Source of the DNA: Aliiroseovarius sp. PrR006
GTDB lineage: Bacteria > Pseudomonadota > Alphaproteobacteria > Rhodobacterales > Rhodobacteraceae
Assembly: GCF_010500215.1 (NCBI RefSeq)
Contig: NZ_JAAGOY010000007.1
Span: 558,001-622,000, forward strand
DNA: 64,000 bases
Reading direction: 5' to 3'
This document shows, one piece after another, positions 1 to 64,000 of the stretch. Position numbers and translations under genes: made by a program. The notes beneath the pieces were generated by a model. It saw only the letters and a program-made list of their open reading frames with translations, made no database searches and was not told where the DNA came from. How positions within the stretch are numbered: the first letter of the stretch is position 1; every line of letters begins with the position of its first letter.

Positions 1-246
1 ACGAAACAGCATCAGCAAAGCAATTACGCCAATTGCCAAAAAGCCCGGGATCTCGCGCACGGTGTGCAGCCAGCCGATCTCGACCCCGGTGAAGTCCGCA
101 GCCTCGATCACGAAGTTGTTCAGAAGTGCCGACCAGGTGAAGAACGCAATCGGCATCCCCGCAGCCATCAGCATCAACAGGAAGATGGGGCGCCGCCAGA
201 ACGGCAGCGCGCGGGCATCATCAAGGGTCAGGGTCTGGTGTCTCAT
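1..246 (-). CDS. MFS transporter, N-terminal part (cut by window edge)
   Basis: The minus-strand frame opens with ATG at 246 and stays open through all 82 codons to the window edge. It begins with a short polar segment (MRHQTLTLDDARALPFWRR) followed by a strongly hydrophobic helix and a second one near residues 65-82, as in the first helices of a major facilitator protein. The loop between them, with WSALLNNFV and a TGVEIGW stretch, suits an MFS permease. Substrate cannot be told. It is divergent from the YeeE/YedE gene and shares a 133-bp promoter region with it. Confidence 0.6.
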   Translation of the reverse strand, partial: MRHQTLTLDDARALPFWRRPIFLLMLMAAGMPIAFFTWSALLNNFVIEAADFTGVEIGWLHTVREIPGFLAIGVIALLMLFR

Positions 247-290
247 CCGCCTGCCTTACGCCTGAAATCCGCGTTTTGCGAGCGCTAATC

Positions 291-304
291 GCATTCACAA
301 ATGC
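291..304. promoter_or_regulatory. Inverted repeat in the MFS / YeeE divergent promoter region
   Basis: A short perfect inverted repeat, GCATT-CACA-AATGC, lies between the two divergent start codons. It could be an operator for a regulator shared by both genes. A 5-bp arm is short and may be chance. Confidence 0.25.
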
Positions 305-379
305 AAATACGTTTCTGACATAGGTCAAGGTGGCGCGCGGTGATGTCGCTAAAACTGCGCCAACTTGAAGGAGCCCCCA

Positions 380-1447
380 ATGGACATCGTCCCCCTGATC
401 GACCGTATCGGAGAGAACCCGACCGCCGCCCTGTTCGGCCTGATCACTGGCATCGTCTTTGGCGTGTCAGCCCAGCGCTCGCGTTTTTGCTTGCGTGCCG
501 CTGCAGTCGAGTTCGCCCGCCGCATGATGGACAGCTCGGTCGCCGTGTGGCTTCTGACCTTCTCGACCGCGCTGGTCTGGGTGCAGGGCGCGAACCTTAT
601 GGGCCTGATGCGGACCGAGGACGCACGAATGATGGCCGTCACCGGCAGTTGGTCCGGCGCGATCATCGGCGGGCTTCTGTTTGGCGTCGGCATGGTGCTG
701 GCGCGTGGCTGTTCCGGGCGTCTTCTGGTCTTGGCCGCGACGGGCAACTTGCGATCCGTCGTCTCGGGCCTGATCTTCGCTGTTGTTGCGCAGATGAGCC
801 TGCACGGCTGGCTTGCCCCCACCCGCGACACCCTCGCCCGCCTGTGGATGACTGAAGGCGGCGTGAACGTAAACCTTCTGAACGTACTGGGATTGCCCGA
901 CTGGTCGGGGCTTGCACTAGGCCTGATGACCGCAGTTCTGGCCATCGTGATCGCCCGCAAAGCAGGCCTTGGCCCGCGTCGCCTGATCTTCGGCTCGGGT
1001 GTTGGCTTCGCCGTGGCCCTTGGCTGGGTGCTGACCTACCAACTGTCCCTCGCCGCGTTCGAGCCTGTGTCCGTGACCTCGGCCACCTTCTCGGGCCCGT
1101 CCGCCAACACACTAATGTTCTTCCTTGTCTCTAACCCGGTGCTGGAGTTCGACGTGGGCCTTGTCCCCGGCGTTGTCATCGGGGCCTTTGCGGCCAGCTG
1201 GCTAACCGGCGAGTTCAAGTTCCAAGGGTTCGAGGGCGAGGCCAACATGCGCCGCTCCATGACCGGTGCCGTCCTGATGGGCTTCGGTGCCATGCTGGCT
1301 GGCGGCTGCGCCATTGGCGCGGGCGTCACCGGAGGCTCCATCTTCGTCGGCACCGCATGGCTCGCTCTTCTGTGCATGTGGATTGGCGCGATGGTGACAG
1401 ATGCATTGGTAGATCAGCGCGGGGCCGTTGGGGTGGCGGCGGAGTAA
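380..1447 (+). CDS. YeeE/YedE family sulfur-compound transporter
   Basis: A 355-residue, almost wholly hydrophobic inner-membrane protein of the YeeE/YedE family, whose characterised member TsuA imports thiosulfate. Family hallmarks are visible: the N-terminal QRSRFC motif, ARGCSGRLL near residue 110, and the glycine/cysteine motif LAGGCAIGAGVTGGS near residue 310, whose cysteines line the substrate path in this family. I start it at ATG 380, which has a good AAGGAG ribosome site six bases upstream, rather than the TTG at 365. Thiosulfate or a related sulfur ion is the likely cargo by homology only. Confidence 0.85.
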   Translation: MDIVPLIDRIGENPTAALFGLITGIVFGVSAQRSRFCLRAAAVEFARRMMDSSVAVWLLTFSTALVWVQGANLMGLMRTEDARMMAVTGSWSGAIIGGLLFGVGMVLARGCSGRLLVLAATGNLRSVVSGLIFAVVAQMSLHGWLAPTRDTLARLWMTEGGVNVNLLNVLGLPDWSGLALGLMTAVLAIVIARKAGLGPRRLIFGSGVGFAVALGWVLTYQLSLAAFEPVSVTSATFSGPSANTLMFFLVSNPVLEFDVGLVPGVVIGAFAASWLTGEFKFQGFEGEANMRRSMTGAVLMGFGAMLAGGCAIGAGVTGGSIFVGTAWLALLCMWIGAMVTDALVDQRGAVGVAAE

Positions 1448-1514
1448 CAATCAAAGCACAGGTCGGCTGAGAGCCCAATCTGATCAAGGCTACAGGCTAA
1501 ACGAAGAGCTGTTT

Positions 1515-2075
1515 TCATTCCACGAGCGTACGTTCCATGAAGTAAACATAGGGCCGCCATTGGTCGGGGAAATGCTCAGGATGGGGGATGTCAGTGAATC
1601 CAGTGGCCTCGTACATCGCTTTGGCATGTGTCAGGAAGTTTGCGGATGAGAAGATCACTTTTTGATAACCATCTTGGATCATTTGCTCGAACATATGCTC
1701 TAAGAGACGGCGCCCAACTCCGTACCCGCGGCCATTCTCGGACACAAACATCCGGTTGAATTTGGCGACGCCAGCACGTGCTTCATTATACATAACGCAT
1801 CCAACGGGCTGATCCCCGAGCGACGCGAGCAGAATACCGCCACTGGGCCTTGCGTGAAGCGAAGGGAGATCATCAAGTATTGCTGCGAACCGCCCCGGGT
1901 CCATCGGGTTTCCTTCGGTTGGCCAGTCGGTCGGATAGTTCTTCCAATGCCAATCGAGCCACTGACGACATAGGTCGCGCGCTTGTTCATAATCGCTTTC
2001 ATCTGATGCAAGTCTGGTTGAAATTCTCATGGCTCCAGCTCGTTTACTGTCGATCCATTCGAATAGTGGGGGCAT
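1515..2075 (-). CDS. GNAT-family N-acetyltransferase
   Basis: A 186-residue acetyltransferase of the GNAT superfamily, acetyl-CoA dependent and cytoplasmic. The acetyl-CoA binding loop is seen as ENGRGYGVGRRLLEHM (the R/Q-x-x-G-x-G/A pattern), and the last conserved strand and helix contain AKAMYEATGF. The substrate is unknown. Two starts are possible: ATG 2075 and an internal ATG at 2030 (MRISTRLAS), the second fitting a typical GNAT N-terminus better. Neither has a well-spaced Shine-Dalgarno. It lies 84 bp behind priA on the same strand, with a possible promoter of its own. Confidence 0.8.
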   Translation of the reverse strand: MPPLFEWIDSKRAGAMRISTRLASDESDYEQARDLCRQWLDWHWKNYPTDWPTEGNPMDPGRFAAILDDLPSLHARPSGGILLASLGDQPVGCVMYNEARAGVAKFNRMFVSENGRGYGVGRRLLEHMFEQMIQDGYQKVIFSSANFLTHAKAMYEATGFTDIPHPEHFPDQWRPYVYFMERTLVE

Positions 2076-2113
2076 ATCTCCACAAGGTCAAACTCACTCG
2101 TTTGAGATCATTT

Positions 2114-2143
2114 ATTATATTTCAGGGTGGACGGATTTGTCCC
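2114..2143 (-). promoter_or_regulatory. Possible promoter of the GNAT gene
   Basis: On the minus strand a perfect TATAAT (2119-2114) is preceded at 18 bp by GGGACA (2143-2138), a 4/6 match to the -35 consensus, inside an AT-rich patch between priA and the acetyltransferase gene. Confidence 0.35.
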
Positions 2144-2159
2144 ACATACCCGCCACCCC

Positions 2160-4355
2160 TCAATAAAAACTCTGCGGATCGATATCCACCGACACCCGCA
2201 TATCCCCCTTGATAGGGAACTGCGCAAGCCAGCGTTTCAAGGCGGCTTGGATGGGGGCGGTTTTCTCGGCCTTCACCAGCAGGCGCACGCGGTGGCGGCC
2301 CCTCACACGAGCAATCGGGGCGGGGGCGGGGCCGAAAAGTTGTGCGCCGATTTGGGTGAGCGGCTCGGGCCGTCGGGCCATTTCCGCGCCCAGATCAAAC
2401 ACCGCTTGGATGTCGGGAGAGGACAGGACGATCCCCGCCAGACGCCCATAGGGCGGCACGCCCGCAGCTTGGCGCTCGCCCGCTTCGGCTTTCCAGAATT
2501 GCTCTTCCTTGCCCGCCAAGATCGCGCGGATCACCGGGTGTTCGGGCTGGAAGGTTTGCAACAGAGCCACGCCCGGCGTTTCCGCCCGCCCTGCCCGGCC
2601 AGCCACTTGCCGGATCAGCTGGAAGGTACGTTCCGCCGCGCGCAGGTCCGAGCCTTGCAGGCCCAGATCCGCGTCGATCACACCCACCAAGGTCAGCTTT
2701 GGGAAGTTATGCCCCTTGGCGACCAGCTGCGTGCCGATGATGATGTCCGCCCCGCCCTCGGCGATCAATTCGATCTGTTCTTTCAAGGCACGCGCCGACC
2801 CGAACAGGTCGGATGACAAAACCGCGATCCGCGCGTCGGGGAAGGCGGCGGTCACCTCCTCGGCCAGTCGTTCAACGCCCGGACCAACCGGGGCCAATTT
2901 GCCCTCGACCTCGCATTCCGGGCAGGCATCCGGCATCGGTTTCGTCTCGCCGCATTGATGGCAGACAAGGCGTCGTTGGAAGCGGTGCTCGACCATCCGC
3001 GCGTCGCAATGGTCACAGCCGATCTGGTGCCCGCAGGCGCGGCAGATGGTGACGGGCGCATAGCCGCGGCGGTTGATGAACAGAAGCGATTGCTCGCCCC
3101 GCGCGATGCGCAACCGCACGGCGGCCTTCAACGTGGGCGAGATCCAGCTTTGCGCGGGCAGGTCTTCTTGCCGCATGTCGATGGCGCGCATTTCGGGCAT
3201 GACAGCGGGACCATAGCGGCTGGTGAGTTCAATCCGCTTGTACTTCCCCGCCTCGCAATTGGCCCATGTTTCCAAGGACGGCGTGGCCGAGGCCAGCACA
3301 ACCTGCGCGTCGCAAATGGATGCCCGCATCACCGCCATGTCGCGGGCGGAATAGAGCACTCCATCTTCCTGTTTGTAGGAACTGTCGTGCTCCTCATCCA
3401 CGATGATCAGGCCCAGATCGCGGAACGGCAGGTAAAGCGCTGATCGGGCTCCGACAACCAACTGCGCCTCGCCCTGCCCGACCATGCGCCAGCAACGGCG
3501 GCGCTCGGTCATGGTGACGCCGGAATGCCATTCGGCGGGGCGCGCGCCAAAGCGCTCTTCGACCCGTTTCAGGAATTCAGCGGTCAAGGCAATTTCGGGC
3601 AGCAGCACCAACGCCTGCCGTCCCTTGCGTAGACAGGCGGCGACGGCTTCCAGATAGACCTCGGTCTTGCCCGCGCCAGTGACGCCACGCAGAAGCGTGG
3701 TGCCATAGCGGCCAGAGCGCACGCCGTCGGTCAACTGCTTGGCGGCGGCGGCTTGGTCTTCGGTCAGTTCCTTGCTGGGCAAGCTTGGATCAAGCCGCGG
3801 ATAAGGCAGGTCACGCGGCGTATCTTCCTCGCGGATGGCTCCGAGCTTTACCAGACCTTTCACAACGGACCCGCTGACCCCCGCCAGATCGGCCAGCTCT
3901 TTCTGGGTGAACCCCACGCCGGGCTGGTCCATCAACACATCCATCACCTTGGCACGCGCGTCCGTCAGACGGTTGGGGCGATACCCAGACGCCTTCAGAA
4001 CCTTGCGCATCGAGGGCGGGTCAGACAGCCCCGGCGCACGGGTCGCCAGACGCAGCATTTGCGCCATCGGGGTCAGGGTGTAGTCACCTACGCGGGTCAG
4101 GAACTCGGCCATTTCGGATCGCATCGGCGCCACGTCCAGCACCCGGATCACCGCGCGCAGTTTGGACGCATCAAAGCCCCCCTCGCCCGGCCCCCAAACA
4201 ACCCCAAGCACCTTGCGCGGCCCAAGCGGGACCTCGACATAGTCGCCCTGCACGCAGCCGCCTTCAGGCGCGCGGTATGTCAGGATTCGGTCCAACGGCT
4301 GAGCCGTCAAAACGCCGACCCTTGCGCCTGCCGGAAACTGCTCGATGTCACTCAT
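2160..4355 (-). CDS. priA: Primosomal protein N' (replication restart helicase PriA)
   Basis: A 731-residue superfamily 2 DNA helicase that recognises stalled or repaired forks and loads the replicative helicase. Visible features are the N-terminal DNA-binding domain (VGVLTAQPLDRILTY), Walker A GVTGAGKTEVYLEA, the DEEH box in VDEEHDSSYKQ, and eight cysteines in the zinc-binding insertion (CRACGHQIGCDHC and CHQCG...CPECE). Motifs V and VI appear as GTQLVAKGHNFPKL and QVAGRAGRA. I use ATG 4355 (MSDIEQFPAG) rather than 4412 because family members begin close to this point. It is divergent from the aldolase gene. Confidence 0.95.
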   Translation of the reverse strand: MSDIEQFPAGARVGVLTAQPLDRILTYRAPEGGCVQGDYVEVPLGPRKVLGVVWGPGEGGFDASKLRAVIRVLDVAPMRSEMAEFLTRVGDYTLTPMAQMLRLATRAPGLSDPPSMRKVLKASGYRPNRLTDARAKVMDVLMDQPGVGFTQKELADLAGVSGSVVKGLVKLGAIREEDTPRDLPYPRLDPSLPSKELTEDQAAAAKQLTDGVRSGRYGTTLLRGVTGAGKTEVYLEAVAACLRKGRQALVLLPEIALTAEFLKRVEERFGARPAEWHSGVTMTERRRCWRMVGQGEAQLVVGARSALYLPFRDLGLIIVDEEHDSSYKQEDGVLYSARDMAVMRASICDAQVVLASATPSLETWANCEAGKYKRIELTSRYGPAVMPEMRAIDMRQEDLPAQSWISPTLKAAVRLRIARGEQSLLFINRRGYAPVTICRACGHQIGCDHCDARMVEHRFQRRLVCHQCGETKPMPDACPECEVEGKLAPVGPGVERLAEEVTAAFPDARIAVLSSDLFGSARALKEQIELIAEGGADIIIGTQLVAKGHNFPKLTLVGVIDADLGLQGSDLRAAERTFQLIRQVAGRAGRAETPGVALLQTFQPEHPVIRAILAGKEEQFWKAEAGERQAAGVPPYGRLAGIVLSSPDIQAVFDLGAEMARRPEPLTQIGAQLFGPAPAPIARVRGRHRVRLLVKAEKTAPIQAALKRWLAQFPIKGDMRVSVDIDPQSFY

Positions 4356-4456
4356 AAGGCCAGATTCCCCGTCATCAGGCACACCATAGGGGCTTTCTGC
4401 CCGCGCGCCCATGGGGTAAGAGAGCGCAAACGCAAACTTCCGCAGGATACGCGCAC

Positions 4457-5110
4457 ATGAAATTCTTTGCAGACACCGCCGACATCGACGCCATCAAGGA
4501 ACTGAACGACCTTGGCATGGTGGACGGTGTGACCACCAACCCCTCGATCATCAAAAAATCGGGCCGCGACATCATCGAAGTCACGAAAGAGATCTGTGAC
4601 ATCGTAGACGGCCCCGTCTCGGCTGAAGTCACCGCCGTCGACGCCGACACGATGATCGCTGAAGGCCGCAAGCTGGCCAAGATCGCCGACAACATCGCCG
4701 TAAAAGTTCCGCTGACCTGGGACGGGCTGAAAGCCTGTAAGACCCTGACTGACGAAGGCACCATGGTCAACGTGACCCTATGCTTCTCGGCCAACCAGGC
4801 GCTGCTTGCTGCCAAAGCCGGCGCGACCTTCATCTCGCCCTTCATCGGTCGTCTGGACGACATCAACCTAGATGGCATGGAGTTGATCGAAGATATCCGC
4901 ACCATCTATGACAACTACATGTTCGACACGCAGATCCTGGCCGCCTCGATCCGCAACGTGAACCACATGAAAGACGCCGCTTTGGTTGGCGCGGACGTTG
5001 CCACGGCTCCGCCTTCGGTCATTCAGGCAATGGCGAAGCACGTTCTGACCGACAATGGTCTGGACGCATTCTTGGCTGACATCAAAGCTGCTGACATCAA
5101 GATCCTGTAA
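4457..5110 (+). CDS. fsa: Transaldolase / fructose-6-phosphate aldolase-like
   Basis: A 217-residue class I aldolase of the small transaldolase (TalC/FSA) subfamily, a cytoplasmic TIM barrel. The N-terminus [10 protein letters not shown] and the GVTTNPSI motif are diagnostic, and the Schiff-base lysine is K83 in NIAVKVPLT. Whether it acts as transaldolase (pentose phosphate pathway) or as fructose-6-phosphate aldolase cannot be settled by eye. The gene stands alone, divergent from priA with 101 bp between the starts, and is followed by a strong terminator hairpin. Confidence 0.9.
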
Positions 5111-5138
5111 GCAGGTCTTGCTTAGAAGCATGTGACGA

Positions 5139-5158
5139 GGGGGCCACGGCCCCCTTTT
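5139..5158 (+). terminator. Rho-independent terminator behind the aldolase gene
   Basis: Stem GGGGGC / GCCCCC around CACG is followed by TTTT, 28 bp after the stop codon of the aldolase gene. Confidence 0.8.
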
Positions 5159-5245
5159 CTATTTTCAGGCCCATGTCCGTTTTTTGGACATTACCCGCCT
5201 GCTTGGTGTAGCATCTCGAAAACGACAAAAAACATCGAGGCGGCC

Positions 5246-5953
5246 ATGAGCAGTTCCCCGGCACTGGATGACGATCTACGCGCGCATCTGATTGCGCAGC
5301 CCGAGATTATTTTGAACGACCAAGACATCATGAATGCTTTGGTCACCGCGCATGAACGTCAGATGGGGACGAATATCGTCGATCTGCGCGGCGCGGCGAT
5401 GGACCGGCTGAGCAACCGGCTGGACAAGTTGGAAGACACGCATCGCTCGGTCGTGGCCGCAGCGTATGAAAACGTCTCGGGCGTGGCGCTGATCCACCGC
5501 GCCGTGCTGCGCATGCTGGACCCCACCGATTTTGCGGCTTTCATGAAGGATCTGGACGGCGAAGTCACCGAGACCCTGAAGATCGACTGCATCCGCCTTG
5601 TGCTGGAAACCGAACAGGACACCAAGGAGGCATCGCTTGATCGCCTCGGGTCTGTGATCTCGACACTCCCCGCCGGGTTCATCGACGAGTACCTTGGGCA
5701 AGCCGCTGGCCCGGACCGGCGCACCGTTTTCCTTCGACAGATGCACGAAAAAGACCCCGACATCTATGGCGACTGCGGCTTCTGGATCCGGTCCGAGGCC
5801 TGCATCGTTCTGGACCTTGGCGAAGGGCGTCTGCCCGGCATGCTGGTTCTGGGTGCCGAGGACCTGTCCCAATTCCGTCCCGGACAGGGCACGGACCTGC
5901 TGGAATTCTTCGGGGGCGTCTTTGAACGCGTAATGCGCCGCTGGCTGTCATGA
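5246..5953 (+). CDS. DUF484 family protein
   Basis: A 235-residue protein of the DUF484 family, a GAF-like fold of unknown role commonly encoded just upstream of xerC. The first part (AHLIAQPEIILNDQDIMNALV) is the typical family opening, followed by a helical stretch with DLRGAAMDRLSNRLDKLE and a GAF-like C-terminal half. ATG 5246 is chosen because ATCGAGG lies five bases upstream; the open frame continues to 5132 without signals. Its stop overlaps the xerC start by four bases (ATGA), so the two are translationally coupled. Confidence 0.85.
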   Translation: MSSSPALDDDLRAHLIAQPEIILNDQDIMNALVTAHERQMGTNIVDLRGAAMDRLSNRLDKLEDTHRSVVAAAYENVSGVALIHRAVLRMLDPTDFAAFMKDLDGEVTETLKIDCIRLVLETEQDTKEASLDRLGSVISTLPAGFIDEYLGQAAGPDRRTVFLRQMHEKDPDIYGDCGFWIRSEACIVLDLGEGRLPGMLVLGAEDLSQFRPGQGTDLLEFFGGVFERVMRRWLS

Positions 5954-6885
5954 GCCGCGAGGGATCTCTGAATATCCCACCCGGAACGCGGGACGCGCTG
6001 ACCCTATTCCTAGATCACAAACGCGCGCTGGATGCGGCGTCCGAGAACACGATCAAAGCCTATCAGGCCGACATCAGCGGATTTCTGGACTTCATGGCCA
6101 CGCATCTGGGCGGCGAAGCCGGGCGCGGCGCGCTGGCCCGTGTAACCATCAGCGATATGCGGGCATGGATGGCGTCCGAGCGTGCGCGCGGCATTGGCAC
6201 GCGCAGCTTAGCGCGGGCTCTGTCGGCGGTAAAAAGCTTCTACAGCTGGCTCAGCCAACAAGACGGATTTGACGCCACCGCCGTCCTGTCCACCCGCAGC
6301 CCGAAATTCGCAAAGAAACTTCCCCGCCCGCTGTCCCCAGACGCAGCGCAGGCCGTGCGGGACATCGCTCCGCTTCAATCACGCCATGACTGGGTCGGCG
6401 CGCGGGATCTAGCAGTAGTAACCCTTCTATACGGCTGCGGTCTGCGTATTTCTGAAGCGCTTGGCCTGACCGCCGCAGATGCTCCGCTGGGCGAGGTGCT
6501 GCGCATTCGCGGCAAAGGCAACAAGGAACGTCTGGTGCCCGTCCTACCCGCCGCCCGCGACGCGGTCGAAGCCTATCGCACCCTTTGCCCCCATCCCGAA
6601 GCCCCGGACCTGCCGCTGTTTCGCGGCGTGCGCGGCGGGGCGCTGGGGGCACGACAAGTGCAAAAAATGATGCAACAGGTACGGCTTCAATTGGGCCTGC
6701 CCGCCACCGCCACCCCCCACGCGCTTCGCCACAGCTTCGCCACGCATCTTCTGGCCTCGGGCGGAGATCTGCGGGCCATTCAAGAGCTTCTGGGCCACGC
6801 CAGCCTGTCGACCACGCAAGGCTATACGGCGCTGGATACCTCGAAGCTGGTGGAGGTCTATAACGCCGCCCATCCCCGCGCCTGA
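5950..6885 (+). CDS. xerC: Tyrosine recombinase XerC
   Basis: A 311-residue site-specific recombinase that with XerD resolves chromosome dimers at dif. The N-terminal SAM-like domain (residues ~10-100) is followed by the catalytic domain with the first Arg in YGCGLRISEALGL, the beta-hairpin Lys in GKGNKERLVPV, then HALRHSFATH, LGHASLSTTQGY and the Tyr nucleophile in that last motif. Length is normal for XerC. The start overlaps the DUF484 stop. The DUF484 linkage favours XerC over XerD. Confidence 0.92.
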   Translation: MSREGSLNIPPGTRDALTLFLDHKRALDAASENTIKAYQADISGFLDFMATHLGGEAGRGALARVTISDMRAWMASERARGIGTRSLARALSAVKSFYSWLSQQDGFDATAVLSTRSPKFAKKLPRPLSPDAAQAVRDIAPLQSRHDWVGARDLAVVTLLYGCGLRISEALGLTAADAPLGEVLRIRGKGNKERLVPVLPAARDAVEAYRTLCPHPEAPDLPLFRGVRGGALGARQVQKMMQQVRLQLGLPATATPHALRHSFATHLLASGGDLRAIQELLGHASLSTTQGYTALDTSKLVEVYNAAHPRA

Positions 6886-6949
6886 CACCACACAGACCCC
6901 TCACAGCTTTTCGCTTTCCACCAAAGCGGTTTTCCGGCACAAAGCGCGG

Positions 6950-7642
6950 ATGAACATTCAGACCAAAGCCCTGCTCGTCCATCTGTTGACCGCAACCGGA
7001 GCCGTTTTCGCCATGCTGGCGATGCTCGCTGCCGTAGACGAGCAATGGGGGCTGATGTTCCTGTGGCTGGTGGTCGCCTTCATCGTCGACGGCATCGACG
7101 GACCGCTGGCGCGCCGCTATGAGGTCAAGGTCAATGCGCCGCAATATGACGGCGTGCTGATGGACCTGATCATCGACTATCTGACCTATGTGTTCATCCC
7201 GGCCTATGCACTGTTCAAATCGGGTCTGATGCCCGGCTGGACCGGTTGGTTCGCGATCATCGTGATCACTTTCGCCAGCGTTGTTTACTTCGCGGACACG
7301 CGGATGAAGACCAAGGACAACAGCTTCTCGGGCTTCCCCGGCTGCTGGAACATGGTCATCTTGGTGCTGTTCGCGACCGAACCGAATTTCTGGGTCATGA
7401 CCGCGCTGGTGACCGCAATTGCGATCGCCATGTTCCTGCCCCTGAAGTTCATCCACCCCGTGCGCACCGAGCGCTGGCGCCCGGTCAGCCTACCGATGGC
7501 CCTGGCGTGGACGGGATTTGCAGGCTGGGCCGCGTGGGTCGATTTCCACCCGGAAAGCTGGGCGCATTGGGGGCTGGTCGTTACGTCGATCTACCTGCTG
7601 GGCGCCGGGATCGCGCAGCAGATCATTCCTCAGAAAAGCTAA
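6950..7642 (+). CDS. pcs: Phosphatidylcholine synthase
   Basis: A 230-residue integral membrane enzyme that condenses CDP-diacylglycerol with choline to phosphatidylcholine in one step, a route typical of alphaproteobacteria. The modified CDP-alcohol phosphotransferase motif of Pcs is present: DGPLAR, twelve residues, then G-x3-D-x3-D (GVLMDLIID). About eight hydrophobic helices follow the motif. It converges on moaE with a 36-bp gap and stands alone behind xerC (64 bp). Confidence 0.9.
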   Translation: MNIQTKALLVHLLTATGAVFAMLAMLAAVDEQWGLMFLWLVVAFIVDGIDGPLARRYEVKVNAPQYDGVLMDLIIDYLTYVFIPAYALFKSGLMPGWTGWFAIIVITFASVVYFADTRMKTKDNSFSGFPGCWNMVILVLFATEPNFWVMTALVTAIAIAMFLPLKFIHPVRTERWRPVSLPMALAWTGFAGWAAWVDFHPESWAHWGLVVTSIYLLGAGIAQQIIPQKS

Positions 7643-7678
7643 GGTCCGATCAATACCCTGCCGGGCGCGAAACAGACT

Positions 7679-8128
7679 TCACTCTGCCCAGCGTTTCAAC
7701 GCTTCCTCGTCATTCACCTTGGCATCCACCCAGTCGGTGCTGCCATCCTTGGTGAACTCTTTCTTCCAGAACGGCGCCCGGGACTTCAGATAGTCCATCA
7801 GGAACTCTGCCGCTTCAAACGCCGCCACACGGTGGGCCGAGGCCGTGACCACCATCATGATCTGATCCCCGGGCCGCAGCGGGCCGTGGCGGTGGATCAC
7901 CAGACAATCAGCCAAGGACCAACGACGCGTGGCTTCCTCCACGATGGATGTAATCGCCTTCTCGGTCATGCCGGGATAGTGCTCGATCTCCATCCGGTCG
8001 AGCGCGCCAGCCTCGTCCCGAACGATGCCGGTGAAGCTGACAACCGCACCCAGATCACTGCGCCCTTGGGCAAATCCCGAAAGCTCTGCCCCTTGATCGA
8101 AACTGTCGGTTTGAACGCGAACCGTCAT
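7679..8128 (-). CDS. moaE: Molybdopterin synthase catalytic subunit
   Basis: A 149-residue large subunit of molybdopterin synthase (EC 2.8.1.12), which converts cyclic pyranopterin monophosphate to molybdopterin with sulfur delivered by MoaD thiocarboxylate. Family signatures are GAVVSFTGIVRD at the N-terminus, MEIEHYPGM, VIHRHGPL, and SRAPFWKKE with the catalytic lysines near residues 115-123. It follows moaD by one base and is the last gene of a uvrC-pgsA-moaD-moaE run. Confidence 0.95.
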   Translation of the reverse strand: MTVRVQTDSFDQGAELSGFAQGRSDLGAVVSFTGIVRDEAGALDRMEIEHYPGMTEKAITSIVEEATRRWSLADCLVIHRHGPLRPGDQIMMVVTASAHRVAAFEAAEFLMDYLKSRAPFWKKEFTKDGSTDWVDAKVNDEEALKRWAE

Positions 8129-8129
8129 A

Positions 8130-8378
8130 TCAACCCCCTGTCATGGGTGGGAAGAACGCGACCTCGCGCACGCCCTCTAACGACGCGTCGAAGTCTGTGA
8201 GCTCCTGATCCAACGCAACACGCAACGCCGAAAGGTCTTCAAACGCCGCTGCATAGCGCGGTTCGCGGGCGCGGAGCTCGTCGACCAGTTCAGACACCGT
8301 CGCGGCCGAGGTCTCGACCCGCTCGCGCGGCTCTCCGATCCGTTCGCGGACCCAAGCGAAATACATCACGTCGATCAT
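8130..8378 (-). CDS. moaD: Molybdopterin synthase sulfur carrier subunit
   Basis: An 82-residue ubiquitin-fold sulfur carrier ending in the obligatory Gly-Gly (FFPPMTGG), which is thiocarboxylated to give the sulfur for molybdopterin. The start MIDVMYFAWVRERIGEPRE is the typical MoaD first strand and helix. Its ATG overlaps the pgsA stop by four bases and moaE begins one base after its stop, so the genes are very likely co-translated. Confidence 0.95.
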   Translation of the reverse strand: MIDVMYFAWVRERIGEPRERVETSAATVSELVDELRAREPRYAAAFEDLSALRVALDQELTDFDASLEGVREVAFFPPMTGG

Positions 8379-9049
8379 GCGTCATCCTCTTTCAAATGGG
8401 GTAGCGCTTTGCGGAAATAATCCCAGCCGGTAATTACGGTCAGAAGACCGGCCAGCCACAGCAGGAACAACCCAACACGCCCCGACCAGATCATCCCGTG
8501 ATAATAGCCGCGCAGACCGTTAACGTCCTCGACCTCGCCCAGCATGATCTGATCGAACATCGCCTGATCCATGCCAAACGAGCCCATCACCAGATGATGC
8601 TCGAAGATACCACGAGAGAACAGAATCGCGATCGCAACCATCTGCGCGGTGGTTTTCCACTTGGCCAGCTTGGTCACCTTCAGCGTACCCGCCGTGTCGC
8701 CCAAAAACTCGCGCAGGCCCGAAACGAAGACTTCGCGGAACAGGATCACCGTGGCGGGCAGCACCAGCCACGGGGTCCAATAGACATCCGAATAGCCCAC
8801 GATCACCATCAGCGCGATCACAACCATCGCCTTGTCGGCAATGGGATCCAGCATCGCGCCCAATTTGCTTTCCTGCTTCCACTTGCGCGCCAAATAGCCA
8901 TCCAGCCAATCGGTCGCCGCAGCCGACAGGAACAAGATCAGCGCCAGCCAATCCGCCAGAGGGCGTGCGAAATACAGGAACATGATCGCCACAGCCGGGG
9001 CTGCAATCAGCCGCGACAATGTCAGGATATTAGGCAAGGTCCATTTCAT
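8375..9049 (-). CDS. pgsA: CDP-diacylglycerol-glycerol-3-phosphate 3-phosphatidyltransferase
   Basis: A 224-residue inner-membrane enzyme making phosphatidylglycerophosphate, the committed step to phosphatidylglycerol and cardiolipin. The CDP-alcohol phosphotransferase signature DWLDGYLARKW...GAMLDPIADK is complete, preceded by the PNILTLSRL opening of PgsA. It is about 30-40 residues longer than E. coli PgsA; the extra part is a loop around residues 155-180 (HHLVMGSFGMDQAMFDQIM). It lies 18 bp behind uvrC, an order (uvrC-pgsA) found in many proteobacteria. Confidence 0.93.
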   Translation of the reverse strand: MKWTLPNILTLSRLIAAPAVAIMFLYFARPLADWLALILFLSAAATDWLDGYLARKWKQESKLGAMLDPIADKAMVVIALMVIVGYSDVYWTPWLVLPATVILFREVFVSGLREFLGDTAGTLKVTKLAKWKTTAQMVAIAILFSRGIFEHHLVMGSFGMDQAMFDQIMLGEVEDVNGLRGYYHGMIWSGRVGLFLLWLAGLLTVITGWDYFRKALPHLKEDDA

Positions 9050-9067
9050 AAGGTTTTCAATACCGTG

Positions 9068-10951
9068 TCAGGCCCGGTCATGGAAGAAGCCATAGATGGT
9101 TTCTGCAAGTGTTTCTGAAATACCATCCACCGCCTTTAAATCCTCAAGCCCCGCGCGGCTGACCGCCTTTGCCGACCCGAAATGCTGCAAAAGCGCGCGT
9201 TTACGGGTGGCGCCGACGCCCGGCACCTCGTCCAGCGGCGTCGCACCCATCGCTTTGGCGCGTTTCGCGCGGTGTGTGCCGATGGCAAAGCGGTGCGCTT
9301 CGTCGCGTAGCCGCTGGATGAAATAGAGCACGGGGTCATTGCGCTTCAGCGCGAAGGGACGCTCACCGCGACGGTGGAACTCTTCCTTGCCGTGATCGCG
9401 GTCCACGCCCTTGGCCACACCGATCATCGGGATGTCAGTCACGCCCAATTCCTCCATGATCTCGTGCACCGCGCTGACCTGCCCGGCCCCGCCGTCGATC
9501 AGCAAAAGACCCGGCCACCCTTCGCCCTCGCGGTCGGGGTCTTCCTTCAACAGACGTTTGAAGCGGCGGGTCAGGACCTCCTTCATCATGCCAAAATCAT
9601 CGCCCGGCGTCAGATCATCGCCTTTGATGTTGAACTTGCGGTACTGGCTTTTCATATAGCCTTCCGGCCCCGCCACGATCATCGCGCCGACGGCATGTGC
9701 CCCTTGAATATGCGAGTTGTCATAGACCTCGATCCGGTGGGGCGGGCCGTCCAGACCAAACGCCTCGGCCATGCCGTCCAGCAGTTTCGCTTGCGTTGCG
9801 GTCTCGGCCATCTTGCGGCCCAGACTTTCGCGTGCGTTTCTCTGAGCGTTGGCGACAAGCTCGGATTTTTCTCCGCGTTGCGGGACCGACAACTCGACCT
9901 TGCGACCCAGCTTTTCAGTCAGCGCCTCGGCCATCAGGTCTTGTTCGTCCAGCGGATCTGACAGCAGGATCAGGCGCGGAGGCTCTTTCTGGTCATAGAA
10001 CTGCCCGACAAAGGCCTGCAGTACCTCGCCCGGTCCGGCCCCTGCCCCGGTGCGCGGGTAGAAATCACTGTTGCCCCAGTTCTGGTTGGCACGAATGAAG
10101 AAGACCTGAACACAAGCCTGACCGCCCTCCATATGCAGCGCGATCACGTCGGCCTCGGACACACCCTGAGGATTGATGCCCTGTGACTGCTGCACTTGTG
10201 TCAAAGCCGCAATCCGGTCGCGCAACGCAGCGGCGCGTTCAAACTCCATCGCGTCCGACGCCTGTTGCATCTCTTTCGCCAAACCGGCCTGAATATTGGT
10301 GCTGCGTCCGGCCAAAAACGCATCTGCATCCTTGATCAGATCCTGATAGGCCTCTTGCGATATGCGGCCAACGCAAGGCCCGGCACAGCGTTTGATCTGG
10401 TACTGCAAACAAGGCCGTGTTCGGGCCGAAAAATCACTGTCCGAGCAATTGCGAAGCAAAAAGACGCGTTGCAGATGTTGCAACGTCCGATTCACCGCAG
10501 CAGACGAGGCAAACGGCCCATAAAATCGCCCTTTCCCCTTCCGTGATCCGCGGTGCTTTTTAATGCGAGGAAATTCGTGATCCGTCACGCAGATATAAGG
10601 AAAGCTCTTATCGTCCCGCAGCAACACGTTGAAATGCGGCTTCAATTGCTTGATCAGGTTTTGCTCAAGCAGCAGCGCCTCGGTTTCCGTGCGCGTGGTC
10701 AGAAACATCATCGAGGCCGTCTGGCTGATCATCCGCGCAATCCGTGCGCTATGCCCCGTTGGCTTGGCATAGTTCGACACGCGCTTCTTCAGACTGCGCG
10801 CCTTGCCCACATACAAAACCCGCCCCTTGGCATCGAGCATGCGATACACGCCGGGCGAGTTGTCCAGGGTTTTCAGGTAAGACTGGATCACCTCATGACC
10901 GGTTGGAACCGGTACCTCAACCTCAGATGTGTCCTGCTTGTCGCGCGTCAT
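9068..10951 (-). CDS. uvrC: Excinuclease ABC subunit C
   Basis: A 627-residue nucleotide-excision repair nuclease that makes both incisions in the UvrABC pathway. The N-terminal GIY-YIG domain is visible as GVYRML...VLYVGKA, the UVR motif as [17 protein letters not shown], the RNase H-like C-terminal nuclease around [10 protein letters not shown] and [10 protein letters not shown], and two helix-hairpin-helix motifs at the end ([26 protein letters not shown]). It heads the uvrC-pgsA-moaDE run; its upstream region is a 316-bp AT-rich gap. Confidence 0.96.
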
Positions 10952-11267
10952 GGGGCATCTTTCTTGATTCTATTTCCCGCTGCAATCTTATCGTTTCGGA
11001 CACAAGAGAAAACATTCCCACAGTTTCTGTGGATAAGTCTGAGGACATGTTGTCTGCTTGCTGGATTTTCCGTTGTTTTTAGCCGCTTTCGTTGATGTGC
11101 CTATTTTTTAAGCACATATATAATCCGTTGATTTTAAAGGAAAGAAATATGACCATTCTGTAAACTCGTGAAATCATTGTGAAAAACAAGGTATTAGACG
11201 TGGAACTACTTCACAGGTGCACAACTTCCGCTAGGGCAGGTCGGTGTGCCTCGCCGAAAGGTCAGTA
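10952..11267. other. AT-rich intergenic region upstream of uvrC, with one perfect DnaA box
   Basis: No gene is supported here. The stretch is markedly richer in A+T than its neighbours. It must carry the uvrC promoter on the minus strand; a TATATAAT-like patch lies at 11115-11124. A perfect DnaA box (TGTGGATAA, 11028-11036) lies about 80 bp upstream of the uvrC start. A single box is too few for an origin but could affect uvrC expression. Confidence 0.45.
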
Positions 11268-12059
11268 TTAGCTGGGTTTTCCGATGACATCCGGGGTCTG
11301 CCAACCAAGGTGCTGACCGCCATCCACGGCGATCATCTGGCCGGTCACGGCGGGGGCCATAAGCAGATACGACAGGGCCGCCGTGATGTCTTCTGGGTTC
11401 GGACCACGCTTCAGGATCGATCCCGCCCGTTGCGCGTCAAAGTGGTCTTGCGACTGGCGCGCGCCGATCATCGTGGATCCCGGCGCTATCCCGTTGACCC
11501 GCACCTGCGGGGCCAGCGCCTGCGCCGCGGTTTGTGTCAGTGTCCACAGCCCGTGTTTGGCGAGAGAGTAGGTCATGAACTCGGGCGTCAGCTTCTGCAC
11601 CCGCTGATCCAACATATTAATAACAAGGGCTTGGGCCAGTTGCTCGCCATTCTCATCCTTCGTGGCTTGCGGCGCTTGCGCGGCGAACTCCTGCATCAGG
11701 AACAAGGGCGCGCGCAGGTTCGACGCCATATGGCGATCCCAACTGTCCGCCGACACCGTGCCGATGCGGTCATACTCAAAAATAGAAGCGTTGTTCACCA
11801 GCACCGACAGCGGACCACCCAAGGCGTCCGCTGCACGCGACACCAGCGCCTGAACCTCGTCCAAATTCAGAAAGTCCGCTTGAAGGGCAACAGCACGCTG
11901 ACCCAGGGCCTCGACCGCGTCCACGGTCTGTGCGGCACCGTCAGCCGAGCTGCTATAATGCACAGCGACGTCAAAGCCATGACGCGCAAGTTCGACGGCC
12001 ATCGCACGTCCAAGTCGCGCCCCTGCCCCGGTCACCAATGCGCGCTTCACTTGCATCAT
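11268..12059 (-). CDS. SDR-family oxidoreductase, pteridine-reductase-like
   Basis: A 263-residue classical short-chain dehydrogenase, NAD(P)H dependent and cytoplasmic. The cofactor loop is TGAGARLGRA, which fits the TGxxxRxG form of pteridine reductases (PTR1/FolM) rather than the usual TGxxxGxG. NNAS and the active-site YSLAK (Y-x3-K) are present, and the C-terminus has VTGQMIAVDGGQHL. Reduction of a pterin is therefore a reasonable guess. ATG 12059 overlaps the stop of the antiporter gene by four bases. Last gene of the sppA-ribbon-antiporter-SDR group. Confidence 0.85.
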   Translation of the reverse strand: MMQVKRALVTGAGARLGRAMAVELARHGFDVAVHYSSSADGAAQTVDAVEALGQRAVALQADFLNLDEVQALVSRAADALGGPLSVLVNNASIFEYDRIGTVSADSWDRHMASNLRAPLFLMQEFAAQAPQATKDENGEQLAQALVINMLDQRVQKLTPEFMTYSLAKHGLWTLTQTAAQALAPQVRVNGIAPGSTMIGARQSQDHFDAQRAGSILKRGPNPEDITAALSYLLMAPAVTGQMIAVDGGQHLGWQTPDVIGKPS

Positions 12060-13024
12060 GCGCTCCCCAGGACCATCAACACGTAGGCGATATACAGCGC
12101 CGACAACAAGATGCCCCAGACGCGGCCCATATGCCATTTCAAGAAGACGAAGGGCGCCAGCATCAGCGACGCACCCAGCATGACCCACAGGTCGAACTGC
12201 AAGATGCCCGGCTCGACCGGGATCGGGCCGACCAACGATGCGATGCCGATAATGGCCAAGAGGTTGAACATGTTCGAGCCGATCACGTTGCCCAAGGCCA
12301 CATCCGCCTGTCGGCGCAGCGCGGCCATGACGGTGGTTGCCAGTTCAGGCAGCGAGGTGCCCAGCGCGACCAGTGTCAAGCCAATCACGGTCTCAGAGAT
12401 GCCATAGTGGCGGGCAATGTTGGTCGAGGAATCCACAAGAAGGTCCGCGCCCAGCGGCAGGCCAATCAGCCCCAGCAAAAGGAACATGATGACTTTCCAC
12501 CACGGCATGTCTGGGTCGGCACCCTCGACATCCTCGTCATCTTCGCATTCCTCTTCCAGCCCGGCCTTAACCGCGCAACGGTGGCGCATAGCCTCTTTGA
12601 AGGCGGATCCAAGGATTAGGGCCAAAGCCGCCAGCAACGCCACACCCTGCGGCCAAGAAATTTCGCCCCCGAAAGCAAGCACCATGAACAGAAGGGTCGC
12701 GCCCATCATCTGAAGGTAACTTTTGCGGCTGTCACAGGTTTTGGTTGATAGCCCTGCCATCAGCGCAGGCACACCTAGCACCAATAGGATATTGGCGGTG
12801 TTCGACCCCACCACGTTACCCATCGCCAGCCCAGGCACACCTTCCGCAATCGACTGGATCGAGATCAGCAGCTCGGGCGCGGAAGTGCCGAAGGCCACAA
12901 TGGTCAATGAGACGATCATCGCAGGCACGCCAAGGCGCAGCGACATGTTTACGGCACCGCGGACTAGGCTGTCGCCCGCAAGCAAAAGGATCACCAGGCC
13001 AAGCGAGGCAAAAATCAGATCCAA
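12056..13024 (-). CDS. Calcium/sodium antiporter (CaCA family, YrbG-like)
   Basis: A 322-residue inner-membrane cation exchanger of the CaCA superfamily. Both alpha repeats are clear: GTSAPELLIS with GNVVGSNTANILL in the first half and GTSLPELATT with GNVIGSNMFNLL in the second. An acidic loop (EEECEDDEDVEGADPD) lies between the halves. The only start that keeps the first helix is TTG 13024, seven bases after an AAGGG sequence that overlaps the end of the upstream small gene. Stop overlaps the SDR start (ATGA). Confidence 0.88.
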   Translation of the reverse strand: MDLIFASLGLVILLLAGDSLVRGAVNMSLRLGVPAMIVSLTIVAFGTSAPELLISIQSIAEGVPGLAMGNVVGSNTANILLVLGVPALMAGLSTKTCDSRKSYLQMMGATLLFMVLAFGGEISWPQGVALLAALALILGSAFKEAMRHRCAVKAGLEEECEDDEDVEGADPDMPWWKVIMFLLLGLIGLPLGADLLVDSSTNIARHYGISETVIGLTLVALGTSLPELATTVMAALRRQADVALGNVIGSNMFNLLAIIGIASLVGPIPVEPGILQFDLWVMLGASLMLAPFVFLKWHMGRVWGILLSALYIAYVLMVLGSA

Positions 13025-13027
13025 GGC

Positions 13028-13192
13028 TCAGCCCTTTCCCTTGCAGTCACACGGGGATTTCCCCAGCTTATAGCGCCCGCAACGGGGGCATTTCATCGCT
13101 TCGATACGCTGTTGGCCGGGATAGCGCAACTTGCCAAACATGGCCAGTACAGCCATCGCGACCAGAAAAAGAACGACAATCTTGATAACCAT
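13028..13192 (-). CDS. Small membrane-anchored zinc-ribbon protein
   Basis: A 54-residue frame not longer than a typical cutoff but well supported by context. ATG 13192 directly abuts the stop of the S49 peptidase gene (TAA-ATG), and its stop is three bases before the antiporter TTG start, inside a tight operon. The protein has one N-terminal membrane helix (residues 1-19), a basic segment (KLRYPGQQRIEAM) and a cysteine cluster CPRCG...CDC that could bind zinc, then ends in GKG. Function unknown. Confidence 0.75.
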   Translation of the reverse strand: MVIKIVVLFLVAMAVLAMFGKLRYPGQQRIEAMKCPRCGRYKLGKSPCDCKGKG

Positions 13193-13999
13193 TTAAAGAC
13201 CAAAACGGGCGTATTCCGCGCGCTCCTCGATGGTCAGCAATGTGTCCGAGATCATGCGCATCCCAAACCGGCCCAGCAGCCCACGACGCGGGCCATACAC
13301 GCGGAAGCGCACCTTGTCGCCGTATTTCTCTTTCATGGTAGGCACCAGATGCCCGATCCCGTCGGCCAAGCCTTTTTCGATAGCGGTACGACCCAGCCAG
13401 ATATCACCGGTAAACAGATCCTCACCTTCCGGCAGCTTGCCTGCGCGCCGCGATTCCACCTGCGTCTTGAATGCTGTGTGAATGTCTTCTTGCAAGGCCT
13501 TCAACCGCCTCACATCATCGGGCTTTTCAGGTTGGAACGGGTCCATCATGGATTTCGACTTACCTGCCGTATGCACACGGCGTTCGACCCCGATTTTCTC
13601 CATCAACCCAGTCAGGCCAAATCCGGCAGAAATCACGCCGATCGACCCAAGGATCGAACTTTCGTCCGCATAGATTTCGTCGGCAGCGGTCGCCAGCCAG
13701 TAGCCACCCGAGGCCGCGACGTCCTCGACAAAGGCATAAACGGGGATCTCTTTTTCGGCCGCCAACCGGCAAATGCGCGCAGCAATCAAGCTGGATTGCA
13801 CTGGGCTTCCGCCGGGTGAGTTGATCACCAAAGCCACCGCCGACGGCTTGCCTTTGCGAAAGGCGCGCTCGATGGCAGGCGCCATCGCTGCATCATTCAG
13901 TTGCCCACGGGTGCCCGTGGCAATCATCCCTGTCAGGCGGATCACCGCAACCGTGGGGGACTTTTTCACAAAAGGAAGACGTTCGATCATGGCAGACAT
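13193..13999 (-). CDS. S49-family peptidase (SppA-like)
   Basis: A 268-residue serine peptidase of family S49, short form, related to signal peptide peptidase A. The nucleophile serine lies in DVAASGGYWLA and the general-base lysine in TAGKSKSM; the ClpP-like core has LVINSPGGSPVQS. No membrane anchor is seen at the N-terminus, unlike E. coli SppA, so it may be cytoplasmic or peripherally bound. First gene of a tight minus-strand group with the zinc-ribbon protein, antiporter and SDR. Confidence 0.9.
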   Translation of the reverse strand: MSAMIERLPFVKKSPTVAVIRLTGMIATGTRGQLNDAAMAPAIERAFRKGKPSAVALVINSPGGSPVQSSLIAARICRLAAEKEIPVYAFVEDVAASGGYWLATAADEIYADESSILGSIGVISAGFGLTGLMEKIGVERRVHTAGKSKSMMDPFQPEKPDDVRRLKALQEDIHTAFKTQVESRRAGKLPEGEDLFTGDIWLGRTAIEKGLADGIGHLVPTMKEKYGDKVRFRVYGPRRGLLGRFGMRMISDTLLTIEERAEYARFGL

Positions 14000-14070
14000 T
14001 TAGATGGCCCACCCGCGTCTAACAAGGGTAAGCCGATCACGCTTTTTCCCATATGTGGCATACCCGCACG

Positions 14071-14832
14071 TCAAGAGCGCAGCTTGTACCCGGTGCGGAA
14101 GATCCACCCAATGGTGAACAGACACGCCGCCATGAAGACAACAATTGCCGCGACCGACCAGCCCAATGCCACATCCGCCTGCCCGAAAAACGCCCAGCGG
14201 AAGCCCGAAATCAGATAAACCACCGGGTTAAACAGCGTGATCGTCTGCCACACGGGCGGCAGCATCGAGATCGAGTAGAACGAGCCACCAAGGAACACGA
14301 GCGGCGTGATCACCAGCATGGGCACCAGTTGCAATTGCTCGAAATTGCCAGCCCAGATCCCGATGATGAAGCCCAGAAGGGCGAAGCTGATACAGGTGAG
14401 AACAAGGAATAGCAGCATCCAGACCGGGTGCGCGATGGTCAGATCGACGAAGAAATGCGCCGTGATCAAGATGATCAACCCGATCATGAACGCCTTCGTC
14501 GCCGCCGCGCCGACATAGCCGATGACAATCTCGAAGAACGAAATCGGGGCCGAAAGAAGCTCATAGACCGTACCGATAAATTTCGGGAAATAGATCCCGA
14601 ATGACGCATTGGACGTGCTCTGCGTCAGTACCGTCAGCATGATCAGGCCGGGCACGATGAACGCGCCATAGCTGACGCCTTCGACCTGATCGATGCGCGA
14701 TCCAATCGCCGCGCCGAAGACGATGAAATAGAGCGACGTCGACAGAACGGGTGAGATAACCGACTGTACCAACGTGCGGAAAGTGCGCGCCATTTCAAAA
14801 CGATAGATGGCCGCAATGGCGTTCCAGTTCAT
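14071..14832 (-). CDS. ABC-2 type exporter, permease subunit
   Basis: A 253-residue permease of the ABC-2 type with six predicted helices (for example [28 protein letters not shown] and [15 protein letters not shown]). It pairs with the ATPase gene just upstream, whose stop overlaps its start by four bases (14829-14832). Family members include drug, polysaccharide and lipid exporters; cargo is not evident here. Confidence 0.9.
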
Positions 14833-15755
14833 GCCGCGTCCTCTTTCACCAGATCGACGAAGATGTCTTCCAAAGAGCTTTGGCGCGTCGACAGATCCAC
14901 CAGATGCAGTCCCGCTTCACGCAAGTCCGACAGAAGCCCGGTGATCCCGGTATGTCCGGCCTGCGCGTCATAGGAATAGATCAAGCCGCCCTCGTCCGAG
15001 ATGGTTAGCGGGTAATTCGAAAGCGCCTCAGGCACCGCGTCAATCGGCGCATCCAGCTCGATCAGCAATTCCTTCTGCCCAAGCCGCTTGATCAGCGCGT
15101 CTTTTTCCTCGACCAGCAGGATTTCTCCTTTCGAGATCACCCCGATCCGATCCGCCATCGCCTCGGCTTCCTCGATATAATGGGTGGTCAGAATCACGGT
15201 CACGCCGGTCTCTTTCAGACGCGCGACAATCTCCCACATATCTTTGCGCAGCTCGACATCGACGCCCGCCGTAGGTTCATCCAGGAACAGGATCTGTGGG
15301 TCGTGGCACAGCGCCTTGGCGATCAGCACCCGTCGCTTCATCCCGCCCGACAGGGTCATGATCCGGTTGTCTTTCTTGTCATGCAGGCTGAGCAGCTTCA
15401 GGATCTCATCGATCCGCGCATCATCGCGCGGCTTACCGAACAACCCGCGCGAAAACCGGACCGAGTTCATCACCGTCTCGAACGGTTCCAGATTGATTTC
15501 CTGAGGCACCAGACCGATCAGATTGCGGGCCTCACGATAGTCATGCGCATGGTCGAAACCGCCCACGGTGATGGTCCCGGAGGTTGCCGTCGCGATCCCG
15601 CAAATGATTGAAATCAAAGTCGTCTTACCCGCACCATTCGGGCCAAGCAGGGCCAGAATCTCGCCCTCTTCGATCTCCAGATCCACGCCTTTCAGCGCTT
15701 GGTGACCGCCCTCATAGGTCTTGGTCACGCCTTTGACGTTCAAAACTGTCGCCAT
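14829..15755 (-). CDS. ABC-2 type exporter, ATP-binding subunit
   Basis: A 308-residue ABC ATPase of the drug/polysaccharide exporter (CcmA/DrrA) type. Walker [10 protein letters not shown], signature LSGGMKRRV, Walker B ILFLDEP and the switch His in [11 protein letters not shown] are complete, with an extra C-terminal domain of about 90 residues. ATG 15755 has AAGGGGA upstream at a good distance; the open frame continues to 15884 without support. Translationally coupled to the permease. Confidence 0.93.
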
Positions 15756-15816
15756 TGCTGTCCCCTTGTCTGGCCCCCGCGCCCATCGTCCGGGCGTCCC
15801 TTTTGGGCCGAACTTT

Positions 15817-16275
15817 TCAGATAAGCAACCCGGCGGCCCCTTCAAGACGCAACAACTGAACTTTCGTCTCAACTCCGCCCGCACCAGAAAACCCGACGAG
15901 CTTGTTTCCCGCGCCCATCACGCGATGGCACGGGATGATGATCGGGATAGGGTTCGCGCCACACGCATTCCCCACCGCCTGCGCCGAGTTGCCTGTCAGC
16001 TTGGCAATCTCGCCATAGGTCATCGTCTCGCCAAACGGGATCGCAGACATGGCGTCACAGACAGCGCGTTGAAAGTCGCTGCCCGCGACGTAGGTGGGAA
16101 GATCGAACTTGGTCAATGCGCCATCGAAATAGGCACGTAGCTGGCCTTGCGCCTCGGCCAGCACGGGGGTCAGCTCGCCAGACGGCTCGGCATCCCAGCG
16201 AAGGCGCGTGATCTGGCCGCCCTCTTCCACAACACCCAAACGCCCGATGGGGCTATCGATAACTGCAACTGGCAT
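15817..16275 (-). CDS. ogt: Methylated-DNA-[protein]-cysteine S-methyltransferase
   Basis: A 152-residue suicide repair enzyme that moves the methyl group of O6-methylguanine to its own cysteine. The active site IPCHRVMG is intact, with the helix-turn-helix before it (MTYGEIAKLTGNSAQAVGNACG). I start at ATG 16275 (MPVAVIDSPIGRL), which has a G-rich GGTGGGGG just upstream, instead of 16305. It is separated from ileS by a terminator hairpin, so it is likely a single-gene unit. Confidence 0.92.
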   Translation of the reverse strand: MPVAVIDSPIGRLGVVEEGGQITRLRWDAEPSGELTPVLAEAQGQLRAYFDGALTKFDLPTYVAGSDFQRAVCDAMSAIPFGETMTYGEIAKLTGNSAQAVGNACGANPIPIIIPCHRVMGAGNKLVGFSGAGGVETKVQLLRLEGAAGLLI

Positions 16276-16322
16276 CCCCCACCCTGCACCGAAGCCCGCA
16301 CACACTCAATCCGCATCATGCG

Positions 16323-16351
16323 AAAAGGGGCACCGCGGCGCCCCTCTTTTT
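16323..16351. terminator. Bidirectional hairpin terminator between ileS and ogt
   Basis: AGGGGC / GCCCCT stem with an inner CCGCGG, flanked by AAAA on the left and CTTTTT on the right. On the minus strand it would stop readthrough from ileS into ogt. Confidence 0.65.
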
Positions 16352-16413
16352 CTTGTCATAAATATCCTGGGGTGAATGCGCGCAGCGCAGAGGGGCAAAG
16401 CCCCTCACCCTCC
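16347..16413 (-). repeat. Bipartite hairpin repeat, copy A
   Basis: Read on the minus strand just after the ileS stop: hairpin GAGGGGC-TTT-GCCCCTC (16406-16390), hairpin TGCGC-TGC-GCGCA (16389-16377), then the core AGGATATTTATGACAAGAAA. The same layout occurs at 22561 and 49411 with different arm sequences. Confidence 0.7.
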
Positions 16414-16414
16414 C

Positions 16415-19318
16415 TCAGTTCAGGGCGTCATCACAGCGGCCACAGGTGCCTGCGTGATCGTGGCTGCCCACATCTGGCAGGATCTTCCAGCAACGCTGGC
16501 ACTTCTCGCCCGAGGCTTTTTCGAACACCACGCCCACGCCTTCGACTTCCGGCACGCGGAAAGCTTCGGCAGGCAGTGGGTCGTTCGTCAGCACGATCTG
16601 CGAGGTGATCGACACATCCGCAAAGTTCACCGATTTCAGCGATCCCAGCACGTCTTCATCACGCACATGCACGACAGGAGCCGCTTCCAAAGACGCCCCA
16701 ATCACCTTGTCGCGACGCTGGATTTCCAGCGCGGCGGTAACCACACGGCGCACCTGACGGATGCCCGCCCATTTCGCAGCCAGCGGCTCGTCCAGCCAAT
16801 CGGCGGGGGTGTCCGGGAAGTCCACCAAGTGGACCGAGCTTTCGTCGCCCGGGAAGCGCTCAAGCCAGACATCTTCCATCGTGAAGACCAGTACCGGGGC
16901 CAGCCAGGTGGTCAGGCGGTGGAATAGGATGTCCAGCACGGTGCGCGCCGCGCGGCGGTTCAGGCTGTCGGCCCCGTCGCAGTAAAGCGCGTCCTTGCGG
17001 ATGTCGAAATAGAAGCTCGACAGGTCGACGGTCGCAAAGTTGAACACGGCCGAGAACACGCCCTGGAAGTCGAACTTGCGATAGCCGTCGCGGACGACGT
17101 GATCCAGTTCGGCCAGACGGTGCAGCACCCAGCGCTCCAGCTCGGGCATGTCTGCCACGTCGACGCGCTCGGCCTCGTCAAACTCATGCAGGTTGCCCAG
17201 CATGAAGCGCATCGTGTTGCGCAGACGGCGATAGCTGTCGGCCACACCTTTCAGGATTTCCGGCCCGATCCGCTGATCGACCGTGTAATCCGTCTGGGCG
17301 ACCCACAGACGCAGGATGTCCGCGCCATATTGTTTCACGACCTGCTCGGGCACGATGGTGTTGCCCAGCGACTTGGACATTTTCATGCCCTTTTCATCCA
17401 GCGTGAAGCCGTGGGTCACGACGTTCTTATAGGGCGCACGACCCTTGGTGCCACAGGCCTGCAGCAGCGACGAGTGGAACCACCCGCGGTGTTGGTCAGT
17501 GCCTTCCATATAGACATCCGCAATGCCGTCCGGCGTGCCGTCTTCACGGTCGCGCAGCACGAAGGAGTGTGTCGAACCCGAGTCAAACCACACGTCAAGC
17601 ACGTCGAATACCTGCTCCCATTCGTCGGCGTTGTGGTCGTTGCCAAGGAAGCGCTCTTTCGCGCCCTCGGCGTACCACACGTCTGCGCCTTCAGCTTCGA
17701 ATGCCTCGGCGATGCGAGCGTTGACGGCGGGGTCACGCAGCAGGAAGCCCTCGTCCGTCGGCAGAAGACCTTTCTTGGTGAAGCAGGTCAACGGCACTCC
17801 CCATGCACGTTGACGCGACAGAACCCAGTCCGGGCGCGCCTCGATCATCGAATAGAGGCGGTTACGACCGGTTTGCGGCCACCACTGCACCAGTTGGTCG
17901 ATCGAGTTCAGGGCCCGTTCGCGGATGGTCTTGCCCATCTCGTCCTGCCCGTCGCCAACCTCACGGTCCACCGAGGCAAACCACTGCGGCGTGTTGCGGA
18001 ACACGATCGGCGCCTTCGAGCGCCACGAATGCGGGTAGGAGTGCGTCACGCGGCCACGCGCGATGATGCCGCCGGCCTCGACCAGTTTGGCGATCACGGC
18101 GTTGTTGGCTTTGCCTTCCTTGCCCTTGCGGTCAAAGACCTGAAGGCCCGCAAAGAACGGCACGTGCGGCAGGAATTCCGATTCCTCGCCCACATTGTGG
18201 GTCATGCGGTCGATCCAGTTGCGGGCGACAAAGGCTTCATAGTCGTCGGCACCGTGGCTGGGCGCGGTGTGTACGAAACCCGTACCCGCGTCATCCGTCA
18301 CGTGATCGCCGTCGATCATCGGCACGTCGTAGTCCCAGAAGCCGTCAGCGCCATCAAGGCCGTTGAACGGGTGCTTACAGATCAGCCCGGCCATCTCGTC
18401 GGCAGCAACGTCGCGTACGCGGGTGAATTCGGTCACGCGGGATTTGCCCAGCGCGTCCTCGGCCAGAGCATCGGCGAAAATGTAGGTCTGCCCCGCTGCG
18501 GTCCAGCTTTCTTCCTCGGTCGCGTCAACGCGATACAGGCCATAGGCAATCTTGTTGTTATAGGCGACCGCCTTGTTCGACGGGATCGTCCACGGGGTGG
18601 TGGTCCAGATCACGACGCGAGCCTCGGCCAGATCGCCCTCGGCATTCGCGAAGCTGAACGGCACCCAGATGGTGTGTGACTTGTGGTCGTGATACTCGAT
18701 CTCGGCCTCGGCCAGCGCGGTCTTTTCAACCGGCGACCACATCACGGGCTTCGAGCCCTGATACAGCGTGCCGTTCATCAGGAATTTCATGAATTCCTCG
18801 GCGATCACGCGTTCGGCGTGGAAATCCATCGTCAGATAGGGGTTGCCCCACTTGCCGGTGATGCCCAGACGCTTGAACTCGTCACGCTGAATGTCGATCC
18901 AGCCCTCGGCGAACTTGCGGCATTCCTGACGGAAGTCGACAACGTCCACGTCGTCTTTGTTCTTGCCCTTCTTGCGATACTGCTCTTCGATCTTCCATTC
19001 GATGGGCAGACCGTGGCAGTCCCAGCCGGGAACATAGCGTGCATCATGGCCCATCATCTGGTGCGAGCGCACGATCATGTCCTTGATGGTCTTGTTCAGC
19101 GCGTGGCCGATATGCAGGTGGCCGTTCGCATAGGGGGGGCCATCGTGCAGGATGAAGGGTTCGCGGTCGCCAGCGGTCTCGCGCAGGCGGTCATAGACGC
19201 CGATCTTTTCCCACCGGGCCAGCCATTCAGGCTCGCGCTTGGGCAGGCCAGCGCGCATCGGGAAATCGGTTACGGGAAGGGTCAGCGTGTCTTTATATTC
19301 GGGTGTGTCGGCACACAT
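16415..19318 (-). CDS. ileS: Isoleucine-tRNA ligase
   Basis: A 967-residue class I aminoacyl-tRNA synthetase charging tRNA-Ile, with an editing domain in the insertion. The HIGH box is in YANGHLHIGHALNK, the KMSKS box in EKGMKMSKSLGN, and a C-terminal zinc-binding segment with CQRCWK...CGRC closes the protein. Length and order of motifs match the bacterial IleS type. The 269 bases upstream contain no gene. The repeat element and a terminator follow the stop. Confidence 0.97.
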   Translation of the reverse strand: MCADTPEYKDTLTLPVTDFPMRAGLPKREPEWLARWEKIGVYDRLRETAGDREPFILHDGPPYANGHLHIGHALNKTIKDMIVRSHQMMGHDARYVPGWDCHGLPIEWKIEEQYRKKGKNKDDVDVVDFRQECRKFAEGWIDIQRDEFKRLGITGKWGNPYLTMDFHAERVIAEEFMKFLMNGTLYQGSKPVMWSPVEKTALAEAEIEYHDHKSHTIWVPFSFANAEGDLAEARVVIWTTTPWTIPSNKAVAYNNKIAYGLYRVDATEEESWTAAGQTYIFADALAEDALGKSRVTEFTRVRDVAADEMAGLICKHPFNGLDGADGFWDYDVPMIDGDHVTDDAGTGFVHTAPSHGADDYEAFVARNWIDRMTHNVGEESEFLPHVPFFAGLQVFDRKGKEGKANNAVIAKLVEAGGIIARGRVTHSYPHSWRSKAPIVFRNTPQWFASVDREVGDGQDEMGKTIRERALNSIDQLVQWWPQTGRNRLYSMIEARPDWVLSRQRAWGVPLTCFTKKGLLPTDEGFLLRDPAVNARIAEAFEAEGADVWYAEGAKERFLGNDHNADEWEQVFDVLDVWFDSGSTHSFVLRDREDGTPDGIADVYMEGTDQHRGWFHSSLLQACGTKGRAPYKNVVTHGFTLDEKGMKMSKSLGNTIVPEQVVKQYGADILRLWVAQTDYTVDQRIGPEILKGVADSYRRLRNTMRFMLGNLHEFDEAERVDVADMPELERWVLHRLAELDHVVRDGYRKFDFQGVFSAVFNFATVDLSSFYFDIRKDALYCDGADSLNRRAARTVLDILFHRLTTWLAPVLVFTMEDVWLERFPGDESSVHLVDFPDTPADWLDEPLAAKWAGIRQVRRVVTAALEIQRRDKVIGASLEAAPVVHVRDEDVLGSLKSVNFADVSITSQIVLTNDPLPAEAFRVPEVEGVGVVFEKASGEKCQRCWKILPDVGSHDHAGTCGRCDDALN

Positions 19319-19587
19319 GTGTCCGGTCCTTTTCAGGATAAGTCGTCAATGTCGAAGAAAGGGCGGCGCGTATGTCCATGCGCCTTGTCCCGGCGGCTCG
19401 TCTGGATCAGAGCGCCGGGCATATAATTCGAATAATGATCGCTTTGGCGTGCATCATGGGCGCGTTATAGGCCTGCGGGGGCGTGGCGTAAAGCCATGAA
19501 GGCTGGGCGGGCTGCGCTGAATTGTCCATGCGTTGGGGCTTGGCGGCACTGGCGGTACCGACTATTTCAGTCGGGAAAGAGGTTCTC

Positions 19588-20016
19588 ATGTCCCATACAC
19601 CCAATCCGCTGCAGCTTTTCGACATCTCGCCCGACCAGATCGACACGGTTCTGGCGCGGTTTTATGCCCGCATTCGGGTCCACCCGCAGCTTGGGCCGAT
19701 CTTCAACGGGCATGTGGGAACGACGGACGCGGAATGGGACAGACATATCGCCCTAATCACCCGCTTCTGGCGCGGCGCGATCCTGCGCGAACCGGGTTAT
19801 GAGGGCAATCCAATGCGCGCCCACATGCAGGCGGGCAACGTGCGCCCCGAGCATTTCGACCCGTGGATTGCGCTGTTTGAAGAGATCGCAACAGACGCCC
19901 TGCCCGCCGACACCGCCCGCGCTTGGAACGCACTTGTCCACCGGATCGGGCGCGGTCTGCGTATGGGGGTCGAGGATATTCAACGCCCCGAAAACGCCGT
20001 GCCCAGCTTGGGCTAG
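19588..20016 (+). CDS. Group III truncated hemoglobin
   Basis: A 142-residue globin of the truncated group III (P) type, a cytoplasmic heme protein probably binding O2 or NO. The order FYARIRVHPQLGPIF, the B/E-helix region ITRFWRGAIL, and MRAHMQAGNV...HFDPWIALF with the proximal His is typical. ATG 19588 is selected because AAAGAGG lies five bases upstream; the frame is open from 19522. It stands alone between ileS and the ycjX-ycjF pair. Confidence 0.88.
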   Translation: MSHTPNPLQLFDISPDQIDTVLARFYARIRVHPQLGPIFNGHVGTTDAEWDRHIALITRFWRGAILREPGYEGNPMRAHMQAGNVRPEHFDPWIALFEEIATDALPADTARAWNALVHRIGRGLRMGVEDIQRPENAVPSLG

Positions 20017-20019
20017 CGC

Positions 20020-21033
20020 CTACTTCCCAAACAGTCCCGCCAGCGCGCGTTTGACAATGCCCGTGACACCGGGCCGTTTACCCTCGCCAAAGGGAAGCGG
20101 GCGGCAGACTTCCAGCGCGGCGACGCCGACACGGGCGGTAAGTGCACCGTTGACCACGCCCTCGCCAAAGCGACGCGAGAGTTTGGACAGCATCCCGCCC
20201 CCGGCCAGAGACCCCAACATGTCATCCCCCACAGCCACCGCGCCGGTGGCAACAAGGTGGGTCATCACGGCACGGGTCAAACGCCAGCTGCCCAAAGCGC
20301 CAGAGCGTCCGCCATAGATCTCGGCCACGCGGCGGATCATGCGGATGTTGGCGGTCAGGGCGGTCGCGACATCGGCCAATGCCAAAGGCACGATGGCGGT
20401 GACGGTGGCAACTTGACGGGCGGCGGCCTCGACCTCTTTCAACGCGGCTTGGTCCAAGGGCGCCATTAACTCGGCCTCGGCCAAGGTGAACAGCGTGTCA
20501 GTGTCAAAGACCTCTCCCTCGCGTTCGCGGAACCGCTCCAACGCCCAGCGCATGTCGTCGCGTCCTTGGTACAGACGTTTAAGGCGCGCCATGACGTCCC
20601 GCGCCTCGGTCAGATCATCATGGGCGAGGGCCTGATCGGCAGCATGATGCAGCGCATCCACCCGGCGCATCCGTGCAAAGGCGATCCATTCACGCAGGGC
20701 GATGATCAGAAGCACGAACAGGAAGGCGCCCGTCAGGCCCAGCGCCGCGTACCCCAGATAGGTATTGCGGGTGATCAGCCCGGTCACGAAATCATAGGCC
20801 GCGACGGACAACACAAAACCAAGGATCGACAGAAGCAGCGACCAGAACCAGCGCGCCAACCGCGAGGGTCTACGGGCGGCGATGGAAATCACCCCTTGCA
20901 TGGCGGCGCCAGAGGTCTCGGGCCCGGTTACATCCGGCACGGGCGGAGCATCAGCCGGAGAGGTCGCAGGGCTGTCATCAAGCTCGATCAAGACGGGGCC
21001 TTGCTTGTGGTCACGTGTCACGCGCGTCTCCAT
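20020..21033 (-). CDS. ycjF: YcjF family (DUF697/TIGR01620) membrane protein
   Basis: A 337-residue protein with two central membrane helices (residues ~60-115) and a C-terminal DUF697 domain containing TAIVPLALADVATALTANIRMIRRVAEIYGG. In enterobacteria ycjF sits in the phage-shock-linked ycjX-ycjF pair, and the same order is kept here, 27 bp behind the ycjX-like gene. Exact function unknown. Its stop lies three bases from that of the convergent globin gene. Confidence 0.85.
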   Translation of the reverse strand: METRVTRDHKQGPVLIELDDSPATSPADAPPVPDVTGPETSGAAMQGVISIAARRPSRLARWFWSLLLSILGFVLSVAAYDFVTGLITRNTYLGYAALGLTGAFLFVLLIIALREWIAFARMRRVDALHHAADQALAHDDLTEARDVMARLKRLYQGRDDMRWALERFREREGEVFDTDTLFTLAEAELMAPLDQAALKEVEAAARQVATVTAIVPLALADVATALTANIRMIRRVAEIYGGRSGALGSWRLTRAVMTHLVATGAVAVGDDMLGSLAGGGMLSKLSRRFGEGVVNGALTARVGVAALEVCRPLPFGEGKRPGVTGIVKRALAGLFGK

Positions 21034-21060
21034 TCGGTGCAGGTGGCTTGAGGATATCGG

Positions 21061-22476
21061 TCACAGCTTGTCCCCCATCAGGAATTCGGCGGCCTTGTCC
21101 AACCGGATATGCGGCGGGCCTTCGCCGGGTTTCAGCGAAATCGCCGCCGGGGCGAAGCGCATGATCTGATAATCCGCATCTAGCCATTTCTCGTCCCCAT
21201 TCCGCGCGGGCTTCAAAAGCTGCGCGGGATCCTCGGGCAGATCGCCGGGATAGAACGCGGCCGTCTTGCCGCTGTCCAGAAGTTGCCCGCGTACACAATC
21301 GAGGCTTTGGCCATCATGATCCAACCGCTCTTCGGTCGTGGTGCGCAGGGCCGCCAAAGACATAGCCGCCGTCTTCGCCCCGGCAAAATCAGCGCGGTCA
21401 CGCGCGTCGCGCAGAAGCGCCTCGGTGATTGCCGTCAGGCGAGGATGCTGGCTGTGATGCAGGTGGTCAGCCTTGGTCGCGGCAAACAGAATACGTTCGA
21501 TCCGACGCCCCAGAAAAAGGGTGCTGAGGAACCCGTTTGTGCCGGGGCGGAACGCGGTCAGGATTTCAGCCATGGCGCGGCGCAGATCTTCCAGCGCGGC
21601 GGGGCCGGAGTGAATCGCGCCCAGCACATCCACCAGCACCACCTGCCGGTCGATGCGCGAAAAGTGGTCGCGGAAGAAGGGTCTCACCACGCGGGATTTA
21701 TAGGCTTCGAACCGGCGCTCCATCTCGCGCCACAGGCTGCGGCGGGGGATCGTGTCGGGTTTGGGCAGGGGCGCGAAGGTCAGGGCCGGACTGCCTTCGA
21801 GGTCGCCGGGCAGCAGGAAGCGGCCGGGGGTGCAATCGCTATACCCATCCTCGCGCGCGGCTTTCAGATAGTCGGCGAAGGACGCGGCAAGGTCCTTGGC
21901 CTGCACCTCGTCCAGTTTCTCGGTCGGGTCCACGGCGCGGGCTTTTGTCAGGAAATTCTGCGCTTGATCGCGGGTATCGATGCGGTCGAGCACCTGCGCG
22001 GCCCAGTCGGAATAGCTGAGATCCATAAGCCCCAAATCCAGAAGCCACTCGCCGGGATAGTCCACGATATCCAAATGCACCGTCCGGGCGGATCGCAACC
22101 CGCCCAGCAGGCCCGAGGGCTGGACGCGGAAGGACAGACGCAGTTCCGAAATGGCACGGGTGCTGTCGGGCCAGTGCGGAGCGGGGCCGGTCATGGCGGA
22201 GAGGTGCGTTTCATAGTCAAACCGCGGCACGGTGTCATCGGGCTGCGGCTGCAAAAACGCGCTTTGGATACGCCCTTCCGAGGCCGCGACCACACCCGGC
22301 ATCCGCGCGCGATCCATCAGGTTGGCCACCAAAGATGTGATAAACACTGTCTTGCCCGCCCGCGACAGGCCCGTCACGCCCAGCCGGATCACCGGTTCGA
22401 ATAGTGCCTCGCTTGTGGCGTCGCCAATCGCTTCGATCTGGCGGGTGACACTGTCTGCAATATCGCCAAGCCCCAC
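21061..22476 (-). CDS. ycjX: YcjX-like P-loop GTPase (DUF463)
   Basis: A 471-residue protein of the DUF463 family, a P-loop GTP-binding protein linked to stress responses in enterobacteria. The Walker A is [14 protein letters not shown] near residue 35, and a [10 protein letters not shown] segment is the likely switch II (D-x-x-G). I choose GTG 22476 because AAGGAG lies six bases upstream and the length then matches the family; the frame extends to 22671 with nothing family-like. It pairs with ycjF. Confidence 0.88.
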
Positions 22477-22560
22477 GGCTGTCTCCTTCACTGCTCGACT
22501 TAAAGATATGTATGGAGGGCGGGTTTCGCCAGAGGGGAGGTTTGTGCAGATTATCCCCGT

Positions 22561-22622
22561 GGAAAGGGGCGTTGCCCCTCGGCCTACGGCCTCACCCCAG
22601 GATATTTCGAACAAGAAAATGC
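22561..22622 (+). repeat. Bipartite hairpin repeat, copy B
   Basis: Reads AGGGGC-GTT-GCCCCT, then GGCC-TAC-GGCC, then CCCCAGGATATTTCGAACAA and GAAAATG. Same order and spacing as copies A and D with compensating changes in both stems. It lies between the divergent ycjX and truA genes. Confidence 0.7.
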
Positions 22623-22669
22623 GGGGCATGGGAACTTGTTTGTGCGCGCGCGGCAAGCTATGCGGGGGC

Positions 22670-23440
22670 ATGCCCAGATATGCTTTGAAAGTCGATTATC
22701 ACGGAGCTGGCTTTGCCGGATGGCAGCGTCAGAAAGAACACCCGTCCGTTCAGGGCGCGATTGAGGCTGCCTTGGCGAAGCTTGAGCCGGGTGAACATAC
22801 GATTGCCGCCGCTGGGCGTACTGATGCAGGTGTGCATGGGCTGGCGCAGGTGGCGCATTGCGATCTGGTGAAGGATTGGGACCCGTTCCGTCTGTCTGAG
22901 GCGTTGAATTTTCATCTGAAGGGGATGCGCGTGGCGATCGTGGACTGCGCGGCGGTGGATGACGATTTTCATGCCCGTTTTTCAGCGCTGGAACGGCGCT
23001 ATCTGTTTCGCCTGATCGCGCGCCGTGCGCCTATGACACATGATCGAGGGCTGGCATGGCATGTGAAACGAAAACTGGATGTAGACGCGATGCAGGCAGG
23101 CGCGGACCGTCTGATCGGGCGGCATGACTTCACGACCTTCCGGTCTTCCATCTGTCAGGCAGATAGCCCGGTACGGACGCTGGACGCGCTTCAGGTCGAA
23201 GAGCATCGCCGCGAGTACGAAGTAGAATACCGTTTCCACGTCCGCGCCCGGTCTTTCCTGCACAATCAAGTGCGCAGCTTTGTGGGTACGCTGGAACGTG
23301 TCGGAGCGGGGTCGATGACACCTGACGACGTGACCCACGCGCTGGAGGCCCGTGACCGCGCCGCCTGCGGTCCGGTTTGTCCGCCCGAGGGGTTGTATCT
23401 GGCGGGCGTTTCCTACCCCACGGATCCCTTCAGCAGCTGA
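22670..23440 (+). CDS. truA: tRNA pseudouridine(38-40) synthase
   Basis: A 256-residue enzyme that isomerises U38-U40 in tRNA anticodon stems. The catalytic Asp is in [11 protein letters not shown], preceded by [15 protein letters not shown], with FTTFRS and [13 protein letters not shown] in the second half. ATG 22670 gives the normal length. Its last 28 bases overlap the end of the convergent PLP-decarboxylase gene. Confidence 0.95.
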
Positions 23441-24828
23441 GCCGTTTTGGCGACATCTGCGATGGCCTCGGCAATGTGGTGGTTGCGGGTGCGGTGGTTG
23501 GTGATCGCCGCGCGTAGGCAAGTGATGCCATTCACATCTGTGGTCGAAAACACGGTGGCATTTTTCAGCTGAAGATGGGTCGCGATTTTTGCGTTCAGGG
23601 CGGATTGCTGATCCGCGGGCAGCTCTGGCGCGGCGGTGAAGACGCAAATGTTTGACACCACTGGCGCGGCCAATGTCATACCGTGGGTCTGCACCTGATC
23701 AGCCATGAAAGAAGCCTGCGCGCAGTTGCGAGTGATCGCGGCGGCAAACGCCTCTTCTCCGAACATTTCCAGCGCGCACCAGACCTTCAATGCGCGGTTG
23801 CCGCGAGACAGGTCGATGCCATAGTCGCAGAACCAAGGGTCCCCACCCGCCAGCCCCTCGGCGGCACCCTTCAGATAGGCCGGGCGTGCGGCAAAGGCCG
23901 CGCGGTGGGCTGCTTCATCTGCAATCAAGGCGAGGCCACAATCGTAACCCACATACATCCACTTGTGGAAATCCAGGGCGATGCTGTCGGCGCGGTCGAT
24001 CCCATCCGTCAGCCCGCGCCACGGGGCGTCCGCCAACCGGGTCCATGCGCCGAAGGCTCCGTCGACATGCAGCCAGATCCCTTCGCGGTTGGCCAGATCT
24101 GACAGCGCGTGCAAGTCGTCGTAGCCACCCAGATCGACCGATCCGGAGGTTCCGACGATGGTCAGAGGTGTACGCCCATGCGCCCTGTCCATATCAATTG
24201 CTTGCTGCAAAGTCTCCAGATCCATTGCGCCATCTTTCGTCTGAACCAAGCGCAGCTGATCATGCCCCAACCCCAGCAGTTCGACAGCCTTACGGGTTGC
24301 ATTGTGGACACCTTCGGCCGCATAAACCGTCAGCTTCGCATCACCCCCAGCGGCCCGCACATCCGGACACGCCCGCACCCTTGCCGCCTGAAGCGCAATC
24401 ACCGTCGCCTGAGACGTGCCCGCCACCAGTACGCCACTGGCCCCAGTGCCAAAGCCCATCTTACGGCGGGTCCAATCGATGACCGCGCGCTCCACTTCAT
24501 TGATGCCGTGGTTCCGACCACCGCCATTGGTGTTCATCGCAGCTGCCGCAATCCCCGCCACGAAGTCAGACGCCAGCCCGCTCCCCTGTACCCAGCCCCA
24601 GAACTTGGGATGCGTGTTGCCACCGTGATAGGGCAGCACTTGGTCCATCACGCGTCCGACAACATCCCCACCTGTCCCAATCGCATAACGATCTGCCAAA
24701 TCAGCAGGCGGAGCTTGCCACGGATGATCCTTTGCATCGCGCATCTGGTCCACGCAGCGATCCAATAACCGATGCAGATCGCTTCGCAAACCTTCCCAAT
24801 CGTTGGGGCCTAGTGGGGGTGTCGTCAT
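23413..24828 (-). CDS. PLP-dependent group II decarboxylase
   Basis: A 471-residue fold-type I pyridoxal enzyme of the aromatic-L-amino-acid/glutamate decarboxylase family. The PLP lysine is in [14 protein letters not shown], the cofactor Asp in [10 protein letters not shown], and the N-terminal segment [12 protein letters not shown] is the substrate-loop region. Substrate (aromatic amino acid, aspartate or glutamate) cannot be fixed by eye. It ends inside truA (28-bp convergent overlap) and is divergent from parE. Confidence 0.85.
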
Positions 24829-24963
24829 GGCGCGGTCCTTGGTTGGTCGCCTTTCACCCTATCCAAATCCATCCGAATGGAAAGCGTGCTCTTTCCCCTT
24901 CCCGACGGCTCTGACATAATGCCCCAACAAAACAAACGAGCAGCGTTCAAGGCGACCGAATAC

Positions 24964-26918
<1,955 letters not shown>

Positions 26919-26922
<4 letters not shown>

Positions 26923-27623
26923 GGGGAAATAGAGGGGCAATTGGTAAATGGGGCTTAATTGGCACCATATTATACATTGCTGTTTTGCTAGTGATTGTCT
27001 GGCACAATTGGAGCAAATTTTCTTCTCTTGAACCAAACGCGTGGGGCGACTTCCTAGCTGGAACCTTCGGCCCTCTCGCTCTCGGTTGGGTAGTCTTGGG
27101 CTTCTTCCTTCAAAGCAAGGAGCTTCAGAACAGCGTCGACGCTTTGAAACTCCAAGCAAGAGAGCTTGCTCACTCGGCAGAACAACAAAAGGAGATGGTC
27201 AACGTTACTCGAGAGACTTTGATGCATGAACGGGAAGTACTCGAACTTCAAGCGCAGTCACGCAAAATAAGCATCCAGCCTGTCTTTCAAATAGTTTTTG
27301 GCGTAGATGTGATAACCGGGGACGAACTAAGAAGGTACAAAATCTCAGCCTTCAACACTGGCGCTGATGCAACTCACTTCTCGATAGATGTCTATGTTGA
27401 TGGGGGGCTGTTTCTAAACACAGAGCGACGATATTTTAGGAAAGGTGATAGCTGCATCGTAGCTCATCAAAAACTCCAAAGAACCATTGAAGGAACGCTC
27501 TCCGCAATTGTCAAATACACTGACGCCGATCAAGAAACGTTCGAAAAGCACTATACGATATCTCCAAACGATGAGAATGGAAGCGAGTACATTGTTTCCT
27601 GCAATCTTACTCGGCCTGCCTAA
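26919..27623 (+). CDS. Hypothetical membrane protein, lower GC
   Basis: A 234-residue protein of no family I recognise. Two N-terminal membrane helices (GTILYIAVLLVIVW and FLAGTFGPLALGWVVLGFFL) are followed by a helical, probably coiled-coil stretch (residues ~65-115) and a beta-rich C-terminal domain of about 120 residues. The start must be TTG 26919, overlapping the parE stop (TTGA), with GAGGAG eight bases upstream. Its base composition is clearly lower in GC than neighbours (22 of 60 bases in 26941-27000), a sign of transfer. The layout recalls small membrane-sensor proteins of accessory islands. Confidence 0.7.
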
Positions 27624-27720
27624 GTAACTAGGGCACCAAGACGCCCACCCAGGGTCGGGCGTGGCCCTCTGTTGCGCATGACCTGCGGAAGGCTGCGTTT
27701 GGGGCGAGGCTACGCACAGA

Positions 27721-28131
27721 TCAGTCCTGCACAGACTCCAAATACTCCGCCAGCCTAACAAGCGCGGCAGGCGTCGGGGTCATCACGCCTTTTTCGTCCA
27801 CCCAGACCTCCATTTCGCTGTCCAGAAGCGCGCCGAACTCGGGCATGGGGCCGCGTTGGGTGCCTTTGGCATAGCCGTCGATGGTCGACATGACGTGACG
27901 GGTGGGGAAGGTGCCGCCATGTGTGGCGGTTAGCGTGGTTAGGCCCGGCGCGCTGGGATAGACGCCGCCCTTGGCGTCGTCACCGTGGCAGGCGGCGCAG
28001 TTCTCGGCATAGATCTCGGCCCCGGTCAGGTCGGACACGTCCTGAACCTTAGGCTTGGCATTGGTGCGGAAGATGTCTTCGGGCTGACAGGCAGCGAGAA
28101 GGATCAGAAGTAAAGGTGCTGCGCGGCGCAT
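27721..28131 (-). CDS. Lipoprotein c-type cytochrome
   Basis: A 136-residue monoheme cytochrome c. The signal peptide ends in a lipobox (LLILLAAC, Cys15), so it is probably a periplasm-facing lipoprotein. The heme motif is CAACHGDDAKGG near residue 45, and the distal Met is likely in RGPMPEFG, as in small class I cytochromes. It is 75 bp upstream-separated from the DUF3047 gene on the same strand and ends facing the parE-linked membrane gene. Confidence 0.88.
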   Translation of the reverse strand: MRRAAPLLLILLAACQPEDIFRTNAKPKVQDVSDLTGAEIYAENCAACHGDDAKGGVYPSAPGLTTLTATHGGTFPTRHVMSTIDGYAKGTQRGPMPEFGALLDSEMEVWVDEKGVMTPTPAALVRLAEYLESVQD

Positions 28132-28206
28132 ATGGGAACCCTGTTGCCTTTCAAAGGCTTGCTTTGGCGCGATTCTATCACGCCTGCGCCCGCGTGCAAC
28201 CCTAGG

Positions 28207-28848
28207 TCACTGCAAACGCAAGTTGCTGACCTGCCCCTGCATAACCACATCCGTGTCGTCGCTGTCCGCGGACAGAGCCAGCGCGACCAGAGCCTCGGGA
28301 TCTACCCCAAACGCGCGGCGGTAGTCAGCTGCCAGATCAACGCTTTCAGCATGCGACCCAGTTCCAGAGGGGCGCAGCACAATGGTCTTGCCGCGCGGCC
28401 CCAGATAGGGCGATCCCAGCACCGCCCCCCGCGCGTGATCTCCGCCCCAGACATAGACCAGCACGCGACCGTCAGGATGCTTCAGCAGCTTGCGCAGGCT
28501 GCGGGTGTTTTGAAAACGTTCGGCCTCGGCCTTCGGCAGGAAGGCGAAATAGAGCGCGAGGTTGCGGTCATCCCCGCCCTTCTGACGCAGATCCGTTGCA
28601 GGAACCGAGCTATCCACCACCCAGCGCCAACTGGCCTTGCGCGCGTCCCAGTCATTGGGGGCCAGTCGGTCATAGGTGATCGACACTGAACCATCCGCCG
28701 TCACACCGATCGCACCCTCGGTCGCGGCGAAGGTGACTTTCGAGAAGAAGGCGAACCAATGCGTGCGCCATGAATTGAAGTTCACCGGGCCCGCCAGGGC
28801 CATCGAGGCCGACAGAGTCAGGGCAAGGATCGCGGTCAGGATACGCAT
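28207..28848 (-). CDS. DUF3047 domain secreted protein
   Basis: A 213-residue protein with a clean Sec signal peptide (MRILTAILALTLSASMALAG) and one DUF3047-type domain (SWRWVVDSSVPATDLRQKGG, then a YVWGG stretch). The role of the domain is unknown. ATG 28848 is used because GGAG lies six bases upstream and it gives a proper signal peptide; the frame is open to 28905. It precedes the cytochrome gene on the same strand, so periplasmic co-function is possible. Confidence 0.8.
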   Translation of the reverse strand: MRILTAILALTLSASMALAGPVNFNSWRTHWFAFFSKVTFAATEGAIGVTADGSVSITYDRLAPNDWDARKASWRWVVDSSVPATDLRQKGGDDRNLALYFAFLPKAEAERFQNTRSLRKLLKHPDGRVLVYVWGGDHARGAVLGSPYLGPRGKTIVLRPSGTGSHAESVDLAADYRRAFGVDPEALVALALSADSDDTDVVMQGQVSNLRLQ

Positions 28849-28948
28849 CGGAAGCTCCGCTAGGATTGACGCCTGCCAGATTGCCGATCCTAAGCAGGCG
28901 CGCAATCAGGGCTCACGCGAATGTCAGAGATTGCGAGGAGCGCTTACG

Positions 28949-28985
28949 CATTTTCTTGTCACAAATATCCTCGCCGAAGGCATGA
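28949..28985 (-). repeat. Hairpin repeat, shortened copy C
   Basis: On the minus strand behind lolD: a small GCC-TTC-GGC stem followed by the conserved core AGGATATTTGTGACAAGAAA. The G/C-rich hairpin of the full copies is absent. Confidence 0.55.
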
Positions 28986-29002
28986 AATCTGCGACAGACA
29001 CC

Positions 29003-29680
29003 TCACAAGATCTCGCCACCTTCAAGACGCAGGGTGCGATCCATGCGGGCGGCCAGTTCTAGGTTATGCGTGGCGATCAGTGCCGACAGGCCGGTGTCGC
29101 GCACCAGTTCCATCAGGGCGGCAAACACCGTGTCCGAGGTATCCGGGTCCAGGTTCCCCGTGGGTTCGTCCGCCAGCAACAGTGCGGGCCGATTGGCCAG
29201 CGCCCGGCAGAATGCGACACGTTGCTGTTCGCCACCAGACAGTTCGGCCGGGCGGTGAGTTGCGCGACTATCAACACCCACGCGGGCCATCAGCTCCATT
29301 GCATGATCGCGGGCAGCGCGCTCCCCGATCCCGTTCGCCAGCTGCGGCAGCACGATGTTTTCCAGCGCGGTGAATTCCGGCAGCAGATGGTGGAATTGGT
29401 AAACAAAGCCCACTTCGTTCCGGCGGGTCGCAGTGCGGCGTCGGTCGGACTGGGCGTCCATCTTCTGACCGTTGATCGACACCTCGCCCGCATCGGCTGC
29501 ATCCAACAGTCCGGCAATATGCAGCAGCGTCGACTTACCAGAACCGGATGGCGCGACCAGTGCCACGACTTCGCCCTTCCCAATCGACAGGTTTGCACCG
29601 CGCAGCACGCGGATTTCACCCGGCGTGCCTTCGTTATAGGTCTTGGTGATGCCCGAGAGGCTCAGAACCGTGTCACTCAT
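29003..29680 (-). CDS. lolD: Lipoprotein-releasing system ATP-binding protein
   Basis: A 225-residue ABC ATPase of the LolD/MacB type that powers release of outer-membrane lipoproteins from the inner membrane. Walker A APSGSGKST, signature LSGGEQQRV and Walker B LLLADEPTGNLD are intact, and the N-terminus VLSLSGITKTYNEGTPGEI is LolD-like. Its first eight bases overlap the end of the lolC gene, so the pair is co-translated. Confidence 0.93.
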   Translation of the reverse strand: MSDTVLSLSGITKTYNEGTPGEIRVLRGANLSIGKGEVVALVAPSGSGKSTLLHIAGLLDAADAGEVSINGQKMDAQSDRRRTATRRNEVGFVYQFHHLLPEFTALENIVLPQLANGIGERAARDHAMELMARVGVDSRATHRPAELSGGEQQRVAFCRALANRPALLLADEPTGNLDPDTSDTVFAALMELVRDTGLSALIATHNLELAARMDRTLRLEGGEIL

Positions 29681-30959
29681 AGCGCAGTGCCTCCACCGGG
29701 TTCATCCGCGCGGCCTTGCGCGCCGGAAATAGGGTCACAACGAAAGACAGGGTTAGCGACAGGCCGACGGCGGACGCCACGTCCCAGAACTCCAGCTTTG
29801 CGGGCAGGTGATAGATGCCGCGGATCGACGGATCCCAGACCCCGCCGCCTGAGATATAGTTTACCACCGCAAAGACGGTGTCGATGTTCAGCGCAAAAAG
29901 ACAACCAAGGATCACGCCTGCGATCGTGCCGACAATCCCCGTCAGCGATCCACACAGGAAGAACACGCGCAAAATAGACCCTTCTGTCAGGCCCATCGTG
30001 CGCAGGATGCCGATGTCGCGCCCTTTGTTCTTCACCAGCATGATCAGGCCGGACGTGATGTTCATCGAGGCGATCAGCACAAGCACGGACAAGATGATGA
30101 ACATCACATTGTCCTCCATATCCAATGCGCGCAGGAACGCGCCGGAGCGGTCCCGCCATGTCCAGACGCCACTGGGGTCTTCAACGGCGTCCATGATCGG
30201 CATCAGCAGCTTGTCGATGCCTTCCGGGTCCATGACCATCACCTCGATCTCATCCGCCAGCCCCTCGCGATTGAAGAAGCTCTGCGCTTCGGCAATGGGC
30301 AGATAGACGCGAGTGCGGTCGATGTCCCAACGACCTGCGGTGAAAATATAGGTGACCTCGTAGGCATTCACCCGCGGGCTGGTGCCGAATGCGGTCTTCA
30401 CGCCGTTGGGCGAGATGATCTTGATCTTGTCCCCGATCCCGACATTCAGCTCCGCCGCCACGCCCGATCCGATGGCCACACCGCTTTCGAAATCCGACAG
30501 CGCGCCAGCCGAGCTTTCAGGCTTGGCAATGCGCGGGATGGTCAGGATGTCTTCATAGGCGATCCCGAAGACCTCGACCCCGGCATTATATTGACCCCGG
30601 TTCGCCATGACCTGCCCTTTGACCAAGGGCGCCGCGCGAACGACACCCGGAACCGTCATGATCCGGTCGGCCCAGTCCTCATAATTCGAGATCGTGCGGT
30701 CCAGCCCACCATTCGCGGTGACTCGGCTGTGGGCGTAGACCTCAACATGGGCATTGGCGCCCAGAATGGTGTCGACAAATTCGTCCCTGAATCCGGTGCG
30801 CACCGCCAGCGTGATGATCAGGGCGGCCACCGCCAAGGTGATGCCGATCAGGCTGATCCACGTCATGGTGCTGACGCCGCCTTCGGCACGTCGCGCGCGC
30901 AGATACCGCCACGCGATCTGCCATTCGAAACGGGAAAACGGGGCTGTTCGCTTGGGCAA
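29673..30959 (-). CDS. lolC: Lipoprotein-releasing system permease (LolC/LolE)
   Basis: A 428-residue inner-membrane permease of the lipoprotein-sorting ABC transporter. It has an N-terminal helix (TMTWISLIGITLAVAALIITLAV), a large periplasmic MacB-like domain (residues ~50-270), and three C-terminal helices of the FtsX type. A single LolC/E type gene with LolD suggests a homodimeric transporter, as usual in alphaproteobacteria. The family assignment is firm; LolC versus LolE naming is not. Confidence 0.92.
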   Translation of the reverse strand: MPKRTAPFSRFEWQIAWRYLRARRAEGGVSTMTWISLIGITLAVAALIITLAVRTGFRDEFVDTILGANAHVEVYAHSRVTANGGLDRTISNYEDWADRIMTVPGVVRAAPLVKGQVMANRGQYNAGVEVFGIAYEDILTIPRIAKPESSAGALSDFESGVAIGSGVAAELNVGIGDKIKIISPNGVKTAFGTSPRVNAYEVTYIFTAGRWDIDRTRVYLPIAEAQSFFNREGLADEIEVMVMDPEGIDKLLMPIMDAVEDPSGVWTWRDRSGAFLRALDMEDNVMFIILSVLVLIASMNITSGLIMLVKNKGRDIGILRTMGLTEGSILRVFFLCGSLTGIVGTIAGVILGCLFALNIDTVFAVVNYISGGGVWDPSIRGIYHLPAKLEFWDVASAVGLSLTLSFVVTLFPARKAARMNPVEALRYE

Positions 30960-31273
30960 CTGGGGCTCCTAAGGGATAAGATTTGCGCCAAACTGGGGGT
31001 TCTGGGCGGCAAGGTCAAGCACCAGCCCCCAATGCGGCCTGAAACCGCCACCCCACCCATATTCCGTTAACCTGTGGAGAAACAAAAGTTTTCTGTGGAC
31101 AACTCGCTTAACGCGCAAAGTTTCACTTTACAGAGAGAAATCTGGGTGACACCATATCTAGTAAGGCAAGGCGCAAAGAACGCCGAACCTTGTACAGGCA
31201 TCAAGCATTTGTGGCCATTAACGGTCGCTGCCACGACCCCGTCACAAATGTTGAAACCAATGGGGGGCATATC
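30960..31273. other. Intergenic region between lolC and ybjN with two DnaA-box-like sites
   Basis: No gene is supported. Two 9-mers one base away from the DnaA box, TGTGGAGAA (31073-31081) and TGTGGACAA (31094-31102), lie in the same direction 21 bp apart. The stretch must hold promoters for the divergent lolC and YbjN genes. An 82-codon frame at 31074-31322 looks like a shadow. Confidence 0.35.
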
Positions 31274-31777
31274 ATGGCCGCAACCGAGCAGTACATCGAA
31301 AGCGAAGATCTTCACCCAATAGACATCGTCGAAACCATCGCGGAACACCACGCGTGGGAGTTCGACCGCGTCGCCGAGGATCAGATTGCCATGGCGGTTG
31401 AAGGCCAGTGGCGCACCTATTCGATCACCTTGGCCTGGTCGCCATACGATGAAACCCTGCGCCTGATCTGCACCTTTGAAATGGAGCCGCCCGAAGACAG
31501 CCTACCGCGCATCTATGATGCCCTGAACCGCATCAACGACCAGTGCTGGACCGGCGCCTTCACCTATTGGGAAGAGCAGCGCCTGATGGTCTGGCGCTAT
31601 GGCCTGCCCCTGACAGGCGGACAGTTTGCTGCCCCTGAGCAGATCGACCGCCTGATTGCCTCGGCTGTATCCGCATCGGAACGTTTCTACCCCGCGTTCC
31701 AGCTGGTCGCATGGACCGACCGCAGCATTAGCGACGCCCTGCAGGTTGCCATCGCCGAGGCTTACGGGCGCGCCTAA
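31274..31777 (+). CDS. YbjN domain-containing protein
   Basis: A 167-residue YbjN-family protein, a fold related to type III secretion chaperones, role mostly unknown and linked to stress responses. The alternating pattern in WRTYSITLAWSPYDETLRLI and EQRLMVWRYGLPL is typical. I use ATG 31274 (MAATEQYIES), preceded by a GGGGGG tract, rather than 31190. It lies 109 bp upstream of proC, a neighbourhood often seen in Rhodobacterales. Confidence 0.85.
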   Translation: MAATEQYIESEDLHPIDIVETIAEHHAWEFDRVAEDQIAMAVEGQWRTYSITLAWSPYDETLRLICTFEMEPPEDSLPRIYDALNRINDQCWTGAFTYWEEQRLMVWRYGLPLTGGQFAAPEQIDRLIASAVSASERFYPAFQLVAWTDRSISDALQVAIAEAYGRA

Positions 31778-31886
31778 CCCCACCACTCACGAAAGTCAGC
31801 CGCGCCTTCGGGCGCGGTTTCGGCTTGCGCCGCCCGCATCGCGCTCTAATCTCGCACCCAAGTTGGAAACGGGATGGGGCGTCATC

Positions 31887-32702
31887 ATGATGGATCAGGT
31901 AAAATCGCGCGGTCTGGTGCTGCTGGGCTGCGGCAAGATGGGATCGGCCATGCTGGAGGGCTGGCTATCGGATGGGTTGCCGACCGGCTCGGTCTGGGTG
32001 AACGACCCCTACCCGTCGGACTGGCTGCAATCGCTGGATGGGCTGAACCTGAACACGCAGCTTCCCGAAAATCCCGCCATCGTGCTGATCGCGGTGAAAC
32101 CCCAGATGATGGCCGAGGCGCTGCCGTCGCTGAAAGCCCTCGGTAACGGCACCACCCTGTTCCTATCGGTCGCCGCGGGCACGCCCATTTCGGCCTATGA
32201 AACCATGCTGGGCGACCAGACCCCCATCATCCGCGCCATGCCCAACACCCCCGCCGCCATCGGGCGCGGGATCACGGCGATTTGTGGCAATGATCATGCC
32301 AGCGTTGCCGACATGGATCTGGCCCAAGCGCTCTTGTCTGCTGTCGGGCAGGTCGTCCGGCTGGACGGAGAGCACCAGATGGACGCCGTCACCGCCGTGT
32401 CCGGCTCTGGCCCCGCCTATGTGTTCCACTTGATCGAAACGCTGGCGGCTGCTGGCGTCAAACAGGGCCTGTCGGACGAGCTTGCCATGCAACTGGCCAA
32501 AGCCACCGTGGGCGGCGCAGGCGCCTTGGCGGAAGAAGCCGCTGATGACCCTGCCCAGCTGCGGGTGAATGTCACCAGTCCCGGTGGCACCACGGCAGCC
32601 GCGCTGTCCGTCCTGATGGACGAGGATACCGGCTTCCCCGACCTTCTGACCCGCGCGGTGAAAGCCGCCGCCGACCGTTCCAAGGAGCTTGCCAATGGCT
32701 GA
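31887..32702 (+). CDS. proC: Pyrroline-5-carboxylate reductase
   Basis: A 271-residue NAD(P)H-dependent enzyme that makes the last step of proline synthesis. The Rossmann motif is VLLGCGKMGSAML, and the C-terminal signature SGSGPAYVFHLIE...VTSPGGTTAAAL is complete. The start is ATG 31887 or 31890. Its end overlaps the csaA-like gene by eight bases, so the two and the following dehydrogenase form an operon. Confidence 0.94.
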   Translation: MMDQVKSRGLVLLGCGKMGSAMLEGWLSDGLPTGSVWVNDPYPSDWLQSLDGLNLNTQLPENPAIVLIAVKPQMMAEALPSLKALGNGTTLFLSVAAGTPISAYETMLGDQTPIIRAMPNTPAAIGRGITAICGNDHASVADMDLAQALLSAVGQVVRLDGEHQMDAVTAVSGSGPAYVFHLIETLAAAGVKQGLSDELAMQLAKATVGGAGALAEEAADDPAQLRVNVTSPGGTTAAALSVLMDEDTGFPDLLTRAVKAAADRSKELANG

Positions 32703-33033
32703 GATCAGTTTCGACGATTTCCTGAAAGTCGACATCCGCAAGGGCACCATTGTCCGCGCCGAACCTTTCCCCGAAGCCCGCAAACCCGCCATCAAGCTGT
32801 GGGTCGATTTTGGGGACGAGATTGGCGAGAAGAAAAGCTCGGCCCAGATCACAGCACACTACAATCCAGACGTGCTGATCGGGAAAGAGGTCATGGCCGT
32901 GGTGAACTTCCCGGCCCGCCAGATCGGCCCGATGCGCAGCGAGGTTCTGGTCCTCGGCTTGCCCGATACAGAGGGCGAGGTCGTGCTGCTGACCCCCGAC
33001 AAATCCGTCCCCAACGGTGCGCGGATGTACTGA
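32695..33033 (+). CDS. csaA: tRNA-binding protein CsaA-like
   Basis: A 112-residue EMAP/Arc1p-type OB-fold protein. CsaA binds tRNA and has chaperone-like and secretion-linked activity in Bacillus. DFLKVDIRKGTIVRAEPFPEARKPAIKL and FPARQIGPMRSEVLVLG match the family along its full length. ATG 32695 has AAGGAG seven bases upstream, inside the end of proC. Its stop overlaps the next start (TGATG). Confidence 0.88.
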   Translation: MAEISFDDFLKVDIRKGTIVRAEPFPEARKPAIKLWVDFGDEIGEKKSSAQITAHYNPDVLIGKEVMAVVNFPARQIGPMRSEVLVLGLPDTEGEVVLLTPDKSVPNGARMY

Positions 33034-33983
33034 TGAAACTCTTCATTTCACGCCCCCTGCCCGACGCTGTCCTGACCCGCGCCCGCGACGCCTTCGACAC
33101 CACCGTGCGCGACATCACAACCCCGATGACGCGGGACGAGATGATCGCGAGCCTGCGTGATTACGACATCGTCCTGCCCACGCTGGGCGACCTCTATACG
33201 GCTGACATCTTTGCGGAAGCGGGAGAAATCCGCGCCCGCCTGCTGGCGAATTTCGGTGTAGGCTACAACCACATCGACGTGAGCGCTGCCAAGGCGCACG
33301 GGCTTCTTGTGACGAATACCCCCGGTGCCGTCACCGATGCCACTGCCGATACAGCCATGATCCTGATCCTGATGACCGCCCGCCGGGCCGGAGAAGGCGA
33401 ACGAATGCTGCGCCAAGGCGCATGGGAAGGCTGGCACCCAACACAGCTTCTGGGCATGCACGTATCAGGCAAAACCGTCGGCATCATCGGCATGGGCCGC
33501 ATTGGCGAGGCGATCGCCAAGCGCTGTCATTTCGGGTTTGGCATGAACGTGGTGTTTTACAACCGCTCGCCCAAAACCCCGGATCTGCCCGCGCAACAAT
33601 TGCCCAGCATCCAAGACGTCGCCCGCGCGGCGGACATCTTAGTCATCGCAGTCCCGGGCGGGGCCGAGACACAGCACTTGATCAACAAAGATACCTTCGA
33701 CGCCATGCAACCCCATGCCTTCCTGATCAACATCGCCCGCGGAGAGGTCGTCCGCGAAGCCGCCCTGATCGATGCTTTGGAACAAGGCCAGATCGCTGGC
33801 GCCGGTCTGGACGTCTACGAATTCGAACCCAACGTGCCCAAAGCACTGACCGACCGTGAGGATGTGACGCTGCTTCCCCATCTGGGCACCGCCACTCTCG
33901 AGGTGCGGACGGATATGGGCATGCTGGCGATGGACAATATCGAGGCATTCGCCAACGGAACGCCCCTACCGACACCCGTCTGA
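33033..33983 (+). CDS. D-glycerate dehydrogenase-type 2-hydroxyacid dehydrogenase
   Basis: A 316-residue NAD(P)-dependent D-isomer-specific 2-hydroxyacid dehydrogenase. The nucleotide loop is GIIGMGRIGEAIAKR (residues ~150-165), with the catalytic Arg in NIARGEVV, Glu in EFEPNVP and His in LLPHLGTAT. Hydroxypyruvate/glyoxylate reduction is the likely reaction. It is coupled to csaA by a TGATG overlap and ends in front of a strong terminator. Confidence 0.85.
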   Translation: MKLFISRPLPDAVLTRARDAFDTTVRDITTPMTRDEMIASLRDYDIVLPTLGDLYTADIFAEAGEIRARLLANFGVGYNHIDVSAAKAHGLLVTNTPGAVTDATADTAMILILMTARRAGEGERMLRQGAWEGWHPTQLLGMHVSGKTVGIIGMGRIGEAIAKRCHFGFGMNVVFYNRSPKTPDLPAQQLPSIQDVARAADILVIAVPGGAETQHLINKDTFDAMQPHAFLINIARGEVVREAALIDALEQGQIAGAGLDVYEFEPNVPKALTDREDVTLLPHLGTATLEVRTDMGMLAMDNIEAFANGTPLPTPV

Positions 33984-34021
33984 TCGTATTTTCTTGCTCG
34001 GGGCTCCGCCCGTTTTCGGCT

Positions 34022-34048
34022 GGAAAGGTCCACTGGACCTTTCCTTTT
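34022..34048 (+). terminator. Terminator of the proC-csaA-dehydrogenase operon
   Basis: A 10-bp perfect stem GGAAAGGTCC / GGACCTTTCC around ACT is followed by TTTT, 38 bp behind the dehydrogenase stop. Confidence 0.8.
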
Positions 34049-34075
34049 CCGCCTCAAGCCCCCGTCGGAGGCACC

Positions 34076-34117
34076 GCCTGTCGCACAGCGACAGGCCATC
34101 AAGCGCGCCGCAGGCGC
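34076..34117. repeat. Two further tri-loop hairpins between the dehydrogenase gene and tdk
   Basis: GCCTGTCGC-ACA-GCGACAGGC (34076-34096) and GCGCC-GCA-GGCGC (34105-34117) lie just before the tdk stop. The first may end tdk transcription on the minus strand, although no T-run follows. Confidence 0.5.
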
Positions 34118-34130
34118 TCCTTTGGGAATC

Positions 34131-34709
34131 TCAGCCCCCAGTCGCCTCGCGCCAGTGGCGGCGGCAGAGCGACACATAGGTCTCGTTTCCGCCGATCTGC
34201 ACTTGATCGCCGTCGGTCAACACGCGCCCCTGATCGTCCTGCCGCACCACCATCGTGGCCTTCTTTCCGCAGTGACAGATCGTGCGTACTTCGCGCATCT
34301 CATCCGCCAGCGCCAACAGCGCGGCCGAGCCCGGAAACAGGTTGCCCTGAAAGTCCACGCGCAACCCGTAGCACATTACCGGCACACGTAGATCATCGAC
34401 GGCGCGCGCCAGTTGCCAGACCTGCTCGCGGCTTAGAAACTGAGCCTCGTCAATGAACACACAGGTGCATGGGCCTTCCGCCAGCCGCGCCTCAATCTTC
34501 TGGAACAGGTCCTCACCCTTGGCAAATGTATCCGCATCCGCACCAATCCCGATCCGACTGCCGATCCGCGCTTTGCCCGCGCGATTGTCAAACTGCGCGG
34601 TGATCAGATAGGTCTGCATCCCACGTTCATGGTAGTTATAGCTGGCCTGAAGTAGCAGGGTCGATTTCCCTGCATTCATGGTCGAATAGTGAAAATAGAG
34701 CTTTGCCAT
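34131..34709 (-). CDS. tdk: Thymidine kinase
   Basis: A 192-residue type II thymidine kinase of the salvage pathway. The P-loop is YSTMNAGKSTLLLQ at the very N-terminus, the Walker B-like DEAQFLS follows near residue 88, and the lasso region has YGLRVDFQGNLFPGS. Zinc-binding Cys/His residues are seen in RTICHCGKKATMV and SLCRRHW at the C-terminus. Single gene, convergent with the dehydrogenase operon. Confidence 0.95.
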   Translation of the reverse strand: MAKLYFHYSTMNAGKSTLLLQASYNYHERGMQTYLITAQFDNRAGKARIGSRIGIGADADTFAKGEDLFQKIEARLAEGPCTCVFIDEAQFLSREQVWQLARAVDDLRVPVMCYGLRVDFQGNLFPGSAALLALADEMREVRTICHCGKKATMVVRQDDQGRVLTDGDQVQIGGNETYVSLCRRHWREATGG

Positions 34710-35077
34710 ACCCCTGAATTACGCGGCCTGTGCAAACGGTTCAACCCATCACAGGGCGTGCCGAAAAGGAGAAAGCGGATGCGCACGCAAATACGGTCGA
34801 TGGGCATTGCCCGGGGATGGAAGTGACCGCTGCGCTGGGAAAACAATCACATCCGGCTTTCTCATACAGGCGTTTGGCCTGCACCCCCACAGCACGCTGA
34901 CCGCAGGGCCTTTCTTGCCGACGCACGTAGCGCCGGGCACTTGTCACGAAACTCTCTCACTCGCAAACAGCAAAAGACAACTCGGTACACCTCAGAAATA
35001 AGCCATTCCATTACCGTTAAAATAATGGGAAAAGAGATATGGAATTCCCCACACATTTGAGGGGACGACAAGGGAAT
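34710..35077. other. Intergenic region between tdk and the small regulator gene
   Basis: No family gene is seen in 368 bases. A 15-codon frame (34779-34826) has a fine AAAAGGAG ribosome site seven bases before its ATG, but nothing else supports it. The last 100 bases before the regulator gene are AT-rich (for example 35013-35040) and probably hold its promoter. Confidence 0.35.
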
Positions 35078-35551
35078 ATGAGTATGGCTGGTGTTGGAAG
35101 CTATCTGAAGAAACATACAGAGGCGCTGGTAAAGGATGTCGGGCTGGAAGCTGCCTGTTCACTTACGGGCAAATCCAAGGCCACTCTGGGACGTTACTAT
35201 TCCGATAGCGAAGAACATGCCGACCGTTTCATGCCCATCGACGCAGTTGCCGCACTGGAAGAGGCATCGCGCTATCCGCATGTGACCAGCGCCTTGGCCG
35301 AGCTTCAGGGGATCACGATTTCTTACGATGCTGAACGCAAAAACTCCCCCGAAGGCGGGATAAACAGCGACGTGATTGCCCTGTCGCAGCGCTTTGCAAT
35401 GCTGATGGCGGAATACCAGCAGTCCATCGAAGACGGGATCATCACGATTAACGAAGCCAAGCGCCTTCTGCGTGAAACGCTGGCGCTTCAGCATGTGCTG
35501 ATCGACATGAAGCTGCATCTGGAAGAAGAGGCCGGGAACGGCCAAGCCTGA
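35078..35551 (+). CDS. Hypothetical regulator-like protein
   Basis: A 157-residue, mainly helical, soluble protein. Residues ~20-45 (CSLTGKSKATLGRYYSD) look like a helix-turn-helix and the pattern recalls phage CII-type regulators, but I do not recognise the family with certainty. A second helical half ends in a likely coiled coil (LRETLALQHVLIDMKLHLEEE). ATG 35078 and ATG 35084 are both possible; the AAGGGA at 35070-35075 fits 35084 better. It stands alone. Confidence 0.65.
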   Translation: MSMAGVGSYLKKHTEALVKDVGLEAACSLTGKSKATLGRYYSDSEEHADRFMPIDAVAALEEASRYPHVTSALAELQGITISYDAERKNSPEGGINSDVIALSQRFAMLMAEYQQSIEDGIITINEAKRLLRETLALQHVLIDMKLHLEEEAGNGQA

Positions 35552-35565
35552 TTACGTCGTCCTGA

Positions 35566-35919
35566 TCACCCGAACAGGATCACCACCCACGCGACACCTC
35601 CGGAAATCGCAGTCAGCGCGACAAAAGCGCTGGCCGTGTCTTTGGCCTCGCGGGCAAGGTCGTGTTGTTCGCGGGTGACCAGATCCACGGTGCGTTCAAT
35701 CGCAGTGTTGATCAGTTCGGACGCGACAACCAGCACGCTCAGCGCCAGAAGCAACGCAGTCTCTCCGCGGGTCAGATCCATCCACAGCGCCGCAGCGCAC
35801 GAGATCACGCAGACGATGGTCCATTGCCACAAGGATGCCTCGGTGCGCCACGCGGCGCGCCACCCGGCCCAGGACCAGATGCATCTTTGCCAGAACCGCC
35901 GCAGGAAAGCCCTCAACAT
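35566..35919 (-). CDS. dgkA: Diacylglycerol kinase
   Basis: A 117-residue, three-helix inner-membrane kinase that turns diacylglycerol into phosphatidic acid. The active-site segment ASELINTAIERTVD and the AREAKDTASAFV helix are intact, including both catalytic glutamates. Its start overlaps the end of the YigZ-like gene by seven bases, so it is the second gene of a pair. Confidence 0.92.
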   Translation of the reverse strand: MLRAFLRRFWQRCIWSWAGWRAAWRTEASLWQWTIVCVISCAAALWMDLTRGETALLLALSVLVVASELINTAIERTVDLVTREQHDLAREAKDTASAFVALTAISGGVAWVVILFG

Positions 35920-36299
35920 GCGTCACCCTTCAGCGTTGCGTTTTCAAGATAGTGCTGCACCGCGTCCTGCACCCGACGGAAGCGGTCTCCGCCCAGCTTG
36001 GTGCCGCCAAACCAGCGCGTCACCACGATGATGTGGCCTTTGACGCCCTCGCGTTCCAGCATCCGCAGAATGACCATTCCCGCGCCCGCTTCGCCATCAT
36101 CGCCCTTCACACCACCCTCGTTGGGTAGGATGGCTGCCCACGTATTGTGCGTGGCCTTGGCGTAACGTTTGTCGCGGGTGAGGGTCTTCAGAAATGCTTT
36201 CACATCTGCACGGCTTTCAACCGCCCCCCCCGAGACCGCGTATTTCGATCCCCGGTCAGTCAGAAACCCGCTAAATTGCTGCATATCTGTCTTGCCCAT
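35913..36299 (-). CDS. YigZ/IMPACT family protein (UPF0029)
   Basis: A 128-residue member of the YigZ/IMPACT N-terminal domain family. The core DDGEAGAGMVILRMLE and VTRWFGGTKLGGDRF are near-perfect family signatures. It lacks the C-terminal DUF1949 half of full YigZ, so it is a one-domain form. ATG 36299 is chosen; ATG 36284 (MQQFSGF) is also possible. It overlaps dgkA. Confidence 0.87.
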   Translation of the reverse strand: MGKTDMQQFSGFLTDRGSKYAVSGGAVESRADVKAFLKTLTRDKRYAKATHNTWAAILPNEGGVKGDDGEAGAGMVILRMLEREGVKGHIIVVTRWFGGTKLGGDRFRRVQDAVQHYLENATLKGDAC

Positions 36300-36376
36300 G
36301 TCATTTGTATAGCCGCCGAGCCGCTGCTTCGCCAGATCGCTCTGGCCTTTGCCGCCCAAGCGACTAGACTTGGACC

Positions 36377-36628
36377 ATGTTTACCATCGAACACGAATTT
36401 GACTCGACCGTCGTCACGCTTGTGGACGAGGGCGAGGATACCGACACCCCCCACTTGAACGAAGATGTGATCATCAACGCCTTTGCTGGGTGTGTGACGC
36501 TGGAACAATGGGATCCGCGGACCGATCAGGTGCATAAAATCACCCTGTCGCCTGCGCAACTGCGCGATCTGACTGCCGCGCTGAACCTGCCCGAGGGGAT
36601 TTATCGCTCGCACCCGAAAGGCGGCTGA
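36377..36628 (+). CDS. Small conserved-type hypothetical protein
   Basis: An 83-residue acidic protein beginning MFTIEHEFDSTVVTLVDEG, with the phrase FAGCVTLEQWDP and a C-terminal helix (LSPAQLRDLTAALNLPEG). No family recognised. The beta-rich start and lack of signal peptide suggest a cytoplasmic protein. It is divergent from the YigZ-like gene and converges on glpK across a double hairpin. Confidence 0.65.
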   Translation: MFTIEHEFDSTVVTLVDEGEDTDTPHLNEDVIINAFAGCVTLEQWDPRTDQVHKITLSPAQLRDLTAALNLPEGIYRSHPKGG

Positions 36629-36632
36629 TATC

Positions 36633-36679
36633 CGTTTTCTTTAAAAGAAAACGAGACGGAGTTTTCAAAAAACTCCGTC
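36633..36679. terminator. Double bidirectional terminator between the small gene and glpK
   Basis: Two adjacent hairpins: CGTTTTCTTT / AAAGAAAACG (36633-36653) and GACGGAGTTTT / AAAACTCCGTC (36655-36679). Each has A/T-rich flanks that give a T-run in one direction. They separate convergent genes. Confidence 0.75.
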
Positions 36680-36688
36680 CCCGCGCCC

Positions 36689-38155
36689 TTAAGCACGGCT
36701 GAGCGTTCGCGCCACCGCGTCTTTCCACCCCGCATAGCGGCGCGTGCGGGTGTTGCTATCCATCTGCGGCGCAAAGCTGCGCTCAAGCGCCCATGTGTCC
36801 GCAAACCCGGCCTGATCGGGATAAATGCCAGCCTTCATACCAGCAAGCCACGCAGCTCCCAGCGCAGTGGTCTCCAGAACCGTCGGACGATCCACGGCGG
36901 CCCCGTTGATGTCTGCCAAGAACTGCATCGCCCAGTCGGACGCCGCCATGCCGCCATCCACGCGCAGCACCGTTTCGCCTGCATTGCCCATATCAGCCTG
37001 CATCGCCTCAAGCAGATCGCGGGTTTGAAAGCCCACGGCCTCGAGCGCGGCGCGCGCGAGTTCCTTCGGGCCGGACCCGCGGGTCAGACCGAACACCGCG
37101 CCCCGACACTCCGCATCCCAATAGGGCGCGCCCATTCCGGTGAAAGCAGGCACCAAGATCACCTCTTGTGCGGTATCGGCCGCATCAGCCAGCGCCGTGG
37201 TTTCAGCGGCATTGTCGATGATCCCTAACCCATCGCGCAACCATTGCACGGCCGCACCTGCGATGAAGATCGAGCCTTCCAGCGCATAGGTCGGTTTGCC
37301 GTCTAGCTGATAGGCAATCGTGGTCAGCAGACGGTTAGCTGACGTAACCGGCGCGTCGCCCGTGTTCAGCAGCGCAAAACATCCGGTGCCATAGGTGGAT
37401 TTCAGCATCCCTGGTTGGAAGCAAGCCTGCCCGATGGTCGCCGCCTGCTGATCCCCCGCCACGCCCAGAATGGGCACCGGCGCGCCCAAAAGGTCCGTCA
37501 CGCCGAACTGGGACGCGCAATCGCGCACTTCGGGCAGCAGGGACATTGGGATGTTCAAAAGCGCGCAGATATCCGCATCCCATGCCCCGCGCTTGATGTC
37601 ATAAAGCATCGTGCGCGCGGCGTTGGTGGCATCGGTCACATGTGCGGCCCCATCGGTCAACCGCCAGATCAGGAAGCAGTCCACAGTGCCAAAGGCCAGC
37701 TCTCCGGCGTCGGCCTTGGCCCGCGCGCCGTCCACGTTGTCCAAGATCCACGCCAGTTTCGTGGCCGAGAAATACGGATCCAACAGCAGACCTGTCCGGT
37801 CCGTCACCATTGCCTCGTGCCCGGCGGCTTTCAGATCGGCGCAGGTTTCGGCGGTCCGGCGATCCTGCCAGACAATCGCGTTGTAGATCGGCGCCCCCGT
37901 TGCGCGGTCCCAGACAAGCGTGGTTTCGCGCTGGTTGGTGATACCGATGGCCGTGACATCCTGCCCTTCAGCGGCTTCTAGACAGGTGGCGCAGACGGTG
38001 CTCCAAATCTCTTCCGGGTCATGTTCGACCCAGCCCGAGGCAGGAAAATGTTGCGTGAATTCCTTTTGCGCAACGGCACTTGGCCGCATATCCCCATCAA
38101 ACAGGATGGCCCGGGACGAGGTTGTGCCCTGATCAATGGCAAGGATATGGGTCAT
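36689..38155 (-). CDS. glpK: Glycerol kinase
   Basis: A 488-residue FGGY-family kinase forming glycerol 3-phosphate. The N-terminal phosphate loop is [23 protein letters not shown] and [19 protein letters not shown] are GlpK-type, and the C-terminal ATP-binding segment has [10 protein letters not shown]. Length is normal. No glpD, glpF or glpR gene is next to it; instead it is divergent from an FAD-linked dehydrogenase gene across 95 bp. Confidence 0.95.
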
Positions 38156-38250
38156 GGGGCTCTCCTTCTTGGCATCGCGCGCAGATCTTTCTAGAAGTTA
38201 TCGCTAGCACCTTGCCAAATCCAAGTCACGCATATCCCAAAGGACCCGAA

Positions 38251-39657
38251 ATGGACATTCTTGACGCCCTGCGCAGCATCACCGGACCTGAGCATGTTTT
38301 GACCGGGCCCGATACGGCGGGCTTTGCAACGGACTGGGTTGGAAAGTACCAAAACACACCCTTGGCAGTCGTGCGCCCCGGATCGGTCGAGGAAATCTCG
38401 CAGGTGATGAAACTGGCCAATGAGACACGAACGCCTGTCGTGCCAGTCTCTGGCCATACCGGGCTTTCTGGTGGCGCCCATGCGCCCGAAGGCAGTCTGA
38501 TGCTGTCACTGGCGCGGCTGAACAATATCCGCGAGATCAAGCCTGATGCCCGCCTTGCCCTCGTCGACGGGGGCGTGGTGCTGGAAAACCTACACAACGC
38601 GGTCGCCCAGCACGGGCTGCGCTTTCCCATGACCTTCGGCGCACAGGGGTCGTGCCAGATTGCCGGAATGCTGGCGACCAATGCGGGCGGGTCCAATGTG
38701 CTGAAATTCGGCAACACCCGCGCGCTGTGCATCGGGATCGAGGCCGTCTTGCCCGATGGCCGCGTTCTCGATCTGATGAGCGAACTGCACAAGGACAATT
38801 CCGGCTATGACCTGCGCGATCTGCTGATTGGGTCCGAAGGCACGCTGGCCGTGATCACCGGCGCGGTGCTGAAACTGGCCCCGGCCCCCGCAGCCCGCGC
38901 CACGGCAATGCTGGCGCTGGACAATTTGACCGACGCACTATCCGTTCTGAACCGCCTGCAAGAGGCCACGGGCGGCGCGGTCGAGGCGTTTGAATACATG
39001 CCCGCGCATTACTTGAACGCAGTGCATTCCCACGTCCCAGACCTGACCCCGGTTTTCGACACCGACCACCCGGTAACCGTGCTGGCCGAGATTGCCTCGA
39101 CCGCGCCAAAAGATGCCCAGCCCGACCCGGATGGCAGCTTGCCGCTGGTCAGCACGTTCGAGGCGCTGCTGGCCGGCGCGATCGAAGCTGGGCAGATCCA
39201 AGATGCGATCATCGCCCAGAACGACACCCAGCGCAGCCAGCTTTGGGCCCGCCGCGAAGCCGCCGCCGAAGTCTGTCTTGGCCGCAGCCCGTTGGTGAAT
39301 AACGACATCGCCCTGCCTCTGGATAAGATAGAGGGGTTCTTGGACCAGATGGGGGATGAACTCGCCCTACTGGACTCCAACGCGGATGTGCTGGAGGTCG
39401 CGCATCTGGGTGATGGCAATATTCACTATGCGGTTTTCCCGAGCGATCCTGCGCTGTGTGACCCGATCATGGAACAGGTCGAAGACGTGGTGCACGAGAT
39501 GGGCGGCAGCTTCTCGGCTGAACACGGCATCGGGCTGTCCAAACTGCCCTCGATGCAGCGCCGCAAGGATCCGGTGGCGCTGGAGGTCATGCGCCAGATC
39601 AAACTGGCGCTGGACCCGAAGGGGATCATGAACCCGGGGAAGGTGCTTCCGAGGTAG
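38251..39657 (+). CDS. FAD-binding 2-hydroxyacid dehydrogenase (D-2-hydroxyglutarate dehydrogenase-like)
   Basis: A 468-residue VAO-type flavoprotein. The FAD domain has PVVPVSGHTGLSGGA, FGAQGSCQIAGMLATNAGG and IGSEGTLAVITGAVLKL; the C-terminal FAD-oxidase domain has HLGDGNIHYAVF with the metal histidines and SAEHGIGLSKL. D-2-hydroxyglutarate, D-lactate or a related acid is the likely substrate. ATG 38251 has AAAGGA upstream; the frame is open to 38080 inside glpK. Confidence 0.87.
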   Translation: MDILDALRSITGPEHVLTGPDTAGFATDWVGKYQNTPLAVVRPGSVEEISQVMKLANETRTPVVPVSGHTGLSGGAHAPEGSLMLSLARLNNIREIKPDARLALVDGGVVLENLHNAVAQHGLRFPMTFGAQGSCQIAGMLATNAGGSNVLKFGNTRALCIGIEAVLPDGRVLDLMSELHKDNSGYDLRDLLIGSEGTLAVITGAVLKLAPAPAARATAMLALDNLTDALSVLNRLQEATGGAVEAFEYMPAHYLNAVHSHVPDLTPVFDTDHPVTVLAEIASTAPKDAQPDPDGSLPLVSTFEALLAGAIEAGQIQDAIIAQNDTQRSQLWARREAAAEVCLGRSPLVNNDIALPLDKIEGFLDQMGDELALLDSNADVLEVAHLGDGNIHYAVFPSDPALCDPIMEQVEDVVHEMGGSFSAEHGIGLSKLPSMQRRKDPVALEVMRQIKLALDPKGIMNPGKVLPR

Positions 39658-39739
39658 GGGCGGCGGCTCCACCTCGATTGATACAGATCATTCCCTCATT
39701 CACTGCCATCATACTACGCTCGGCATGGGGGGAATTATC

Positions 39740-41116
39740 ATGTCAATCAGGTCATTTCTGAAAGCAATTGCCGCCGCCTGCCTAATACTGTCCATGACAA
39801 CACCGGCACACGCCGAAAGCCGGACAGGTCTTTCGATGTATATAAGTCGACACATGGAAAAAGTCTGGCCCTGGCGAGAAAGTGCTCGGTTCGATGCTTT
39901 CGAAATCGTCACCGACATGTCAAACAAGCTTCGACATAGCACTGCTTTTGGCAATGAGGTTGCCACCCTGATGACAGACAGCTTCGAGGGGTTTCCATTG
40001 TTGGTCCTGACCGATCAGGATGGCAACGAACAGGCTGATTTCTACGCGTATTATGATGAGCAGCGCCAGAAAACCACGCTGGAATTCGGGGTCTTCTTTA
40101 CAGACCCCGAAAGCAACGCACCCTACTGGCTAGTTTTCAACAGTGGGCCCGCTTTCGATAATTCAGATCCCGGAAATTTGACTGTCTACTGGGTCAACTA
40201 CCAATTCGTTGACCGGAATCGCGACGGCAGGTTTGACACCTACGCAGTCAACAATGTGGACTTTGATGGCGACGGCAGAGGATCAAAGTCTGACGTTCTA
40301 TGGCTTTTCGACGAAAATTTCGACGGCGGCTTGGATCGTGGCGAGCACATTATCGATGGTGTTTCCCATGACATTCCAATCGTGGAGGGTGAGCTGCAAA
40401 CGAGGCGACTAGGCGAACACGCCTATGAGCAGAAGTTCCATGTTGGCGATCCAATTGGCGTATTGGCAGATGTGATTTCAGCTGACATCCAAAATACTCT
40501 GACTAAGGGACGTACGACGGGGAACCCACCCGCGGTTCCTTACTTATCAAGTTACACATTCCCAAACAAAGCCGACGATCTGGTGGGCTGGCAAGACTAT
40601 CAACTTGAGAACCTGAAACTGCGACTGCCGACGGGCGATGGGTGGTCCAATGAACTTAGCGAAAATGCTTTGAGCGCTGTTGGAGGGCGCCGATTTGATG
40701 GCGCTGGAGCGTTGCTTACAGCCGACGCGATCATTGTTGCAAAGGACACAATGATGAATCCAATCTTCGGCGATTGGGTCATAGAAGAGTTAGCAACACG
40801 ATACCGGGAGTGGGAAATCCACAATATGCAAGTGGAAGGCGTCGATTACTCACTTGGTAATGTCCAGATGGGTGATACGGTGATCGGTGAACACACCTTT
40901 CATTTCCTGACGCATTTTCACCTGTACGACCCGCCTTTGGGAAATGGCATTACGCGCGTGCGACAGGAACTCCATCTCGTCTTCCCACCGGATTTCGCCA
41001 AGTCGCATGTGTTTTATCAGATCTTCCTGATGCGCTATTGCCTTCAGGAACAATGTGACAACGATGAACTTGAGGTGTCCTATCTGCGGCAGGTACTCGG
41101 CCAGATCTCATTTTGA
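39740..41116 (+). CDS. Secreted protein of unknown function with Asp-rich calcium-like loops
   Basis: A 458-residue protein with a Sec signal peptide (LKAIAAACLILSMTTPAHAES; cut after AHA). Three EF-hand/dockerin-like acidic loops lie close together at residues ~155-195: DRNRDGRFD, DFDGDGRGSKSD and DENFDGGLD. No further domain is recognised. ATG 39740 follows a GGGGGGA tract. Base composition is somewhat lower in GC than neighbours, and the gene stands alone, so recent acquisition is possible. Confidence 0.7.
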   Translation: MSIRSFLKAIAAACLILSMTTPAHAESRTGLSMYISRHMEKVWPWRESARFDAFEIVTDMSNKLRHSTAFGNEVATLMTDSFEGFPLLVLTDQDGNEQADFYAYYDEQRQKTTLEFGVFFTDPESNAPYWLVFNSGPAFDNSDPGNLTVYWVNYQFVDRNRDGRFDTYAVNNVDFDGDGRGSKSDVLWLFDENFDGGLDRGEHIIDGVSHDIPIVEGELQTRRLGEHAYEQKFHVGDPIGVLADVISADIQNTLTKGRTTGNPPAVPYLSSYTFPNKADDLVGWQDYQLENLKLRLPTGDGWSNELSENALSAVGGRRFDGAGALLTADAIIVAKDTMMNPIFGDWVIEELATRYREWEIHNMQVEGVDYSLGNVQMGDTVIGEHTFHFLTHFHLYDPPLGNGITRVRQELHLVFPPDFAKSHVFYQIFLMRYCLQEQCDNDELEVSYLRQVLGQISF

Positions 41117-41182
41117 TGTGCGGTTTGAAGTTGGTTTGCAACAGGCGCAGCGTAGGTTCACAATGCTGCCCCAATCCCGCTG

Positions 41183-42553
41183 TCAGTAACTATACTCCGC
41201 ATAAATCCGGCTGAGATCCCCATCCCATTCGCCGTGATACTTGCCCAGCAGTTCACAGGCGGGCGAGCGGCCTTCTTCGACGCTTTCTTGCAGCGCGTTC
41301 AGGAAGTGGGTCTCGTCGGGCACCATGCCCCCGCTGCCGACACGGGCGCGGGCTTTCAGGCCACCTTCGGCAATCTTCACCACGTCACGGGCCAGATCCA
41401 GCATGCGGATGCCGTTTACTTCGGCCTGCAAACCCTCGACGGATGCCGCCACCCGCAGCGCTTCGCGGGTTTCTTCGTCCCAGCCTTTCGCCAGATCCCA
41501 CGCTGCATCGAGGCTGGCTTGGTCATACATCAGGCCGACCCATAGGGCGGGCAGTGCGCAGAGGCGACGCCACGGGCCGCCATCAGCGCCGCGCATCTCC
41601 ATATATTGTTTGATCCGCGCCTCGGGGAAGATCGTGGTCAGGTGATCGGCCCAGTCGCTCAGGGTCGGGGTTTCACCCGGCAGCGCGGGCAGCTTGCCCT
41701 GCATGAAGTCGCGGAAGGACTGGCCCAGCGCGTCGATATACTGCCCATCGCGATAGACGAAATACATCGGCACATCGAGCGCATAGTCCACGTAACGTTC
41801 AAACCCCATGCCGTCCTCAAAAACGAAAGGCAGCATGCCGGTACGCGCACCGTCCAGATCGCGCCAGATGCGCGAACGCCACGACTTGTGGCCGTTTGGC
41901 TTGCCCTCGAAGAAGGGCGAGTTCGCAAACAGCGCGGTCGCCACCGGCTGCAGCGCCAGCGCCACGCGGAACTTCTGGACCATATCGGCCTCGTCAGCGA
42001 AGTCGAGGTTCACCTGCACGGTGCAGGTCCGGTACATCATCTGTTTCCCGTGGGTGCCGACCTTGTCCATATAGTCGGTCATCAGCTTGTAACGCCCTTT
42101 GGGCATCACAGGCATCTGCTCGTGCGTCCATTCGGGGGCTGCACCCAGACCGATGAAACGTGCGCCGATCTCGTCCGCGATCTCGTGCACTTCGCGCAGG
42201 TGTTCGTTCACCTCGTCACAGGTCTGGTGGATGTTGTCCAAGGGCGCGCCCGACAGTTCGAACTGCCCGCCCGGCTCCAGCGAGATATTCGCGCCATCGC
42301 GCTGCAACCCGATCAGGTTGCCTGCTTCGCGCACCTCGGTCCAGTTATAGCGGTCGCGCAACCCTTCCAGCATTTTCAGGATCGAGCGGTCGCCGTCATA
42401 AGGCAGCGGCTTCAGCGTGTCCTTGCAATAGCCGAACTTCTCGTGCTCGGTGCCGATTTTCCATGTGTCACGCGGTTTGCAGCCACTTTCCAGAAACTGC
42501 GCCAGCTGATCGTGATGGGTGATCGGACCACCACCGGACTGAGGAATGGACAT
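41183..42553 (-). CDS. gshA: Glutamate-cysteine ligase, plant/alphaproteobacterial type
   Basis: A 456-residue ATP-dependent ligase making gamma-glutamylcysteine, the first step of glutathione synthesis. The order KIGTEHEKFGY, SLEPGGQFELSG, MYRTCTVQVNLDF and MEMRGADGGPW is that of the plant-type GshA used by alphaproteobacteria, unlike E. coli GshA. Cytoplasmic. The gene is 63 bp behind the 168-residue protein gene on the same strand. Confidence 0.93.
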   Translation of the reverse strand: MSIPQSGGGPITHHDQLAQFLESGCKPRDTWKIGTEHEKFGYCKDTLKPLPYDGDRSILKMLEGLRDRYNWTEVREAGNLIGLQRDGANISLEPGGQFELSGAPLDNIHQTCDEVNEHLREVHEIADEIGARFIGLGAAPEWTHEQMPVMPKGRYKLMTDYMDKVGTHGKQMMYRTCTVQVNLDFADEADMVQKFRVALALQPVATALFANSPFFEGKPNGHKSWRSRIWRDLDGARTGMLPFVFEDGMGFERYVDYALDVPMYFVYRDGQYIDALGQSFRDFMQGKLPALPGETPTLSDWADHLTTIFPEARIKQYMEMRGADGGPWRRLCALPALWVGLMYDQASLDAAWDLAKGWDEETREALRVAASVEGLQAEVNGIRMLDLARDVVKIAEGGLKARARVGSGGMVPDETHFLNALQESVEEGRSPACELLGKYHGEWDGDLSRIYAEYSY

Positions 42554-42616
42554 ATTCGGCTCCTGTTGAAAACGCCCTTTTGGGGGCTCCAGTCGTGAGG
42601 CAAGCGGCTGCCAGTG

Positions 42617-43123
42617 TCAATGCAGCTTCGCGACGCCGCGCGTCCATATCACGACAGTGTCATTGGGGGGCGTGTTCACCGCCCGGATCGCGGCGTCAAT
42701 ATTGGCGCCTGAGAGGGCAGTCAGCGCATCAAAGATCGCCTCGGCCCCCTCGGCGCGGGCGGGGATGGTCAGGACGGCACCCAGCTGCTGGAAGCGCCAG
42801 ACAGAAAGGCCCGCCAAGTCGCGCCCAATCTCGATCCGCACCACGTCATCAAGCGAGGCAAAGCCGCCGCCAATAGGTGCCAAATAGGTCACTTGCCGCT
42901 CGTCGATCTGCACCACGCCGACACCTCCATGCGCCGACCGGATCCGCGCACGGCGCAAGCCAGACCAAAGGATCACCGCACCAAACACGGCCAAAGCCAG
43001 CCCCATCCACGTGATCAGCCCCAGCGACCCCCATGCCCACCAGAGGCCGAGAAGCGCGACGGCAGCGCCAAAAAGCGCCTCGCGATACCGCAGAAGCTGT
43101 GCCTGAAGCTCGGGACGGATCAC
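42617..43123 (-). CDS. Hypothetical membrane protein
   Basis: A 168-residue protein with two close N-terminal membrane helices (ALFGAAVALLGLWWAW and TWMGLALAVFGAVILW), then a soluble beta-rich domain of about 100 residues (VVQIDERQVTYLAPIGGGF, ILTIPARAEG-type strands). It resembles uncharacterised Rhodobacterales membrane proteins. I choose GTG 43123, which overlaps the rsmE stop by four bases (GTGA), over ATG 43150. Co-translated with rsmE. Confidence 0.75.
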   Translation of the reverse strand: MIRPELQAQLLRYREALFGAAVALLGLWWAWGSLGLITWMGLALAVFGAVILWSGLRRARIRSAHGGVGVVQIDERQVTYLAPIGGGFASLDDVVRIEIGRDLAGLSVWRFQQLGAVLTIPARAEGAEAIFDALTALSGANIDAAIRAVNTPPNDTVVIWTRGVAKLH

Positions 43124-43845
43124 CCCCAATCCCCCAGCACTTGCTGCCACATGGTCATGGCAGCGACTGCGGCAGTGTCGGCGCGCAGGATGCGGGGGCC
43201 GAGGCTGACGGGGTGGGCGTTCTCCATCGCGTGCAGACGGGCGCGTTCGCGGTCGGAGAAGCCGCCTTCGGGGCCGATAAAGATCGCCCAGCGGTGACCG
43301 CTGGCCGCCGAGAGCGTCTCGGCCGCGCCGACCAGTGCCTCGTCACAGAACATGATTTGGCGGTCGTCGGGCCATGCGTCCAAAAGCTTGTCCATGCGCA
43401 TCAGGTCCACGACCTCGGGCACATAGGTTCCACCGCATTGCTCGGCCGCCTCGACAGCGTGGGCCTGCAGGCGGTCGCGGCGGATGCGTTCGGAGTTGGT
43501 GAACTCGGTCGACATAGGCTGGATCAGGGCAGCGCCCATCTCGGCGGCTTTCTCGACAATAAAGTCGGTGCGCGCCTTCTTGATCGGAGCAAAGCAAAGC
43601 CACAGATCGGGCGGCATGTGCAGTGGGCGGGATTGCTCAAGGCATTCCAACACGCCCTTGCGCTTGCCGGCCTCAATCACACGGGCCGGATATTCCCCGT
43701 CACGCCCGTTGAAAAGCGCCACATGATCGCCTTCGCCCAGCCGCATCACCCCAAAAAGATAATGCGCTTGGTCGCGATCCAGCGAAACGGTTTGCCCCTG
43801 ACCCAAGGGGTGATCTACATAGAGCCGAGTTTTTGCCTGTTTCAT
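43120..43845 (-). CDS. rsmE: 16S rRNA (uracil(1498)-N3)-methyltransferase
   Basis: A 241-residue SPOUT-type methyltransferase that modifies U1498 of 16S rRNA. The knot-forming C-terminus has FIGPEGGFSDRE, LGPRILRADTA, and the N-terminal PUA-like domain has HYLFGVMRLGEGD. Its start codon lies only 11 bp from that of ubiA on the other strand, so the two promoters must overlap or lie inside the genes. Confidence 0.93.
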   Translation of the reverse strand: MKQAKTRLYVDHPLGQGQTVSLDRDQAHYLFGVMRLGEGDHVALFNGRDGEYPARVIEAGKRKGVLECLEQSRPLHMPPDLWLCFAPIKKARTDFIVEKAAEMGAALIQPMSTEFTNSERIRRDRLQAHAVEAAEQCGGTYVPEVVDLMRMDKLLDAWPDDRQIMFCDEALVGAAETLSAASGHRWAIFIGPEGGFSDRERARLHAMENAHPVSLGPRILRADTAAVAAMTMWQQVLGDWG

Positions 43846-43856
43846 GAGGGAAATCT

Positions 43857-44825
43857 ATGACCCCGAACACCGATTTGCCAGACCAGAATGGACAGGTTTC
43901 TGATGCCTATACGGGCAATTGGGTGGATCACCGTGCGCCAGCGTGGTCGCGGCCCTATCTGCGCCTCAGCCGCGCGGATCGCCCGATTGGCACGTGGCTG
44001 CTGTTGATCCCTTGCTGGTGGAGCCTGCTTTTGGCCACCGCAAGCACCGGCCGCTTTGGTTGGTATGACGCGTGGATCATGCTGGGCTGCGCCATCGGGT
44101 CGTTCCTGATGCGCGGGGCGGGTTGTACGTGGAATGACATCACCGACCGCGATTTCGACGGCAAGGTCGAGCGCACCAAAAGCCGCCCAATCCCCTCGGG
44201 TCAGGTCACGGTCAAACAAGCGCTGATCTGGATGGGGCTGCAGGCGCTGATTTCCTTCGGCATTCTGTTGACCTTCAACTGGACCACGATCTTTCTGGGC
44301 GTCGCGGCCCTGCTGCCCGTGGCGGTCTATCCTTTTGCCAAACGCTTTACGTGGTGGCCGCAGGTCTTCCTTGGTATCGCCTTCAACTGGGGCGCACTGG
44401 TGGGCTGGGTTGCACATACCGGATCGCTCAGCCTAGCGCCGACGGCGCTTTATGTCGCCGGGATCGTGTGGACTTTGTTTTACGACACGATCTATGCCTA
44501 TCAGGACACCGAGGATGACGCTCTGATCGGCGTGAAATCCACCGCGCGCCTGTTTGGCGACAACAGCCGCACATGGCTACGGATATTCCTGTTCGCCACC
44601 GTTGCGCTGACGGCGCTTGCGATCATTCTGGCACTGGCCCCCAACACAAACGTCCTATCGTTGGTCATCGCCCTTGGAGGCGCGTGGTTCATGGGGTGGC
44701 ATCTGGCCTGGCAGCTGCGCTCGCTCGACACAGACAGCCCGGAAAATTGCCTGAAATTATTTAGATCCAACCGCGATGCGGGCCTTATTCTTGTGCTATT
44801 TCTTGCCGTAAGCCAAATCGTATGA
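43857..44825 (+). CDS. ubiA: 4-hydroxybenzoate polyprenyltransferase
   Basis: A 322-residue membrane prenyltransferase that attaches the isoprenoid tail to 4-hydroxybenzoate in ubiquinone synthesis. Both Asp-rich motifs are present: NDITDRDFDGKVERTKSRP and DTIYAYQDTEDD. About eight helices are predicted. Divergent from rsmE; AGGGAA four bases before the ATG is the ribosome site. Confidence 0.93.
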   Translation: MTPNTDLPDQNGQVSDAYTGNWVDHRAPAWSRPYLRLSRADRPIGTWLLLIPCWWSLLLATASTGRFGWYDAWIMLGCAIGSFLMRGAGCTWNDITDRDFDGKVERTKSRPIPSGQVTVKQALIWMGLQALISFGILLTFNWTTIFLGVAALLPVAVYPFAKRFTWWPQVFLGIAFNWGALVGWVAHTGSLSLAPTALYVAGIVWTLFYDTIYAYQDTEDDALIGVKSTARLFGDNSRTWLRIFLFATVALTALAIILALAPNTNVLSLVIALGGAWFMGWHLAWQLRSLDTDSPENCLKLFRSNRDAGLILVLFLAVSQIV

Positions 44826-44889
44826 TTGCACCCTGCCCCAACACCCCATAATAAACTTAAAACCAAAGAAATCACGGACCTGAATACGT

Positions 44890-46983
44890 ATGCGCCCCTC
44901 GCAACTTCTCATGGCCTCGGCCTCGCTTGTAGTCGGTGCATTTCTGGCCCTGTGTGCGGCTATTCTTTCCGTCAATGCCATCGAAAGCTTTTCAGAAGAA
45001 GCCGTGCGTGATGCGCTGACCCTGCGCGGCCACGAATGGGCGCAGGTTCAATCTGATGGGTTGCAGGTCGTTCTGTCGGGCAATGCCCCCAGTGAAGCGA
45101 TGCGGTTTCGTGCTCTGTCCATCGCCGGGGGCGAGGTCGACGCGACACGCGTGATCGACAACATGACCATTCCCGAGGCCGAGATCGTGGCGCCGCCGCG
45201 TTTCTCGATTGAGGTTTTGCGCAACAACTCGGGCATCTCGATGATCGGTCTGATCCCCAAGCAGTCGGACCGCGAAGATCTGGTTGACGAAGTGGGCAGC
45301 ATTGCTGGCAAAGCCGAGGTCACCGATCTTTTGGAAGTCGCCGATTATCCCGTCCCCGTCAACTGGGACACCACGCTAGAGTTCGCGCTCTATGCCCTGA
45401 AACTGCTGCCACGTTCGAAGATCTCGATGGATGCCGACAAGGTGTCGATCACCGCCGTGGCTGACAGCACGGAAGAACAGCAGGACTGGGCCAGCCGCCT
45501 GAAACGCAAGGCCCCGCGGTCGATCCTTCTATCGCTCGACATTTCTGCCCCGCGCCCGGTGATCACGCCCTTCACGCTGCGCTTCCTGATCGACGACGAG
45601 GGTGCACGGTTCGACGCCTGTTCCGCTCATGACGCCATCGGGCGCGCCAAGATCATCTCGGCCGCGACCGAAGCGGGGCTCGAAGACGTGGCGAACTGCA
45701 TCATCGGCTTGGGCGTGCCGTCGCCCGATTGGGCCGATGCGGCCGAAATGGGAATCGACGCGGTGGCTGCCCTTGGTGGTGGATCGGTCACTTTCTCGGA
45801 CGCTGATGTCACTCTGATCGCATTGGACACCACGCCCCAGGCCGATTTTGACCGCGTGGTGGGTGAACTGGAAAGCAACCTGTCGGATCTGTATTCGCTG
45901 CACTCGGTCCTGCCTGAACCCGTCAAGATCGACGGCACTGGCGAGGGCGAGGCGACGCCCGAATTCGTCGCGACCCTTAGCCCGGAAGGTCTGGTACAAC
46001 TCCGCGGCCGTCTGTCGGACGACGCCCTGCGCAGCGCTGCTGAAAGCTTTGCCCGCGCCAAGTTCGGCTCTAACGCGGTCTATCCGGCCACCCGCCTTGA
46101 CCCCGATCTGCCAAGCAATTGGCCCACTCGTGTACTGGCTGGTCTTGAAGCACTGTCGCTGGTCCACAGCGGTGTGATCGTCGTACAGCCTGACATCGTG
46201 GACATTCGTGGGCGCACCGGAGATCCGGAAGTCGCGTCCGAGATTTCACGCCTGTTGGGGGAAAAGCTGGGGGCCTCGGAAAACTTTCAGGTCAATGTCG
46301 CCTACGAGGAAAGCCTGAACCCGACGCTGCTTTTGCCCAGCCCGGAAGAATGCGCAGCGGATATCAACGCAGTTCTGGCTGAAACGAAAATTACCTTCGC
46401 GCCCAGTTCGGCCAATATCGAAGCATCAGCCGCCGAGACCGTCGATAAGATTGCCGAGATCATGCGCGAATGTGCGGATGTGCGGATGGAGATCGCGGGC
46501 TACACTGACAGCCAGGGCCGCGAGGAAATGAACCTTGCCCTGTCGCAAAACCGTGCGCAGGCGGTCCTGTCAGCGCTTCTGTCACGCCGCATCCTGACCT
46601 CGAACCTGTCTGCTGTCGGCTATGGCGAGGAAAATCCGATCGCCGACAATGGAACCGAGGAAGGCCGCGAGGCGAACCGCCGGATCGAATTCCGCCTGCT
46701 GGAAGGTGTGTCGGAAGAAGGTGCAGCCGAGGCTGACGCAGAAGCGGAAGCTGACGGCGCGCTCGCCGACACCGAGGCCACAGCGGAAACCGCAGAGGTG
46801 CCGACCGACGGCGCGCCCGTGGACGAGACCGCCGCCCCTGCGACCGACGCCGCAGAAGGTGACGCACCGGACGCGACCACCACAGAATCAAGTGAAGACA
46901 CCACCACGCCACCCTATAGTGGCCCCGAAGTCTTCGCCCCCGATGCAGACGACCCTCGTCCGGCCCCGCGCCCGGAACGCTGA
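44890..46983 (+). CDS. OmpA-domain envelope protein with acidic low-complexity tail
   Basis: A 697-residue protein. An N-terminal hydrophobic helix (residues 7-30) is a signal or anchor, followed by a long region with BON-like repeats (WAQVQSDGLQVVLSGNAPS; VQLRGRLSDDALRSA), then an OmpA-like peptidoglycan-binding domain at ~497-605 (AGYTDSQGREEMNLALSQ, GYGEENPIADN). The last ~90 residues are Ala/Glu/Asp/Thr/Pro-rich. It is not an outer-membrane barrel; it probably spans from inner membrane to cell wall. The next gene, 22 bp on, seems coupled. Confidence 0.82.
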   Translation: MRPSQLLMASASLVVGAFLALCAAILSVNAIESFSEEAVRDALTLRGHEWAQVQSDGLQVVLSGNAPSEAMRFRALSIAGGEVDATRVIDNMTIPEAEIVAPPRFSIEVLRNNSGISMIGLIPKQSDREDLVDEVGSIAGKAEVTDLLEVADYPVPVNWDTTLEFALYALKLLPRSKISMDADKVSITAVADSTEEQQDWASRLKRKAPRSILLSLDISAPRPVITPFTLRFLIDDEGARFDACSAHDAIGRAKIISAATEAGLEDVANCIIGLGVPSPDWADAAEMGIDAVAALGGGSVTFSDADVTLIALDTTPQADFDRVVGELESNLSDLYSLHSVLPEPVKIDGTGEGEATPEFVATLSPEGLVQLRGRLSDDALRSAAESFARAKFGSNAVYPATRLDPDLPSNWPTRVLAGLEALSLVHSGVIVVQPDIVDIRGRTGDPEVASEISRLLGEKLGASENFQVNVAYEESLNPTLLLPSPEECAADINAVLAETKITFAPSSANIEASAAETVDKIAEIMRECADVRMEIAGYTDSQGREEMNLALSQNRAQAVLSALLSRRILTSNLSAVGYGEENPIADNGTEEGREANRRIEFRLLEGVSEEGAAEADAEAEADGALADTEATAETAEVPTDGAPVDETAAPATDAAEGDAPDATTTESSEDTTTPPYSGPEVFAPDADDPRPAPRPER

Positions 46984-47005
46984 TTGACACGGAAGGACAG
47001 CCCCG

Positions 47006-47332
47006 ATGAACAGAACCGAGTTTATCATCGTCACCGCCATTATTCTTTTCGTGGCCTTCGTGCTGGGCTGGTTTGCCCATTGGCTGATCCATCGCTTCGT
47101 GCAAGTGCCGGGCAGCGAGATGAGCGAGCTGGACAAGATGGCACAGGCTTTGCACGACGCGGAAGAAACCCGCGACGAAGCGATCACCTATCTGCAATCG
47201 CGCGAGGCCGAGATGGCCAACCAGCTCTATCAAACCGAGGCCGAGCTGCGCGCCGCGATGGATGGTCTACGCGACGCCCGCCACGAAGCGGAAGAGCTGC
47301 GCGCGTATATCGAACGCACGCAGCAGGCCTAA
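47006..47332 (+). CDS. Small membrane-anchored coiled-coil protein
   Basis: A 108-residue protein with one N-terminal membrane helix (FIIVTAIILFVAFVLGWFAHW) and then an almost continuous helical coiled coil from residue 38 to the end, rich in Glu, Ala and Arg. AAGGA at 46991 is the ribosome site. It follows the OmpA-domain gene by 22 bp, so a joint envelope role is plausible, but its function is unknown. It ends one base from the stop of the convergent flavoenzyme gene. Confidence 0.72.
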   Translation: MNRTEFIIVTAIILFVAFVLGWFAHWLIHRFVQVPGSEMSELDKMAQALHDAEETRDEAITYLQSREAEMANQLYQTEAELRAAMDGLRDARHEAEELRAYIERTQQA

Positions 47333-47333
47333 T

Positions 47334-49376
47334 TTACAGGTCTTTCACCAACCGAAGCGCGTCATAAATGGCGGCATGCGTATTGCGTGCTGTCACCGCA
47401 TCGCCAATACGGAACAGTTGGAACTGCCCATCGGGATTGGTGTTGATGGTCTGCGGCCGGCCTTCGATCAGGGCGTTGTGATCCACTTCGCCCCGGTTCG
47501 ATGATTGCTCTTTCAGATCGAAATACAGATCATCCATCGGCATGGTGCCGTAGTTCACCACCACCTGATCATAGGTCGCCTGACGCGTAAACTCGGAATA
47601 GTCCGTGCCCAGCGTGACCATCAGGCGATTGCCCTCGCGCTGAATGTCCTTCAGGCGCTCGGTCACCGTAAAGCGCACGCCCTTAGGCTGCAGCGAGCGC
47701 ATATAGGGCACAAGGTTCATCGCCATGATGTCAGGGGCAAAGACACGGTCAGGGGTCATCACCTCGACATTCGCACCCGCTTCGGCTGCGATCTCGGCGG
47801 CTTGAAGCGCCGGATGGTCGCCGCTTTCGTCATAGATCAGCACATCGCCCGCACATTTCACGTCGCCTGCGATCACGTCCCACGCACTGACGGCCAGATC
47901 CTGCTCGCCCTTGGTCTCGAACAGCTCGAGGTTCGGCAGACCGCCGGTGGCGACAATCACCACGTCAGGGTTCAATGCGGTGAGGTCTGAGGCCTCGGCC
48001 CATGTGTTGAAATTGAAGGTCACGTCGCGCGCCGCGCATTGCGCCATGCGCCAGTCGATGATGCCGATCATCTCGCGCCGACGCGGAGTTTGCGCGGTCA
48101 GGCGCACCTGCCCACCGGGATCGGGCTGCGCTTCAAAGACAGTCACGTCATGGCCGCGCTCAGCAGCCACCCGTGCGGCCTCAAGCCCCGCAGGCCCAGC
48201 GCCCACGATCACCACCTTGCGGGGGGTGTCGGCAGCGGCGATCTCGTGCGGCATGGTCAGCTCGCGCCCAGTGGCCGCGTTGTGAACACACAGCGCATCA
48301 CCGGCCTGATAGATCCGGTCCAAACAATAGGTCGCACCGACACAGGGACGAATATCTTCTTCCCGCCCTTCGATGATTTTCTTCACGATATGCGGATCGG
48401 CCATATGCGCGCGCGTCATACCAACCATATCCAGCTGACCCGAAGCCACCGCATGGCGCGCGGTCGCGACATCTGGAATGCGGGCCGCATGGAAGGTGGG
48501 CATCCCGACCTCTTTGCGGACCCGGCCCGCAAAATCCAAGTGCGGAGACGCCGGCGCACCCTGAATGGGGATCATGTCGGTCATCGCCGGATCCGTATGA
48601 ATGCGACCCCGGTTGATGTTCAGGTAATCCACATGTCCGCAATCGCGCAGCATCCGGGCGATCTCCAATCCCATTTCGGGATCAATGCCGCCGGTTTCGA
48701 CCTCGTCCGGCGCAAAACGCACCCCCACGATGAACTCACTGCCCACACGGGCGCGCACGGCCTCGATAATGTCCAGCGTCAGCTTCATCCGCCCGGCCAG
48801 ATCGCCACCATAGGGACCGTCCAGCCGGTTGGTCAGGGGCGAAATGAACTGGTCCAGCAAATGCCCGTGGGTCATCACCTCGACCCCGTCCATGCCGCCC
48901 TCTTTCATCCGCTCAACCGCATCTGCGAAGTCCGAGATAATCCGCGAGATGTCCCAATCTTCGGCCATTTTGGGGAAGGCGCGGTGGGCGGGTTCACGGT
49001 GTGGCGTCGAACAGACAGGCGGCAACCAGTCGCCTTTGTTCCAACCGGTGCGCCGCCCCAGATGGGTCAGCTGGATCATGCACGCCGCACCATGTTCGTG
49101 CACCGCTTCCGTCAGCTGCCGGATCCACGGCACCACTTCATCTTTGTAGGCAAGGATGTTGTTAAAAACCGGCGGGCTGTCTTTCGACACGGCCGCAGAC
49201 CCCGCCGTCATGGTCATCGCCACACCCGCCTTGGCGCGCTCGGCGTGATAGGCCGCATAGCGCGCTTTCGGCATCCCGTCTTCGGGATAGGCCGGTTCAT
49301 GGCTCGTCGTCATGATCCGGTTTCTCAGGGTCAGATGCCCCAGTTGATAGGGCTGTAAAAGTGGATCGTTCGACAT
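47334..49376 (-). CDS. Trimethylamine-dehydrogenase/DgcA-like flavoprotein (Old Yellow Enzyme type)
   Basis: A 680-residue enzyme with an N-terminal FMN TIM barrel (residues ~1-340) and C-terminal NAD(P)/FAD-like domains (VVIVGAGPAGLEAARVA near 390). The layout is that of trimethylamine dehydrogenase and dimethylglycine demethylase DgcA, which oxidatively demethylate amines. VEVMTHGHLLDQFISP holds the active-site His. The Fe-S segment reads C345-VG-A348-TY-C351...C363: the usual second Cys is Ala. ATG 49376 has AAGGA six bases before it. Same strand as, and likely co-transcribed with, the MttB-like gene (97 bp upstream, with a repeat between). Confidence 0.85.
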   Translation of the reverse strand: MSNDPLLQPYQLGHLTLRNRIMTTSHEPAYPEDGMPKARYAAYHAERAKAGVAMTMTAGSAAVSKDSPPVFNNILAYKDEVVPWIRQLTEAVHEHGAACMIQLTHLGRRTGWNKGDWLPPVCSTPHREPAHRAFPKMAEDWDISRIISDFADAVERMKEGGMDGVEVMTHGHLLDQFISPLTNRLDGPYGGDLAGRMKLTLDIIEAVRARVGSEFIVGVRFAPDEVETGGIDPEMGLEIARMLRDCGHVDYLNINRGRIHTDPAMTDMIPIQGAPASPHLDFAGRVRKEVGMPTFHAARIPDVATARHAVASGQLDMVGMTRAHMADPHIVKKIIEGREEDIRPCVGATYCLDRIYQAGDALCVHNAATGRELTMPHEIAAADTPRKVVIVGAGPAGLEAARVAAERGHDVTVFEAQPDPGGQVRLTAQTPRRREMIGIIDWRMAQCAARDVTFNFNTWAEASDLTALNPDVVIVATGGLPNLELFETKGEQDLAVSAWDVIAGDVKCAGDVLIYDESGDHPALQAAEIAAEAGANVEVMTPDRVFAPDIMAMNLVPYMRSLQPKGVRFTVTERLKDIQREGNRLMVTLGTDYSEFTRQATYDQVVVNYGTMPMDDLYFDLKEQSSNRGEVDHNALIEGRPQTINTNPDGQFQLFRIGDAVTARNTHAAIYDALRLVKDL

Positions 49377-49410
49377 CATCCATCCTTCTCGACTTGGGGC
49401 ATTTCGCCCG

Positions 49411-49470
49411 CATTTTCTTGTCTCAAGTATCCTGGGGGAGCGTCGTAGACGCGGGGGCAAAGCCCCCTTC
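49411..49470 (-). repeat. Bipartite hairpin repeat, copy D
   Basis: On the minus strand right behind the MttB-like stop: GGGGGC-TTT-GCCCCC (49467-49453), then GCGTC-TAC-GACGC (49452-49440), then the core CCCAGGATACTTGAGACAAG and AAAATG. It could also act as a terminator between the two genes. Confidence 0.7.
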
Positions 49471-49473
49471 CCT

Positions 49474-51033
49474 TTAATACCAAGCGTCTTCCATCGAGGC
49501 TTTCTTGCGCGCGATAAAGTCCTGCAAAGCCTCGTCTTTGGCAACATCCAGAGCGGGTGCCTCATAGGCCGCAAGCTGCGCCTTCCAGCGCTGGTTTGCA
49601 CGGGTCGCCATGTCGATCTCTCCCTGCTCGTCCCATGTTTCCCACGGCTGGTTATCGTCCAGCGCACTGTCATAATACGCCGTCTTGTAGTGCCGCATCG
49701 TATGCGCGGTCGAAAACAGGTGCTCGCCCGGCCCTTGCTCGGCCAAGGCATCAAAGCCCAGCGTGTCCTCATTCACTTGCACGCCATCGTAGTAGGAATG
49801 CAGCGCTCCGCAGAGATCCAGATCAAGCATGAACTTCTCATAGGACATGGACAGAAGCCCATCCAGAAAGCCCGCCGAGTGCAGCAGATAGTTTGCGCCG
49901 CACTGCACTGCCGACATCATCGACATCATCGCCTGCTGCATCGCTTGCGCGTCCGGCAGTTTCGAAGTCGAGAAATTGCCAGCACAACGCAACGGCATAT
50001 TCAGGCGACGCGCCAACTGCCCAAAAACAAGGCTGCCCAGCGCTGGCTCCGCCGTCCCGAAGGTGGGCGATCCTGATCGTAGCGACATCGAACTGAGGAA
50101 GCTCGCCAAAATAGCCGGGGATCCCGGACGTTCCAACTGCGTAATCGCGCAAGACACCATGCTTTCGGCCAGACATTGCGCCGCCGATCCAGCAAGGGTC
50201 AGGGGCGACACGGCCCCACCCAGCAAGAAAGGAAGGTGAATGGATCCCTGCCCGGCCTTCGCATATTCGCGAATTCCCTGCGATGTGATGCCGTCAATCA
50301 CCAGCGGGCTGGTGGTGTTGAAATTGCCCATGATCACACAGTTCTGATCGACAAAATCGGCACCAAATAGAATGCGGCACATCTCGACGCTGTCGGCCGC
50401 GCGTTCGGGCGCAGTGACCGAGCCAAGGAACGGTCGATCAGAATAGCGCATATGGGCATAGACCATATCCAGATGCCGCTTGTTCACGGGGATATCTGTC
50501 GGTTCGCACACTGTCCCGCCGGAATGGTGCAGCCACGGGCTGGACTGCCCCAGCTTCACGAAGTTCTCGAAGTCCTCAAGCGTGCCATAGCGGCGCCCCT
50601 TATCCAGATCCATCACGAACGGGCTGCCATAGGACGGCGCGAAAACCACGTTGTCGCCGCCGATCTGAACCGTGTTGGCCGGGTTTCGGGCGTGCTGAGT
50701 GAATACGGCCGGAGCTGTCTGCAGGATCTCGCGGATCATGCCCGGCGCGAACTTGATGTTCCAGCGCGTGTCATCCAACTGCGTGACCTCGCCACCGGCC
50801 TTGCGGAACATCTCGACCGTTTCGGGGTCATCGCGAAACTCGATGCCGATCTCGGCCATGATGCGGTCGGCGGTCGCCTCGATCTGGCTTAGCGCCTCTT
50901 CCCCAAGAATGTCATAGGTGGGAATGCCCCGCTTGATATAGGGGCGCTCTAGATGCGGGTTCTGGCCGGGCGATCCGTCTCGTGCCTGCCGCTTTCCACG
51001 GCTACGCCGCCGTCCTGTGCTTAGCTCGCCCAT
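49474..51033 (-). CDS. MttB-family methyltransferase (non-pyrrolysine)
   Basis: A 519-residue member of the trimethylamine methyltransferase (MttB) superfamily, a TIM-barrel enzyme that in known cases moves a methyl group from a quaternary or tertiary amine to a corrinoid protein. The frame has no internal amber codon, so it is the non-pyrrolysine type like MtgB (glycine betaine). Conserved-looking segments are RPFLGSVTAPERAADSVEMC and GANYLLHSAGFLDGLLSMSY. ATG 51033 follows a perfect GGAGGAGG at five bases; upstream in-frame ATGs lack this. No corrinoid-protein gene lies nearby. Divergent from the TetR gene. Confidence 0.85.
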   Translation of the reverse strand: MGELSTGRRRSRGKRQARDGSPGQNPHLERPYIKRGIPTYDILGEEALSQIEATADRIMAEIGIEFRDDPETVEMFRKAGGEVTQLDDTRWNIKFAPGMIREILQTAPAVFTQHARNPANTVQIGGDNVVFAPSYGSPFVMDLDKGRRYGTLEDFENFVKLGQSSPWLHHSGGTVCEPTDIPVNKRHLDMVYAHMRYSDRPFLGSVTAPERAADSVEMCRILFGADFVDQNCVIMGNFNTTSPLVIDGITSQGIREYAKAGQGSIHLPFLLGGAVSPLTLAGSAAQCLAESMVSCAITQLERPGSPAILASFLSSMSLRSGSPTFGTAEPALGSLVFGQLARRLNMPLRCAGNFSTSKLPDAQAMQQAMMSMMSAVQCGANYLLHSAGFLDGLLSMSYEKFMLDLDLCGALHSYYDGVQVNEDTLGFDALAEQGPGEHLFSTAHTMRHYKTAYYDSALDDNQPWETWDEQGEIDMATRANQRWKAQLAAYEAPALDVAKDEALQDFIARKKASMEDAWY

Positions 51034-51083
51034 CACATCCTCCTCCGTCATGAGTCGCATAGTTGACACAGGTGACGACTGAT

Positions 51084-51099
51084 TTGACACATGTGTCAA
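51084..51099. promoter_or_regulatory. Perfect palindromic operator between the MttB-like and TetR genes
   Basis: TTGACACATGTGTCAA is a perfect 16-bp palindrome. AGGTGAC (51070-51076) and GTCACCT (51100-51106) form a further inverted pair around it, and TTGACACAGGTGAC (51063-51076) resembles one half plus flank. This is what an operator for the adjacent TetR protein would look like. Confidence 0.7.
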
Positions 51100-51111
51100 G
51101 TCACCTATGAT
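51084..51111 (+). promoter_or_regulatory. Predicted tetR promoter overlapping the operator
   Basis: TTGACA (51084-51089) and TATGAT (51106-51111) are 16 bp apart. The -35 lies in the left arm of the palindrome. Transcription would begin near 51118-51120, that is, at or next to the ATG, so the message may be leaderless. Bound TetR would block RNA polymerase. Confidence 0.55.
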
Positions 51112-51119
51112 GCACGACT

Positions 51120-51737
51120 ATGACCAAAAACGACATACAGCGCCCGCGCGCCTCGGAAACCATGTGGCTTGACGCTGCGCTTGAACTGCTGATCACGGCT
51201 GGTGTGGACGGAGTGAAGATCATGCCGCTGGCCACCCAGCTTGGCCTGACGCGCACCGGGTTCTATCACCACTTCCGCGACCGCGAGGCGCTGCTGGATG
51301 CCATGATCAAACGGTGGGAGGACAAGAACACGGGTAATCTGGTCGCCCAATGTGCGCTTTACGCCGAGACCATCTGCGAGGCGATGTTCAACCTTCAAGA
51401 CTGCTGGTTTCAGAAAGACCTGTTCGACGCGCAGCTTGACCGCGCGATCCGGAACTGGGCCGACCATGATGCCGACCTGAAACGCCGGGTCGATGACGCC
51501 GACGCACAGCGTAAAACGGCCATCAAATCCATGTTCGAACGCTACGGCTATGTCGCTGACGACGCCGAAGTGCGAACCATGGCCATCCTTTATACGCAGG
51601 TCGGGTATATCGCGATGGAGATCAAAGAAGAGCCCACGGGCCGGATCGACCGCGTGCCGCGTTATGTCGAGCTTTTCACCGGTCAAACACCGTCAGAAAG
51701 CGAGATCCGGCGTTTTCGCGCCCGGAACGGATATTGA
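51120..51737 (+). CDS. TetR/AcrR-family transcriptional regulator
   Basis: A 205-residue one-component regulator. The helix-turn-helix is TAGVDGVKIMPLATQLGLTR followed by GFYHHFRDREALLDAMI, the classic TetR N-terminus; the ligand domain fills the rest. It has no Shine-Dalgarno before ATG 51120, in line with a leaderless start. It sits between the MttB-like and dehalogenase genes and probably controls both directions from the palindrome at 51084-51099. Confidence 0.92.
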   Translation: MTKNDIQRPRASETMWLDAALELLITAGVDGVKIMPLATQLGLTRTGFYHHFRDREALLDAMIKRWEDKNTGNLVAQCALYAETICEAMFNLQDCWFQKDLFDAQLDRAIRNWADHDADLKRRVDDADAQRKTAIKSMFERYGYVADDAEVRTMAILYTQVGYIAMEIKEEPTGRIDRVPRYVELFTGQTPSESEIRRFRARNGY

Positions 51738-51852
51738 ATCCAATTTTTCTCTAGCGTCTGTTTTCCAGACATGCTTTGGGTAGTCTAACACCTGAAAGAC
51801 CTGACCGGACCGAAGGCAACTTCTGGTTTCCCCGGCAGAATGGACGACCGAC

Positions 51853-54800
51853 ATGCGCTTGTTTTCGACCCGCAATCGGCCTGTGGATCTGGGCCCCTAC
51901 CCGCTTGAACGCCTGAGCCGTTGCGACACGGCCGCAGGATTGGATCTGGTTGCCCCGGACCCGCATCTGTCATTTGACCGGCCAGATCGGCCGGAAAGCC
52001 TTGTGAACGCGATGGCCCCCTATCAGGCCGCGCTGGACGCGATCCGGGACGGAGAGGTCAATCCAACTCGCTCGTCCATTCCGGATGATCCGGACGAACG
52101 CGCCCGGCACCTGAAGGCCTTTGGCTATTTCTCGGATGCGTCGATGGTTGGTATCACCCGATTGGACGCTGACGCTCTGCGAGACACCCCAACCGAAAAC
52201 CCGGGCATTCAAGATCTGGTCAGCGCCCTTAGCACGCGCGAGGTGCGAACACTGGCTGCTGGGATCGACACGCTGATGGCCGAGTTGAAAGAGAGCCTGT
52301 CTTCTGGCATTCGCCCCGTGTCGGGCCACACCCACGCGATTGTTTTCCTCTATGAACACCACCGTACGCCCCGTGCGGACGAGCCTGGCGCCGACTGGAT
52401 CACGGACGCGCAGGACCACCGCGCCTGTCTGTTGTCCTCGGAAACGGCCATCGTGATCGCGAACTATCTGCGACTTTTGGGGTATGACGCAAAGGCCCAT
52501 ACGGGGGCTGCCAGCGATGTCTGGATGTCGCGGCTTGCCACGCAAGCTGGGCTGGCATGGGCAACCCCGGATGGACTGCGCGCGCCTTGGATTGGGAACC
52601 AGTTCGGCATCGCCGTCGTCACCACAGATCTCGACATCACACCCGACCGCCCTCTTGCCCCTGAGACTGAGCAACCGAACCTGACCGGGCTACGGTGGAA
52701 GCTGGGCATGGGCAGCGCCAAATCCGGCCTGAACCTCGACCCTTATGCACGTCGCGACTATGCCCAAGGCCCGCTGCCCTTCGAGCGATTGAAACGGGTC
52801 GACCAGCCCACATCCTATATCGACGAAGAAAACGTCGCTCGTGTGCCGAAACGGTCCGACATGTTCGCCCGTGCGCAGTTCGGCGACATGGGTAAACACC
52901 TGCACGAGAGTTCCTCGGGCGGGATGTATGTGCGCAAGGCCGCCCCCAGCTATGCCCAGCGCCGCGCGCTTGGGGTATTCACCCCGTTGCAAGATGGCCC
53001 GGTGGCGAAGGGTGCGCGACCGACAGACGCGGAAAACAACGCCGCTGCGCTGCGCGCCGCCAGCTATTTCCTTGGGATCGACGCCGCTGGCACCAGCCGC
53101 TGCCCGGACTGGGTCTGGTATAGCCACGACGCCACCGGTGCCGAAATCGTGCCGACCCACGACAACGCCATTTCTATGATCGTGGATCAGGGCTTTGAAA
53201 CGATGGAGGGCGCGTCCGGCGACGACTGGATCGCGGTCAGCCAATCCATGCGCGCCTATCTGCGGTTTTCCCTGATCGGCGGCGTCATCGCGCAGCAGAT
53301 TCGCAACCTTGGTTACTCGGCCAAGGCCCATACGGTGATGGATGGTACGGTGCTGCAGCCACCGCTGCTGCTTCTCGCCGGATTGGGCGAAATCAGCCGG
53401 ATTGGCGAAGTCATCCTGCACCCGCTTCTGGGCCCGCGCCTGAAGTCTGGCGCGGTGACGACGGATATGCCTCTGGCCCATGACAAACCGATTGATTTCG
53501 GTTTGCAGCGTTTTTGCGAAAGCTGCAACAAATGCGCGCGGGAGTGCCCATCGGGCGCGATTACGGCCGGGCCGAAGAAGATGTTCAACGGCTACGAGAT
53601 CTGGAAATCAGACAGCCAGAAATGCACCACCTATCGCGTGACCCAGCCGGGCGGCGCGATGTGTGGACGCTGCATGAAAACCTGCCCATGGAACCTTGAG
53701 GGGCTGTTCGCGCAGACGCCATTCCGCTGGGCGGCCTCGAACCTTCCCGGCGCGGCGCCGGTCTTGGCGAAGCTCGATGATGCCGTCGGCAATGGTGGCC
53801 TGAACGAAGTCAAGAAATGGTGGTGGGATTTGGAGCTTGGGCCGGATGGCGGATACCACGCACCCAAGCAGCCCACGAACCGCCGCGACCTCCAGCGCGA
53901 GATTGACCTGAAGCCCGAGGATCAGACCCTCGCCACCTATCCCGCGCCGCTGGCCCCGCCGCCCTATCCCTATCCGTTCCCGATGGATCGCGAGGCCGGG
54001 ATTGCGGCCTATGACGCGATGATCTCGGCCAAGGAATATCGAGACCGGAAAGCACGTGGGGATCTATCGATGATCCACACGTATTTCGTGCCACAAGACA
54101 GTCCCGTGCTTCAGCTGACCCTGTCGAAGGTCGAAAAGATGACCGCCGGCGTCACGAAATACGAACTGTCCACGTTGGATGGGTCCGAGCTGCCTGCATG
54201 GACCGCTGGGGCGCATCTGGATGTGCTCGTCTCGCCCGATTTCCTGCGTCAGTATTCGATGTCCGGCAACCCCGCCGACCGCAGCACCTATCAGATCGGC
54301 GTGTTGCGCGAAGACGAGGGGCGTGGCGGATCGGCCTTGTTGCACCGGATCTTCACCGAGGGGCGCAAGGTGTTTGTGTCAAAGCCCATCAACCATTTTG
54401 AACTGGTCGAGGATGCCTCCAAGACCTTCCTGATGGGTGGCGGCATCGGCATTACCCCGATGATCGCCTTCGCACATCGTCTGCACGCCATCGGCGCGGA
54501 TTTCGCGCTGCATTACTCGGCCAGCAGTCGGAAAGATGCAGGGTATCTGGATGACTTGGCCGCGATGCCATGGGCGGACCGCGTGCACCTGCATTTCTCG
54601 GACGAAGGCACCCGCGCGGATTTCGATGTCGTGTTCTCAGACGCCCCAGATGGCACCCATGTCTATGCCTGCGGCGCGGATCGCTACATGGATGCGGTGA
54701 TGCAGGCAGCCGAGCGTCAAGGCATCCCCGAGGACGCGCGGCATCTGGAATATTTCAGCGTGCCCGAGCAGCCCGATTACGAAAACCACCCCTTCACGCT

Positions 54801-55050
54801 GCGCCTGAAAGACGGCCGCAGGATCGCGGTCTCGGAAGATCAAACGGCAGCAGATGCGCTGAACGAGGCTGGGTTCCATGTGGATGTGAAATGCTCGGAC
54901 GGGATCTGTGGCGTGTGCAAATGCGGGGTGCTGTCAGGCGACGTCGAACACCGCGATTTCGTCCTGTCCAACGCCCAGCGCGAGGGCGCGATGATCCTGT
55001 GCCAAAGCCGCGCGAAAGACCCGGATGGAGAGATCGCTCTAGACCTCTAA
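51853..55050 (+). CDS. rdhA: Self-sufficient reductive dehalogenase (RdhA fused to FMN reductase and ferredoxin domain)
   Basis: A 1065-residue fusion. Residues ~1-550 form the corrinoid-binding RdhA core. Two [4Fe-4S] motifs follow: C555-x2-C-x2-C-x3-C565-P and C591-x12-C604-x2-C607-x3-C611-P, the RdhA pattern. From ~740 comes a phthalate-dioxygenase-reductase-like part with RQYSMSG (flavin) and GGIGITPMIAF (NAD), and a plant-type 2Fe-2S domain with C1014-x4-C1019-x2-C1022-x27-C1050. No Tat signal and no rdhB are present, so it is a cytoplasmic catabolic type like BhbA of Comamonas, which removes halogens from haloaromatics with NAD(P)H. The substrate here is unknown. ATG 51853 lies 115 bp behind tetR. 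Confidence 0.93.
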   Translation: MRLFSTRNRPVDLGPYPLERLSRCDTAAGLDLVAPDPHLSFDRPDRPESLVNAMAPYQAALDAIRDGEVNPTRSSIPDDPDERARHLKAFGYFSDASMVGITRLDADALRDTPTENPGIQDLVSALSTREVRTLAAGIDTLMAELKESLSSGIRPVSGHTHAIVFLYEHHRTPRADEPGADWITDAQDHRACLLSSETAIVIANYLRLLGYDAKAHTGAASDVWMSRLATQAGLAWATPDGLRAPWIGNQFGIAVVTTDLDITPDRPLAPETEQPNLTGLRWKLGMGSAKSGLNLDPYARRDYAQGPLPFERLKRVDQPTSYIDEENVARVPKRSDMFARAQFGDMGKHLHESSSGGMYVRKAAPSYAQRRALGVFTPLQDGPVAKGARPTDAENNAAALRAASYFLGIDAAGTSRCPDWVWYSHDATGAEIVPTHDNAISMIVDQGFETMEGASGDDWIAVSQSMRAYLRFSLIGGVIAQQIRNLGYSAKAHTVMDGTVLQPPLLLLAGLGEISRIGEVILHPLLGPRLKSGAVTTDMPLAHDKPIDFGLQRFCESCNKCARECPSGAITAGPKKMFNGYEIWKSDSQKCTTYRVTQPGGAMCGRCMKTCPWNLEGLFAQTPFRWAASNLPGAAPVLAKLDDAVGNGGLNEVKKWWWDLELGPDGGYHAPKQPTNRRDLQREIDLKPEDQTLATYPAPLAPPPYPYPFPMDREAGIAAYDAMISAKEYRDRKARGDLSMIHTYFVPQDSPVLQLTLSKVEKMTAGVTKYELSTLDGSELPAWTAGAHLDVLVSPDFLRQYSMSGNPADRSTYQIGVLREDEGRGGSALLHRIFTEGRKVFVSKPINHFELVEDASKTFLMGGGIGITPMIAFAHRLHAIGADFALHYSASSRKDAGYLDDLAAMPWADRVHLHFSDEGTRADFDVVFSDAPDGTHVYACGADRYMDAVMQAAERQGIPEDARHLEYFSVPEQPDYENHPFTLRLKDGRRIAVSEDQTAADALNEAGFHVDVKCSDGICGVCKCGVLSGDVEHRDFVLSNAQREGAMILCQSRAKDPDGEIALDL

Positions 55051-55070
55051 CCCCGCTGGCTCAGACTGGA

Positions 55071-56453
55071 TCAGCCCGCAATATCGCGCGGCAGCGTGAT
55101 CAGGAAGGCCGTGCCGGTATCATCGGTGCGCTCAAGTTCCAACGTGCCGCCATGCCCGCGCACCAACTCGGCCGAGATCGCCATGCCCAGCCCGGACCCA
55201 CCCTTACGGTTTGTGCCCGCAAAGGGTTGGAATAGATGGTCGCGCGAGGATTTGGGCAAGCCCGGCCCAGTATCCACCACACGGATCTGCCAATCCGTGT
55301 CCGTCTCACTTGCCTGCAACGCAATTTCGCCCGGCTTGCCCGAGGCCACGATGGCCTGACGCGCGTTGCGCACGAGGTTCGAGAGCACGCGATACAGCTG
55401 CTCGGGATCGGCGCGTAGGGTCAGACCGGCAGGGATATCCTCGGCGAAGGACAGATCATGTTCGCCCGCCGAAAGACGTTCGCTTTCGATAATGTCGGCG
55501 GTCAGCTCGGCCAGATTGAAGCGGTTCATGGTCGGCGCAGGCTCTTCCGCCTTGCCGAAGGCCAGCGTGTTTTCACACAGACTGACTGCGCGGGTGATCG
55601 AGTTCACAAGCTTCGGCACCACCCGTTTCACCATCGGATCTTCACTGCTTTCCATCCGGTCTGCAAACAGCTGTGCCGTGGTCAGAACATTGCGCAAATC
55701 ATGGCTAATCCGGGCGACAGCACCACCCAGCTGCGCCAAGCGCTCTTTCTGTTTCAAAGCGCCAGTCAGGTCGGTTTGAAGACTGCGAAGAGTAACCTCT
55801 GCTTCGCGCAACTCGGTCACGTTTGTGTCGGGCGAGATGATACGACGCGCGTCCTCGGGGTCAGCAGCATAGGCTTTCATGTTGCCCACGACCCCTTTGA
55901 TCGGACGCACGATCAGGCGTTGCACCGCAAGGAATAGCAAAAGCGCGGTAATGACCGAGATGACGGCGGACAGCAGAAGGATATTCAGACCATATTCGAT
56001 CATCGCAGCGCGCAATTTGGCCGTCCACATCGTAACCTCGATTACCAGACCACCCTCTCGCACGGGGTCACCGATGACGCGGATCACTTCAGGTTCGGGA
56101 TTGAACAGACGCGTCATCGCGTCCCCGATCAGGGTCATCGCGGATGCGTCGCGCAGGTCATAGTCGTGGGTAACCGCGCCGGGTGGGGTTGAAGACAGCA
56201 TCAGCTCGCGCATTTCATCGCGGCGCAGAACGACGTTATAGACCTCGGCGTTTTCCAGAAGTTCGGCTTCCAGTTCCGGCGCGATCATGTCGTCGGCGAG
56301 CAGCGCCAAGGACGCGATCTGCGCCCGCTCTAGCCGGTCCTGAAGATAGTCCGCCCGAAAGCGCGCGACCGAGGGCACAAAGATCAAAATCTCGGCCAGC
56401 ATGACGAACAGCGTCGTCAGGATCAGAAAACGGCCGGAAAGAGTATTGAACAC
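55071..56453 (-). CDS. Sensor histidine kinase (orphan)
   Basis: A 460-residue membrane kinase. Helix 1 (residues ~7-27) and helix 2 (~157-178) frame a periplasmic sensor domain, then a HAMP linker (LIVRPIKGVVGNM). The H-box is RISHDLRNVLTTAQ, the N-box NLVRNARQAI, the G1 box VVDTGPGLP and G2 GGSGLGMAI, all intact. No response regulator is nearby. It converges on the dehalogenase gene with a 20-bp gap. Signal unknown. Confidence 0.9.
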   Translation of the reverse strand: MFNTLSGRFLILTTLFVMLAEILIFVPSVARFRADYLQDRLERAQIASLALLADDMIAPELEAELLENAEVYNVVLRRDEMRELMLSSTPPGAVTHDYDLRDASAMTLIGDAMTRLFNPEPEVIRVIGDPVREGGLVIEVTMWTAKLRAAMIEYGLNILLLSAVISVITALLLFLAVQRLIVRPIKGVVGNMKAYAADPEDARRIISPDTNVTELREAEVTLRSLQTDLTGALKQKERLAQLGGAVARISHDLRNVLTTAQLFADRMESSEDPMVKRVVPKLVNSITRAVSLCENTLAFGKAEEPAPTMNRFNLAELTADIIESERLSAGEHDLSFAEDIPAGLTLRADPEQLYRVLSNLVRNARQAIVASGKPGEIALQASETDTDWQIRVVDTGPGLPKSSRDHLFQPFAGTNRKGGSGLGMAISAELVRGHGGTLELERTDDTGTAFLITLPRDIAG

Positions 56454-56476
56454 CTGCGCGCCCTCGTCAGTTCGGG

Positions 56477-57847
56477 TTACGGGATGAATTTCTGCACGAA
56501 ACCTACCACCCGTTTGACCGTAGGGTTATCAAAAAGTCGAGGCGAGAAATAGGCCCCCGCCGCCCGCTTGCTGATTTCCGCCATGGTGGGATAGGGTGCG
56601 ACCATCGCTGCGATCTGTCCCATTTTCAAACGGTTGGCGATAGCAAGCGCCCAGAGGGTGATCATTTCACCTGCGCCGTGGCCGACGATGGACACCCCCA
56701 CCGGGCGCCCTTTGACGATCATCAGCTTGATCAGTCCCTTGGCCTGCTGGGTCGCGATGGCGCGATCATTTCCGGCAAAGTCGAACCGCGCGACTTCCAG
56801 CTTGGCGCCATGGGTCTTGCGTGCCTCATCTTCCGTCAGGCCGATCTGAGCGAGTTCCGGCGCGGTATAGGTCGCCCACGGAATGTGATCGGTGCGTTGT
56901 TTCGACGGCAGGCCGAACAGCATCGAGCGGATGATGACGCCCGCGTGGTAGCCCGCCACATGGGTGAATTGCAGCCCGCCAGCGACGTCTCCGATGGCAT
57001 AGACCTTCTTGTTGGTGGTGCGCAGGCTGGCGTCGACCTTAATGCCCGTTCGGGTGGGTTCGATCCCGGCGGCAGACAGGTTCAGCTTGTCGGTATTGGG
57101 TTTGCGCCCTACGGCCATCAGCAGGTGGGTGCCTTTGAAGACGCGGCCATCCTTGGCCTCGACCTCAATTGCGCCCGCTTTTCCTCGGATCTCAGCGGCC
57201 ATCGCATCTTCTTCAATGGCGATACCCTCGGTCCGCAAGGCGTCCAACACATGCGCCGCCATTTCGGGATCGTCCCGGCCCAGCGCTTTCATGCCTTCGA
57301 TCACCGTGACTTCACAGCCCAAACGGCGATGCGCCTGCGCCATTTCCATGCCAATAGGGCCTCCGCCGATGATCAGCAGATGATCTGGACGCTCCTTCAG
57401 CTCAAAGATCGTCTCGTTCGTCTCGTAAGGTACGTTTTCGATGCCAGGGATCGGCGGCACGAAGGGCGACGAGCCGGTCGAAATCACGAAGCGCCGCGCC
57501 TCGATGATGTAATCGCCCGCCTGCACCTCTTTCGGCGAAATGAACTGCCCATATTCGGTGATCACCCGCGCGCCCAAGCCTTCGAACCGCTCGACCGAAT
57601 CGTGGGGTTCGATGGTCGCGATGGTCTGGCGCACGTGGTCATGCGCCTCATCCCAGCCCATCGCGTTCTTGCCTGCGTGCAAGAGTGCTTTCGAGGGGAC
57701 ACAGCCATAGTTCAGGCAGTCTCCGCCCATCTTATGGCCTTCCAGAAGCACAACTGATGCGCCCATCTGCACAGCCCCAGCCGCCACCGACAGCCCGCCC
57801 GAGCCTGCACCGATGATGCAGACATCCGTCTTGATACGCTCTGCCAT
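56477..57847 (-). CDS. FAD-dependent pyridine nucleotide-disulfide oxidoreductase
   Basis: A 456-residue enzyme of the dihydrolipoamide dehydrogenase/mercuric reductase family. FAD site CIIGAGSGGLSVAAGA, redox pair GGDCLNYGCVPSKALLH, NAD site LLIIGGGPIGMEMAQA and the C-terminal dimer domain are present. The usual catalytic His of the HPT/E motif is replaced (APYPTMAEISKRA has Tyr), and the C-terminal vicinal cysteines of MerA are missing. So neither lipoamide nor mercuric reductase function is assured. It follows the TVP38 gene by one base, a common pairing. Confidence 0.87.
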   Translation of the reverse strand: MAERIKTDVCIIGAGSGGLSVAAGAVQMGASVVLLEGHKMGGDCLNYGCVPSKALLHAGKNAMGWDEAHDHVRQTIATIEPHDSVERFEGLGARVITEYGQFISPKEVQAGDYIIEARRFVISTGSSPFVPPIPGIENVPYETNETIFELKERPDHLLIIGGGPIGMEMAQAHRRLGCEVTVIEGMKALGRDDPEMAAHVLDALRTEGIAIEEDAMAAEIRGKAGAIEVEAKDGRVFKGTHLLMAVGRKPNTDKLNLSAAGIEPTRTGIKVDASLRTTNKKVYAIGDVAGGLQFTHVAGYHAGVIIRSMLFGLPSKQRTDHIPWATYTAPELAQIGLTEDEARKTHGAKLEVARFDFAGNDRAIATQQAKGLIKLMIVKGRPVGVSIVGHGAGEMITLWALAIANRLKMGQIAAMVAPYPTMAEISKRAAGAYFSPRLFDNPTVKRVVGFVQKFIP

Positions 57848-57848
57848 G

Positions 57849-58592
57849 TCAGGCGCCCTTCTTGAAAAGTTTCAGCACCATCGGAAGGGCGGCCAGTGCG
57901 GCCAGACCCAGCATGGGCAAAAGGATGTGGGGTTCGAATATGACGCCCAGATCCGGGGTCTCACCACGGGCAAAGACTTCGCCCAAACCAGCGCCGACGG
58001 ATGTATAGACCAGCCCGCCGGGGATAATGCCAAAGAAGGTCGAGATGACAAAGCGGTGCAGAGGTACGCCGACAAGCGCGGGAATCAGGTTGGCCACAAA
58101 GAAGGGCACGGCAGGCACCAAGCGGATCAGGAACAGGACAGACCACTGGTTTTCGTCGATCCCGTCCTTGATGTTCTTCACAGCACCCTCGCTGCCTTCC
58201 ATCTTGGCGGCCAGTTTCTCGCCCAGCCCCCAGCGGGCCGCCAGAAAGATCACTGTCGCGCCGATCGTGGCCGCCGTGACGTTGAACAACACACCGGGGA
58301 AGGTCGCGAACAGGAAGCCGCCCGTCAGGGTAGCAATGGTCGCGCCGGGCAGCGAGAAGCCGACAATCACCACATAGGCGGCGATGAACACGCCCACGGT
58401 CAACAGGTAATTGGCATCCCGAAACGCCAACAGTGCCTCGCGATTCTGCGCCAATGTCTCGAAGCTGAGGTAGTCGCGCAGGGTAACCGCGCCGATCACG
58501 GCTACGGCGAGGATCGCAATCAAGGGCAAACGGCGCAGCAGCGCGTTTGGCGCGGGCTTCGACATATTCGAGTCGGGTTCGGTCATCATCAT
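57849..58592 (-). CDS. TVP38/TMEM64 family membrane protein
   Basis: A 247-residue DedA/VTT-superfamily protein with about six helices. The VTT signature region reads GFSLPGATIATLTGGFLF, with the long following loop (LGEKLAAKMEGSEGAVKNIK) and VPAVPFFVANLIPALVGVPL. Relatives act in lipid or undecaprenyl-phosphate scrambling; the role here is unproven. ATG 58592 is the first of three tandem ATG codons (MMM). It is coupled to the FAD oxidoreductase gene. Confidence 0.88.
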   Translation of the reverse strand: MMMTEPDSNMSKPAPNALLRRLPLIAILAVAVIGAVTLRDYLSFETLAQNREALLAFRDANYLLTVGVFIAAYVVIVGFSLPGATIATLTGGFLFATFPGVLFNVTAATIGATVIFLAARWGLGEKLAAKMEGSEGAVKNIKDGIDENQWSVLFLIRLVPAVPFFVANLIPALVGVPLHRFVISTFFGIIPGGLVYTSVGAGLGEVFARGETPDLGVIFEPHILLPMLGLAALAALPMVLKLFKKGA

Positions 58593-58756
58593 GGATCTTT
58601 CCGGTCAATGCAGCATGTTCGCGACGATGCCGCGGTGGTTGTCAGCAACATGAGCGCAATCGTCTGGATTGCCCACCCTCCTCACGCTTGCTTGAACAGG
58701 GGTGAAGAAATCGCGTACGGATGTAACAAAAGGGGCGAAAATATTTCATCAGGCAT

Positions 58757-58785
58757 TTGACTTGGCACGGAATGCCCCCTATAGA
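58757..58785 (+). promoter_or_regulatory. Strong predicted sigma-70 promoter of rpmH
   Basis: TTGACT and TATAGA are exactly 17 bp apart and lie 64 bp before the rpmH start. Both boxes match the consensus closely (5/6 and 4/6), as expected for a ribosomal-protein promoter. Confidence 0.7.
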
Positions 58786-58848
58786 CCGGGCTTCGAATGA
58801 CACACGCTCCGAATCCACCGGGATTGGGGGCAAAAACGGAGACGGGCG

Positions 58849-58983
58849 ATGAAACGCACTTACCAACCTTCGAACCTGGTTCGCAAACGCCGCCACGGCT
58901 TTCGCTCGCGCATGGCTACCAAAGCCGGTCGCAAGATCCTGAACGCCCGCCGCGTACGTGGCCGGAAGTCGCTGAGCGCATAA
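58849..58983 (+). CDS. rpmH: Large ribosomal subunit protein bL34
   Basis: The 44-residue protein [15 protein letters not shown]... ending in GRKSLSA is bL34, basic and of normal length. It was found by eye since it is too short for most cutoffs. The ATG follows GACGGGCG. It leads the rpmH-rnpA-yidD group, a universally conserved order. Confidence 0.97.
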
Positions 58984-59000
58984 GCGCTCGGGTCGCAGGC

Positions 59001-59441
59001 ATGTCTGCGCCCAAAGCTGACAAAACGAAGACCGCCGAGGCCGATGGGTCTGCGGCGGTTTCCGTTTGCGCGGATGATCCCAAGCTGATCACATTGACCG
59101 AGCGGCGCGATTTTCTGGCCGCCGCCCGCGCCCGCCGTGCGCCAGCGCCTGCGTTTTTGTTACAGGCCCGCAAACGGCGTGAGGGCGAGAATGCCTTGCC
59201 CCACCAAACCCGCATCGGGTTCACTTGCTCGAAGAAAGTCGGCAATGCCGTGGTCCGCAACCGCGCCAAACGCCGCCTTCGCGCCATCGCGCGCGAGGTT
59301 CTGCCCGGTTTGGGCAAACCCGGCTGGGACTATGTGCTCATCGGTCGCGCTGAAAAAACCGTGTCGCGTGACTATATGGATTTAAAAGCGGACCTTGTCC
59401 GCGCCATTGAACAGATCCACGCCCCGCGAAAGAAATCATGA
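59001..59441 (+). CDS. rnpA: Ribonuclease P protein component
   Basis: A 146-residue protein subunit of RNase P, which matures tRNA 5' ends. The RNR signature is [14 protein letters not shown] and the start of the fold is [15 protein letters not shown]. It has an N-terminal extension of about 30 residues before the domain (ATG 59001; [13 protein letters not shown]). The last four bases overlap the yidD start (ATGA). Confidence 0.94.
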
Positions 59442-59686
59442 GCCCCGCTGCCTTCATCCTGTCTCTGCCGATCCGAGCCTATCGCCTGATCTTCAGCCCA
59501 TGGGTTGGGTTCAACTGCCGCTATCAGCCCACCTGCAGCGCCTATGCGTTGGAGGCCCTGCAAGAGCACGGTGCCGTCAAGGGTGGCTGGATTGCGGCCA
59601 AACGGATCGCCCGGTGCAATCCGTGGGGATCCTGCGGCTATGACCCGGTGCCGGGCAAGGATCACGATTGCAACACCCACGATTGA
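59438..59686 (+). CDS. yidD: Membrane protein insertion efficiency factor YidD
   Basis: An 82-residue amphipathic protein that helps YidC-dependent insertion. [20 protein letters not shown] is the family signature with the conserved cysteines, and [14 protein letters not shown] closes it. Its start overlaps rnpA by four bases. A CACGATTG-ATA-CAATCGTG hairpin (59678-59696) covers its stop codon. Confidence 0.95.
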
Positions 59687-59696
59687 TACAATCGTG
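59678..59696 (+). other. Hairpin covering the yidD stop codon
   Basis: A perfect 8-bp stem CACGATTG / CAATCGTG with loop ATA spans the yidD stop. No T-run follows, so it is not a classical terminator; it may protect the 3' end of the rpmH-rnpA-yidD message. Confidence 0.45.
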
Positions 59697-59801
59697 CCCA
59701 AGCGGCCACTGACCACCACAACCTTCGCTTGAAACTTGAGTTATGATCTGTTTGCGCCAAACAAGCGCCACCCGCAAAGCTCAAGCAGAAGGAGGCGTTA
59801 C

Positions 59802-59867
59802 ATGACGAATACCTACGCTCTCCGCCAAACCTGTGTTGCGGCCTATTGGGGTACCCACGCCTCGTGA
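59802..59867 (+). CDS. Possible 21-residue micro-ORF
   Basis: MTNTYALRQTCVAAYWGTHAS with a full-strength AGAAGGAGG seven bases before its ATG. It lies in a 387-bp gap between yidD and the small DUF1127-like gene. No homolog is known to me; the support is only the ribosome site. It could be a leader peptide or a short functional protein. Confidence 0.35.
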   Translation: MTNTYALRQTCVAAYWGTHAS

Positions 59868-60073
59868 CCGACGTGTCGCGCGCCTAACTGCCCCCACCCG
59901 CCCGGATACCGGGCTTCCACCCGGCCACCCTCCGCCAACATTCCGCGAACCGCGACTGTAATCGGCGCCTTCACACGGTCCGCCCCCGCATTTTGGGGCG
60001 GGCCAGAAAGTGCTTGACCTAAAGTCGGCTTGAGGTCCGACAACACAGTCACACCCGATTGAGGAGACCAACT
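59868..60073. other. Upstream region of the DUF1127-like gene
   Basis: Together with 59687-59801 this makes a 387-bp gap without a classical gene. It holds the micro-ORF, GC-rich tracts and a MerR-type promoter candidate at 60014-60044. Nothing else is recognised. Confidence 0.4.
60014..60044 (+). promoter_or_regulatory. MerR/SoxR-type promoter candidate
   Basis: ACCTAAAG-TCGG-CTTGAGGT (60017-60036) is a dyad close to the SoxR box (CCTCAAG-TTAA-CTTGAGG). It lies in an overlong 19-bp spacer between TTGACC (60014-60019) and a weak GACAAC (60039-60044), the arrangement on which MerR-family activators act. No merR-type gene is in the window. Confidence 0.45.
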
Positions 60074-60304
60074 ATGACCTACACATTGACCCTTCCGCCG
60101 CGCCGCGCCCGAAACCGCCGTTTCGAGGCAAAACTGCTGAATCTGATCGAAGCTTACGGCCGCTGGCACGTGATCCGCGCCAGCCTGTTTGCCAAGCGGC
60201 GCAGGCCTGAGCGTCTAGACGATTTGCCCCCGTCCCTTTTGCGGGATCTGGATCTGCCGTCGCGGGACGTGATCCTCCCTTCGCAGCGCCAACACCTGCT
60301 GTAA
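60074..60304 (+). CDS. Small DUF1127-like protein
   Basis: A 76-residue, very basic, helical protein. Its second half ([25 protein letters not shown]... in part) recalls the DUF1127/YjiS pattern of a W/R-rich helix followed by L-x-x-L-x-x-x-L-x-D-L. Such small Arg-rich proteins can affect RNA turnover and metabolism in alphaproteobacteria. GAGGAG lies seven bases before ATG 60074. A MerR-type promoter candidate lies just upstream. Confidence 0.65.
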
Positions 60305-60330
60305 TCAGCGGAGGGAGCAGCGCAGACCCA

Positions 60331-60352
60331 CCCTTGCCCACAAGGGCGTTTT
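60331..60352 (+). terminator. Weak terminator behind the DUF1127-like gene
   Basis: CCCTTG-CCCA-CAAGGG followed by CGTTTT, 27 bp after the stop and 17 bp before ttcA. Confidence 0.45.
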
Positions 60353-60368
60353 CGCCTATGCCGCGCCC

Positions 60369-61199
60369 ATGAAAGATCAGCTCGACGACATTCACCCGCT
60401 GTTTCACGGCGCACCCTCGACCACCGAGTTTAAGAAGCTACGCAAGCGCATCATGCGCAATGTACGCGAAGCCTTGGACCAGTATGGCATGGTTGAACGT
60501 GGCGCCAAGTGGCTGGTCTGCCTGTCGGGCGGCAAGGATAGCTACACCATGCTGGCCGCGCTCTATGAGCTGCAATGGCGCGGCGTGTTGCCGGTCGAGA
60601 TCCTGGCCTGCAATCTGGACCAAGGCCAGCCGGGCTTCCCGGCCACCGTCCTGCCGAAATTCCTTGAAGAGATGCAGGTTCCGCACCGCATCGAATACGA
60701 AGACACTTACTCGATCGTGATGGATAAAATCCCGCAGGGTCGCACTTTCTGCTCGCTCTGCTCGCGCCTACGTCGTGGCAACCTCTATCGCATTGCCCGC
60801 GAAGAGGGCTGCTCGGCCGTGGTTCTGGGCCACCATCGCGACGATATCCTAGAGACCTTCTTCATGAACCTCTTCCACGGCGGGCGTCTGGCGACAATGC
60901 CGCCCAAGCTGGTGAACGAGGAAGGCGACCTTTTCGTCTATCGCCCGCTGGCCCATGTGGCCGAAGACGATTGCGAGAAATTTGCGACTCAGATGAACTA
61001 TCCGATCATCCCTTGCGACCTGTGCGGATCGCAGGATGGATTACAGCGTCAGCAGGTGAAAAAGATCATCGACGGGTGGGAAAAGAACTTTCCGGGGCGT
61101 CGTCAGATCATGTTTAAGGCGCTGATGAACACGCGTCCCAGCCACCTTCTGGACCCGCAACTATTTGATTTTGTGGGACTCTTGCGCGACCCTTCGTGA
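60369..61199 (+). CDS. ttcA: tRNA 2-thiocytidine(32) synthetase TtcA
   Basis: A 276-residue PP-loop ATPase that thiolates C32 of certain tRNAs. The PP-loop is [11 protein letters not shown], and the Fe-S/catalytic cysteines are seen in [11 protein letters not shown] and CDLCGSQ. The N-terminus [18 protein letters not shown] is typical. ATG 60369. It stands between the rpmH group and the EAL gene. Confidence 0.94.
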
Positions 61200-61335
61200 G
61201 CGGATGAAAGCACGCCGTCAATTTATGGTAGTTTTTTTGTGGGCGTTAACGCCTGATTGACCACATGTTCCTACTTTGTCCCTAACACCCCGGAAATCCG
61301 GTCCGTGTTCGGAGTTATTAGTCTAGGAATTCGTC

Positions 61336-62868
61336 ATGGCTGTCAGATCTGGCCCACCCCATGTGAAAAGCGCTCTTCGGAACTTTCTGACCAGCCCTCA
61401 GTTCACGGCAATTTTACCTGCGGCGTTGCTTTTAGCCTACTGGCTGGGTGGCGAGAGCACTCTGTTGATCTCTGCGATCATATTTCCGGGACTTTTTGCA
61501 TTCGGCGGCACGCTGACCCGTTCGTCTCAGAAAGACAGATGGCCCTCTGATCCGGTAACGGGATTACCTCTGCGCGGGCGGCTTACCAAAATGCTGGATG
61601 CCGGCTTTCACGACCCGGACATGAAAGAAAAATGCTGCCTGGTGATCGAGATTGACGCCTTCTCGAGTCTGGCCGAGCATTATGGATTGGATGCACAGGA
61701 CAAGATCGAGGCTCAGATCGGTGAAACGCTGCGATCGATGCTCCGCGCGACCGACCTGATCTGCTCGCTGGGGCGTGGACGGCTCGGGATTGCGATTGAC
61801 CGAACAGCCCGCGCAGATCTCGAGGTTGTGCTCCAGATCGCCGCGCGATTGCAGTCGGCCATAACGACCCCGATCGAGCTGGATGAAACGCGTCTGCACC
61901 TGACAGCCAGCGTGGGCTTCGCCCTCCCCCGGCGTGCACCTGAAGCAACAGGGGAATCACTCTTGCAAGCAGCCGAGAGCGCCCTGCAGAACGCGCAGGT
62001 CGCTGGCCCAGGATCGATCCGTGCCTTCTCCAACGGCATGGCACCCAGGGCGGCACCTTCCGAACATTCCGAAGCCGAGTTGTCCGAGGCGCTGGAAGCC
62101 GGTCAGATGATCCCCTGGTTCCAACCGCAGGTCTGTTTGCGCTCCGGGCGCCTGACCGGGATGGAAGCTCTTGTACGCTGGAACCATCCTGAGTTGGGCC
62201 TGATTGCTCCAGCCGCCTTCCTGCCCGCCCTGACCCAGGCGGGACTTCTGGAACGCCTCAGCGAGGTCATGCTGTTCGAATGCCTCACAAGTATCTGCAA
62301 GTGGGATCAGTTGGGGCTTGAGGTTCCGACCGTGTCACTCAATATGACTGCAGAAGAACTGGCCAACCCCAAACTTTTCGAGAATATCCGCTGGGACCTC
62401 GACCGGTTTGACGTCTCGCCAGAACGTTTGACGCTGGAAATCCTGGAAAGCGTGATTGCACAGGGCGAAGACGACGTGATCGCGCGCAACATTAACGCTT
62501 TGGCCCGCATGGGGTGCAACATTGACCTGGATGATTTCGGCACCGGCCATGCCTCGATCGCGCATATCCGGCGTTTCAACCTGAACCGTATCAAGATTGA
62601 TCGCTCTTTCGTCACCCATGTCGACACCGATACAAACCAACAGAATATGGTTGCAGCTATTCTGACGATGGCACGACAGCTTGGAATCGGCGTGCTGGCT
62701 GAAGGGGTTGAAACCCACGGTGAATACGCCAAACTGGGTGAACTAGGCTGTACTGACGTTCAGGGCTATGCGGTGGCAAAACCGATGCCGATGGACGCGA
62801 GCTGTCTTTGGATCAAGAACCAAAGATCCACCTCGGAGCGCATCCACCACATCCCAAAGCACGCCTAA
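61336..62868 (+). CDS. EAL-domain cyclic-di-GMP phosphodiesterase with degenerate GGDEF domain
   Basis: A 510-residue membrane protein. Two N-terminal helices (residues ~25-60) are followed by a GGDEF-fold domain whose signature is changed to GRGRL (in ICSLGRGRLGIAI), so no cyclase activity is expected. The EAL domain is complete: MEALVRW, LEILES, IDLDDFGTGHASIAH, IKIDRSF and GVLAEGVET, all metal and catalytic acids present. It should hydrolyse cyclic-di-GMP. AGGA lies seven bases before ATG 61336. It is inserted between ttcA and yidC. Confidence 0.9.
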   Translation: MAVRSGPPHVKSALRNFLTSPQFTAILPAALLLAYWLGGESTLLISAIIFPGLFAFGGTLTRSSQKDRWPSDPVTGLPLRGRLTKMLDAGFHDPDMKEKCCLVIEIDAFSSLAEHYGLDAQDKIEAQIGETLRSMLRATDLICSLGRGRLGIAIDRTARADLEVVLQIAARLQSAITTPIELDETRLHLTASVGFALPRRAPEATGESLLQAAESALQNAQVAGPGSIRAFSNGMAPRAAPSEHSEAELSEALEAGQMIPWFQPQVCLRSGRLTGMEALVRWNHPELGLIAPAAFLPALTQAGLLERLSEVMLFECLTSICKWDQLGLEVPTVSLNMTAEELANPKLFENIRWDLDRFDVSPERLTLEILESVIAQGEDDVIARNINALARMGCNIDLDDFGTGHASIAHIRRFNLNRIKIDRSFVTHVDTDTNQQNMVAAILTMARQLGIGVLAEGVETHGEYAKLGELGCTDVQGYAVAKPMPMDASCLWIKNQRSTSERIHHIPKHA

Positions 62869-62974
62869 CGCGTTTACAAACCCGCAATTCATGGCACATC
62901 GGGATAAACTGCTTGACCTTTCGGCCCTTGCCCTGTTGAACCACTCTGACCGAAAACTATGAGTGGTAGGCACG

Positions 62975-64000
62975 ATGGACGACCAGAATAAGAACCTGAT
63001 CTTCGCAACGGTTCTCAGCTTTATTGTCATCACCGGCTGGTTGATCATGTTTCCACCCGCCGAGCCCCCACTGCCTGCCGAGCCGGCCGCGCAAACGGCA
63101 CAAGACACCGCTGCCGCTACAGCGCCCGCAGCGACGGCGCCCGCTGATGCTGCTCCTGCTGATATTGCAACACAGCAGGCCGAGGCTGGTCGCGTTGACA
63201 TCGACACCCCCGAACTGGCCGGGTCGATCTCGCTTCTGGGCGGTCGCATCGACGATCTGAAGCTGAAAGAATACCATGTCGAGCTGTCGAAAGAGAGCGA
63301 CACTGTAACCCTGCTGCGCCCCGCCGGTGAACAAGAGGCCTACTACACCCTCTATGGCTGGACACCTGGCGGCACCACTGCGTTGGAAGATGTTCCTGGC
63401 CCGACGACCATCTGGTCTGTTGAAAATGGCAGCAAGCTGACCCCGTCGACCCCCGTCACGCTTCGTTGGGACAGCCCGACTGGTCTGATTTTCCGCCGCA
63501 CCCTTTCGGTTGATAAAAACTTCATGTTCTCGATCGAACAGGCTGTTGAAAACACGAGCGATGCCATACAGCGAATGGCCCCATATGGGGTGATCGCCCG
63601 CCACGGCGAACCGCAGGATCAGAAAGGCTTTTTCATTCTTCACGAAGGCCTGATCCGCGAAGTAGATGGCGAGTTGGAAGAGAGCGACTATTCAGACATT
63701 GCAGACCTGAGCTATGACGAGCGCGAAGCCTCTTTGGCAGACGTTCAGCAGGTTGAAGAAAACGGCTGGCTTGGCTTCACCGACCACTATTGGATGACAA
63801 CGCTGATCCCGGAACCCGGGCAGCCCTTCACCTCGGTCGTACGCTATGCCGACAAAGCTGACATTTATCAGGCTCAGTTCCGACTGCGTGCACAAGACGT
63901 AGCCCCTGGCGCAACCGCCAGCGCAACGACGCATTTCTTTGCGGGCGCCAAGGAATGGGAAACCATCCGCGCCTACGAAAAGAACATGGGCATCGACAAG
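62975..64000 (+). CDS. yidC: Membrane protein insertase YidC (N-terminal part, cut by window edge)
   Basis: 342 residues are visible. The first helix (MDDQNKNLIFATVLSFIVIT) is followed by an Ala/Pro-rich linker and the periplasmic beta-sandwich domain (ELAGSISLLGGRIDDLKL, VTLLRPAGEQEAYYTLYGW, WLGFTDHYWMTTLIP). The transmembrane insertase core lies beyond the window. Position near rpmH-rnpA-yidD is the classic one. Confidence 0.95.
   Translation, partial: MDDQNKNLIFATVLSFIVITGWLIMFPPAEPPLPAEPAAQTAQDTAAATAPAATAPADAAPADIATQQAEAGRVDIDTPELAGSISLLGGRIDDLKLKEYHVELSKESDTVTLLRPAGEQEAYYTLYGWTPGGTTALEDVPGPTTIWSVENGSKLTPSTPVTLRWDSPTGLIFRRTLSVDKNFMFSIEQAVENTSDAIQRMAPYGVIARHGEPQDQKGFFILHEGLIREVDGELEESDYSDIADLSYDEREASLADVQQVEENGWLGFTDHYWMTTLIPEPGQPFTSVVRYADKADIYQAQFRLRAQDVAPGATASATTHFFAGAKEWETIRAYEKNMGIDK

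Follow-up and report, generated by a model that had tools for sequence, protein, structure and literature searches.

A predicted oxygen-tolerant reductive dehalogenase fusion in Aliiroseovarius and its association with sulfatases across Rhodobacteraceae

Results

The window, as we term the whole stretch of DNA analysed, comprises 64 kb of the genome of Aliiroseovarius sp. PrR006. Within it, rdhA forms a single open frame from an ATG at positions 51853-55050 of the forward strand and encodes 1065 amino acids, which the RdhA profile TIGR02486 matches with 212.6 bits (cut-off 160.35). Because full-length relatives of about 51-94% identity occur in many genomes, a chance open frame can be ruled out. 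Upstream lie genes for a predicted TetR regulator (51120-51737, forward strand; PF00440), an MTTB-family methyltransferase (49474-51048, reverse strand; PF06253, 707.6 bits) and an OYE-type NADH:flavin oxidoreductase (47334-49379, reverse strand; PF00724). The flanking gaps, of 115 nt between the TetR gene and rdhA and 20 nt between rdhA and the next, convergent frame, leave no room for an rdhB gene directly beside rdhA.

Open frame, profile, structure and comparison with BhbA together point to a self-sufficient RdhA fusion. Its N-terminal half contains a degenerate copy of the RdhA core (52087-52656, forward strand; G000:C7:610087-610656) that TIGR02486 matches below threshold at 43.4 bits. 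Vestigial duplication of the core has been described for catabolic RdhAs, and on this profile match the degenerate copy represents such a vestigial duplicate of the cobalamin-binding domain. The predicted functional core follows at residues 426-646 (53128-53790, forward strand), where the profile match over cut-off and the catalytic residues place the corrinoid site and two [4Fe-4S] motifs. These motifs, C555-C565 and C591-C611 (53515-53685, forward strand), are supported by profile and alignments: all eight cysteines (C555/C558/C561/C565 and C591/C604/C607/C611) are kept in the alignment to NpRdhA. The C-terminal part matches the phthalate-dioxygenase-reductase-like flavin/NAD structure 2PIA over residues 746-1065 with 175 bits; match, profile and fold assign a flavin/NAD(P)H reductase part of this type to 54118-54762 (forward strand). 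A [2Fe-2S] ferredoxin domain (PF00111) occupies residues 988-1055 (54814-55017, forward strand), and its cysteines 1014, 1019, 1022 and 1050 are common to the window protein, BhbA and three other relatives.

Inspection of the N-terminus (MRLFSTRNRPVDLG...) by eye found neither a twin-arginine motif nor a hydrophobic stretch. Thus, on this inspection and the flanking gaps, the protein lacks the Tat signal of respiratory, PceA-type enzymes, and its gene lacks an adjoining rdhB for a membrane anchor. The sequence features of the catabolic BhbA/JtRdhA type are present throughout: the core with its catalytic Tyr/Lys/Arg, two [4Fe-4S] motifs, the vestigial domain and a [2Fe-2S] reductase part, with no Tat signal or RdhB. 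The preliminary description of this DNA had proposed just such a chain of 1065 residues, joining an RdhA core and both [4Fe-4S] motifs to a flavin/NAD reductase and a 2Fe-2S ferredoxin without Tat signal or rdhB, and each of these elements is borne out here. It had also placed the protein with catabolic BhbA and not with respiratory enzymes, an assignment that full-length identity to BhbA, the NpRdhA fold and the kept catalytic residues all support, and had suggested the structure prediction and alignments to NpRdhA and BhbA reported below.

Twelve active-site positions of NpRdhA were checked by alignment. Six are kept in the window protein, namely the catalytic residues Y469 (53257-53259), K531 (53443-53445) and R595 (53635-53637) together with F338, S465 and M466, and six are changed (290, 307, 310, 311, 419 and 452). 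An AlphaFold model built from 49 sequences reached a pLDDT of 79; an earlier model from 15 sequences (pLDDT 63, with a weak core) was set aside. The top PDB matches of the model are all NpRdhA, with TM scores of 0.85-0.86 by target length, and the vestigial duplicated domain likewise fits the NpRdhA fold match (TM 0.86 by target length). NpRdhA of Nitratireductor pacificus (4RAS, 6ZXU) matches the window protein with 537 bits; the core is 52% identical over 287 aligned positions and the N-terminal half 33% identical. Unlike the window protein, NpRdhA has no fused reductase.

BhbA is a debrominating enzyme. The protein from Comamonas sp. 7D-2 (plasmid pBHB, NC_021077) has the same domain order as the window RdhA and 49% identity over 100% of the length; the two share the catalytic residues as well as all 12 cysteines of the Fe-S clusters. 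The pockets differ at M337, Y359, V462 and V495 of the window protein, which are F, S, S and A in BhbA. Moreover, the BhbA gene is carried by an IncP plasmid, close to an IS3 element and adjoining 4,5-protocatechuate dioxygenase genes, whereas the window rdhA occupies a site in a 1.1-Mb contig where synteny extends across the genus.

A further relative, JtRdhA of the roseobacter Jhaorihella thermophila, is likened to the window protein by its published description and listed residues and not by sequence alignment. In the passages of PMC10463259 drawn on here, it is a full-length RdhA-PDOR fusion without a Tat signal, and the residues it shares with NpRdhA (F291, S422, M423, Y426, K488 and R552) are all kept in the window protein. 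The same passages report that JtRdhA strips bromide and iodide, and not chloride, from ortho-halophenols with NADPH, that chlorophenols act only as inhibitors, and that the enzyme uses NAD(P)H and works in air.

The distribution of the fusion was examined in 394 family genomes, one per genus except for two of the own genus, with shared ancestry ignored in the statistics. E-value cut-offs were each fixed once, with no scanning: 1e-100 for RdhA, 1e-120 for arylsulfatase, 1e-90 for alkylsulfatase, 1e-180 for OYE and 0.001 for DMSP lyase (167 of the 189 DMSP-lyase matches also exceed the family cut-off). RdhA is present in 152 of the 394 genomes and, whole or partial, in 20 of the 21 members of the genus.

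Of the 184 genomes that carry an SpAS2-like arylsulfatase, 114 also have RdhA, compared with 38 of the 210 that lack one (Fisher, 2e-19); all 21 genomes with the companion SdsA-like alkylsulfatase have RdhA too (8e-10). Two control genes, OYE and, for habitat, DMSP lyase, showed no association with RdhA, and the arylsulfatase association persists in each of the two DMSP classes, with odds ratios of 8.5 and 7.0. Physical linkage outside the genus was counted among the matches listed, comprising 150 RdhA rows (149 of 152 genomes) and 150 sulfatase rows (143 of 184 genomes), with two genus members excluded: the two genes lie within 10 kb in 6 of 88 genomes against 0.49 expected, about 12-fold. 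One genome, G101, was left out of this count, as its sulfatase match, some 8 kb upstream, is not among the matches listed.

Inside the genus, 10 of 19 loci have the arylsulfatase immediately upstream of rdhA (8 full length), and G008, the sole member without rdhA, also lacks the arylsulfatase at 1e-60. Eight other members have no adjacent copy; like the window's genome, all three of these that were tested carry an arylsulfatase elsewhere. In the window's genome the nearest arylsulfatase relative, at C7:802912, is 190 kb from rdhA, and at 1e-90 no SdsA-like alkylsulfatase was found. The 64-kb window itself contains no SpAS2-like sulfatase; the rdhA-linked copies of relatives are putative arylsulfatases whose nearest solved structure is SpAS2 of Ruegeria (Silicibacter) pomeroyi (4UPL, 784 bits), for which p-nitrophenyl sulfate gives the highest of three values tabulated in the relevant passage of PMC12421950.

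Among 60 selected loci of other genera, a sulfatase within about 8 kb (at least 45% identity, over half its length) occurs in one, and two more hold one cut-off and one weak sulfatase match; a linked sulfatase is thus the exception among RdhA loci. As linked copies outside the genus are so few in that sample, no sulfatase cluster appeared among the 45 clusters listed in first-pass neighbour clustering. Two loci are richer. One combines arylsulfatase, alkylsulfatase, a coniferyl-alcohol-dehydrogenase-like SDR, RdhA, LigA, LigB, LigK and 4-oxalomesaconate tautomerase, the last four being predicted protocatechuate 4,5-cleavage genes; the HIMB11 locus combines both sulfatases, a TRAP importer, an SDR and RdhA.

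Discussion

Taken together, architecture, fold and conserved residues make it very probable that the window RdhA is, in class and reaction, a BhbA/JtRdhA-type reductive dehalogenase that depends on B12 and tolerates oxygen. These three lines come from the present analysis; the reaction, NADPH use and halide preference are carried over from JtRdhA. Electrons would pass in the cytosol from NAD(P)H through flavin, the [2Fe-2S] cluster and the two [4Fe-4S] clusters to cobalamin, which would remove a halide from the position ortho to a free phenolic hydroxyl. This hydroxyl would be held by S465, K531 and R595, with Y469 as proton donor. By analogy, the preferred halides are most likely bromide or iodide. 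The preliminary description had named bromo- and chlorophenols; bromophenols, along with iodophenols, now appear the likelier substrates and chlorophenols, which merely inhibited JtRdhA, the less likely ones.

Red seaweeds make sulfate-capped bromophenols. From the co-occurrence with sulfatases and the linkage in relatives, we lean slightly towards catabolism of such sulfated marine-algal bromophenols as the natural role, and enzyme class, reaction and role together form a fairly probable proposal. The sulfate that blocks the OH would first be removed by the arylsulfatase, in some relatives also by an SdsA-like alkylsulfatase; RdhA would then debrominate and the ring would pass to dioxygenase pathways. 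It is tempting to speculate further that RdhAs of marine Rhodobacteraceae are part of a complete desulfate-then-debrominate pathway for algal bromophenol sulfates of the lanosol type, from import to ring cleavage, a prospect we hold as plausible and tentative. A TRAP importer would take up the sulfated compound, an SpAS2-like arylsulfatase would cut the aryl sulfate and an SdsA-like alkylsulfatase the benzylic sulfate. An SDR would oxidise the benzyl alcohol, RdhA would debrominate the phenol after its OH has been unmasked, and the ring would enter the protocatechuate 4,5-cleavage route. Lineages like that of the window would have retained RdhA and an unlinked arylsulfatase. Since one bromine of lanosol stands para, not ortho, to an OH, one RdhA alone may not finish its debromination. 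Also weighing against the proposal are the six changed active-site positions, the distance of the arylsulfatase from rdhA in the window's genome and the lack there of the alkylsulfatase at 1e-90 and of PobA over cut-off, the scarcity of linked sulfatases in other genera, and the RdhA genomes that have no such arylsulfatase at the cut-off.

RdhA may instead serve general debromination or detoxification of any free ortho-halophenol or halotyrosine in seawater, with the sulfatase association reflecting shared lifestyle or ancestry. This we judge possible on balance but the less probable account. JtRdhA accepts a wide range of substrates (Table 1 of PMC10463259), the biggest non-RdhA clusters in neighbour clustering of 60 family loci span only 5 of them, and 38 of the 152 RdhA genomes have no SpAS2-like arylsulfatase at the cut-off. 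Set against this are the excess of RdhA-sulfatase linkage outside the genus among the matches listed, the tight adjacency of rdhA and arylsulfatase within it, the presence of RdhA in every alkylsulfatase genome, and a DMSP-lyase control without association.

Could RdhA act with MTTB, OYE and TetR on one substrate, such as a halogenated quaternary amine? The three genes are close to rdhA in 13 of 19 genus loci, the window included, but they are missing beside it in the other 6 and do not occur near it as a set in any of 60 loci of other genera. Furthermore, G008 retains all three without rdhA, with a gap of about 39 bp between TetR and the next gene. OYE shows no co-occurrence with RdhA across the 394 genomes and, among the matches listed, lies within 10 kb of it outside the genus in 0 of 58 versus 0.3 expected. 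We therefore reject the three as functional partners of RdhA and judge them a module separable from rdhA, to which the TetR gene is assigned; MTTB and OYE would be neighbours with no part in dehalogenase function, and joint action on one substrate is highly improbable. Equally remote is a reaction other than dehalogenation by an RdhA/QueG-superfamily reductase: the QueG profile TIGR00276 gives 26.1 bits (cut-off 200), a weak match to epoxyqueuosine reductase, while the residues that serve catalysis and OH binding in NpRdhA (Y426, K488, R552 and S422) are kept, BhbA is nearly half identical and JtRdhA is a characterised enzyme of close kind.

The preliminary description had set RdhA in an otherwise housekeeping chromosome. 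It is no isolated oddity, as the fusion is common in Rhodobacteraceae and already published. The kind of fusion is thus known and biochemically characterised; the new element is the clue that the sulfatases give to what it does in nature. The portion of PMC13101508 consulted proposes a general part in marine bromophenol turnover, and the published accounts consulted on fused RdhAs name, in those passages, no native pathway. Among the titles and abstract openings listed from the open-licence literature, none joins reductive dehalogenation or bromophenol to sulfatases in aerobic marine bacteria; single-cell genomes of Desulfatiglans carry sulfatases and reductive dehalogenases, discussed separately in the relevant sections of PMC6129605. 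The link of RdhA to a specific arylsulfatase and alkylsulfatase makes the native role a testable pathway. If true, the sulfatase-RdhA pathway would couple the cycles of bromine, sulfur and carbon in the sea and would partly account for the abundance of rdhA in aerobic Rhodobacteraceae.

Regarding the genome of the window itself, a CobN gene over its cut-off makes a supply of B12 plausible. Among lower-pathway genes, PobA has no match over cut-off in this genome; HmgA does, with no link to rdhA seen, and would suit a tyrosine-like debromination product. Another site of the genome, C7:817263, matches the RDH profile weakly and may hold its own QueG gene.

RdhA is a catabolic reductive dehalogenase of a known kind

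The enzyme class of the window RdhA is secure. Its gene (51853-55050, forward strand) is an open frame of 1065 amino acids, of which residues 426-646 match the RdhA profile above the cut-off. The N-terminal half gives a second, weak match to this profile, which corresponds to the vestigial copy described for catabolic RdhAs in PMC10463259. The preliminary description had placed Fe-S motifs, a reductase part and a Fer2 domain in one chain lacking both a signal and rdhB; domain searches recovered all of these parts, the N-terminus shows no signal peptide as judged by eye, and there is no space for rdhB directly on either flank of the gene.

Among solved structures, NpRdhA comes closest both in sequence (537 bits) and in fold, with a TM of 0.85-0.86 by target length for a predicted model of pLDDT 79. 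The alignment to NpRdhA proposed in that description as a check finds F338, S465, M466, Y469, K531 and R595 all kept; these correspond to the six residues that PMC10463259 gives as shared by NpRdhA and JtRdhA. Roles for Y426, K488, R552 and S422 of NpRdhA are assigned in PMC7565698. Full-length alignment to BhbA gives 49% identity, with all 12 Fe-S cysteines in common. Among 12 NpRdhA active-site positions checked, six are kept and six changed; at four of the latter (M337, Y359, V462 and V495) BhbA differs from the window enzyme too, and Ruegeria TM1040 agrees with the window at all four and Jannaschia at three. Since these positions differ from BhbA and are largely common to two marine relatives, comparison of residues suggests that the substrate of marine RdhAs may be unlike bromoxynil products.

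According to PMC10463259, JtRdhA with NADPH debrominates and deiodinates ortho-halophenols, in air too, and chlorinated analogues act as inhibitors only. PMC13101508 reports expression of a marine Roseobacter debrominase in 2026 and calls putative bhbA homologues widespread in the Roseobacter clade. With these two enzymes published, the window RdhA belongs to an already known kind. Elsewhere on its contig, a 412-residue frame has a weak RDH-profile match (G000:C7:817263-817607, locus L003) and is perhaps QueG.

The chromosomal neighbours form a separate module

RdhA is full length in 18 of the 21 Aliiroseovarius genomes, in two pieces in one and fragmentary in another that is 56% complete; G008 is the one genome without any. 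Across the family, a match at 1e-100 occurs in 152 of 394 genomes. The gene lies on a plasmid or megaplasmid in Ruegeria TM1040, Tritonibacter, Jannaschia and Yoonia (loci L219 and L220 among them). In the draft genome G009 (locus L129), rdhA and the upstream sulfatase are each split into two frames, through mutation or assembly error.

An MTTB-family methyltransferase, an OYE-type oxidoreductase and a divergent TetR are encoded at 47334-51737. Of 19 genus loci, 13 have this trio close to rdhA and six do not; G008 retains it without rdhA and sulfatase, with a gap of ~39 bp from the TetR gene to the next (L222 5792-5831). Sixty loci from other genera, picked from the family RdhA matches, all lack the trio, although four of the 60 carry MTTB homologues (33-54%). 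OYE does not co-occur with RdhA (RdhA in 76 of 209 OYE-positive and 76 of 185 OYE-negative genomes). We therefore conclude that TetR, MTTB and OYE form a module separate from rdhA at this chromosomal site, and reject them as RdhA partners.

An arylsulfatase is associated with RdhA in relatives

In 10 of the 19 genus loci a sulfatase gene immediately precedes rdhA in the same orientation, with little or no gap between the two; it is full length in eight, truncated in L123 and broken in L129. It is missing beside rdhA in the window and in L112-L117, L120 and L121. The linked protein matches Sulfatase PF00884 and contains a CGASR stretch, which conforms to the sulfatase motif C-x-[AP]-x-R. Among solved structures it is closest to SpAS2 of R. 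pomeroyi (4UPL; 784 bits), for which p-nitrophenyl sulfate has the highest of three values tabulated in PMC12421950. The sole SpAS2-like arylsulfatase of the window's genome at 1e-120 lies 190 kb from rdhA (G000:C7:802912-804528, L243), with none of the pathway genes searched for recognised within ~8 kb. Of the eight other genomes without an adjacent copy, the three examined (G018, G005 and G012) each have such a sulfatase elsewhere; G008 has no SpAS2-like sulfatase at 1e-60.

Among the 394 genomes, RdhA is present in 114 of 184 sulfatase-positive versus 38 of 210 sulfatase-negative ones (Fisher 2e-19, uncorrected for shared ancestry among genera). A DMSP-lyase profile, our chosen control for marine habitat, shows no association with RdhA (76 of 189 positive versus 76 of 205 negative genomes), and the sulfatase link persists inside both DMSP-lyase classes. 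Outside the genus, among the matches listed, 88 genomes have both genes, and in 6 of these the two are no more than 10 kb apart, against 0.49 expected from uniform placement in a 3.9-Mb genome, and the sulfatase is upstream in five of the six; the same method gives 0 of 58 for OYE and RdhA among the matches listed (0.3 expected). Nine of 80 named loci carry the sulfatase: five from Aliiroseovarius, HIMB11 (L194), L189, where it is directly upstream of rdhA, L198 and L202.

Candidate genes of a wider pathway and a candidate substrate

Locus L225 (genome G398) runs LigA, LigB, Gfo/Idh, arylsulfatase, MBL-fold alkylsulfatase, SDR, RdhA, PIG-L, LigK, 4-oxalomesaconate tautomerase, amidohydrolase. 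LigA, LigB, LigK and the tautomerase exceed their NCBIfam cut-offs; the SDR falls just under that of the coniferyl-alcohol dehydrogenase model (227.9 versus 242), and the amidohydrolase and Gfo/Idh protein reach none. In two Oricola loci, homologues of PIG-L, LigK and the tautomerase come after RdhA; BhbA neighbours LigA and a class III extradiol dioxygenase, and the RdhA of Nitratireductor OM-1 neighbours pobA and an extradiol dioxygenase. Lower-pathway genes beside RdhA are the exception, LigA, LigB, LigK and tautomerase being found in none of 60 family loci.

The MBL protein of L225 has an alkyl-sulfatase dimerisation domain and matches the structures of YjcS and SdsA1. Such an alkylsulfatase occurs in 21 of 394 genomes, all 21 with RdhA, and its match lies at most ~35 nt from that of the arylsulfatase in seven; none was found in the window's own genome (1e-90). 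A single row of genes in HIMB11 (G196, L076) encodes arylsulfatase, alkylsulfatase, TRAP, SDR and RdhA. A TRAP importer resembling that of L076 stands beside sulfatases in L244, L246, L247 and L257, and a more distant one in L250. Arylsulfatase, alkylsulfatase and TRAP occur together in several genera (L076 and these first four), some with IclR or SDR; in four of the five loci the sulfatase-TRAP row is on another contig or distant from rdhA.

Sulfated bromophenols are red algal products, and lanosol-4,7-disulfate is among the major metabolites in Vertebrata lanosa extract (PMC9322897). An aryl sulfate would mask the hydroxyl bound by S422, K488 and R552 of NpRdhA, so that desulfation should come first and debromination by RdhA afterwards. 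The 7-O-sulfate of lanosol-4,7-disulfate would fit the alkylsulfatase, and its benzyl alcohol would suit the SDR. Of the two bromines of lanosol, one is ortho and the other para to a hydroxyl, and this kind of RdhA may not remove the para bromine. The proposed role in sulfated-bromophenol use draws on the statistics and on gene linkage seen in relatives. The case is weaker for the window's own strain, whose sulfatase gene stands far from rdhA and whose genome yielded no alkylsulfatase at 1e-90. PMC9322897 also records 3,5-dibromotyrosine and a sulfo-bromo-DOPA from Vertebrata lanosa.
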